Of a stretch of 35,129 nt of DNA, positions 1-35,129 are shown in pieces (within the stretch, counting starts at the first letter, position 1; each line of letters starts with the position of its first letter). The DNA lies in assembly GCA_029253285.1 (NCBI GenBank), contig JAQWZU010000015.1:1-35129 (forward strand). The letters run 5' to 3'. Both the position numbers and the translations under genes were made by a program. Origin of the DNA: Akkermansiaceae bacterium (GTDB taxonomy: Bacteria > Verrucomicrobiota > Verrucomicrobiia > Verrucomicrobiales > Akkermansiaceae). The notes below the pieces were generated by a model that saw only the letters and a list, made by a program, of their open reading frames with translations, was not told where the DNA came from and made no database searches.

Positions 1-96
1 CGCTACTTTTTTGGAGGCCCCTTTTTTAGTGACGGCTTTCTTGCTCACCTTTTTGGCGGCAACTTTCTTGGTGATGGATTTCTTCTTCGCAGCCAT
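1..96 (-). CDS. Lysine/alanine-rich basic protein, N-terminal part
   Basis: An open frame starts with ATG at 96 and runs off the window edge after 32 codons. It is almost entirely Lys, Ala, Val, Ser and Thr, beginning MAAKKKSITKKVAAKK. Such repeats are typical of bacterial histone H1-like or Alba-like DNA-binding tails and of lysine-rich extensions on ribosomal or nucleoid proteins. No folded domain is visible, so the identity of the full protein is unknown. It is the last gene seen on the minus strand after the YjbQ-family gene, 88 bp away, and may have its own promoter. DNA binding or nucleoid compaction is inferred only from composition. Confidence 0.6.
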   Translation of the reverse strand, partial: MAAKKKSITKKVAAKKVSKKAVTKKGASKKVA

Positions 97-184
97 GTTC
101 TTGGTCGGCGATCAATGTCGCCGAGCGCCCCTGTAGCAGGTCGCCGGCCAAGTCAAATAGTTTCGCGACTGACCCCTATGAATC

Positions 185-604
185 TCAATCCCCTTGCACC
201 ATGACCACGACACTTCGTTGATGCGGATGATCTCGATGCTCGAAGAGAAAGATCCCCTGCCAGGTCCCCAGAGCCATCCGGCCATCGATAACAGGAACGA
301 CCTCGCTACATCCACTCAGCACCATACGAATGTGGGATGGCATGTCATCCGGACCTTCGTAGGTGTGAATGAAATAAGGCGTATCTTCCGGAACAAGGTG
401 ATCAAAGAACGCATGAAGATCCGTGCGGGCACTGGCGTCAGCATTTTCCATAATCACCAGACTGGCGCTGGTGTGCTGCACGAAGACCGTGACGGTGCCT
501 GTTTGGATTCCCGACTCCGAAACCACCTCGGAAATCTGCCGCGTGATCTCATAAGTCCCCTTGCCCGATGAACGGAGCGAAAAGCTGGCTGGATAAGTCG
601 CCAT
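185..604 (-). CDS. YjbQ family protein (UPF0047)
   Basis: This 139-aa protein has the full length of the UPF0047/YjbQ family. Two family signatures are clear: a QHTSASLVIMENAD stretch near residue 43, and a C-terminal segment with MALGTWQGIFLFEHRD, where conserved His and Glu residues line a putative metal site. Family members have been reported to have weak thiamine-phosphate synthase activity in E. coli, but the physiological role is unsettled. The protein should be cytoplasmic; there is no signal peptide. The start lies 11 bp after the stop of the PDZ protein gene, so it is probably the distal gene of the sigma-factor operon, although its function gives no obvious link to it. Confidence 0.9.
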   Translation of the reverse strand: MATYPASFSLRSSGKGTYEITRQISEVVSESGIQTGTVTVFVQHTSASLVIMENADASARTDLHAFFDHLVPEDTPYFIHTYEGPDDMPSHIRMVLSGCSEVVPVIDGRMALGTWQGIFLFEHRDHPHQRSVVVMVQGD

Positions 605-615
605 CGATCGATCAA

Positions 616-1497
616 TTATTTCTTCTCGACCGAGGACCCGGGATAGAGAGCCGGTATCACCTTCATCGTCTTCACTTCCAATCCACGGAGAATCTTAAAT
701 TCGACCTCCTGTTTGGGAATTAGGTAATAGAAGGCATTGATCGCGGAGGAATAATCAGACACCTCCCAATCGCCAACCTGAAGGAGGACATCCCCATTCT
801 GGAACCCAAACTTCTTGGCCGGCGAGTCCGGACGAATGCCCTCCACAAATGCCACGGTGTTCCTGACATCAAGGTGAAGACCCATCCAGCTGTGACCGAT
901 TGATTTTGAAACCTTGTAGTTGGCGAGATTGCGAAGAACGGCATCCGCAGGAATCGCGAAGGTCCCCTTACCCAAATCGTTGGTCGCCTGATGACAAATC
1001 GCCACGACCTCGCCCTGATCATTTTGGAGAGGATGACCTGGAATCGGATTAGTGGAATGATTGACCCGCAAAAATGTCAGCGGCAGTTGTTGATCACTAA
1101 AAGTCGCTCCCCATCCGACGACGGCGCTGGTGACTGTTTCTCCGTTCTTGCTCGGGAGATTTTTCAGACTGTCTCCGCCCTTGAGATTCCGACCGCTTGC
1201 GAAACTGACCGGCTTTGCGCCCTTGGGTCCACGAAGCAGGGTCATCCGCGATTTAGGATCCTGAGCAAGTAATTCGTAGAATTTTCCGTCGCACTGCCCC
1301 TTCGAAACATCCGCTCCCACAACTCCAATGGTGACATACAAACCATCGGCATCAACCGGGACGAGCTCTGCTCGATGAAATTTCCCCTTAACCGACGAGG
1401 GAAACTGAATTTCCTCCCCCGCGATCAGTGAAGGCAAGCAGGAAAAAGAAAACGCGCCGATGCTGAAGCAAGCGCGCTGGAAAAGTTGGTTCAACAT
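616..1497 (-). CDS. Secreted HtrA-like PDZ protein, catalytic serine absent
   Basis: The ATG at 1497 is preferred over an upstream in-frame ATG at 1626 because it begins a hydrophobic signal peptide (MLNQLFQRACFSIGAF...) and avoids overlap with the preceding gene. The 293-aa product has a chymotrypsin-like region (about residues 30-190) followed by a PDZ domain (about 200-285, with GIRPDSPAKKFGFQNGDVLL). Where HtrA proteases have GNSGGPL, this protein has PIPGHPL followed by QNDQGEVVAI, so the nucleophilic serine is replaced by proline; no TNxHV histidine motif is seen either. It is therefore probably a non-proteolytic binding or sensor protein of the periplasm. The gene begins 10 bp after the anti-sigma-like gene and is likely cotranscribed with the ECF sigma factor. 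No strong Shine-Dalgarno sequence is visible. Confidence 0.8.
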   Translation of the reverse strand: MLNQLFQRACFSIGAFSFSCLPSLIAGEEIQFPSSVKGKFHRAELVPVDADGLYVTIGVVGADVSKGQCDGKFYELLAQDPKSRMTLLRGPKGAKPVSFASGRNLKGGDSLKNLPSKNGETVTSAVVGWGATFSDQQLPLTFLRVNHSTNPIPGHPLQNDQGEVVAICHQATNDLGKGTFAIPADAVLRNLANYKVSKSIGHSWMGLHLDVRNTVAFVEGIRPDSPAKKFGFQNGDVLLQVGDWEVSDYSSAINAFYYLIPKQEVEFKILRGLEVKTMKVIPALYPGSSVEKK

Positions 1498-1507
1498 AGG
1501 GACATTC

Positions 1508-1903
1508 TTAAAATTCCCGGAGCGTTGTCGAGCCGGATCCGGAATTCTCAATTTTGGGGAAATCAACCGTTGGCAGCGGGGTTCCCTTATTCGGCTGATA
1601 GCTTGCCGGCTGCATATTGGGATCATCCATTTTGGTCGGATTTCCGATTGGCCACATGAAAACAGCAGCCATCACTCCGGCGTATGCCGCACCTGCTCCT
1701 GCGACCCATTTGACAGCCCCCTGTTCACGATACCAGGTTGCCACTCGATCTTTGAACAATCCAAAAGATGATTGCTTTAGGAGTTCTCCACGCTGTCGGG
1801 TTTGAAATTCTTCGAGAAAATTCTCAAAATATTCTTCGGGCGGAGATTCATGTCGCTTGAGGCGAATGAGCTTTTGAACGTCTTCTTCTTGGGATTGATT
1901 CAT
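1508..1903 (-). CDS. Anti-sigma-like single-TM protein
   Basis: This 131-aa protein starts 16 bp downstream of the sigma factor gene. It has a charged cytoplasmic N-terminus of about 63 residues, including LKRHESPPEEYFENFLEEFQ, then one transmembrane helix (about residues 64-86, VKWVAGAGAAYAG onward), then a Pro/Asn/Ser-rich outer tail of about 45 residues. The layout (cytoplasmic arm, one TM, periplasmic tail) and the position directly behind an ECF sigma gene fit a membrane-bound anti-sigma factor. It lacks the zinc-binding HxxxCxxC motif of classical anti-sigma factors, so the assignment rests on position and topology. Proteins with a similar RLKRxExPPxxYFExF segment next to sigma genes are known to me from this phylum. 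The role is inferred. Confidence 0.7.
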   Translation of the reverse strand: MNQSQEEDVQKLIRLKRHESPPEEYFENFLEEFQTRQRGELLKQSSFGLFKDRVATWYREQGAVKWVAGAGAAYAGVMAAVFMWPIGNPTKMDDPNMQPASYQPNKGTPLPTVDFPKIENSGSGSTTLREF

Positions 1904-1919
1904 CTAACAGGGGCTGGGA

Positions 1920-2507
1920 TTAACGGAGGAATTCCTCCAAATGCCCTCGTAATTGTTGGTGGGCATAAAAGAGTCGCGAGCGCACGGTTCCTTCTGAAAC
2001 CGAAAGAATTTGGCTAATCTCGGCATGCGGAAGTCCTTGAATATCAAACATGGCAACCACGGCTCTATGGTCATCAGACAGCGCTTGCATCGATTCGTTC
2101 AATTTTTTTTGAAGTTCATTAACATCGCTTTGGTGTCGGGGGTTGGATGCATGCCCGATGTCCACCATGGCCTCGTCATTCTGAATCCCCGAATCCACGT
2201 CATCCAGGCTCCAGGTGGCGCGACGTTTACGCTTTTTCAGGAAATTGAGCGTCATATTCGTCCCGATGGCATAAATCCAGGTATAGAAGCTCGATTTCCC
2301 CCGGAATCGCTTCAAGGAACGATAGGCCTTCGCGAAAATATCCTGCATCAGATCGTTGGTGTCCTCTTTGTGCGAAGTCATGTGATAAACCAGCCCATAA
2401 AGACGCGGACTATATTTCACGACCAGCTCGTCGAAGGCCCGCGTGTCTCCATCCTGCGCCAAGCGGACGAGTTCTTCATCGGATTCGGAGGCGGAGATGG
2501 AAGACAT
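1920..2507 (-). CDS. ECF RNA polymerase sigma factor
   Basis: The product is a sigma-70 family ECF sigma factor of 195 aa from the ATG at 2507; an in-frame ATG at 2540 would add 11 residues lacking homology character. Region 2 (about residues 15-90) contains DELVVKYSPRLYGLVYHM and the -10-recognising FYTWIYAIGTNMTLNFLKKR. Region 4 (about 135-190) ends with the helix-turn-helix ISQILSVSEGTVRSRLFYAH. Region 3 is missing, as expected for ECF factors. It heads a minus-strand run with the anti-sigma-like and PDZ genes, reminiscent of RpoE-RseA-DegP envelope-stress modules. The 68-bp gap to folB could hold its promoter, but I cannot identify a convincing -35/-10 pair. Confidence 0.92.
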   Translation of the reverse strand: MSSISASESDEELVRLAQDGDTRAFDELVVKYSPRLYGLVYHMTSHKEDTNDLMQDIFAKAYRSLKRFRGKSSFYTWIYAIGTNMTLNFLKKRKRRATWSLDDVDSGIQNDEAMVDIGHASNPRHQSDVNELQKKLNESMQALSDDHRAVVAMFDIQGLPHAEISQILSVSEGTVRSRLFYAHQQLRGHLEEFLR

Positions 2508-2575
2508 GTGACAGGTGCATTGACCGGAAATCCGTGCCAAAAGCTAATATAAGGACAGACCATGTCCGATGTCGT

Positions 2576-2932
2576 TCAAATTCTTTCGCCACGTTTTCGT
2601 TCGATAACCACTCCGACCCAGTCGGTCTCGGGCAAAATGAACTTTTCCAGCTCAACCCGGATGGCATTGACTGGAAATTCAGCGAGAACATACCTTGCAA
2701 TTTCCTGGGCCAAAGTCTCGATCAATTGTCGCTCTCCACTCCCGACGAGCTCGCGAACCTGATCAGAGACCGCCTTGTAATCCACGGTCAGCCCAATTTC
2801 GTCATCAGTGGGAAAATCCGCAACATCCAAGGTGAGGTGAGCGAGAAGATTCTGGGGCTCGGCCCGCTCCTCCGCCGGCACTCCGACCTGACAGCGCAGT
2901 TGCAATCCCCGAATGATGATTTGGTCAGCCAT
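2576..2932 (-). CDS. folB: Dihydroneopterin aldolase
   Basis: FolB converts 7,8-dihydroneopterin to 6-hydroxymethyl-7,8-dihydropterin and glycolaldehyde in folate synthesis. The 118-aa length is usual for the family. Recognisable segments are the N-terminal IIIRGLQLRCQVGVPAEER with the conserved Glu region, the LTVDYKAVSDQVRELV segment, the ERQLIETLAQEIA helix, and VELEKFILPETDWVGVVIER with the conserved lysine. It is cytoplasmic. It lies 68 bp upstream of the sigma factor gene on the same strand; no other folate gene is in the window, so it appears to be a scattered housekeeping gene. Its promoter would have to lie in or beyond the DUF1501 remnant. Confidence 0.93.
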   Translation of the reverse strand: MADQIIIRGLQLRCQVGVPAEERAEPQNLLAHLTLDVADFPTDDEIGLTVDYKAVSDQVRELVGSGERQLIETLAQEIARYVLAEFPVNAIRVELEKFILPETDWVGVVIERKRGERI

Positions 2933-2977
2933 GGGCCGACTCTAGGTCCTGTGGAGACGATGGTCAACGAGTTCGAA

Positions 2978-3214
2978 TCAGGCCAGCACTCCTGTGACGA
3001 CCTTGCCATGCACATCGGTCAGCCTGAACTGCCGCCCTTGATAACGGAAGGTTAGCCTCTCATGATCGATGCTCAGGAGATGGAGGATGGTTGCATTGAA
3101 ATCATGCACGTGAACCGGGTCCTTTCCGATCCCATCGCCAAGTTCATCAGTCTCACCATGGAATTGCCTCGTATGCAAGAAAGATGGATCTTCCATTACC
3201 CGCAGAAGGAGCAA
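2978..3214 (-). pseudogene. C-terminal fragment of a DUF1501 protein
   Basis: About 60 residues (roughly 2978-3160) match the C-terminus of DUF1501 proteins, the secreted sulfatase-related family common in Planctomycetes and Verrucomicrobia. The diagnostic stretch is [16 protein letters not shown], followed by [21 protein letters not shown], and it ends in a normal stop. A complete DUF1501 protein is around 400-480 aa; the upstream part is missing here and the frame runs into the divergent sulfatase 5' region. I read it as the stump left by a deletion, not a functional small gene. It sits between folB and an intact sulfatase, and DUF1501 genes are often neighbours of sulfatases and PSD-domain genes in these phyla. 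Confidence 0.75.
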
Positions 3215-3240
3215 GACTTCGCTCCGAATCCGACCCTATC

Positions 3241-4797
3241 ATGAAAAAGAATGACCTTCGTATTTTCAAAGCTGCTTTGGCGACAGCCGCCATGCTACTG
3301 ACGACCAATGCCTCGGCAAGCAAACCGAACATCGTGGTCATCGTCGCTGACGATCTGGGCTACGCCGATTTGAGCTTCCTCCCTCAGTCGCCGAAAGATG
3401 TCAGCACGCCGGGGATTGATCGAATTGCCAAGCTCGGCACCTATTTCTCGAACGCCTATGCCACCGCACCAATTTGCTCGCCCTCCCGAGCCGGACTGAT
3501 CACGGGACGCTACCAACAGCGTTGGGGGAATTTCTGGTATGGTCAGGGCGGACTGCCTCTCTCCGAGTTCACCATCCCTCAGGCTCTCAAAAAGCAAGGC
3601 TACTTCACCCAGAAAATCGGCAAGACCCACCTCAATGGCGGCGAAGCGCAACATCCGCTCGACCACGGCTTCGATGAGTTCCTTGGATTCATCCACCACA
3701 CTTGGGATTACATCCGCCTCTCACAAAAGGATCTCGATGCCTACCGCGAACGGACTGGTAAAGGAAAGAAACTGGGAATCCTCAACGTCGGCCCGCTGCA
3801 ACGCAATCGCGGAGAAAAGGTTTCATACGAAGACGACGCATTCACCACTGAGATTTTCACCAGCGAGGCAATCAAAACCATCCGCGAAAAATCGGCGGCG
3901 AAGACGCCATTTTTCATCCAACTGGAATACAACGCGGTCCACATGCCAACCTACGTTACCGATCCCAAATACGCCAAGAAAGCTGGCTACGAGCAGCCAA
4001 AGTGGGATCGTAAGGCCGGGCAATGGAAGTTCCCCTTCTGGGAACCCAAAGAAATGTCATGGGGCGAGTGGCACAAGAAATGGGGTCACCTTGGCGAAGT
4101 CGATCCTCTCGGACGTAAACGATATTTGGCCAACCTCATGGCTCTCGATGATGGGATCTCAAAGTTGCTAGACAGCCTGGAAGATTCCGATCAGTTGAAT
4201 AACACCATCCTGATCTTCCTCTCCGACAACGGCGGAACGATCAACACCTACTCCAACAATGCTCCCCTACGGGGCTACAAATACATGTTTGGCGAAGGTG
4301 GGATCCGCGTCCCGCTCATCGTGGCCTGGCCAGGAAAAATCCCGGGCGGAATGAGCAACAGCAGTCTCGCCTCGGCAATGGATATCTTCCCGACATTACT
4401 TGAGCTTGTAGACTCCGAAAGACCGGAGAATCTTGATGGCGAGAGTCTCGTTCCCTGGCTCAAAAACAAGGAAACCAGTGACGTGCACGACCACCTCTGC
4501 TGGAGCGACGGGCGCGGCACCAGTGTCATTCGCAAGGGCCCTTGGAAACTGATTACCTCAAAGGGCTGGGAGCACAGTAACTTCCAACTCGACGAACAAG
4601 GCATCGCCAAACCAGCATCCGATTCCAAGTATCCGGACGGCACGGTCTTATTCAATCTCAAGCAAGACATCGGTGAAACGACCGACGTCTCCGACAAGCA
4701 TCCCGAGATCGTCAAAGAACTCTCCGGCCTCTACCATCAATGGCGCTCAAAAATGAAATCCAAAGGTAAAAAAGGCAAAGGCAAGAACTCCAAGTAG
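3241..4797 (+). CDS. Secreted sulfatase (formylglycine-dependent)
   Basis: This 518-aa type I sulfatase hydrolyses sulfate esters, probably of an algal or other sulfated polysaccharide; the substrate is not predictable. The ATG at 3241 is chosen because it starts a signal peptide (MKKNDLRIFKAALATAAMLL, cleavage near ASA). The metal-binding VADDLGYADLS (residues 35-45) and the modification motif C79-S-P-S-R83, in which Cys becomes formylglycine, are intact, and a later LSDNGG segment carries further metal ligands. The C-terminus is lysine-rich (KSKGKKGKGK). An anaerobic-type or FGE maturase must be encoded elsewhere. Flanking genes are fragments of a DUF1501 protein and of a possible second sulfatase, so this looks like the survivor of a larger locus. 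Confidence 0.93.
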   Translation: MKKNDLRIFKAALATAAMLLTTNASASKPNIVVIVADDLGYADLSFLPQSPKDVSTPGIDRIAKLGTYFSNAYATAPICSPSRAGLITGRYQQRWGNFWYGQGGLPLSEFTIPQALKKQGYFTQKIGKTHLNGGEAQHPLDHGFDEFLGFIHHTWDYIRLSQKDLDAYRERTGKGKKLGILNVGPLQRNRGEKVSYEDDAFTTEIFTSEAIKTIREKSAAKTPFFIQLEYNAVHMPTYVTDPKYAKKAGYEQPKWDRKAGQWKFPFWEPKEMSWGEWHKKWGHLGEVDPLGRKRYLANLMALDDGISKLLDSLEDSDQLNNTILIFLSDNGGTINTYSNNAPLRGYKYMFGEGGIRVPLIVAWPGKIPGGMSNSSLASAMDIFPTLLELVDSERPENLDGESLVPWLKNKETSDVHDHLCWSDGRGTSVIRKGPWKLITSKGWEHSNFQLDEQGIAKPASDSKYPDGTVLFNLKQDIGETTDVSDKHPEIVKELSGLYHQWRSKMKSKGKKGKGKNSK

Positions 4798-4808
4798 CCC
4801 TTCTACTT
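4792..4808. terminator. Weak hairpin over two convergent stop codons
   Basis: A 6-bp perfect inverted repeat, AAGTAG and CTACTT with a CCCTT loop, spans the stop codon of the sulfatase (4795-4797) and the stop of the opposing frame (4803-4805). A T-rich tract follows on the plus strand. The stem is short and AT-rich, so termination is only a suggestion; the symmetry may simply arise from two convergent reading frames with similar ends. Confidence 0.3.
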
Positions 4809-5063
4809 CACCTTTTTCTTTTTCGTTTTCCTGGCCTTTGTCTTCCCTGCACCAAGGTAACCCTGCATGCGGCTCACGTAGTTCTGGTGACTCAACTCAC
4901 ATGCCTTCATCGCCTTCATGTAGGGTGCCTTACCGTCTCCAATCCAGTTGACGTCGTCGTCCCCACGAGTGAGCCAGAGAATATTGGGACGCCCTGCCGC
5001 AAAACAGAGCAATAACGCCAGTGACAACTTATGCTGAACCCTCGAGCCATTCCCTAAAATCAC
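4803..5063 (-). pseudogene. Possible remnant of a second sulfatase
   Basis: The frame codes for a hydrophobic signal-peptide-like segment (LSLALLLCFAAG) followed by RPNILWLTRGDDDVNWIG, which resembles the first metal-binding strand of sulfatases (RPNILWLTxEDxxxxxLG). Only about 50 residues follow, ending in a lysine-rich tail (KTKARKTKKKK). The sole ATG at 5063 lies inside the 3' end of the HAD gene, giving a 35-bp overlap, and the signal peptide is not directly preceded by a start codon. I interpret this as a sulfatase gene with a large internal deletion, fused to its own or another C-terminus. An unrelated short secreted protein remains possible. Confidence 0.4.
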
Positions 5064-5658
5064 TCAAATGATCGAAGAGATGGGTCGGATCATTCGCGGT
5101 CAAGCGATCCACCGGATCATAGCCGGTGGCAACAGCCACGGAATCCACCCCACCGTGTTTTGCGGTTTGCAGATCATGAGCCATATCCCCCACGAACGCT
5201 GTCGTTGATCTGTCAAGTTGATGAGTGTCCAGGATCTCGCCAATACGGTCCCGCTTGTCGATCACTCCCGCGTAGATCGATTCAAAATGTCCCGCGAGCC
5301 CGAACCCGCCGAGTTGCTTGTAAAAAATCCCCCGATCCATACTCGAGAGAATGAAACAACGAATCTCTCTCTCCTGACACCATTCGAGCATTTCACGAGC
5401 GTGAGGCAAAACCGTGACGCCCTCTGGTGATTCGCTAAAAGCGGAGCGAAAAGTATCCTCCAAATCTGCAATCGGAACGCCGGGAAGGACATCCTCATAA
5501 AATTCCGGATACGGCAGACGAAAACGGCGACGAAATTCCTCTCTCCCCATCGGGGCGACCCCGAACTTTTCCAGCACCGCATTGGTGGCATACAAGGTCG
5601 GCGGAAGATCATCCACCAAGGTCCCGGACCAGTCCCAAAGAAACGAACGGTATTTCAT
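5029..5658 (-). CDS. HAD family hydrolase
   Basis: This 209-aa cytoplasmic protein is a haloacid-dehalogenase-like phosphatase of the phosphoglycolate phosphatase type. Motif I is DWSGTLVDD (nucleophile Asp9; the usual second Asp is replaced by Ser11, a variant known in the superfamily), followed by a helical cap domain (about 20-85), motif II ILSSMD, and motif IV AFVGDMAHDLQTA. The substrate cannot be inferred from sequence. The gene starts 2 bp after the stop of the DUF721 gene, so the two are translationally coupled. The second motif-I position differs from phosphatases with DxDxT and could affect general acid/base catalysis. Confidence 0.87.
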   Translation of the reverse strand: MKYRSFLWDWSGTLVDDLPPTLYATNAVLEKFGVAPMGREEFRRRFRLPYPEFYEDVLPGVPIADLEDTFRSAFSESPEGVTVLPHAREMLEWCQEREIRCFILSSMDRGIFYKQLGGFGLAGHFESIYAGVIDKRDRIGEILDTHQLDRSTTAFVGDMAHDLQTAKHGGVDSVAVATGYDPVDRLTANDPTHLFDHLSDFREWLEGSA

Positions 5659-5660
5659 CC

Positions 5661-6050
5661 TTATCCAATAGTCAGGCGGAGTGACTTGATATTGTCCTCG
5701 CCCAATTCAGCCTGTAATTTGCGAAGCAGCCCCGGCTTGAGCTGTTCCAGATGGTAACGCATTGAGGGCTGCAGCACCTTCAGAGTGAGACAACCCTTGC
5801 GGAGACTGGTTGGTTCGGTCTGCTTGGCGACCAACTCTCCGGCCAAGCTCCGCCAAGTGGCTTTGACCTCCTCCTCATCGAGTCCCCCCCGAATCCCAAT
5901 TGATTCGAGAATGGCCTCAATATGATCTGACGCCGGACTGATATTTTTACCAAGATCCAGCGGCCTGGGCGCACCGACCCACTCACGCGTTACCTGCGCC
6001 CTCATGCTGCGACGACCACGCTCTTTCTTGGAGCCCGGTTTGCGTCGCAT
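5661..6050 (-). CDS. DUF721/DciA-like protein
   Basis: The 129-aa product starts at the ATG at 6050 (MRRKPGSKKERGRRS), a basic N-terminus; an upstream ATG at 6107 would overlap the ferredoxin gene and adds an unlikely Arg-rich stretch. The C-terminal 90 residues fit the DUF721 family, with the WRSLAGELVAKQTEP segment, a LTLKVLQPSMRYHLEQLKPGLL core and a final beta strand. DciA proteins of this family help load replicative helicase DnaB in bacteria lacking DnaC/DnaI. The assignment to that role is by family only. It sits between a ferredoxin gene (20-bp gap) and a HAD gene on the same strand. Confidence 0.8.
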   Translation of the reverse strand: MRRKPGSKKERGRRSMRAQVTREWVGAPRPLDLGKNISPASDHIEAILESIGIRGGLDEEEVKATWRSLAGELVAKQTEPTSLRKGCLTLKVLQPSMRYHLEQLKPGLLRKLQAELGEDNIKSLRLTIG

Positions 6051-6070
6051 TATTTCATAAGGGGCTAAAT

Positions 6071-6304
6071 TTACTCTCCGTCGTCGCCAATCGCCTCGAC
6101 AGGACAACCTTCCATGGCCTCCACGCAGTGCTCTTCCTCTTCAGGCGTCTCAGGTTGCTTGAAGAGATATGAGTAGCCTTCGTCATCGGAACGCTGGAAA
6201 TTCTTAGGAGCAGTCTCACGACAGAGATCACAGTCGATACACTGGGAATCGACATAATACTTACCGCCTACGTTTTCGGGATTTTTATCTTCGAGGTCAG
6301 CCAT
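6071..6304 (-). CDS. Ferredoxin, single [4Fe-4S] type
   Basis: This 77-aa acidic protein starts at ATG 6304 (MADLEDKNPENVGGKYYVD). The cysteine pattern C-IDC-DLC followed by about 40 residues and CVEAMEGCPVEAI supplies the three clustered cysteines and the distal CP cysteine of a monocluster ferredoxin, with one extra cysteine in the second segment. It is a small cytoplasmic electron carrier; the partner enzyme is unknown. An in-frame ATG at 6340 would add 12 residues, but the chosen start matches the usual family N-terminus. It is divergent from the plus-strand operon with hemQ; the 119-bp gap between them must hold promoters for both directions. Confidence 0.9.
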   Translation of the reverse strand: MADLEDKNPENVGGKYYVDSQCIDCDLCRETAPKNFQRSDDEGYSYLFKQPETPEEEEHCVEAMEGCPVEAIGDDGE

Positions 6305-6423
6305 GGCTTTGTGCGGAGTTCTTTCGCCCAGCCGACTCAAAGATGCAATCTCTTTTTCCGCCCCGATTCGCTCTTTTCAAGTGGCCTCCCACCCTGTTAG
6401 CTACCCCCAATCACTCATCAGCC

Positions 6424-7215
6424 ATGAATAACAACAATTCTTCAGAGGATTTCTGGGATCTCGACGACGACGATCTTGACCTCGATCCCCCCTCTCCCGA
6501 AGAGGAACCGCCCCCGCTTCCGACCCCTGAGCCTGTCGAGCAAGCAGCCCCGGAGCCTGCCGCCGCCTCACCAGAGCCCGTTCCCACACCGGCAGCCCCG
6601 GCTGAGAAACGGGTAAAAAAGAAGGAAAAAAGTAAAGTATCCAAACTTTCGATCATCGAAAAGATCTCCCTCCTCATCGTAATCACCTTTCTCGGCGGAG
6701 TAGCCGCCTGGGGTGTCTCACTCTACTACAAGCATGCGCCGGAGGGCGAATTGATCACCTTTGACACCGACTTTCCAATTCAGGGGGATTCCGTCACGGT
6801 GTCCGAAGTCGAAACCTGGTGGCGATCGCCGGTGCGCGAAGGAGACGACGCTGACCGCGGGGTCCGCCTATCGATCAACCTCATCCCCTGTGCACGAATT
6901 AAGATAGAGGATACCAAAGACGCCCTCCTCTGGGTTACTTTCCGCAATGGCGACAAAGACATGATCGGGGACCCCATCAACCTGGCGATCTCAGATGGCA
7001 AATTCATTGAATCGGGATCAGAGGAAATTGAGATCCATTCCACTTCCGGGTTCGTAAACGCTTCAAGAATCAACGCCTATACCAATGGCGACATCGCCCC
7101 CTGGTCTGTCGTCGTGATAGAAGCGAACGCTGACGAAGAATTCAGCAGTAAATCCGATCCTTTCTTAAAAGTCCGTATCGAGGCGAAAGTTCCCGAAGAA
7201 AACGAAGTAGATTAA
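6424..7215 (+). CDS. Acidic, proline-rich single-TM protein
   Basis: I do not recognise this 263-aa protein. The start at 6424 (MNNNNSSEDFWDLDDDD) is preferred to the in-frame ATG at 6343. Residues 1-60 are very acidic then Pro/Glu/Ala-rich, 61-75 are strongly basic (EKRVKKKEKSK), and 81-102 form one transmembrane helix (ISLLIVITFLGGVAAWGVSLYY). The remaining 160 residues should lie outside the cytoplasm and look beta-rich; no catalytic motif is evident. It is the first gene of a tight trio with hemQ (3-bp gap) and a lipoprotein. The charge order suggests N-in topology. A scaffold or sensor role is possible but nothing in the sequence proves it. Confidence 0.75.
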   Translation: MNNNNSSEDFWDLDDDDLDLDPPSPEEEPPPLPTPEPVEQAAPEPAAASPEPVPTPAAPAEKRVKKKEKSKVSKLSIIEKISLLIVITFLGGVAAWGVSLYYKHAPEGELITFDTDFPIQGDSVTVSEVETWWRSPVREGDDADRGVRLSINLIPCARIKIEDTKDALLWVTFRNGDKDMIGDPINLAISDGKFIESGSEEIEIHSTSGFVNASRINAYTNGDIAPWSVVVIEANADEEFSSKSDPFLKVRIEAKVPEENEVD

Positions 7216-7218
7216 CCC

Positions 7219-8049
7219 ATGTCAGAAACACCTACCGCTCTGGTGCCCGCCGAAGGCTGGCACGTCATGCATCTTTTTTATCAGATCGATCACGGACAAT
7301 GGAGCCTCCTCTCGGACAGCGAAAAACGCGAAGCCAAGACCCAACTCAGCGAGTTGGTTCAAGAAATTCGCTCGCACAAGGACACCCAACTCCTGACCTA
7401 CGCCATCGCCACGCCCAAGGCTGACATCGGCTTCATGCTGCTCACACCCGACCTTCATGATCTGACCAGTTTCGAAAAACGCCTCACTCTCGGTCTCGGA
7501 GTCGACATACTCACTCCGACTTATTCCTATCTCTCGCAAACTGAGCGCTCGGAATATACCACCACCAGCGAGCAATACGGCAAAGACACTCTCATCGGCG
7601 AACAAGGCCTCACCGAAGGCAGCGAAGAATACGAAGCCGGGCTCAAGGAATTCGACGAACGCATGAAGCACTATCTTCAGCACCGCATGTATCCCGTCCT
7701 CCCCGACTGGCCCGCCATTTGCTTCTACCCGATGTCCAAACGCCGGGCTACTCACGACGAATACAACTGGTATTCCCTCGAGTTCGAAGACCGTGCCAAG
7801 CTCATGAAGGGGCACGCCACTACGGGCCGCCGCTACGCCGGAAAGATCCTCCAACTCATCACCGGATCGACTGGTCTCGATGAATACGAATGGGGCGTTA
7901 CCCTGCTTGCCAAGGATACTCTCGACATCAAAGCCATCGTTTACGAAATGCGCTTCGATGAAGTCTCCGCCCGCTACGCCGAATTCGGTGACTTCTACAT
8001 TGGAATGCAATTGCCTCTCAACGAACTTTTCAAACGAGTCTGCCTCTAG
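7219..8049 (+). CDS. hemQ: Coproheme decarboxylase HemQ (ChdC)
   Basis: HemQ oxidatively decarboxylates coproheme III to heme b, the last step of the coproporphyrin-dependent heme pathway. The 276-aa protein belongs to the chlorite dismutase superfamily. YPMSKRR at residues 170-176 carries the Tyr and Lys that correspond to S. aureus Tyr145 and Lys149, and H199 in MKGHATTGRRYAGK is the expected proximal heme ligand; LITGSTGLDEYEWGVTLLAKD is the following conserved block. The typical chlorite dismutase distal arginine context is not seen, so I favour heme synthesis. It lies 3 bp after the TM protein gene and 4 bp before a lipoprotein gene. No other heme gene is in the window. Confidence 0.93.
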   Translation: MSETPTALVPAEGWHVMHLFYQIDHGQWSLLSDSEKREAKTQLSELVQEIRSHKDTQLLTYAIATPKADIGFMLLTPDLHDLTSFEKRLTLGLGVDILTPTYSYLSQTERSEYTTTSEQYGKDTLIGEQGLTEGSEEYEAGLKEFDERMKHYLQHRMYPVLPDWPAICFYPMSKRRATHDEYNWYSLEFEDRAKLMKGHATTGRRYAGKILQLITGSTGLDEYEWGVTLLAKDTLDIKAIVYEMRFDEVSARYAEFGDFYIGMQLPLNELFKRVCL

Positions 8050-8053
8050 TGTC

Positions 8054-8482
8054 ATGAAATTCGCCCTGACCTGCCTGTTTCTTGCCGTCCTCGTATCCTG
8101 TTCGCAATACCAGCGGGACTTTCAAAATGAGATGAAGAGGGAAGCTCCCGCGAATTCTGTCGAAGGACCGTGGAAGGGGGAATGGAAAAGCGAAGTGAAC
8201 GGACACCACGGGCCGGTCTGGTGTCTCGTTTCAAAAACGCCCAACAAGGAAAAAGAGTGGATCTTTCGCTACCGCGCCGGGTGGGGTTTCTTCCAATTCG
8301 GAGACTACAAGCACGTGATTGAGGCTAACAAAAAGGACAAGACTCTCCCGCTCAACGCTTCAATGAAACTCCCCGGGAACTTCGGCACCTACCACGTTAA
8401 GGGAACTCTCACGCCCAAGAAGTTTTCCACCCGGTTCAAAGGCAACGGCGACAAGGGCACGATGGTATTGGCCCGACCTTAA
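8054..8482 (+). CDS. Small lipoprotein of unknown function
   Basis: The 142-aa product begins at ATG 8054 with a signal peptide and lipobox (LAVLVSC, lipidated Cys16). The mature part contains GPWKGEWKSEVNGHHGPVWC and a WGFFQFGDY segment, an all-beta pattern I know from a Planctomycetes/Verrucomicrobia family in which the N-terminal block reads roughly GxWxGxWxSxxNGHxG; no biochemical function is established. Its gene starts 4 bp after hemQ, so cotranscription is likely. The stop codon (8480-8482) directly abuts the stop of the opposing gene with no intergenic base. Confidence 0.8.
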   Translation: MKFALTCLFLAVLVSCSQYQRDFQNEMKREAPANSVEGPWKGEWKSEVNGHHGPVWCLVSKTPNKEKEWIFRYRAGWGFFQFGDYKHVIEANKKDKTLPLNASMKLPGNFGTYHVKGTLTPKKFSTRFKGNGDKGTMVLARP

Positions 8483-9565
8483 TCAACTCTCGCACCAAGG
8501 CTCGGCCGAAAGAATCTCTTCGTTTATCTCCACTGCAGCGTCCCGTAGCTCTCTGGTGGCGAAGAGAACCGCAACATAGCCACCGTGTCCTCCACCACAG
8601 TATTTCTGGGCCAGGGCACCTTCGACCCTTGAAAGCTCATTCATCCCCTCTTTGAGCTGAACCTGATACGACATCTCCACTGCTTCAGCCAACATTTCGA
8701 CGGATTCTTCCATCACCGCCTGACGTGCTTTCGCCCCCGCGGCCTCGATCAAATCGTAGTCCCGTTCAAGATCAACCGACCCCGGAGTGTCATGCTGACT
8801 TCCGGTCCACACGAGGGCCATCAAACCGTCTAGGAACGATCCATCACGCTTGAAGTCAAGCTGCGGCCTTTGCCCGCTTTTCCAGACACAAATTCCCGTT
8901 TCCCGAATGACAGCCGGGTCCTGCCAACCCACGCCCAAATTCAATTCCGCCTCAACGGAATCCCGCCCCTCCAACAGAGCCCAGGCTCCACTACCGCCCA
9001 GTCCCGCCTTCTTTTCGTAGGGCCAATCATGCAAGCTCACCTTGGGCGAGATCGCGCAATTAACGATAAATCCACCCCTTCGTGAATGCTTCGGTACATC
9101 GAGCCAGCCACCCGCAAAATCAATTCTCAGCGGCACCTCCCTCGGCGCGGCAATCCGCTGCACAATTTCCGTCGTCGAGATCGGTTCGATCTGCGGAGGC
9201 GTCTTCGGAAGAATTACGTAGCGACATGCGATTTCGTCGCAGAGCGCCCTCTTAATATCGCCATAGCGATCATCTTCCGTCACCGCCAAAACATCCGGCC
9301 TTAGCTTCCTGAAGATTGGCTCGAAATCCAACCCCTGAACTTCCCCGTCACCGCTGACCACTTGATCAACCATCGGCAAAGCTGCCAATAAGGCCGCCTT
9401 ATGATCATCAGGGAGAGATGGCCTCCGGGTTTTATGAGACCAAAGAATCCCCTCATTGGCAAAAGACACCGTGAGGTGATCCCCCAAAGCCCTGGCTTCG
9501 TCAAAAAACTGTAAATGTCCTGCATGCAGGAGATCATAGCAACCGGAAACAAAGACGCGGACCAT
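8483..9565 (-). CDS. Nucleotidyltransferase / GHMP kinase fusion
   Basis: The 360-aa protein (ATG 9565; another in-frame ATG at 9580) has two enzymes in one chain. Residues 1-138 are a cytidylyltransferase-fold domain with H14-A-G-H17 and the ISTTEIV motif seen in heptose-1-phosphate adenylyltransferases. Residues 142-360 are a GHMP kinase like HddA: RIDFAGGWLDVP (147-158), the ATP loop GLGGSGAW (188-195), and KYCGGGHGGYVAVLF near 321-335. The kinase part is only about 220 residues, with motifs 1 and 2 just 40 residues apart, shorter than the usual 300 or more. Together they would phosphorylate a sugar and then form the NDP-sugar, perhaps for LPS or S-layer glycans; the sugar is unknown. This inverts the domain order of HldE and uses a different kinase fold. 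Confidence 0.85.
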   Translation of the reverse strand: MVRVFVSGCYDLLHAGHLQFFDEARALGDHLTVSFANEGILWSHKTRRPSLPDDHKAALLAALPMVDQVVSGDGEVQGLDFEPIFRKLRPDVLAVTEDDRYGDIKRALCDEIACRYVILPKTPPQIEPISTTEIVQRIAAPREVPLRIDFAGGWLDVPKHSRRGGFIVNCAISPKVSLHDWPYEKKAGLGGSGAWALLEGRDSVEAELNLGVGWQDPAVIRETGICVWKSGQRPQLDFKRDGSFLDGLMALVWTGSQHDTPGSVDLERDYDLIEAAGAKARQAVMEESVEMLAEAVEMSYQVQLKEGMNELSRVEGALAQKYCGGGHGGYVAVLFATRELRDAAVEINEEILSAEPWCES

Positions 9566-9990
9566 CGTGCGCCTACTCAAGCAGGCCCAAATTAGCCGAC
9601 AAGTATTTCTATCCTTTGCCGCTCAATTTCCTTCTCATACGCCCTCGTTTGCATGCAGCCCCAAACTGGCTAAACACAGCAACAAAGCCCTCTCAGCCCT
9701 CAAGATGCTCCTACGCCTCGGCGCCGTCCTATTGGCTGGCGCAACAAGCAGTCACGGGATAGACATTATTGATAATTTCGACAGCACGGAACTGGTTGGG
9801 GATCTGGAGATCTCTCCACTCGGAAGCGTCTTCTCCTTCCTCCTCCTCGTAAAACCACCGTCTTCGAGTGGACTTTGGGACCTACTCCGATCACCAGAAT
9901 TCGAGTAAGGAAATTCATCATAAGATCCTCTGCATGTCGTATATTCGCAGACTTGTCGAAAGAGATTTAATTACCCAGGGTATCCAGCAC
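9566..9990. other. 425-bp spacer with a possible small secreted ORF
   Basis: No convincing gene fills this interval. An ATG at 9705 opens a 67-codon frame on the plus strand (ending 9908) with a hydrophobic start (MLLRLGAVLLAGATSS) that could be a signal peptide, followed by DIIDNFDSTELVGDL. After about residue 40 an alternative frame keeps a plausible beta-strand pattern (TTVFEWTLGPTPITRIRV) before stopping, so this may be the frameshifted, truncated start of a secreted protein. It precedes the 881-aa dehydrogenase gene and may also hold its promoter. I see no clear terminator or -35/-10. Confidence 0.35.
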
Positions 9991-12636
9991 ATGCAACTTC
10001 TGGTCGCCACCATTCTCCTCTCGTTCACTTTATTAGGATTGGGGCAGGCTCCTCCGGCCTTTCGCTTTCAGATCGACACACTCCACGAAGGCATCCCCCA
10101 GCCGATGCATCTGGAGCATGGGCCTGATGGCAAAATCTACTTCATCGAGATCGCCGGCAAAGTCCAACGCTTCGATCTCAAGTCAAAATCTCTCACCACC
10201 CTCGGTAAAGTTGTCATCACCAATGATCAGGAAAACGGCCTCATCGGAATGGCTCTCGATCCCGACTTCGCAAGCAATCAATGGATCTACCTCTACCACT
10301 CCCCCGTCGATTTCAAGGGACAGATCCTAAGCCGATTCACCATCACCGCAGACAAACTCGATCACGCCAGTCGTATCGACATTCTCAAAGTCGATGAGCA
10401 ACGAAACCAATGCTGCCACCACGGTGGAACGATTCGATTCGGCCGCGATGGCAACCTCTTCATCTCAACCGGAGACAACACCAGCCCCTTCGCCTCTAAT
10501 GGATTTTCTCCAATCGACGAACGAAAAGGCCGCGAACCATTTGATGCCCAAAAATCCTCTGGAAATACCAACGACCTCCGCGGAAAGATCCTTCGCATTA
10601 AAGTGAAGCCAGACGGCACCTATGAAATCCCAAAGGGCAATCTCTTTCCCGAAGGCATGAAGAAAACCCGCCCGGAAATCTTTGCCATGGGATTCCGAAA
10701 CCCCTGGCGATTCTCCGTCGACCCCGTCACCAACTGGCTCTACGTCGGTGACGTCGGCCCTGACTCGGGCAAAGACGATCCCAACCGTGGCCCGCGCGGC
10801 CACGACATCCTCTACCAAATCCGCAAGGCCGGAAATTTCGGCTGGCCTTACGTTCGAGCCAAAAAGGCGTATCACGATTTTGACTTCGCAACGAACAAGT
10901 CAGGCGACGCCTTCGATCCTAAAGGCCCCCTCAACAAAAGCCCCAACAATACCGGCCTCGAAAAACTCCCGCCCGTTTCCGACCCCCTCGTCTATTACCC
11001 TCACGCGAAGGTCGATCAGTTTTCCCAACTCCACTCCGGCGGACGAACCTCTTGCGGCGGACCGGTCTTTCACTTTAAACCCGAATTTAAAAACACCGGC
11101 GGCTTCCCCCAATACTTTGACAAAGCCGCTCTCCACTTCGACTGGCAACGCCCATCCCTCAACTGGGTGCGCCTCGATGACCAAGGAAATTTCTCCAAAC
11201 TCGAACCCTTCACCGATGCCGTCAAGATCGGCCAAGGAAAAGACAGCCCCGGACAGCCCATGAAAATCCGCCGCCCCGCCGACATGATCTTCGGACCCGA
11301 CGGAGCCCTCTACATTCTCGACTACGGCGAAACATGGGGCGTGAACAAGGACGCCCGGCTCCTTCGCATTTCCTACCGCTGGGGCGAACTCCCTCCGGTC
11401 GTAAAAGCCAGCGCTTCCCCCTCTGCTTCCTCGGCGCCCTTGAAGGTGACCCTCTCGGCCAAAGGATCATTTTCCCCTGAAAAGAAAACCCTCTCTTACA
11501 AATGGACGCTCTTCCCCTCCGGCACCAAACTCGGAAGCGGGGAAACCCTCACCGCCACCATCGCCGAGCCCGGAAACCACTTCGCCCGCCTCACCATCAC
11601 CGACCCCGACGGTGGTAAAGCCTCTCTTGAAATCCCCCTCACCGTCGGCAACGCCCCTCCGGTCGTCGAGGCTGTCCATCCCACCGAGGGCAGCCTCTTC
11701 AAACCCGGACAAAAAATTCCCTATCAATTCAAAGTCACCGATGCCGAAGAGGGATCTTCAGAAACCACTCCGGACAACTTCTCCTCCCGCACCCTCGTCA
11801 CCGCCAAGTGGATTGGGCACGACGGAAAGAACATAGCATCCAATCCCGGACTCGCCCTCATGAAGCAATCCGACTGCTTCAACTGCCATGCCATCGACCA
11901 AAAACTCGTCGGCCCTTCCCTCATGGAAATTGCCGAGCGCTACCGGGGCCAAAAAGGAGCCCAACTGACCGCCACCGAGCGCGTCATCAAGGGATCCGCC
12001 GGAGTCTGGAGCGAACTCCCGATGCTCCCCCATCCGCAACACAGTATGGACGAAGCCCACCTCATGGTCTCCTGGATTTTCTCCCTTGATCCCAAAAAGC
12101 CGCTCACCGCGATGAAGCGGGGACTTTCTGGTGAAATTACCGCACCGGACAATCCAAACATCGGGTCATGCGTCATTGAGGCCACCTTCACCGATTTCGG
12201 GAAAGCCCCCGCCAATCCCCTGACCACCTTCAAAACCGTCTCGCTCCTTCACCACCGGATCGAAGCGGAAAGCGGAACGCTCGTCGGGGGCACCACCCTC
12301 GCAGCCCAAAACGAGGCCTCCAATGGCACCTCGGTCAACCGAATCGAACCCGGAAGACAAGTCATCCTGCCCGAATTCACTGCCCACGGCTTGAGCAAAG
12401 TCACGGTGAGAGCCACCTCGGGAAATGATGGGGGCGGAACCATCGAATTTCGCCATGGTGCAAAGGATGGACCGCTCCTCGCCACCGTCAAAGTCAACAA
12501 TACCGGGGGAATCAAAAACTACCAAACCTTCTCAGCCGCCTTCAAGACCCCCGAAAAAAGCGGACCCATCCACCTTGTCTTTACCCACCCAAAAAAAGGT
12601 CGTCTCATGTTCCTCGACTGGGTTCAATTCGACTGA
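9991..12636 (+). CDS. Secreted sorbosone-type dehydrogenase with PKD, cytochrome c and CBM domains
   Basis: This 881-aa protein is exported (MQLLVATILLSFTLLGLGQA). Domains in order are a six-bladed PQQ-dependent glucose/sorbosone dehydrogenase (about 25-460; FHLEHGPDGKIYF-like blades, AMGFRNPWRFSVDP, and GPDGALYILDYGE), a PKD/Ig-like domain (about 470-550), a cytochrome c (C629-F-N-C632-H633, LVGPSLMEIAERY), and a C-terminal carbohydrate-binding module resembling CBM6/35 (about 753-881, HRIEAESGTLVGG). It probably oxidises a sugar in the periplasm and hands electrons to its own heme, tethered to a glycan. The ATG at 9991 is chosen for the signal peptide; upstream in-frame ATGs at 9934 and 9868 add unlikely sequence. 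Related proteins occur across Verrucomicrobia and Planctomycetes, with substrates undetermined. Confidence 0.87.
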   Translation: MQLLVATILLSFTLLGLGQAPPAFRFQIDTLHEGIPQPMHLEHGPDGKIYFIEIAGKVQRFDLKSKSLTTLGKVVITNDQENGLIGMALDPDFASNQWIYLYHSPVDFKGQILSRFTITADKLDHASRIDILKVDEQRNQCCHHGGTIRFGRDGNLFISTGDNTSPFASNGFSPIDERKGREPFDAQKSSGNTNDLRGKILRIKVKPDGTYEIPKGNLFPEGMKKTRPEIFAMGFRNPWRFSVDPVTNWLYVGDVGPDSGKDDPNRGPRGHDILYQIRKAGNFGWPYVRAKKAYHDFDFATNKSGDAFDPKGPLNKSPNNTGLEKLPPVSDPLVYYPHAKVDQFSQLHSGGRTSCGGPVFHFKPEFKNTGGFPQYFDKAALHFDWQRPSLNWVRLDDQGNFSKLEPFTDAVKIGQGKDSPGQPMKIRRPADMIFGPDGALYILDYGETWGVNKDARLLRISYRWGELPPVVKASASPSASSAPLKVTLSAKGSFSPEKKTLSYKWTLFPSGTKLGSGETLTATIAEPGNHFARLTITDPDGGKASLEIPLTVGNAPPVVEAVHPTEGSLFKPGQKIPYQFKVTDAEEGSSETTPDNFSSRTLVTAKWIGHDGKNIASNPGLALMKQSDCFNCHAIDQKLVGPSLMEIAERYRGQKGAQLTATERVIKGSAGVWSELPMLPHPQHSMDEAHLMVSWIFSLDPKKPLTAMKRGLSGEITAPDNPNIGSCVIEATFTDFGKAPANPLTTFKTVSLLHHRIEAESGTLVGGTTLAAQNEASNGTSVNRIEPGRQVILPEFTAHGLSKVTVRATSGNDGGGTIEFRHGAKDGPLLATVKVNNTGGIKNYQTFSAAFKTPEKSGPIHLVFTHPKKGRLMFLDWVQFD

Positions 12637-12780
12637 ATCCCTGTAATAAGACAAAACTCAAGGTCCTGGCGCTCTCTAAAAAGAAGCTATTCATCGCTTG
12701 GTCTTTTATCAAAAAAGCAATATCATCATTCCCCCGGTTGAACTTCGCCGCTCCCCTTTTAGACCGTCGTCCAATACACC

Positions 12781-15147
12781 ATGAGAGTCGCGATCATCTC
12801 CGATATCCACGCCAACCTTCAGGCGTTGCAGGCTGTCTTGCTGGATATCGAGCAGAACAACATCGACTCCATTGTCTGCCTGGGTGACATCGTTGGATAC
12901 GGTCCCCGCCCCAAGCAGGTTCTTGAAGAAGTCACCTGCCGAACGGAAAACATCATCCTGGGGAACCACGACGCGGTCATTGGAAACCGCCTTAATCCGA
13001 GCGAATTTAACGACAATGCCCATGAGGCTATCGATTGGACCCGCGAATGTCTCGGAGATGATTCCGCAAAGTTTTTTGGCAAAGTTCCAACCACGCTGCA
13101 ATTCGACGACGTTCTCTGCGTGCACGCGGAAGCCGCCGAACCTGAAAACTGGAACTACATCACCAACCCTGAATCAGCGCTTCCCTCTTTTCTCACTACC
13201 GATGCCAGCCTGATTTTCATGGGCCATACCCATTTACCCGGCATCTTCAGCTTCGACCCTGCCACTCAACAAGTCACTCAGAACCCACCTCAAGACAGCT
13301 TCTTCAATCCACACCAACGCCACCTGATCAATGTCGGGTCAGTCGGAGATCCTCGTGATGGCGACATCAACGCCTCCTACACCATCCTCGATATGGAATC
13401 ACAACACGTGAGCTTTCGACGTGTTCCATTCGACTACGAAGCGTTCCGCACCGACCAACTCTCCACCGGGCTCAAGCACAAATCCTGGTTCCTGAAACTC
13501 ATCGATTCCCAGGCCCAGGATATTGCCCCCATGGGTGACATGACCGCCCGCCCGACTTCACTCGTCACCGGACACATCAATCGACGACTCCCCTCCGTCT
13601 CGCTTTCTCCCCTGATCAATACTCCGACCAAACTCGCTTCGGCGGAAAAGAGCCAAAACCGCCTCGCTTTCTTCGGCGTCGCTGCGATCATCATCTGCTT
13701 CATTGGCCTGATCATGGTCATTAGTTCAAATTCCAACAACCCCTCGGAGGGCTCCTCCGACACCACCGCAGTCGTCGACAAGAAAAAGAAGAGGCCCAAG
13801 AACACCCCGCCGGTTAAACCATCCCCCAACCCAACAAGGGTCAAACCAGCCCCCCCTTCGATCGCCAAGATCCCAGATCCAGCACCAGATATTCCCGAAC
13901 CTCCGATCCCCGATCCCATTCCTGACCCGACTCCTGACCCGACTCCTGATCCAACTCCTGATCCCGACCCCAAGATCACTCCTCCTATCGCTCAGGGCGA
14001 GATGGTCGACCAACTCGCGAAAGCCTTTTTTGCGAAGGACTATGAAAAAACAAAAATCCTTGCTGAGAAAATCGATTCTGATGACCCCGAATTAAAAGAA
14101 CTCACCAGAAAATTCATTAACGCTGACAAAACCATTCTGGAATCCTTCCGTCCTGAAATCGGGAAAAAAACCAGCATCACTTTTACCAAGAACATCAAAC
14201 GAGAAGTTCGAATTGAAAAAATCTCAGAGACCAAGCTAACCTGCTCAACAATTGTCTCGGGAGAACGAAGAGTTAAGGAATTCACACCTGCTGATTTTGA
14301 CCTACGCTTTCGAATTGCCCGCCTGGCTTCTACCGACGACCCAATTCGCTACCTCTACGGAGGGGTCGAAGCTGCCCACTCGGATGACTTCACCCTCACC
14401 CAAGCCTCATTTGACAAACTTCCTCCCGAATTAAGATCAGCACTGAAAGGAGCCCTGATCAACTATGTTGTCGCTGCCGGACAAGCTGAACTCTTCGCAT
14501 TGTTAGACGAGAACAACATTCCGGCCGTGGATGGAGATCTCGAAAAAACGATTGATGCTATTTGGAGTGGCTCGGTAGATCTGGAAGCCACCAAATCCCT
14601 TCCGGGAAAAATTAATCTCATTCGAAAAAAACTCACCGAGGCCGAGGCTAGCGCACACCCCCTCGACTCGAAGCTCGCCAGTCTTCAAAAGGCATTTTCC
14701 ACAGACTATCGACAAGGACTGATTGCTGAATTCTACGAAAACCGGGAGCATCAGGGACGCCCCGTTTTCACGAGGATCGATCCAATCGTGGACTTCGACT
14801 GGGGCGAGGAAGCACCTGCGCCGGATGTCGCCAAGGACTCTTTCTCCACCACCTGGACCGGATTTATCAAACCTCTTGAATCCGGCACCTACGAATTCAT
14901 GGTCGAGTTGGACGACCGGGGCTCCATCGGATTCCTGCAATCCAATCCAAATCCCATCCAGGGAAACTATGAGAATAATACCGAATTCGAACTCACTCTT
15001 GAGGCCGGAACATTCTATCCCTTCGAAATCAAACACATCGAAGGTTGGGGCAACGCCAAAGCCAAATTCCATTGGAGGCTAAAAGGCGAAGGTCGCTACA
15101 CCATCGTCCCCAAGGAAGTTCTCTTCCACCGCCCGCCCAGAGAATAA
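12781..15147 (+). CDS. Membrane protein: cytoplasmic metallophosphoesterase plus outside PA14 domain
   Basis: The 788-aa protein has a YfcE-like calcineurin phosphoesterase at residues 1-210: D8-I-H10, G35-D36, G61-N-H63-D, H115 and G148-H149-T-H151 are all present, so the two-metal site looks intact. No signal peptide precedes it. A linker leads to one transmembrane helix (about 295-316, AFFGVAAIIICFIGLIMVIS), then a Lys/Pro-rich stretch and PDPT repeats (about 378-393), a helical region of unknown type (about 400-640), and a PA14 domain (646-785, with GLIAEFYE and VELDDRGSIGF). PA14 domains usually bind glycans. The topology suggests that an outside ligand could control an inside phosphodiesterase or nucleotidase. 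Substrate and ligand are unknown. It is a single gene, convergent with the CPBP gene 4 bp away. Confidence 0.85.
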   Translation: MRVAIISDIHANLQALQAVLLDIEQNNIDSIVCLGDIVGYGPRPKQVLEEVTCRTENIILGNHDAVIGNRLNPSEFNDNAHEAIDWTRECLGDDSAKFFGKVPTTLQFDDVLCVHAEAAEPENWNYITNPESALPSFLTTDASLIFMGHTHLPGIFSFDPATQQVTQNPPQDSFFNPHQRHLINVGSVGDPRDGDINASYTILDMESQHVSFRRVPFDYEAFRTDQLSTGLKHKSWFLKLIDSQAQDIAPMGDMTARPTSLVTGHINRRLPSVSLSPLINTPTKLASAEKSQNRLAFFGVAAIIICFIGLIMVISSNSNNPSEGSSDTTAVVDKKKKRPKNTPPVKPSPNPTRVKPAPPSIAKIPDPAPDIPEPPIPDPIPDPTPDPTPDPTPDPDPKITPPIAQGEMVDQLAKAFFAKDYEKTKILAEKIDSDDPELKELTRKFINADKTILESFRPEIGKKTSITFTKNIKREVRIEKISETKLTCSTIVSGERRVKEFTPADFDLRFRIARLASTDDPIRYLYGGVEAAHSDDFTLTQASFDKLPPELRSALKGALINYVVAAGQAELFALLDENNIPAVDGDLEKTIDAIWSGSVDLEATKSLPGKINLIRKKLTEAEASAHPLDSKLASLQKAFSTDYRQGLIAEFYENREHQGRPVFTRIDPIVDFDWGEEAPAPDVAKDSFSTTWTGFIKPLESGTYEFMVELDDRGSIGFLQSNPNPIQGNYENNTEFELTLEAGTFYPFEIKHIEGWGNAKAKFHWRLKGEGRYTIVPKEVLFHRPPRE
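13921..13968 (+). repeat. Four 12-bp tandem repeats encoding PDPT
   Basis: Two identical copies of CCTGACCCGACT are followed by two variants (CCTGATCCAACT and CCTGATCCCGAC), giving PDPT-PDPT-PDPT-PDPD in the linker just outside the membrane helix of the phosphoesterase/PA14 protein. Because the unit is a multiple of three, copy-number change would alter linker length without a frameshift. Confidence 0.85.
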
Positions 15148-15151
15148 GCTG

Positions 15152-15916
15152 CTACCACATGCCATACTTGGCATAAGTCATGGCATACCAAGCCAGAGTC
15201 GCGTTGGCCACGCCGTGCATCACTACGCAGGCGAGCAAGCTCCGCGTCCAAACAGCAACACCGAAGGTCAGGGACCCATAAACAAAAGCCCCCGCCCAAT
15301 CGAGCGGAGCATGAGCCAGCATAAAGGCCCCGGTCACTACAAAGAATGAAATCCACGCCGGCTTTCCAAAAGGAACCCTCCAGTAATTTCCATCCATTTT
15401 TAGGAGAAATCTCATCAGAAATCCCCTCCAAAAAATCTCTTCCACTAGGGCCACGATCACTACGGCCCGAAAAACACGAAGAATCAGCGAGGCCCAATAA
15501 GCCATCGGGTCGCCAAAGACCCCCGGATCAAACCCTTCTTTCCGCGGAGCCAATCCTGAGAGCTTTTCAAAAAAAGAATCCGGCTTCCCGGTCATTTCAT
15601 AATAATCATAAAGGGTCGTCGGCAAAAGCCAGACTGCAATTCCCACAAAACCAGCCGCAGCTCCAATCCACACTTTATTCGACCACTTCAGCTCATAGTG
15701 CCGCCAGAAAAAGATCAGCACCGCCAACGTGGCGATCGTTTGCAGGGGATAAAAAAACTGCTCCGGCCAATGACGATACCACGGCGCATGATCATGCTCC
15801 CAGAGCATTGCCTCCCCCACGAATTGGTAGAGCAACATGAAAACCATGAAGACTGCGAATGGCACAACATGCGCCAGAGTTCGGTCTTTCCGCCAAATTT
15901 TCAGCTGCTCCATCAT
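15152..15916 (-). CDS. CPBP family intramembrane protease
   Basis: This 254-aa multi-helix protein (about seven to eight TM segments) belongs to the CPBP/CAAX-like intramembrane protease family. The diagnostic residues are EEIFWRGFLMRF (Glu-Glu then Arg), the later AFMLAHAPLDW with the conserved His, and CVVMHGVANATLAWY with the second His. The spacing and the C-terminal AHxxxNxxLA-like end resemble the exosortase-associated CAAX-protease-related family (TIGR03008); I cannot confirm that without a profile search. It may process or stabilise envelope proteins. It starts 4 bp after the aminotransferase stop and is the last gene of that minus-strand run. Confidence 0.85.
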   Translation of the reverse strand: MMEQLKIWRKDRTLAHVVPFAVFMVFMLLYQFVGEAMLWEHDHAPWYRHWPEQFFYPLQTIATLAVLIFFWRHYELKWSNKVWIGAAAGFVGIAVWLLPTTLYDYYEMTGKPDSFFEKLSGLAPRKEGFDPGVFGDPMAYWASLILRVFRAVVIVALVEEIFWRGFLMRFLLKMDGNYWRVPFGKPAWISFFVVTGAFMLAHAPLDWAGAFVYGSLTFGVAVWTRSLLACVVMHGVANATLAWYAMTYAKYGMW

Positions 15917-15920
15917 CAGC

Positions 15921-17087
15921 TTAAAGTGTTCCGATATAGCGCTCTATTGAATCCATCGCTGATTTCAAATCATCCATTCCGGTCGCGTAGCAACAACGAA
16001 GGAACCCTTCGCCACTCTCTCCAAAGGCATCACCGGGAACCGCCGCAACCTGCTCGCTTTCGAGAAGCCCCATTGCAAAATCCTTACTACTCAATCCAAA
16101 CTTACTAATATCCGGGAAGACATAAAAAGCACCACCCGGACAATGACAATCAATCCCCATTTCGTTGAAGCGCTCCACCAGGAAATCCCGGCGTTGATGA
16201 TAGCTCTCCTTCATCGAGAGATAAAGATCCTCCCCTCCAGTCAACGCCTCAAGAGCAGCAGCCTGGCTGGTAATGGGAGCACAGAGAATCCCATATTGGT
16301 GGATCTTCATCATTGCTTCAATCAGAACCGCAGGAGCACACGCATAGCCCAGACGAAACCCCGTCATTGCAAAGGCCTTTGAAAAGCCATGAAGCAAAAT
16401 CGTCCGCTCTCGCATTCCCGGCAGCGCCGCGATACTCAGGTGCTCTTCCTCATCGTATCGCAATTCGCTATAGATCTCATCACTGATGACAATAAGGTCG
16501 TGCTCGATGCAGAGTCTGGCGATTCCTTCTAGATCCTCACGCGACGCCACCGCACCGGTCGGATTAGTGGGGAAATTCAACATCACAATCTTGGTTCGAC
16601 TTGTGATCACTGCCGCTAACGCTTCGGGCTTCAGCGAGAAACCATCTTCTTTTTTCGTCGCCACCGCCACGGCCACACCGTGTGACATGACAATACTGGG
16701 CGAATATGAGACATAACACGGCTCGTGATAAACGACCTCATCCCCTGGATTCACCAAGGCCCGCAACGCCAAATCAAGAGCCTCAGAAACCCCGACCGTA
16801 ATGAGGACTTCATCACTCCCTCGATAAGAAACATGAAAAAATGTCTCCACGTACTCCGAAATCTTTTCGCGAAGGGAAAGCAGGCCCAGATTTGAGGTGT
16901 AACTCGTCTCCCCGCGGTCCAGCGAGCGCATCGCGGCCTCGCGGATCGGCCAAGGAGTGACGAAATCAGGCTCCCCCACCCCCAGTGAAATCACGTCATC
17001 CCGACCAATCACCAGCTCGAAGAAATCGCGTATCCCCGAACGGGGAATGGTCTGCAGGTGGCTGGCCAATTTTGAATTCAAATCCAT
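15921..17087 (-). CDS. PLP-dependent class I aminotransferase
   Basis: The 388-aa protein (ATG 17087, 13 bp after the regulator stop; the longer ATG at 17138 would overlap that gene) is a fold-type I aminotransferase of the aspartate/aromatic/alanine group. Visible features are LGVGEPDF near 35-42, the TNPTG block (174-178), SDEIYSEL (202-209, with PLP-contacting Asp and Tyr), the Schiff-base lysine K237 in HGFSKAFAMTG, and the substrate-carboxylate-binding RLGY. The amino acid substrate is not predictable from these motifs. Cotranscription with an Lrp/AsnC-type regulator directly upstream suggests control by an amino acid. Confidence 0.9.
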   Translation of the reverse strand: MDLNSKLASHLQTIPRSGIRDFFELVIGRDDVISLGVGEPDFVTPWPIREAAMRSLDRGETSYTSNLGLLSLREKISEYVETFFHVSYRGSDEVLITVGVSEALDLALRALVNPGDEVVYHEPCYVSYSPSIVMSHGVAVAVATKKEDGFSLKPEALAAVITSRTKIVMLNFPTNPTGAVASREDLEGIARLCIEHDLIVISDEIYSELRYDEEEHLSIAALPGMRERTILLHGFSKAFAMTGFRLGYACAPAVLIEAMMKIHQYGILCAPITSQAAALEALTGGEDLYLSMKESYHQRRDFLVERFNEMGIDCHCPGGAFYVFPDISKFGLSSKDFAMGLLESEQVAAVPGDAFGESGEGFLRCCYATGMDDLKSAMDSIERYIGTL

Positions 17088-17100
17088 GGGAGCAATTAGC

Positions 17101-17580
17101 TTATGGCGAGACTGGAAGGCGCTCGACATCGCCATCATCCCCGAAGAGAAATCCGTTTTCTTTATACGATTTCAACCGGAAGTGAGTCGCGGTGGAAATC
17201 ACCCCTTCGATCGTGCTCAACTTCTCGGAAACAAAAGCCGCTACCGAGAGAAGGTCTTGCCCCTTCACGACCACCAGCAAATCGAACCCGCCACTTGAAA
17301 GGTAACAGCTCGTGACCTGATCAAAGTGCGCGATTCGACGTGCGACGCGATCAAAGCCACCGCCCCGCTCCGGAGTCATCCGAACTTCAATGAAGGCGGT
17401 CACGTCATTCCCTTCTTCCAGGGCAGGATCGATCATGGCTTGATAGCCGCGAATTGTGCCGTCTTTTTCCCACTCTGTAATCTGCGCCTCGACATCCGCC
17501 TCGTTCAGGGAAAGTTGCGCAGCCAATTCACCAGCGGACCGCCGGGCATCCCGGCGGAGAAGATTAAGGAGGTCATTCAT
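17101..17580 (-). CDS. Lrp/AsnC family transcriptional regulator
   Basis: The 159-aa product has an N-terminal winged helix-turn-helix (about 1-50, with RSAGELAAQLSLNEADVEAQ and a TIRGYQAMIDP wing) and a C-terminal RAM/AsnC effector domain (about 60-140, with VTSCYLSSGGFDLLVVVKG). The length is normal for the family. Such proteins bind amino acids as oligomers and act on nearby promoters. The gene lies between pfkA (11-bp gap) and the aminotransferase (13-bp gap), an arrangement that suggests it regulates its own operon. The last 20 residues are a less conserved acidic tail. Confidence 0.9.
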   Translation of the reverse strand: MNDLLNLLRRDARRSAGELAAQLSLNEADVEAQITEWEKDGTIRGYQAMIDPALEEGNDVTAFIEVRMTPERGGGFDRVARRIAHFDQVTSCYLSSGGFDLLVVVKGQDLLSVAAFVSEKLSTIEGVISTATHFRLKSYKENGFLFGDDGDVERLPVSP

Positions 17581-17591
17581 AAATAAAATTT

Positions 17592-18668
17592 CTAATCGCC
17601 AAAGCAGATATCGACCGCACGAGCGGCCCGAACAACTTCGGTATCGGGTTCAATAAGGCGTAGTTCCATCACAGCCTCTTTGATGGGCACGGAATCCACG
17701 TGGTAACTCTGATAGCTGACCATCCGGCCAAAGGCTCCTTCCTCCGCGAGCTGCGCGGCCATCACCCCGAAGCGCATTCCAAGAATCCGGTCAAGCGGAG
17801 TCGGTGTCCCACCTCGTTGCACATGCCCCAGGGTAGTGCAGCGAGTTTCCTTGCCAGTGAGTTCGGCAATCTGTGCGGCCACTTGTTCTCCGATTCCTCC
17901 GAGACGGGCTTGTCCACCGGAATTATCATCGATAGTAGAAATCTCGCCATCAGGACTCTTCGCGCCTTCGGCCACAACAACCAAGGAACTGGTGTAACCC
18001 ATAGCCTCACGCTTCTTGAGGTGCTCGGCAACTTTCTCGTAGGAGAATGGAATTTCAGGGAGAAGAATGACATTCGCCGCGCCAGCCATCCCGCCCCAGA
18101 GAGCAATCCAACCAGCATGACGTCCCATCACCTCAAGCACCATGACCCGCTTGTGACTTTGCCCTGTCGTGTGCAGTCGATCCAATCCGTCAACCACAGA
18201 ACTCACCGCGCTATCGAAGCCAAAGGTCATCGCCGTCGCCTTCAAGTCATTATCGATTGTCTTGGGAACCCCGATCACCGGCCATCCCTGTTCGTAGAGC
18301 TGCTGGGCCGTGGTCAACGAACCATCTCCACCCACGACGACGAGCGCCCCGATTCCAAGTTGATCCAGGGTTCGCTTGGCGCGATCGACAATTTCCTGGG
18401 GAACCTTGGCAACATCATCATCCGTGCCCAATTTTGCGGCAAAGTTTCCTTTGTTGGTCGTTCCGAGAATCGTTCCGCCCTGCTTCAAAATCCCCTCAGT
18501 GTCCTTTGGTGTGAGAAACTGAAAGTCACCCGGAGGCAGCAATCCTTCAAATCCATCTCGAAATCCAATTGCCTCCCAACCTTTTGCTGCGGCCGCGCCA
18601 ACGACTCCGTGAATGACTGCATTGAGACCTGGGCAATCGCCCCCGCAATTTAATATACCAATTCGCAT
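17592..18668 (-). CDS. pfkA: 6-phosphofructokinase, ATP-type with a G/K motif pair
   Basis: This 358-aa enzyme phosphorylates fructose 6-phosphate in glycolysis. The N-terminal GILNCGGDCPGLNAVI and the catalytic PKTIDNDL (Asp139) are intact. The phosphoryl-donor site reads GGDGS (113-117), with glycine at the position where PPi-dependent enzymes have aspartate, while the second marker is lysine (K136) and not the glycine of E. coli PfkA. That G/K combination belongs to the long group III enzymes, most of which use ATP. It is the first gene of a minus-strand run with the regulator and the aminotransferase. Its promoter would be in the 33-bp gap before the S11 gene or within that gene. Confidence 0.92.
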   Translation of the reverse strand: MRIGILNCGGDCPGLNAVIHGVVGAAAAKGWEAIGFRDGFEGLLPPGDFQFLTPKDTEGILKQGGTILGTTNKGNFAAKLGTDDDVAKVPQEIVDRAKRTLDQLGIGALVVVGGDGSLTTAQQLYEQGWPVIGVPKTIDNDLKATAMTFGFDSAVSSVVDGLDRLHTTGQSHKRVMVLEVMGRHAGWIALWGGMAGAANVILLPEIPFSYEKVAEHLKKREAMGYTSSLVVVAEGAKSPDGEISTIDDNSGGQARLGGIGEQVAAQIAELTGKETRCTTLGHVQRGGTPTPLDRILGMRFGVMAAQLAEEGAFGRMVSYQSYHVDSVPIKEAVMELRLIEPDTEVVRAARAVDICFGD

Positions 18669-18701
18669 GTTGCTGACTGTGTTGTGTGCTTTAACTAAAA
18701 T

Positions 18702-19670
18702 CTATTGGGGAGTCGGAACCGTGAGAATCGACCGCGGGTTGGTTACCAGCTGCCCCTGCGCCTTCCAGGCGTCATAGAGTCCCCATCCCTGAGATAAAAG
18801 CCCTTTGGTGCGGCCATACCGATCGGCGCTTCCCAGCGCAATGACGACCATCCGGCGCGGCGTCAGTCTTGTCGCGCCTGTTTCCAACTTCTTCACGATG
18901 GGCTTTTTCTCGGAACTCGTGGCGGCACAGGACCCTGCAAATTGTGACGTCCCGGTGATCATCCCGCTGATGCCAGCGGTTCCCAAAAGCTTGTGGGTAT
19001 TGCTGACCTTGAATCCACGGCTCTGACCGAAGCGTGACGAAGAAATAGTCCGCTGCTTTTGCTTTACGTAAAATTGAAATCCGGTGTCCCGCATCGCGTA
19101 GACGCACAACCGGGCCATGTCGCGAGCGGTCGAAAGTCCCTTTCGACCCCTCGAATCCAATCCATGAGGGTTGTAGAACCGTGTCTTTCTCATGCCCAGA
19201 ACCCGTGCAAGATTGTTCATTTCACCCACAAAAGCAGCAGTTGGTGTTCCTCCCAGAAGACTTTGAGCCTGAATTGATCTTCCCACATGAGTCGCCAAAG
19301 TCAGTGCCGAGACATTATCCAAGCCCAGCAACATAGAGTACATCGCCTCCCGAAGGGCGATTTGATCCCCGGGGATCAATCCCATCGGATTTGAACCACC
19401 AATCGTCGCCGCTCCCGCCGGAACCACGGCAATCTGCCCCATTTTGGTCTGACTAAGATGAGCCCAATCAAGCACAACCATCGCAGTAGCGATTTTCGTC
19501 AGGCTGGCCACGGGGCGCTTTTGATCAGCATCCAGCTCCAAAACAATCCTCCCGCTATGGGCCTCAACCGCAATATAACTCTCCCCCGCCTGCGCAATGG
19601 AACTTGCAATAAGTCCCAGAAAAAGAACGCTATTTCGGAAGATCGTGGAGCCCTTTTCTCTCAAGTTCAT
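18702..19670 (-). CDS. S11 DD-peptidase homologue with degenerate active site
   Basis: The 322-aa protein is exported (signal peptide ending AQA near residue 28) and has the fold of D-alanyl-D-alanine carboxypeptidases of peptidase family S11. S56-L-T-K59 preserves the nucleophile and base. The SxN motif is replaced by L117-D-N119 in MLLGLDNVSALTLA, and the KTG motif by I238-T239-G240 in GISGMITG. I checked the underlying codons and see no frameshift. The rest, including RVLGMRKTRFYNPHGLD and the following serine-rich region, is typical. It may be catalytically weak or a peptidoglycan-binding pseudoenzyme. It is a monocistronic gene 33 bp upstream of pfkA, so coupling to pfkA is possible. Confidence 0.85.
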   Translation of the reverse strand: MNLREKGSTIFRNSVLFLGLIASSIAQAGESYIAVEAHSGRIVLELDADQKRPVASLTKIATAMVVLDWAHLSQTKMGQIAVVPAGAATIGGSNPMGLIPGDQIALREAMYSMLLGLDNVSALTLATHVGRSIQAQSLLGGTPTAAFVGEMNNLARVLGMRKTRFYNPHGLDSRGRKGLSTARDMARLCVYAMRDTGFQFYVKQKQRTISSSRFGQSRGFKVSNTHKLLGTAGISGMITGTSQFAGSCAATSSEKKPIVKKLETGATRLTPRRMVVIALGSADRYGRTKGLLSQGWGLYDAWKAQGQLVTNPRSILTVPTPQ

Positions 19671-20058
19671 CGTGCCGCGGCGAAACTAGGAAATCTCCCG
19701 CCCCAAGACAATCCCCAATCACGAGGGGATTGTGTCCCGATCAGGAAAGATTTTGACGAAGCCAGATCTTGCTATCGTCCCGTGCAACAAACTTCCGGCG
19801 CAACATCCTATGAACTCGCAGAATACGCTCTGATTCGACGAAATTTGCGGCTCAAGCCTTCCTGAACCGCGAAAGTGGAGAAGAAAAAAACCTGCTGTCA
19901 GAAGGAAAAATCAGGACCTACTCCCGTCCCAACCCGATCTCCGAACCGTATTCTGCTGAACCTCGACGATTCCCCAATCCTTTCGAAATCAAAATAATCA
20001 GCGGAATGCCATTTTCCCATTGCCAAGCGATGAGATCTTCGGTGGAATGCCAAACGTA
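19671..20058. other. 388-bp non-coding gap between divergent genes
   Basis: This gap separates the S11 gene (minus) and the TIGR04073 gene (plus), so it must carry both promoters. I can identify a strong inverted repeat at 19708-19733 but no convincing -35/-10 pair. Frames within it are short and have no recognisable protein features. Confidence 0.6.
19708..19733. promoter_or_regulatory. 9-bp perfect inverted repeat upstream of the S11 gene
   Basis: ACAATCCCC and GGGGATTGT form a perfect 9-bp stem around an 8-base loop. It ends 37 bp before the S11 start codon and lacks a following T-run, so it is not a standard terminator. It could be an operator bound by a dimeric regulator or an mRNA leader hairpin for the minus-strand gene. 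Confidence 0.5.
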
Positions 20059-20487
20059 ATGAGAAAGCTCCTACTGATCACACTCACACTCGGCATGGCT
20101 GTTCCTATTCAGGCAGACATTCAGGCCCCTCCAGGAACCAACTACACATCTTCACGCAAGCTCGGACGCGCTATTAGCAATATCCTTTACGGCTTCATTG
20201 AAATCCCCGAGCAGATGGTTCGCAAGACCGAATCCGAAGGTTATGTTTCCGGATACTCCCACGGGATTGTCGATGGAACCCGACGCTCTCTCAAGCGCGT
20301 TGGATACGGAGTCTACGAACTTCTCACCTTCCACTGCCCTAGTTTCCACGGAACCTTCAAGCCACCCTACACCCGCTGTGGCGCTGATGACCGTATCGAA
20401 ATGAACCCACAAGACGGTCTGTCCGAATACCCGCCAATGCTGGGCTACGAGTCCTACTTCCGTCACTCTCGTGGACAGAAGTGGTAA
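20059..20487 (+). CDS. Exosortase-associated protein, TIGR04073 type
   Basis: The 142-aa protein starts at ATG 20059 with a signal peptide (MRKLLLITLTLGMAVPIQA). The mature region opens with RKLGRAISNILYGFIEIPEQM, followed by GYSHGIVDGTRRSLKRVGYGVYELLTF. This combination (KLGRxxxNxLxGxxEIP and a GxxxGxxRxxxRxGxGxxExxTF block) is the pattern of TIGR04073, a family reported in genomes with exosortase/PEP-CTERM systems, mostly Verrucomicrobia; its function is unknown. The upstream ATG at 20020 is in frame but leads into a non-signal N-terminus. A strong terminator follows. Confidence 0.8.
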   Translation: MRKLLLITLTLGMAVPIQADIQAPPGTNYTSSRKLGRAISNILYGFIEIPEQMVRKTESEGYVSGYSHGIVDGTRRSLKRVGYGVYELLTFHCPSFHGTFKPPYTRCGADDRIEMNPQDGLSEYPPMLGYESYFRHSRGQKW

Positions 20488-20511
20488 AACGCTCCTTCGA
20501 TTATTTTTTCC

Positions 20512-20543
20512 AAAAGCCGCCCTCTTCGGAGAGCGGCTTTTTT
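20512..20543 (+). terminator. Intrinsic terminator with UUCG loop
   Basis: A stem of AAAAGCCGC against GCGGCTTTT continues after one mismatch into CTC/GAG capped by TTCG, and is followed by six Ts. It lies 25 bp beyond the TIGR04073 stop and should end that transcript. The tetraloop makes it a strong intrinsic terminator. Confidence 0.9.
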
Positions 20544-20554
20544 CATCTCCTAAT

Positions 20555-20794
20555 TTAGAGTTTTCTTATCAAGATCATCCTGGGCCAACCCACCAATCTC
20601 CTCCACCAAGGACGATTTACCGCAATCTCTTTCACTACCACCTCGCTCATTGGCAGATCACGAAGATGCTCCTCGTTCACTTCCCGGACAATTCCAACAT
20701 CTGATTTGCCCGGCACCAAAACTTCGACCTCCACTCCGCGCCTTGGCCTTTTCATCGCCTCGAAAACCTCATCCCCGTCAAAAAAAAGTGCCAT
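20555..20794 (-). pseudogene. Remnant of a phospholipase D/cardiolipin synthase gene
   Basis: The frame encodes FFDGDEVFEAMKRPRRGVEV, then EVLVPGKSDVGIV, which resembles the second half of cardiolipin synthases (YFxPDxxLxxALxxAARRGVxVxxLLPGKSDxxLV). The catalytic HKD motif should follow about 25 residues later but is absent; the sequence instead passes directly to VVVKEIAVNRPWWRRLVGW, which resembles the C-terminal end of such enzymes (LEEWRRRPWWxRL). I infer an internal deletion of roughly 120 residues and loss of the 5' half. An in-frame ATG at 20839 extends it slightly. It is not expected to be functional. Confidence 0.5.
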
Positions 20795-20946
20795 CCGGTT
20801 CCGCTTCGTCAGACAACAAGACGGATCGCAAGCCAGCACCTCAATCCAGTTTCCTGATCTCCTCCTTTCTAATCCTCACATTTGACATATTCTTAGCACT
20901 TTTTTACTAAGAATCCGCAAGCTAACCTCGTTTTTAAAAAGTCGAC

Positions 20947-21696
20947 ATGCGTCATTTCCTTTTTCTCCTACTGATCTCCCTCTCTGCACTCCCGGCCAAC
21001 GCCCGCGAATGGAAGAATGCCACTGGCTCAAACAGCTTCGATGCAGACTATATTTCCAACGACGGAAATCTGGTCACCCTCCGACGCAATGGCCGCATCC
21101 TGACCTTCTCCATCGAAAAACTCCACGCCTCCGACCAGGAATGGCTCAAAACAAACCATCCACCCACCAAAGTTACCAAACCAGGTGAATTCAAAGTCCC
21201 CGAGGGAGCGGCTTTCGACACCCTCGAATTCGGTGACACCCGGGACGTTGTGATCAAAAAACTCGACGCCAGCCCCAACGTCGACGGCTCGGTCGCTGAA
21301 GTTATGCTCGCCCGAGTCGGACTCAATGGAGTCTACCGCACTAAAAAAACCATCGGAGGCCTTCACTGCCACCTCTATTTTGACTGGACCCCCAACAACC
21401 GACTCACCGAGGTCACCCTGCGAACAAAACCACTCCCGCAGGAAAGCTATGGCGGTAAGCTCAAATCAAATTGGGGGGAGCTTATCGAACTCCTCACCAT
21501 GCTGCATGGTAAACCGGTTCAAGGCGCAAACTACCCTGATTCCGACGAACTCCAGGATGGCCTCATCCTGAATTCACATCTCTGGTATTCAGAAAAAGGA
21601 CACTCCATCCTTCTTGGAACCGGTCAGGAAAGCACCAACTTCTCGGTGATCGTTCGCATCACCAGCCAACACATCGTCCCCAACCGAATCGAGTAA
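20947..21696 (+). CDS. Secreted SHD1-domain protein
   Basis: The 249-aa product has a signal peptide (MRHFLFLLLISLSALPANA) and begins its mature part with REWKNATGSNSFDADYIS and LVTLRRNGRILTFSIEKL, the SHD1/SLA1-homology-1 pattern common in Planctomycetes and Verrucomicrobia secreted proteins (residues about 20-75). The remaining 170 residues, with DTLEFGDTRDVVIKKL and a YFDWTPNNRLTEVTLRT beta-hairpin, are of unknown fold. The function is unknown; SHD1 is thought to be a protein- or ligand-binding beta barrel. It stands alone between the PLD remnant and the Cys-rich gene. Confidence 0.75.
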   Translation: MRHFLFLLLISLSALPANAREWKNATGSNSFDADYISNDGNLVTLRRNGRILTFSIEKLHASDQEWLKTNHPPTKVTKPGEFKVPEGAAFDTLEFGDTRDVVIKKLDASPNVDGSVAEVMLARVGLNGVYRTKKTIGGLHCHLYFDWTPNNRLTEVTLRTKPLPQESYGGKLKSNWGELIELLTMLHGKPVQGANYPDSDELQDGLILNSHLWYSEKGHSILLGTGQESTNFSVIVRITSQHIVPNRIE

Positions 21697-21778
21697 TCAA
21701 GGTAATACCGGCCATCGATTTAATTCTCTTGCCCATAGGAAAAACCCATCCAATGTGAGGTAGTATTTATCAGCAATA

Positions 21779-22243
21779 ATGCTCCTGAAACTTACAGCGA
21801 CTCTTTTGCTCTTCCTGATGATGGCGGCCTCCGCCACCTCTCAGGCTGGCGTAAAGTATTGCCTCTGTTTCCACTCCGTTTTTGTCGATGCGTGCCCCTG
21901 CGTTCAAATATCCCATTCCGATCACGACTGCGAAGACCAGGACGAACATTGCTGCTCCGATTGTGGAAATCATCAACAGGAGACGCCAACCAAAACCTTC
22001 CAGTGTCTTGACTGCATCGTTGATCTCTCGATCAAGATCGGTGACTGCACCACTCCTTCCATCGAGGATCCCTCTTCGAAAAAGAGCCCTTCTAACAGCC
22101 CCATCTCAGAGTCCCCTGACCCGGAAGGAAACCAGTCCTCACCTGTTGACAACCGGGCCCATGAAGCCCGTGGCAGTCCTCCTCCCCAATTAGCCGTCCG
22201 GCCACTCCCCCTCTTTATCCGTCATTCCACGTTTCTGGTTTGA
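21779..22243 (+). CDS. Cys/His-rich secreted protein next to the efflux operon
   Basis: This 154-aa protein is not one I can assign to a named family. Residues 1-23 form a signal peptide (MLLKLTATLLLFLMMAASAT). The region 28-90 holds 11 cysteines and five histidines, including CLC (28-30), CPC (39-41), HCC (57-59), and CLDC (76-79), interspersed with Asp and Glu. The C-terminal 60 residues are Ser/Pro-rich and end with PLFIRHSTFLV. Such a composition fits a metal-binding or disulfide-rich envelope protein. It precedes the efflux adaptor gene by 137 bp on the same strand, so a part in metal export or sensing is plausible but unproven. The sequence immediately upstream has no clear promoter. 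Confidence 0.6.
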   Translation: MLLKLTATLLLFLMMAASATSQAGVKYCLCFHSVFVDACPCVQISHSDHDCEDQDEHCCSDCGNHQQETPTKTFQCLDCIVDLSIKIGDCTTPSIEDPSSKKSPSNSPISESPDPEGNQSSPVDNRAHEARGSPPPQLAVRPLPLFIRHSTFLV

Positions 22244-22380
22244 TCCTTTGCTGAGCGCGCACGCACTACAAATGCGAACGCACCTCGATGCCTCGACCTA
22301 ATTTTAGAGGCTCGCATCACTCTTAAGGCGCTCTCGTGGCCCCTTTATTTTCTCAGCAATAGAAATCTACCAGAATACCC

Positions 22381-23787
22381 ATGTCCATTGACCACCTGAC
22401 CAGAAAACCCCCTTCCGATCCCAAAGGTTTTCAACCAAAACGCAAAAGATCTCTCGCGTGGCTCCTGCCAACCGGGCTCCTATGCGGCTTCCTTGTCATC
22501 CTCGCTCTGCTCTTCGGAGAGCGACTACTCCCGGCGATCCCCGTAAAAACAGCCCCGGTGATTACCATTCGGGCCGGAGAATCACTCACCGAACAACCAG
22601 CGGTCGATACCATTCCTCAAAAAAAGGGAGTGCCTATTTTTCAAGCATCCGGATGGGTCGAACCCGACCCTTACCCGATTTACGTTTCCACTCTCACCAA
22701 TGGCGTCGTGGAAAAAGTTCATGCGCTCGAAGGGCAACAGATTAAAAAAGGAAGCCTCGTCGCCACCTTAATCGACGAGGACGCCAAACTTGACCTGCAA
22801 TCGGCCCAACAAAAACACTTAAGCCTCGAGAAACAGATTACAGCCCATTGCACCGGATTCCAAATCACCAATGCCGAAATCACCGCCGCCCATCGAAAGA
22901 TCGACGCGTTAAAATTTCAGCTCACCGAAGCCATCGACACCTCTTCCCGCCTGGACAAACTCAGCAAGGGGTCGGTTTCCCAACAGAAAATTATCCAAGC
23001 TCGACTCGCCGTCGAAAAACAGCGGGCTTTTCTCGCTGAAGCGCAGGCCAAGATACCCGAACTCAACGCCCACCTTGCCCGACTAAAAGCCGAAGAAATC
23101 GCCATGGCTTCCAAGCTCAATGAACTCGCCATCGACCGGGATCGCGCGGAACTCGCCTTGGCTCGCACCAAAATCTCAGCTCCCATCGATGGGACCGTTC
23201 TCCATCTTCACGCCGCGCCGGGAATGAAGCGGATGTTAAACATGGATTCGCCCAAGTCCGCCGTTATCATCGAACTTTACCAACTCGATCAACTCCAGGC
23301 TCGTATCGATGTCCCACTCAATGAAGCCGCAGCTCTCTCCGCCGGGCAATCAGTCGAACTCGTCTCTGATCTCCTCCCCGACCAATCCTTTACCGGAACC
23401 GTGACCCGCATCAGCGGCCAAGCAGACTTACAACGAAACACCCTTCAAGCAAAAGTCGCCATCGAGAATCCCGACCCAAGGCTCCGTCCCGATATGCTTG
23501 TAAGAGCCAAGTTTTTCTCATCCGGCTCAACCGCATCATCAAAATTAAAAACAAGCGGAGGATCCAATCGCCTAGCTCTCTTTGTTCCCGAGCAGGCTCT
23601 CGTCAATGGCTCACAAGTCTGGGTGGTCTCTTCCGATCTTACCGCCGAAAAACGATCTCTCATACTCGGAAAAGAATCCCGGGACGGCCATCGCCGCGTC
23701 CTTGAAGGACTCCTCTCCGGCGAATCCGTCATCCTCCCGCCGCACACCAAGCTCTCCGAAGGCAGCCGCATCACCGTCAGCAACTAA
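22381..23787 (+). CDS. HlyD/MFP-family efflux adaptor
   Basis: The 468-aa periplasmic adaptor has a cytoplasmic N-terminus, one TM helix (about 22-46, SLAWLLPTGLLCGFLVILALL), a biotinyl/lipoyl half-motif (GVVEKVHALEGQQIKKGSLVA, about 105-125), a long coiled-coil hairpin (about 140-255), the second half-motif (ISAPIDGTVL, about 262-271) and beta-barrel and membrane-proximal domains. Such adaptors bridge an inner-membrane transporter and an outer-membrane channel. It begins the six-gene operon; the next gene, the ATPase, starts 6 bp after its stop. The wide Pro/Gln linker after the TM helix is longer than in MacA. Confidence 0.9.
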   Translation: MSIDHLTRKPPSDPKGFQPKRKRSLAWLLPTGLLCGFLVILALLFGERLLPAIPVKTAPVITIRAGESLTEQPAVDTIPQKKGVPIFQASGWVEPDPYPIYVSTLTNGVVEKVHALEGQQIKKGSLVATLIDEDAKLDLQSAQQKHLSLEKQITAHCTGFQITNAEITAAHRKIDALKFQLTEAIDTSSRLDKLSKGSVSQQKIIQARLAVEKQRAFLAEAQAKIPELNAHLARLKAEEIAMASKLNELAIDRDRAELALARTKISAPIDGTVLHLHAAPGMKRMLNMDSPKSAVIIELYQLDQLQARIDVPLNEAAALSAGQSVELVSDLLPDQSFTGTVTRISGQADLQRNTLQAKVAIENPDPRLRPDMLVRAKFFSSGSTASSKLKTSGGSNRLALFVPEQALVNGSQVWVVSSDLTAEKRSLILGKESRDGHRRVLEGLLSGESVILPPHTKLSEGSRITVSN

Positions 23788-23793
23788 CTCGTC

Positions 23794-24498
23794 ATGAACC
23801 CACTCATTTCCATCAAGTCTGTCAGCAAGACCTTCAGCAAAGGGAATACCACAATTAAACCACTCGAGAACCTCTCGCTCGACGTCCCACGAGGTGAATT
23901 CCTCTCACTCATGGGGCCATCGGGCTCAGGCAAGACCACCCTGCTGAACCTAATCGCGGGGATCGACTCCCCCACCTCCGGAGAAATTCTTATCGATGGC
24001 CGGGATATCGCCCACCTCTCCCGCACCGAGCTCACCAAATGGCGCTCCGTTCATGTGGGCTACATTTTCCAGCTTTACCATCTGGTGCCGATTCTCTCTG
24101 CCTACGAAAACATCGAACTCCCTCTCCTTCTCGGCAAACTAAGCAAAGCCGAGCGGAAAGAAAAAATCCTGGCTGCCCTCGACCTCGTCGGCTTGGGAGA
24201 CCGAGCCGATCACCGTCCGTCCGAACTCTCCGGAGGCCAGGAACAACGGGTCGCGATTGCGCGCGCCATCGTCCACGACCCCGACCTTCTGGTGGCCGAC
24301 GAACCCACCGGCGATCTCGACCGCGATTCCGCCGACTCCATCCTCACGCTCCTCAACACTCTCGCCACCGAGCACGAGAAAACCATCGTCATGGTCACCC
24401 ACGATCCCAAAGCTTCTGCGGCCGCCCACCGAACAATGCAGCTCGAAAAAGGACGTCTCGTTGAAGAAAGCAGAACACCCCTCTCCTCACTGTCATGA
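23794..24498 (+). CDS. ABC transporter ATP-binding protein (MacB/LolD-like)
   Basis: The 234-aa ATPase carries Walker A (GPSGSGKTT, about 40-48), the signature LSGGQEQRVAIARA, Walker B (LLVADEPTGDLD) and a following H-loop (MVTHDP). The length and motif spacing fit the LolD/MacB group, which powers mechanotransmission-type efflux and not substrate import. Its 3' end overlaps the first permease gene by 4 bp (ATGA), a sign of coupled translation. Confidence 0.93.
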   Translation: MNPLISIKSVSKTFSKGNTTIKPLENLSLDVPRGEFLSLMGPSGSGKTTLLNLIAGIDSPTSGEILIDGRDIAHLSRTELTKWRSVHVGYIFQLYHLVPILSAYENIELPLLLGKLSKAERKEKILAALDLVGLGDRADHRPSELSGGQEQRVAIARAIVHDPDLLVADEPTGDLDRDSADSILTLLNTLATEHEKTIVMVTHDPKASAAAHRTMQLEKGRLVEESRTPLSSLS

Positions 24499-25631
24499 AA
24501 CTCGTAATCCTTGCCCTCAAGAATCTCACGCGAAATCGCCTGAGATCACTCCTCACCATCCTCGGTGTCGCTGCGGGAATGTTTCTCTATGCCTCGGTGC
24601 AAACGATGCAGCACTCTCTCTCACGAGCTACCGAAACCAGCGCCGCCGATACCACGCTTGTCGTTTATCGCGAAAACCGGTTTTGTCCATCCACCTCGCG
24701 TCTCCCCGAACACTACCTCTCCACCATCGAACGCATGCCCGGAGTGCGACAGGTCATTCCCATTCAAATCGCCGTTAACAATTGCGGAGCCTCACTCGAT
24801 GTCATCACCTTTCGCGGTGTCCCGCCCGAGACCCTGAAGAAATACAACCCCAACATCAAAGTCATCGCCGGCTCATACGACGACTTCGTCAAACACAGCG
24901 ACGGCGCACTGGTCGGCCAACATTTCGCCAACCGCCGCGGGCTTTCCCCCGGAGACAAATTCGAAGCAGTGGGAGTAAACGTCACCGTCGCCGGAATCAT
25001 TTCCTCCGATTCTCCCCAGGATGAGAACGTCGCCTACGTCCATCTCCCATTCCTCCAGCAAGCCTCGCGCGTCGGACTCGGAGTAGTCACGCAATTCAAT
25101 GTCAAAGTCAAAAGCGCCGACCAACTTCAACCCATCGCCCAACAAATCGACGAAACCTTCAAAGCCGACCAACAACCCACTAACACTCGGCCAGAAAAAG
25201 CCTTCTTTGCCGAAACCGCAAAACAAATGATCGAGCTCATCGGGTTCACCCGCTGGCTCGGCTTGGGAGCTGTCTTTGCCGTTCTCGGGCTCGTCGCCAA
25301 TGCCGTCCTCCTCATCGTCCGGGGCCGGGTCAAAGAAACCGCGATCTTCCAGACGCTCGGATTTTCCCGCCTTGCAATTGGATTCATGGTCATCACCGAG
25401 GGCATCCTCCTTGGCCTTGTCGGCGGACTTATTGGCGTCATCGGCGCGATGTCCTTCTTCCATTTCAAATCGTTCACCCTCGGAAACGAAGGACTCACTT
25501 TAGCTCTTTCTCCTTCCGCCAGCGTGACGCTTTCCGGACTGGGTATGGCCATCGCGCTCGGCCTCTTGGCCTCGCTCTACCCGGCGTGGAAAGCCACCTC
25601 CCGCCCCTTGGTGCAATCACTCAATGCCTAG
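24495..25631 (+). CDS. ABC transporter permease 1 (FtsX/MacB type)
   Basis: The 378-aa protein has a first TM helix near residues 18-36 (SLLTILGVAAGMFLYASVQ), a large periplasmic domain (about 40-245) and three TM helices at the C-terminus (about 255-375). This is the MacB_PCD plus FtsX topology. The periplasmic part includes AVNNCGASLDVITFRG. The start codon overlaps the ATPase stop. Together with the second permease it would form a heterodimeric membrane unit. Confidence 0.9.
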   Translation: MKLVILALKNLTRNRLRSLLTILGVAAGMFLYASVQTMQHSLSRATETSAADTTLVVYRENRFCPSTSRLPEHYLSTIERMPGVRQVIPIQIAVNNCGASLDVITFRGVPPETLKKYNPNIKVIAGSYDDFVKHSDGALVGQHFANRRGLSPGDKFEAVGVNVTVAGIISSDSPQDENVAYVHLPFLQQASRVGLGVVTQFNVKVKSADQLQPIAQQIDETFKADQQPTNTRPEKAFFAETAKQMIELIGFTRWLGLGAVFAVLGLVANAVLLIVRGRVKETAIFQTLGFSRLAIGFMVITEGILLGLVGGLIGVIGAMSFFHFKSFTLGNEGLTLALSPSASVTLSGLGMAIALGLLASLYPAWKATSRPLVQSLNA

Positions 25632-25634
25632 ACC

Positions 25635-26783
25635 ATGCTTCCTTTCTCTTACGCTCTTAGAAATCTCTTTCGAGATCCCTCGCGCCTCCTTCAAACCGTA
25701 GGCGGCTCCGCGGTGGTGGTCCTGCTGCTCATCGCTGCAGTGGCCCTCAATCAGGGAATGGATTCCGTTCTTTCCGCCTCCGGTTCTTCTCAAAACGTCA
25801 TCCTCCTTGGCAAGGGATCAGAGGAGTCCATCGAACGCTCCGAGGTCGGCATCGACGCCGAATCCGCTGCCGCCACCTCAATCTCCGGCCTCAAAGAAAT
25901 TCTCGGTGTGACCGCGATCTCCGGGGAAATCACTTACCAGGCACCCATCCGCACCGCTTCAGGAGTCGAAGAACAAGCACTCCTCCGCGGCGTTTTTGAA
26001 ACCGCTCTTCTGGTTCACGAAACGGTGCGACTCACAGAAGGGGCTTTTCCCGGCCCCGGAGAAGTCATGGTCGGTCACTTGGCTCACCGCAAACTCGGAG
26101 TAACCCAGAAAGATCTCGCCATCGGAAAGAGCCTCTACTTTGGTGACAGCGAAATAACCATCTCGGGACAATTCACCGCTCCCGGCACCGTTCTGGAATC
26201 TGAAATTTGGTTCGACCGAAACGATCTCGCTTCTCTCACGCAACGCGATTCCCTCTCCTCAATCACCCTTCGCCTTGCTGAAGGTGATATTGATGACGTC
26301 GAGCTTTTCACTTTCCAGAGAAACGATCTCGAACTGGCCTCCATCCGGGAAGACCTCTACTACCAAAAGCTCAGCCTCTTTTATGAACCTATCAAAATCA
26401 TGACCTGGGTCACTGCCGCCCTCGTGGCAGCAGGAGCCATCTTTGGCGGACTCAATACGCTTTACGCCGCCTTCGCCGCCCGCATCAAGGAAATGGCCAC
26501 TTTGCAATCCATCGGCTACACCCGCACCGCGCTCTTTATCTCACTCATTCAGGAAAGCCTTCTCGCTACGCTCAGCGGAACCCTTATTGCCTTTATTCTG
26601 GCCTGGCTATTCCTCGACGGACAGACCGTGCCGTTCTCCGTCGGCACCTTCACCCTCACCCTCACTCCGGGTGTCATCTTCACCGGACTGATTACCGGCG
26701 TCCTTCTCGGCTCCCTCGGCACCTTGCCGCCTGCCATTCGATGCCTTCTGCCTTCACTCCCCAAAGCTCTTCGATCTCACTAA
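25635..26783 (+). CDS. ABC transporter permease 2 (FtsX/MacB type)
   Basis: The 382-aa protein has the same topology as permease 1: an N-terminal TM helix (about 18-36, GGSAVVVLLLIAAVALNQG), an exported domain and three C-terminal TM helices ending with GVIFTGLITGVLLGSLG. The two permeases are clearly related in layout but differ in sequence, so they are likely paired subunits of one transporter, not a recent duplication. It begins 3 bp after permease 1. Confidence 0.9.
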   Translation: MLPFSYALRNLFRDPSRLLQTVGGSAVVVLLLIAAVALNQGMDSVLSASGSSQNVILLGKGSEESIERSEVGIDAESAAATSISGLKEILGVTAISGEITYQAPIRTASGVEEQALLRGVFETALLVHETVRLTEGAFPGPGEVMVGHLAHRKLGVTQKDLAIGKSLYFGDSEITISGQFTAPGTVLESEIWFDRNDLASLTQRDSLSSITLRLAEGDIDDVELFTFQRNDLELASIREDLYYQKLSLFYEPIKIMTWVTAALVAAGAIFGGLNTLYAAFAARIKEMATLQSIGYTRTALFISLIQESLLATLSGTLIAFILAWLFLDGQTVPFSVGTFTLTLTPGVIFTGLITGVLLGSLGTLPPAIRCLLPSLPKALRSH

Positions 26784-26808
26784 ACCAAAACCCAATAGAA
26801 CCAAAACA

Positions 26809-27333
26809 ATGAAATCCACCATTATAACAACAATCGCTCTCACCTTCTTGTTCACTTCGTGCGCCGAGAAAAAAAAGACAGCTGAAAACAACAAAGAGTC
26901 GAGCCCTCTTGAAAAACTCCTTCTCGCCAGCACGCCCGAAAAAGCCATCGATATCGCAGACCTTCGAAAATCAGCGCAAGCCGGCGACACCGTGACCTTC
27001 ACCGGAAATGTCATCGGCAGCGAACCCGTCTTCATGGACGGACGAGCCGTCATGATCATGGGCGACCCCAAGAAAATCACCTCCTGCAATCTCATTCCCG
27101 GAGATGAATGCGAAACCCCCTGGGATGTTTGCTGCGACGATCCTGACGTCATTAAAGCCTCTATCGTCACCGTGCAAGTCGTCGATGACGCAGGCAAACC
27201 TCTCAAAACCGGCTTGAAAGGACTCGGCGGAATGAAGGAATTGAGCGCTCTGACCGTGACCGGAGAAGTTGCCGAAGGCTCCAACAAAGACAACATGCTC
27301 GTCAACGCCACCGGCATTTTCGTGCAACGCTAA
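26809..27333 (+). CDS. Periplasmic lipoprotein within the efflux operon
   Basis: The 174-aa protein starts with a signal peptide and lipobox (LTFLFTSC, Cys18) and a Lys/Glu-rich linker. The core (about 45-170) has VTFTGNVIGSEPVFMDGRAV and VVDDAGKPLKTGL strands consistent with an OB-like beta barrel, and a cysteine cluster in SCNLIPGDECETPWDVCCDD. Related Cys-containing lipoproteins occur in Planctomycetes/Verrucomicrobia, but I know of no assigned function. Its place between the permeases and the outer-membrane channel suggests an accessory part of the exporter. The cysteines could bind metal or form disulfides. Confidence 0.75.
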   Translation: MKSTIITTIALTFLFTSCAEKKKTAENNKESSPLEKLLLASTPEKAIDIADLRKSAQAGDTVTFTGNVIGSEPVFMDGRAVMIMGDPKKITSCNLIPGDECETPWDVCCDDPDVIKASIVTVQVVDDAGKPLKTGLKGLGGMKELSALTVTGEVAEGSNKDNMLVNATGIFVQR

Positions 27334-27345
27334 CATCGCCCCGCA

Positions 27346-28677
27346 ATGCTTCGATCAATTGCCGTTACCTGTCTCATCCTGGCGCTCCTCCCGGGATGCA
27401 CCAACACGACCGACTCTTCAGTTCTCTCCTCGGAACAGATCCGGGGTCAATCGCGGGTGGGGATTTCATGGTGGCAGCAATTCAATGATCAAGCTCTCAA
27501 CAAGGATATCTCAACAGCCTTTTCCACCAACCCCGATCTCGCGGCCATCGCGCTGCGAATTCGTCAGGCTGATGCTTCCGTCTTGGCAGCCCAGGCAGCC
27601 ACCCAACCTCGTCTCAATTTAGGATTTGGATACCGTGAAGGAGAAAAACGGGAGGCCAATTTTGGCCCCTACACCCTCGCCCCCTGGAAAAGCAGCGCCG
27701 GCCTATCTTGGGAACTGGATCTCAGCGGAAAACTCCGGGCCGCCTCAGCGTCCGCCCGGGAAAATAAAGCCGCCGCGATCTGGGACTTTCATGCAGCCCG
27801 CCTCCTCCTCGCCAGCCGTCTCGCTTCCGTCCGGCTCAATCTCTACCGATTCAACCGCGAACTCTCATTCTTCGAGGAATCCATCAAGGCCAGCAACGGC
27901 AGCCTCAAGGCACTCACGGAACGATCCAAGGCCGGCCTCATTTCTGATTCAGTTCTCGAAAAAAAACGCGCGGAGCACGAGCAACTCGTTCGCGGGCAGC
28001 TCGACCTGAAACGCCTTCGGGATCTCACCATCGTCCAACTCCGCTCCTTGCGTGGAGGGAGCAATCCCGACAACACGATGAGAAGCAACTTCCCCTCACC
28101 CGAAAACCTAGCGGCCAAACCACTCGACGAACTTCTTGCTTCCCATCCCAAAATCCTCGCCGCCGAAGCCCGGGTTCGCTCGGCATTCCAAATCGAGCAG
28201 GCCGCCCGCCTCGACTTACTCCCCTCCTTCAAAATCAGCGCACTTGCGAGCGGGGCACAAAAAAACCTCACCAACCGCTTCAGCACCTGGATCGCTCAAA
28301 TTGGTCCTTCCATATCTATTCCCATCTACGACCCGGTCCGCCTGGCCTCACTCAAAGCCCGCAAAGCCGACGCCCAACTCGCCTCCACCACCTACCAATC
28401 CGCCGTATTAAAGACCCTCGAAGAGATCGACTCCGCCCGCATCAACCTAGTCAGCCTCCGTGCCCAACTCGCCACGGCCCAACGCGAATCCTCCTCCCTT
28501 GCTCACTCTCTTTCCATCGCCCGAGAACAATTCGAAGCCGGACTCACCTCCCAAATCGAACTACTCGAAACCGAGCGACGCTGGCTTAAAATCAAACGTA
28601 GCGAGACCTCTCTTCAACAAACCCTCCTCAGCGCCAGACTTGATCTCATCAAAGCCACCGGCGGAGGACGTTGGTAA
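27346..28677 (+). CDS. TolC/NodT-family outer-membrane efflux lipoprotein
   Basis: The 443-aa protein begins with a signal peptide and lipobox (LALLPGC, Cys18) and shows the two long-helix repeats of outer-membrane efflux proteins, for example LRIRQADASVLAAQAATQPR (about 65-85) and a second repeat with ILAAEARVRSAFQIEQAARL (about 264-285). The lipid-anchored NodT subgroup fits best. It closes the efflux operon, 12 bp after the lipoprotein gene, and supplies the outer-membrane duct for the tripartite pump. No terminator is obvious before the opposing ilvE gene, 9 bp away. Confidence 0.9.
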   Translation: MLRSIAVTCLILALLPGCTNTTDSSVLSSEQIRGQSRVGISWWQQFNDQALNKDISTAFSTNPDLAAIALRIRQADASVLAAQAATQPRLNLGFGYREGEKREANFGPYTLAPWKSSAGLSWELDLSGKLRAASASARENKAAAIWDFHAARLLLASRLASVRLNLYRFNRELSFFEESIKASNGSLKALTERSKAGLISDSVLEKKRAEHEQLVRGQLDLKRLRDLTIVQLRSLRGGSNPDNTMRSNFPSPENLAAKPLDELLASHPKILAAEARVRSAFQIEQAARLDLLPSFKISALASGAQKNLTNRFSTWIAQIGPSISIPIYDPVRLASLKARKADAQLASTTYQSAVLKTLEEIDSARINLVSLRAQLATAQRESSSLAHSLSIAREQFEAGLTSQIELLETERRWLKIKRSETSLQQTLLSARLDLIKATGGGRW

Positions 28678-28686
28678 CAAGCACTC

Positions 28687-29559
28687 TTAAAAGGCGGTCC
28701 CCTCGGAGCGCACCAACTTACGGAAGGCGTCGATCAGCTTGAGCGAAAGCTCACCGGGCCTGCCGTTTCCAATCTCACGCTCATCAAGCATCACCATCGG
28801 AATAGTCTCAGCGGCCGTTCCTGTCAGGAAGGATTCGTCAGCAGTGTAAATATCGTAACGAGTGAGCGAAGCTTCGCGGATTGAAATTCCGAGTTCACCA
28901 CAAAGATCAAAAATAACCTGGCGGGTAATCCCGTCGAGACTGCCATCAGAAACAGGCGGCGTGATCACTTCGCCATTCTTCACGATAAAGACATTATCGC
29001 CGGTGCATTCCGCGACGTAGCCCTGCTCATTGAGCATGAGGCCTTCCTTGGCTCCGGCTTTCAATGCCTCGACCTTAGCCATAACGTTATTGAGATAGTT
29101 CAGCGATTTCACCTGCGGACTCAAACTCGCCGGGGTCGGACGACGCGTCGAGCAAGTCACCACTTCCAGGCCGTTCTCATAGAGTTCATCAGGATATAGC
29201 GTGATTCCCGAAGCGATGATGAACATCGAGGGAACTTCGCAGAGGTAGGGATTCAATCCCAGGTCGCCCACTCCGCGGGTAATCACGAGCCGAATATAGC
29301 CATCTTTCAATCCATTGGCGCGAATCGTGTCCAGGGTATACTCACATACCTCTTCGACCGTCCACGGGAGTTTAAGAAGGATTGCCTTGGCCGAAAGAAA
29401 GAGCCGCTCGATGTGCTCGGTCAACCGAAAGACTCGTCCCTCATAGAAACGAATCCCCTCAAAGATTCCATCACCATAAAGAATACCGTGATCGAAGACC
29501 GATATTTTTGCCTCCGACTCATCAACGATAGATCCATCCAACCAGATTTTCCGACTCAT
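28687..29559 (-). CDS. ilvE: Branched-chain amino acid aminotransferase
   Basis: The 290-aa protein is a fold-type IV PLP aminotransferase that interconverts leucine, isoleucine and valine with their keto acids. The start at 29559 (MSRKIWLDGSIV) is preferred; ATGs upstream at 29571, 29625 and 29631 add a non-conserved extension. Typical segments are VFDHGILYGDGIFEGIR (about 21-37), the PLP lysine in QVKSLNYLNNVMAK, NEQGYVAECTGDNVF, and the phosphate-binding GITRQVIFDL and TGTAAETIPM. Class IV also includes D-amino acid transaminase and aminodeoxychorismate lyase; IlvE is favoured by the overall pattern. Confidence 0.88.
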   Translation of the reverse strand: MSRKIWLDGSIVDESEAKISVFDHGILYGDGIFEGIRFYEGRVFRLTEHIERLFLSAKAILLKLPWTVEEVCEYTLDTIRANGLKDGYIRLVITRGVGDLGLNPYLCEVPSMFIIASGITLYPDELYENGLEVVTCSTRRPTPASLSPQVKSLNYLNNVMAKVEALKAGAKEGLMLNEQGYVAECTGDNVFIVKNGEVITPPVSDGSLDGITRQVIFDLCGELGISIREASLTRYDIYTADESFLTGTAAETIPMVMLDEREIGNGRPGELSLKLIDAFRKLVRSEGTAF

Positions 29560-29742
29560 GACGGCGCGCATCCTGCCCAGACCCGCGGGGCTTGCAACCC
29601 TTTTCAGGTTCAAAGAGCTATTCATCAGCAAGGCGATTAGGCCAGGGAGTCAAGGCCACGCCATGGTTTGCGCAGTCGGCTATTAGCCCTTGGCGATCAG
29701 CTAAGCTGCTTCGACCCCATCGCCTGCTTTTCTCCCCACCCG

Positions 29743-31032
29743 CTATGAATTCATCAAAGTCTCGATCTCATCGACCTCGATCGGAATATTCCCGAAGAGA
29801 TCGATATTTTCCTCCTCACCAATCACGACATCGTTCTCAAGGCGGATCCCCATATTCTCTTCCTGAATGTAAATTCCCGGTTCAATCGTAAAGACCATCC
29901 CCACTTCAATCGCTTGCTTGGGCGGAGCGACATCATGCACATCCAGACCGAGATGATGCGAAGTCCCGTGCATGAAATACTTCTTCACGAGAGCTTTGTC
30001 CTCCCCTTGCTTCTTGGCTTCTTCTGCATCGATCAACCCAAGACCGATCAATTCACCCTCCATGATTTCGATCACCTTCTTCTGGAAATCGCGAATCAAA
30101 ATCCCGGGCCTCAAGATCTCATTGGCTCCTCGAAGAACACGCAAGACCGCATTATAGACGTCTTTCTGGCGATCGGTGAATCTTCCGTTCGCGGGAACTG
30201 TCCGGGTCATGTCGGCATTCCAATTGCCATACTCTGCCGCCACATCCATCAGGATCATATCGCCGTCCTGGCAGATCTGGTCGTTCTCCACATAATGAAG
30301 AATACAGGCATTCGCCCCCGACCCGATAATCGGGGGATAAGCAAAGCCTTTCGATTTGCGACGCACGAATTCATGAAGATACTCGGCCTCGATTTCCCAC
30401 TCACCCACTCCCGGCTTGATGAACTGCAAGACGCGCTTGAATCCCGCTTCGGTAATGTCGATGGCTTTCTGAAGAAAGCGCACTTCCTCGACATCCTTAA
30501 TCATCCGGAGTTGATGCATCAGCGGAGCAACCCGCTCATATTTGTGCAATGGATAACGCTCCTGACACCGCTCGATAAATCGCCGGTTGCGGGTTTCGAC
30601 AATCGTATCAGCCCGCAGGTGCTCATTTGTGTGCAGGTAGATATGATCAATTTGTGGAGCCAATCGATGAAGGGCAGCCTCAAAAGTCGACGTCCACTGC
30701 ACATTCTTGGTTCCTGAAATCTCAATCGACTGCTCCTTAGTCAGTTTATGTCCCTCCCAAATCGCCAGATGCTTGTTGGGTTCCCGCGTGAAAAGAATCT
30801 CCCGATCCGCCGGTTCAAGGGCATCAGGGCAAAGCAAAATCACCGTTTCTTCCTGATCAATCCCCGTTAAATGGTAGAGATCACGGTTCTGATGATAAGG
30901 CATCACACCATCAGCATTCGTCGGCATGATGTCATTGGCGTGAATGATCACCATACTGTTAGGCTTCAACATCCCGCCAAGGCGTTCACGGTTGCGGACA
31001 AAAAATTGGGGATCGACAGGATCGTATCGCAT
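29743..31032 (-). CDS. pepP: Xaa-Pro aminopeptidase (M24B)
   Basis: The 429-aa metalloenzyme removes N-terminal residues preceding proline. An aminopeptidase P N-terminal domain (about 1-150, with YHQNRDLYHLTGIDQEE) precedes the pita-bread catalytic domain. The metal ligands are visible as LMDVAAEYGNWNADMTR (two Asp), GTSHHLGLDVHD (His), FTIEPGIYI (Glu) and IRLENDVVIG (Glu). No signal peptide is seen, so it is cytoplasmic. It lies 183 bp upstream of ilvE on the same strand; the gap seems too long for tight coupling. Confidence 0.92.
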   Translation of the reverse strand: MRYDPVDPQFFVRNRERLGGMLKPNSMVIIHANDIMPTNADGVMPYHQNRDLYHLTGIDQEETVILLCPDALEPADREILFTREPNKHLAIWEGHKLTKEQSIEISGTKNVQWTSTFEAALHRLAPQIDHIYLHTNEHLRADTIVETRNRRFIERCQERYPLHKYERVAPLMHQLRMIKDVEEVRFLQKAIDITEAGFKRVLQFIKPGVGEWEIEAEYLHEFVRRKSKGFAYPPIIGSGANACILHYVENDQICQDGDMILMDVAAEYGNWNADMTRTVPANGRFTDRQKDVYNAVLRVLRGANEILRPGILIRDFQKKVIEIMEGELIGLGLIDAEEAKKQGEDKALVKKYFMHGTSHHLGLDVHDVAPPKQAIEVGMVFTIEPGIYIQEENMGIRLENDVVIGEEENIDLFGNIPIEVDEIETLMNS

Positions 31033-31094
31033 GCCCCAATTGCATCTGTTTTTTAATCAGCTAGCAAGCTTACAGTCCTCCCTTGCATTGCTCA

Positions 31095-31108
31095 ATTCTC
31101 CGGAGAAT
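31095..31108. promoter_or_regulatory. 14-bp perfect palindrome in a divergent leader
   Basis: ATTCTCCGGAGAAT is perfectly self-complementary. It sits 13 bp before the start of the 81-aa gene, in the 89-bp gap facing pepP. A regulator dimer could bind it, or the GGAG half may serve as a distant ribosome-binding site. Only one copy is seen. Confidence 0.4.
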
Positions 31109-31121
31109 ATCGCCCCGGCTC

Positions 31122-31367
31122 ATGAAAACCTACCATAACTGGCTCAAAAAACTCCGCAAACGCGCCCAACCGAGTGGCACTTTGAGTCAGTGGGCAGAAC
31201 TTCTTTCCCAGAAAAACGAAGGCTCCGCCGAACTTTGGCGCGAACACCTCCAGGCCATCCTCGACGAAGAAGAGCGCCCCTCCCTCGACCTCATCCTCGA
31301 TCTGGACCTCATTTCAGCTCCAGCTAAAGAGGAATCCGCCAACGATGAACAAATCTCCCTCTGGTAG
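31122..31367 (+). CDS. Small acidic cytoplasmic protein, unknown
   Basis: I do not recognise this 81-aa protein. From ATG 31122 it begins with a basic helix (MKTYHNWLKKLRKRAQ) and becomes acidic (EEERPSLDLILDLDLIS). It has no signal peptide, TM helix or cysteine. The in-frame ATG at 31083 would include the palindrome as coding sequence. It is followed 33 bp later by the phosphoesterase gene and may be cotranscribed. The codon usage and reading-frame quality look like a real gene. Confidence 0.6.
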   Translation: MKTYHNWLKKLRKRAQPSGTLSQWAELLSQKNEGSAELWREHLQAILDEEERPSLDLILDLDLISAPAKEESANDEQISLW

Positions 31368-31400
31368 GCCGCTCTCGACAAAGCCCCTCTGACCGCCATC

Positions 31401-32945
31401 ATGGCAGGGATGAAATCAGCCCTCTTCGCCACCCTCGTCCTGTCTTCACCATCTGCGACCGCTGCCACGGGGATCGTTTTCCATGACTTAAACGCCGACG
31501 GAGTTCGTGACAAAGGCGAACCAGGCCTCCCCGGCGTTCCCGTTTCCAATCAGAAGGAAATCGTCCGCACCAATGCCGAAGGTCGATGGGAACTCCCTCA
31601 CGACGACGACACTATTTTCTTCGTCATCAAACCTCAAGGCTGGTCCACACAGCTCAAGGAGGACAACACGCCCCTCTTCTACTACATCCACAAACCCGCC
31701 GGCTCCCCCGCCAACCTGCGCTACCCCGGCGTCAAGCCGACCGGCCCTCTTCCCGCCTCCATCGACTTCGCGCTCACCAAACAAGAAGAGCCCAACAAAT
31801 TCAAAGCGATCTTTTTCGGCGACCCGCAACCGTCCAACATCGAACAAGTCGATCACATCGCGCACGACGTCATCGCCGAACTCATCGGTACAGATGCCAA
31901 GTTCGGCGTCACCTTGGGAGACATCATGTTCGACAGACTCGACCTCTTCGAAGCCTCCAATGCCAATCTCGCTCTCGTCGGCATCCCCTGGTATAACGTT
32001 GTCGGAAATCACGACCTGAATTTCGACTCCAACACCGACGAAGGATCCGACGAAACCTTTCACCGCTACTACGGACCGAACTACTATAGCTTCGACTACG
32101 GCCCCACTCACTTCATCGTCCTCGACGACGTCTCCTGGGGGATCAAAGGAAACGGAAAACGTTCCTACACCGGCGGACTCGATTCCGATCAAATCGCCTT
32201 CGTCAAAAACGACCTCGCACTCGTCCCCGAGAACAAACTCGTCATGCTCATGATGCACATCCCGCTGACCAATGTCGGCAACCGTCAGGAACTCTACCGC
32301 CTCATCGAAAAACGCCCCTACTCGCTCTCCATCTCCGGCCACACCCACTGGCATGCCCATCACTACATCGGCAAGGAAGACGACTGGCAGGGAGCCGAAC
32401 CGCACCATCACATCATCAACGTCACCGTCTCCGGCTCCTGGTGGAAGGGCAACAAAGACGAAGCCGGTATTCCCCACACCACCATGCGCGACGGCGCACC
32501 CAATGGTTACTCCATCATCACCTTCGACGGCACCAGCCACACCCTCGACTTTAAAGCCGCCCGTCAACCCGCCAACTACCAACTCAGCATCCACGCCCCG
32601 AGTTCCGTCAAAGCAGGTGACCTCGAAAAACATTCCGTCCACGTCAACGTCTTCAACGGCTCGAAAAAATCGGTCGTCAAAATGCGTCTCGCCAAAACCG
32701 CCGAGTGGATTCCCATGACAAAAACGCTCGAAGCCGATCCTCACTACGTCGAAACCCGCGAGCGCGAGATCAAAGCCAACCCGGAATCAAAACGTCACCT
32801 CAGCGGCCCCATCAAATCCGACCACCTCTGGAAAGCAAATCTCCCCGCTAAGCTAAAAACCGGCTCCCACCTCATCGAAATCGAAGCCACCGACACCTAC
32901 GGCCGCCCCCACACCGACAAGCGCATCATACGGGTAGAAGAATAA
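31401..32945 (+). CDS. Secreted three-domain calcineurin-like phosphoesterase
   Basis: The 514-aa protein has a signal peptide (ending near ATAAT; the ATG at 31410 is an alternative start), an N-terminal SdrD/MetallophosN-like beta domain (about 25-130, GIVFHDLNADGVRDKGEPG), a central metallophosphoesterase (about 135-340; FFGDPQP, TLGDIMFD, VVGNHDLN, MMHIPL, ISGHTHWH) and a C-terminal MetallophosC-like domain (about 350-514). The full set of two-metal ligands is present. Substrates of this secreted group are not established; phosphorylated glycans or teichoic-like polymers are conceivable. It ends just before a bidirectional terminator. Confidence 0.88.
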   Translation: MAGMKSALFATLVLSSPSATAATGIVFHDLNADGVRDKGEPGLPGVPVSNQKEIVRTNAEGRWELPHDDDTIFFVIKPQGWSTQLKEDNTPLFYYIHKPAGSPANLRYPGVKPTGPLPASIDFALTKQEEPNKFKAIFFGDPQPSNIEQVDHIAHDVIAELIGTDAKFGVTLGDIMFDRLDLFEASNANLALVGIPWYNVVGNHDLNFDSNTDEGSDETFHRYYGPNYYSFDYGPTHFIVLDDVSWGIKGNGKRSYTGGLDSDQIAFVKNDLALVPENKLVMLMMHIPLTNVGNRQELYRLIEKRPYSLSISGHTHWHAHHYIGKEDDWQGAEPHHHIINVTVSGSWWKGNKDEAGIPHTTMRDGAPNGYSIITFDGTSHTLDFKAARQPANYQLSIHAPSSVKAGDLEKHSVHVNVFNGSKKSVVKMRLAKTAEWIPMTKTLEADPHYVETREREIKANPESKRHLSGPIKSDHLWKANLPAKLKTGSHLIEIEATDTYGRPHTDKRIIRVEE

Positions 32946-32946
32946 A

Positions 32947-32974
32947 AAAAGGCGACCCGCAGGCCGCCTTTTAA
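32947..32974. terminator. Bidirectional terminator between phosphoesterase and sucD
   Basis: AAAAGGCG pairs with CGCCTTTT; within the loop two further pairs (CC/GG) follow one mismatch. A-runs before and T-runs after the stem let it work for both the plus-strand gene and the minus-strand sucCD transcript. Confidence 0.85.
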
Positions 32975-32994
32975 AGTTTGTTCGTTGATCCGAC

Positions 32995-33900
32995 TTACTT
33001 GCCCCAAGCTTGCAGGAGGGCCGTTCCCATTTCAGAGGGAGTCTCGGCGACCGCGATGCCGGCGTCGGCCATCGCAGCCTTCTTAGCTTCGGCGGTTCCC
33101 TGACCACCGGAGACGATTGCTCCGGCGTGTCCCATGCGACGTCCCGGAGGCGCGGTCGCACCGGCGATGAATCCGGCGACGGGCTTTTGGCAGTTCTCCT
33201 TGATCCAAGCCGCAGCCTCTTCTTCGGCAGAACCACCGATCTCACCAATCATGATGATCGCTTCAGTTTCGGGGTCTTCGTTGAAGAGCTTGATGATCTC
33301 GAGATGGGAGGTTCCGTTAATGGGATCGCCGCCGATGCCGACACAAGTGCTCTGACCGTAGCCGAGAGAAGTCACCTGCCAAACGGCTTCGTAAGTGAGC
33401 GTGCCGGAGCGGGAAAGAATGCCCACGTTCCCCTTCTTGTGAATGTAGCCGGGAGCGATTCCGATCCGGCAACCGCCGGTGGAATCAGGACCGGTCCCAG
33501 GAGTGACCACGCCGGGGCAATTCGGCCCGATGAGGCGGGTCTTGGAACCCTTCATGTATTCCTTCACCCGCATCATGTCCATGACGGGGATCCCCTCGGT
33601 AATGGCGACGATGAGATCAACTTCGGCATCAACCGCCTCGAGAATGGCATCAGCGGCGAATGGCGGCGGCACGAAGATCGCGGAAGTGGTGGCTCCGGTT
33701 TCCTTCACGGCGTCGGTGACGGTGTCATAAACCGGGACCTTGTGATCTCCGTGATCGAAAGTCTGGCCACCTTTTCCGGGAGTGACTCCAGCAACCAATG
33801 CGGTGCCGTAGTCGAGACTGAGTCCGGCGTGGCGTCCGCCAAATCCACCGGTGATTCCTTGCACCAATACCTTGGTGTCTGCGTTAACGAGAATAGACAT
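32995..33900 (-). CDS. sucD: Succinyl-CoA synthetase, alpha subunit
   Basis: The 301-aa alpha subunit of the TCA-cycle enzyme that makes ATP or GTP from succinyl-CoA. The CoA-binding [19 protein letters not shown] (about 15-34), [26 protein letters not shown] and the phosphohistidine segment [17 protein letters not shown] are all present. It is 21 bp downstream of sucC on the same strand, so the order is sucC-sucD as in most bacteria. Cytoplasmic. Confidence 0.96.
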
Positions 33901-33921
33901 TTTATAAAATTGGTAAGTGGT

Positions 33922-35100
33922 TTAGACAGAGGCGACAGCTTTCTTGGCGGCATCAGCGAGGTCTTCCGCGCCGGTGATGGCAAGCCCGGAAGCCTTGAGA
34001 GTTTCGCGGCCAGCGGCCACGTTGTTTCCTTCGAGACGAACGATAAGCGGAAGCTTCAAGCCCGTTTCCTGAACAGCCGCGACCACGCCTTCAGCGATGA
34101 CGTTGCAGTCCATGATTCCTCCGAAGATGTTGATGAGGATGGCTTCGACCTTGGGATCGGATTGGATGATATTGAAGGCGCCAACAACCTGCTCCTTGGT
34201 GGCACCGCCGCCAACGTCGAGAAAGTTGGCAGGATCACCTCCGGCGAACTTGATGGCATCCATCGTGGCCATGGCCAATCCGGCTCCGTTCACGAGGCAG
34301 GCGATATTTCCATCGAGACCAATATAGCTGAGATCAAATTCGGACGCAGCGACCTCGCGGGGATCTTCTTCTTCGGTGTCGCGGTAAGCGAGAACTTCGG
34401 GATGACGATAGAGAGCATTGTCATCGAAGCCGAACTTGGCATCGAGCGCGAGCACTTGTCCGTCCTTGGTTTCGACGAGTGGGTTAATCTCCACCATGTC
34501 GCAATCGAGCGACACGAAGAGCTTGTAGAGATTCTTGAGGAGTTTGCCAAACTGCTTGGCCGCGGCGCCTTTAAATCCTAGAGCGGCGGTCAACTTACGA
34601 ATTTCGTAGGCCTGAAGTCCGGCGAGTGGATGAATGAGTTGCTTGATGATTTTCTCGGGAGTCTCTTCAGCGACGGCTTCGATATCCATGCCGCCTTCAG
34701 TCGAAACGACGATCACGGGGCGACTGGTGTCGCGGTCCATGAGAAGAGAGAGGTAATATTCGTGCTCAATGTCCACCGCGTCGGCAACCATGACCTTGCG
34801 AACAAGACGACCTTCTTCGCCGGTCTGTTTGGTGACGAGAGTCTGGCCGAGCATCTTGCCGGCGATCTCGCCGATGTCAGCAGCACTCTTGGTGAGATGC
34901 ACTCCCCCTTCAAAGCCGTTCTTGAAAGTCCCCTTTCCGCGCCCTCCGGCGTGGACCTGGGCTTTCACGACCATGAGGTCCGAGCCAATTTCTTCTGCGA
35001 TGGCTTGCGCCGATTCAGCTGATTCAGCCATTTGGCCCCGTGGACTGGGAACTTCAAAACGGTCGAAAAGCTCTTTTGCTTGATACTCGTGAATATTCAT
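33922..35100 (-). CDS. sucC: Succinyl-CoA synthetase, beta subunit
   Basis: The 392-aa beta subunit carries the ATP-grasp domain (about 1-235; [18 protein letters not shown] start, [17 protein letters not shown], and [20 protein letters not shown]) and the CoA-ligase-like C-terminal domain (about 240-392; [19 protein letters not shown] and [16 protein letters not shown]). It pairs with SucD to complete the enzyme. The start at 35100 gives the conserved N-terminus. The 29 bp upstream in the window show no recognisable promoter. Confidence 0.96.
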
Positions 35101-35129
35101 TGCTGAAATCTGGGGCGAAGCTATCGCCC

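Follow-up and report, generated by a model that had tools for sequence, protein, structure and literature searches.

A predicted receptor-type phosphoesterase with a metallophosphoesterase head and an exported PA14 domain in an Akkermansiaceae bacterium, and its relatives in Verrucomicrobiota

Receptor-type phosphatases are few in bacteria, the PP2C enzyme PstP being the textbook case. The closest working analogue of the protein described here is this receptor-type Ser/Thr phosphatase of Mycobacterium tuberculosis (PP2C/PPM), which consists of a 237-residue intracellular catalytic domain, a juxtamembrane region, a single transmembrane (TM) helix and a 191-residue extracellular domain (PMC3052367). 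Many Verrucomicrobiota proteins that join a metallophosphoesterase (MPE) to a TM helix come near the same proportions (about 240 residues, 50 residues, TM, 180-200 residues), but the catalytic domain of PstP, a PP2C, has an unrelated fold. RsgI3, an anti-sigma factor of Clostridium thermocellum, also has a cytoplasmic signalling head, a TM helix and exported PA14, in the form of a PA14 pair that is reported to bind pectin and is the sensing module of this membrane protein (PMC4711584); it differs in that its head is not an enzyme but an anti-sigma domain acting through proteolysis, and in that it has two PA14 repeats instead of one. As for the head, SapH/Spr1479 (an asymmetric Ap4A hydrolase and phosphodiesterase) and 3rqz (a functionally uncharacterised MPE from Sphaerobacter) share its fold and active-site residues, those of the Metallophos_2 group of the calcineurin-like superfamily, but are soluble, without TM helix or ectodomain. 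In the literature outside subscription journals we found no description combining metallophosphoesterase, transmembrane, PA14 and Verrucomicrobia, in agreement with an earlier, sequence-only reading of this DNA, which knew of no described system of this kind.

The gene lies in a stretch of 35,129 nucleotides from an Akkermansiaceae bacterium (hereafter, the window), starts with ATG and runs without interruption (Table 1). Its product lacks an N-terminal signal sequence, the first strand of the MPE opening the chain directly (MRVAIISDIHANL). We propose, with moderate confidence, that this is a single-pass receptor-type phosphoesterase in which a ligand outside the cell, most likely a glycan, would set the activity of a cytoplasmic phosphatase, likeliest on phosphoproteins of the Hanks kinase network.

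Table 1. Features of the candidate receptor phosphoesterase (window coordinates) and of a natural MPE-kinase fusion (coordinates of its own locus)
Feature	Residues	Position	Strand	Basis
Whole gene, MPE - TM - linker - orphan segment - PA14	788 aa	12781..15147	+	ORF; full-length orthologues in three other genomes
Cytoplasmic metallophosphoesterase domain (predicted)	1-207	12781..13401	+	Pfam Metallophos_2, 3e-18; invariant columns; AlphaFold; fold match 3rqz
Receptor-specific extension and juxtamembrane stretch	208-295	13402..13665	+	family alignment
Single transmembrane helix (predicted)	296-314	13666..13722	+	hydrophobicity; AlphaFold helix 293-315
Pro/Asp-rich exported linker (predicted)	316-401	13726..13983	+	disordered in AlphaFold model
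Orphan segment of ectodomain	402-640	13984..14700	+	mostly helical, small beta patch (model)
PA14 domain	644-776	14710..15108	+	Pfam PA14; nearest solved relative RsgI3 PA14 pair
L074 fusion (G046:C95), 1367 residues	MPE 1-204; Ser/Thr kinase 297-550; TM 596-614; two laminin-G	563..4663	+	HRDIKPEN and DFG present in kinase

The PA14-type gene is carried by four genomes in all, that of the window included, and the fact that all four are drafts speaks for an assembly or gene-model artefact fusing two genes. We nevertheless reject such an artefact as extremely improbable. In three further species of the genus there is a full-length orthologue (91, 86 and 84% identical over 788 residues), so that a gene-model error is excluded, and the split into two separate genes in relatives, against which the sequence-only reading had warned, does not occur. 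With the frame continuous in four species, the downstream neighbours are moreover kept in all orthologues and the upstream ones wherever the contig extends, and the laminin-G ectodomain of a paralogue was only ever seen fused to MPE-TM in the 38 genomes searched. A wider scan of contigs yielded just three loci, in Verrucomicrobiales NP53, P03SWT0bin.3 and TMED86 (L065-L067); to judge by protein length, identity and contig these are evidently the same as the orthologue genomes G005, G002 and G017, and are thus not independent of them.

Two other genes of the window may be mentioned. Upstream on the same strand, 9868-12636 (+) encodes a protein of glucose/sorbosone-dehydrogenase type with PKD, cytochrome c and CBM6 domains, whose position is kept in one further species and which is truncated or off-contig in the others; the product of 31401-32945 (+) is another calcineurin-like phosphoesterase, unrelated to the first, that has MetallophosN and MetallophosC domains.

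The head matches Metallophos_2 with 66.8 bits (cut-off 27) and carries the DxH, GD, GNHD, H and GHTH metal ligands of the calcineurin-like superfamily; D8, H10, D36, N62, H63, H115, H149 and H151 are invariant across aligned family members, and the AlphaFold model of the domain has a pLDDT mostly above 90. It had been described earlier as an intact phosphoesterase of YfcE type. Intact it is, but the name YfcE is only approximate: the YfcE phosphodiesterase model TIGR00040 gives 37.1 bits, under its NCBIfam cut-off of 56.25, and the solved structure closest by sequence is not YfcE but 3rqz. The model of the symmetrical Ap4A hydrolase ApaH (NF001204) likewise stays under its NCBIfam cut-off (26.3 bits against 176), and the signatures of PPP phosphoprotein phosphatases (GDxHG, GDxVDRG, GNHE) are absent, the head family having SDIHAN, GDxVGYGP and GNHD; the head is therefore not established as a member of any characterised enzyme family. 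The absence of PPP motifs does not exclude activity on phosphoproteins, and the substrate cannot be read from the fold alone.

The sequence-only reading had supposed a phosphodiesterase or nucleotidase. A receptor of the same build whose head cleaves a small nucleotide (Ap4A-like, cyclic or a dinucleotide), so that the ligand would control how much of a second messenger or alarmone is present, is indeed a possible, if somewhat doubtful, reading. In a fold search (VIA) with the full model, which effectively covered residues 1-246 only, 3rqz (Z 29.9) and two archaeal proteins (about 25.5) were followed by SapH (24.9), the nearest characterised structure, well above the best PPP phosphatases (about 15.8); SapH, however, is only 22% identical to the head. 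ApaH-like 2qjc and YfcE match the head as well, although the ApaH and YfcE models fall so far under their cut-offs. A soluble MPE paralogue occurs, in addition, in kinase-free genomes of another family (g58), which speaks for this reading, whereas phosphoproteins account more readily for the natural fusion of an MPE to an apparently complete Ser/Thr kinase (L074, the only such fusion among the 74 genomes of its family). The genome of the window has 10 kinases above the Pfam cut-off, and the eight examined in full all have a TM helix; three of them (L103, L104 and L105) are receptor Ser/Thr kinases with C-type lectin (Lectin_C) ectodomains. These resemble our protein in having the head inside, one TM helix after the catalytic domain and a lectin ectodomain, and differ from it in that a kinase, of opposite chemistry, replaces the phosphoesterase, and in that the lectin fold is another one. 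Because of the fusion and of these lectin-bearing kinases we favour a phosphoprotein substrate, and consider a phosphoprotein phosphatase at least as likely as a phosphodiesterase or nucleotidase, which stays as one option.

The genes of PstP-like phosphatases usually adjoin that of their kinase (PMC6213207), whereas none of the MPE-TM genes at the loci examined shares an operon with a kinase (a kinase motif turns up in only two of the neighbouring genes, outside any operon with the MPE), which counts against phosphoproteins, as does the soluble paralogue of the kinase-free genomes; across the same loci there is no recurrent neighbour, beyond the synteny of close relatives, that would hint at the substrate. 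Among the matches listed, none of the 82 MPE-TM genomes belongs to the 28 kinase-free ones, a co-occurrence to which we give little weight because the kinase-free genomes belong to lineages without MPE-TM anyway. A further receptor Ser/Thr kinase of the window's genome (L111) has an ectodomain with PEGA and FGE-sulfatase domains.

The sole strong hydrophobic segment of the protein has a Kyte-Doolittle mean of 2.98, and such a segment is present in all of the 60 distinct relatives compared, each 330 residues or longer and some ending at a contig edge. Over 15 residues on each side of it, the N side carries the higher net charge in 55 of the 60 and the lower one in three, the two sides being equal in two, and Lys plus Arg around it average 3.5 on the N side against 1.7 on the C side. 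By the positive-inside rule, a prediction and not an experiment, the MPE head would be inside and PA14 outside, in a receptor-type single-pass layout with cytoplasmic head, one TM helix and exported ectodomain in one chain; the two domains are thus not placed on the same side of the membrane, an outcome that would have been fatal to the receptor idea. The helix and PDPT linker noticed earlier between the two domains are both confirmed, the PDPT run being encoded by a 12-nt tandem repeat (13920-13968), and the length of the linker varies among orthologues. On the predicted inner side, the stretch before the helix holds a conserved helix and a 'GL...FL..D' motif ('FL..D' at about residues 231-241, with F237 invariant), AlphaFold confidence being low beyond about residue 247.

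The first part of the ectodomain beyond the linker has no Pfam match in residues 402-640 and is restricted to the genus, being found in the orthologues of the window gene only, plus two marginal matches within the order. Structure prediction, which had been suggested for residues 400-640, gave a mean pLDDT of 49 for the ectodomain of four close orthologues, and the segment stays an orphan. The PA14 domain that the first reading placed at the C-terminal end is well supported (PF07691, 61.3 bits against a cut-off of 24, 1.2e-16) and retains a DD pair at residues 711-712. As its nearest solved relative is the PA14 pair of RsgI3 (9e-27), we infer by analogy that it may bind a glycan.

Inner and outer parts evolve very differently. 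Comparing the window gene with its orthologues (Nei-Gojobori; the TM helix offers few sites), dN/dS is 0.08-0.10 in the MPE head, which indicates strong purifying selection, 0.04-0.26 in the juxtamembrane stretch, 0.42-1.01 in the linker, 0.36-0.80 in the orphan segment and 0.39-1.04 in PA14, which is evolving fast. Among the four close species there are two sharply different types of PA14, one in the window and L007, the other in L008 and L009; since dS is also raised between the two types, there are hints that PA14 has been exchanged by recombination besides changing fast. The laminin-G paralogues give a similar picture, with mean identities of 74% in the head, 55% in laminin-G and 31% in the linker. 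A constant head with a changing outside part is the pattern expected of a recognition protein, and relaxed outer constraint would look similar.

The search for the MPE-TM-PA14 architecture that the sequence-only reading had advised returned full-length orthologues in three other species, and with them a wider MPE-TM family with swapped ectodomains. Besides the PA14 protein, the window's genome encodes a paralogue of 902 residues with a laminin-G ectodomain, also present in most of the genus, and 28 members scanned in the order have 28 MPE, 15 laminin-G, 8 PA14 and 4 F5/8C domains and one protein kinase; catalytic residues are unchanged across the aligned members while the ectodomains (PA14, laminin-G, F5/8C, unassigned) are exchanged. 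The folds of these other ectodomains are common among carbohydrate-binding modules. Of 387 Verrucomicrobiota genomes sampled, at least 82 have the head family in long frames, usually as MPE-TM-ectodomain (a lower bound, counting head matches above about 220 bits in open frames of at least 440 residues). The complete members examined from this phylum sample have a single TM helix near residues 280-335, followed by an ectodomain that may be short or long, in which Pfam recognises one F5/8C and one weak CBM35, most being without assignment. A tree built from 79 heads unites the TM proteins in a single group and separates them, at 100/100 support, from a soluble MPE paralogue of 240 residues; of the three TM-less sequences within this group, L023 and L142 are cut by contig ends and L057 has a genuine stop and no TM helix. 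This is most simply read as a single old TM family whose ectodomains were exchanged repeatedly, the window's PA14 type being one branch of it. With dozens of Verrucomicrobiota joining the same inner enzyme to many different outer domains, we seem to be dealing with a large and apparently undescribed family of receptor phosphoesterases in bacteria. Receptor phosphatases as such are known; as far as we found, metallophosphoesterase-based ones with such varied lectin-like ectodomains are not.

The ectodomain could, alternatively, be no sensor, and only anchor or localise the enzyme at envelope sites, for example near surface polysaccharide, with no signal crossing the membrane. We regard this as unlikely. 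The long, disordered and length-variable Pro/Asp linkers do make direct mechanical coupling harder, but long linkers are also seen in receptor kinases. Tail-anchored relatives that end with a TM helix and no ectodomain do exist (L070:2137-3267 (-) and L071:1878-2945 (-)), and one member (L158 and L165, in G504 and G510) lies among glycosyltransferase-like, asparagine synthase-like and carbamoyltransferase-like genes, probably a cluster for surface polysaccharide synthesis; varied ligand-binding folds on a constant head, together with the fast evolution of PA14, nevertheless fit recognition better.

Under the receptor reading that we prefer, the N-terminal MPE would work in the cytoplasm as a two-metal phosphoesterase, while the TM helix and the Pro-rich spacer would keep PA14 in the periplasm, within reach of envelope or imported material. 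A ligand of the ectodomain, most likely a glycan, might then act through the conserved juxtamembrane segment to shift how the MPE is oriented or assembled, so altering the rate at which a phosphorylated cytoplasmic target is hydrolysed. The likeliest target would be the phosphoproteins of the Ser/Thr (Hanks) kinase network, whose receptor kinases share the layout of head inside, TM helix and lectin ectodomain outside. The linker being disordered, we would speculate that coupling occurs by clustering or a change of dimer and not by a rigid lever. The earlier idea of a one-protein receptor is therefore borne out as regards its architecture, by the full-length orthologues, the charge bias and the phylum-wide head with interchangeable lectin-like ectodomains, whereas the coupling is something we infer.

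More tentatively, the receptor phosphoesterases of the phylum, with an ancient MPE head and fast-evolving, interchangeable glycan-binding ectodomains, might be the dephosphorylating counterpart of lectin-type receptor kinases, the two forming a lectin-driven kinase/phosphatase sensing network. If all this is true, a second, unrelated catalytic fold would have taken the role of receptor phosphatase within one phylum, where its ectodomains come in dozens of variants, and glycan-eating Verrucomicrobiota would gain a direct route from outside sugar to inside phospho-signalling. Genomes with many Hanks kinases would be supplied with a candidate phosphatase, and the natural phosphoesterase-kinase fusion would offer a handle on the question of the substrate.

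Finally, the soluble 240-residue MPE paralogue (L003:1465-2184 (-) and orthologues) occurs in almost every genome of the order, and in two genomes (L160 in G539 and L164 in G584) the MPE-TM gene lies directly downstream of an apparent RNF electron-transport operon, on the same strand.
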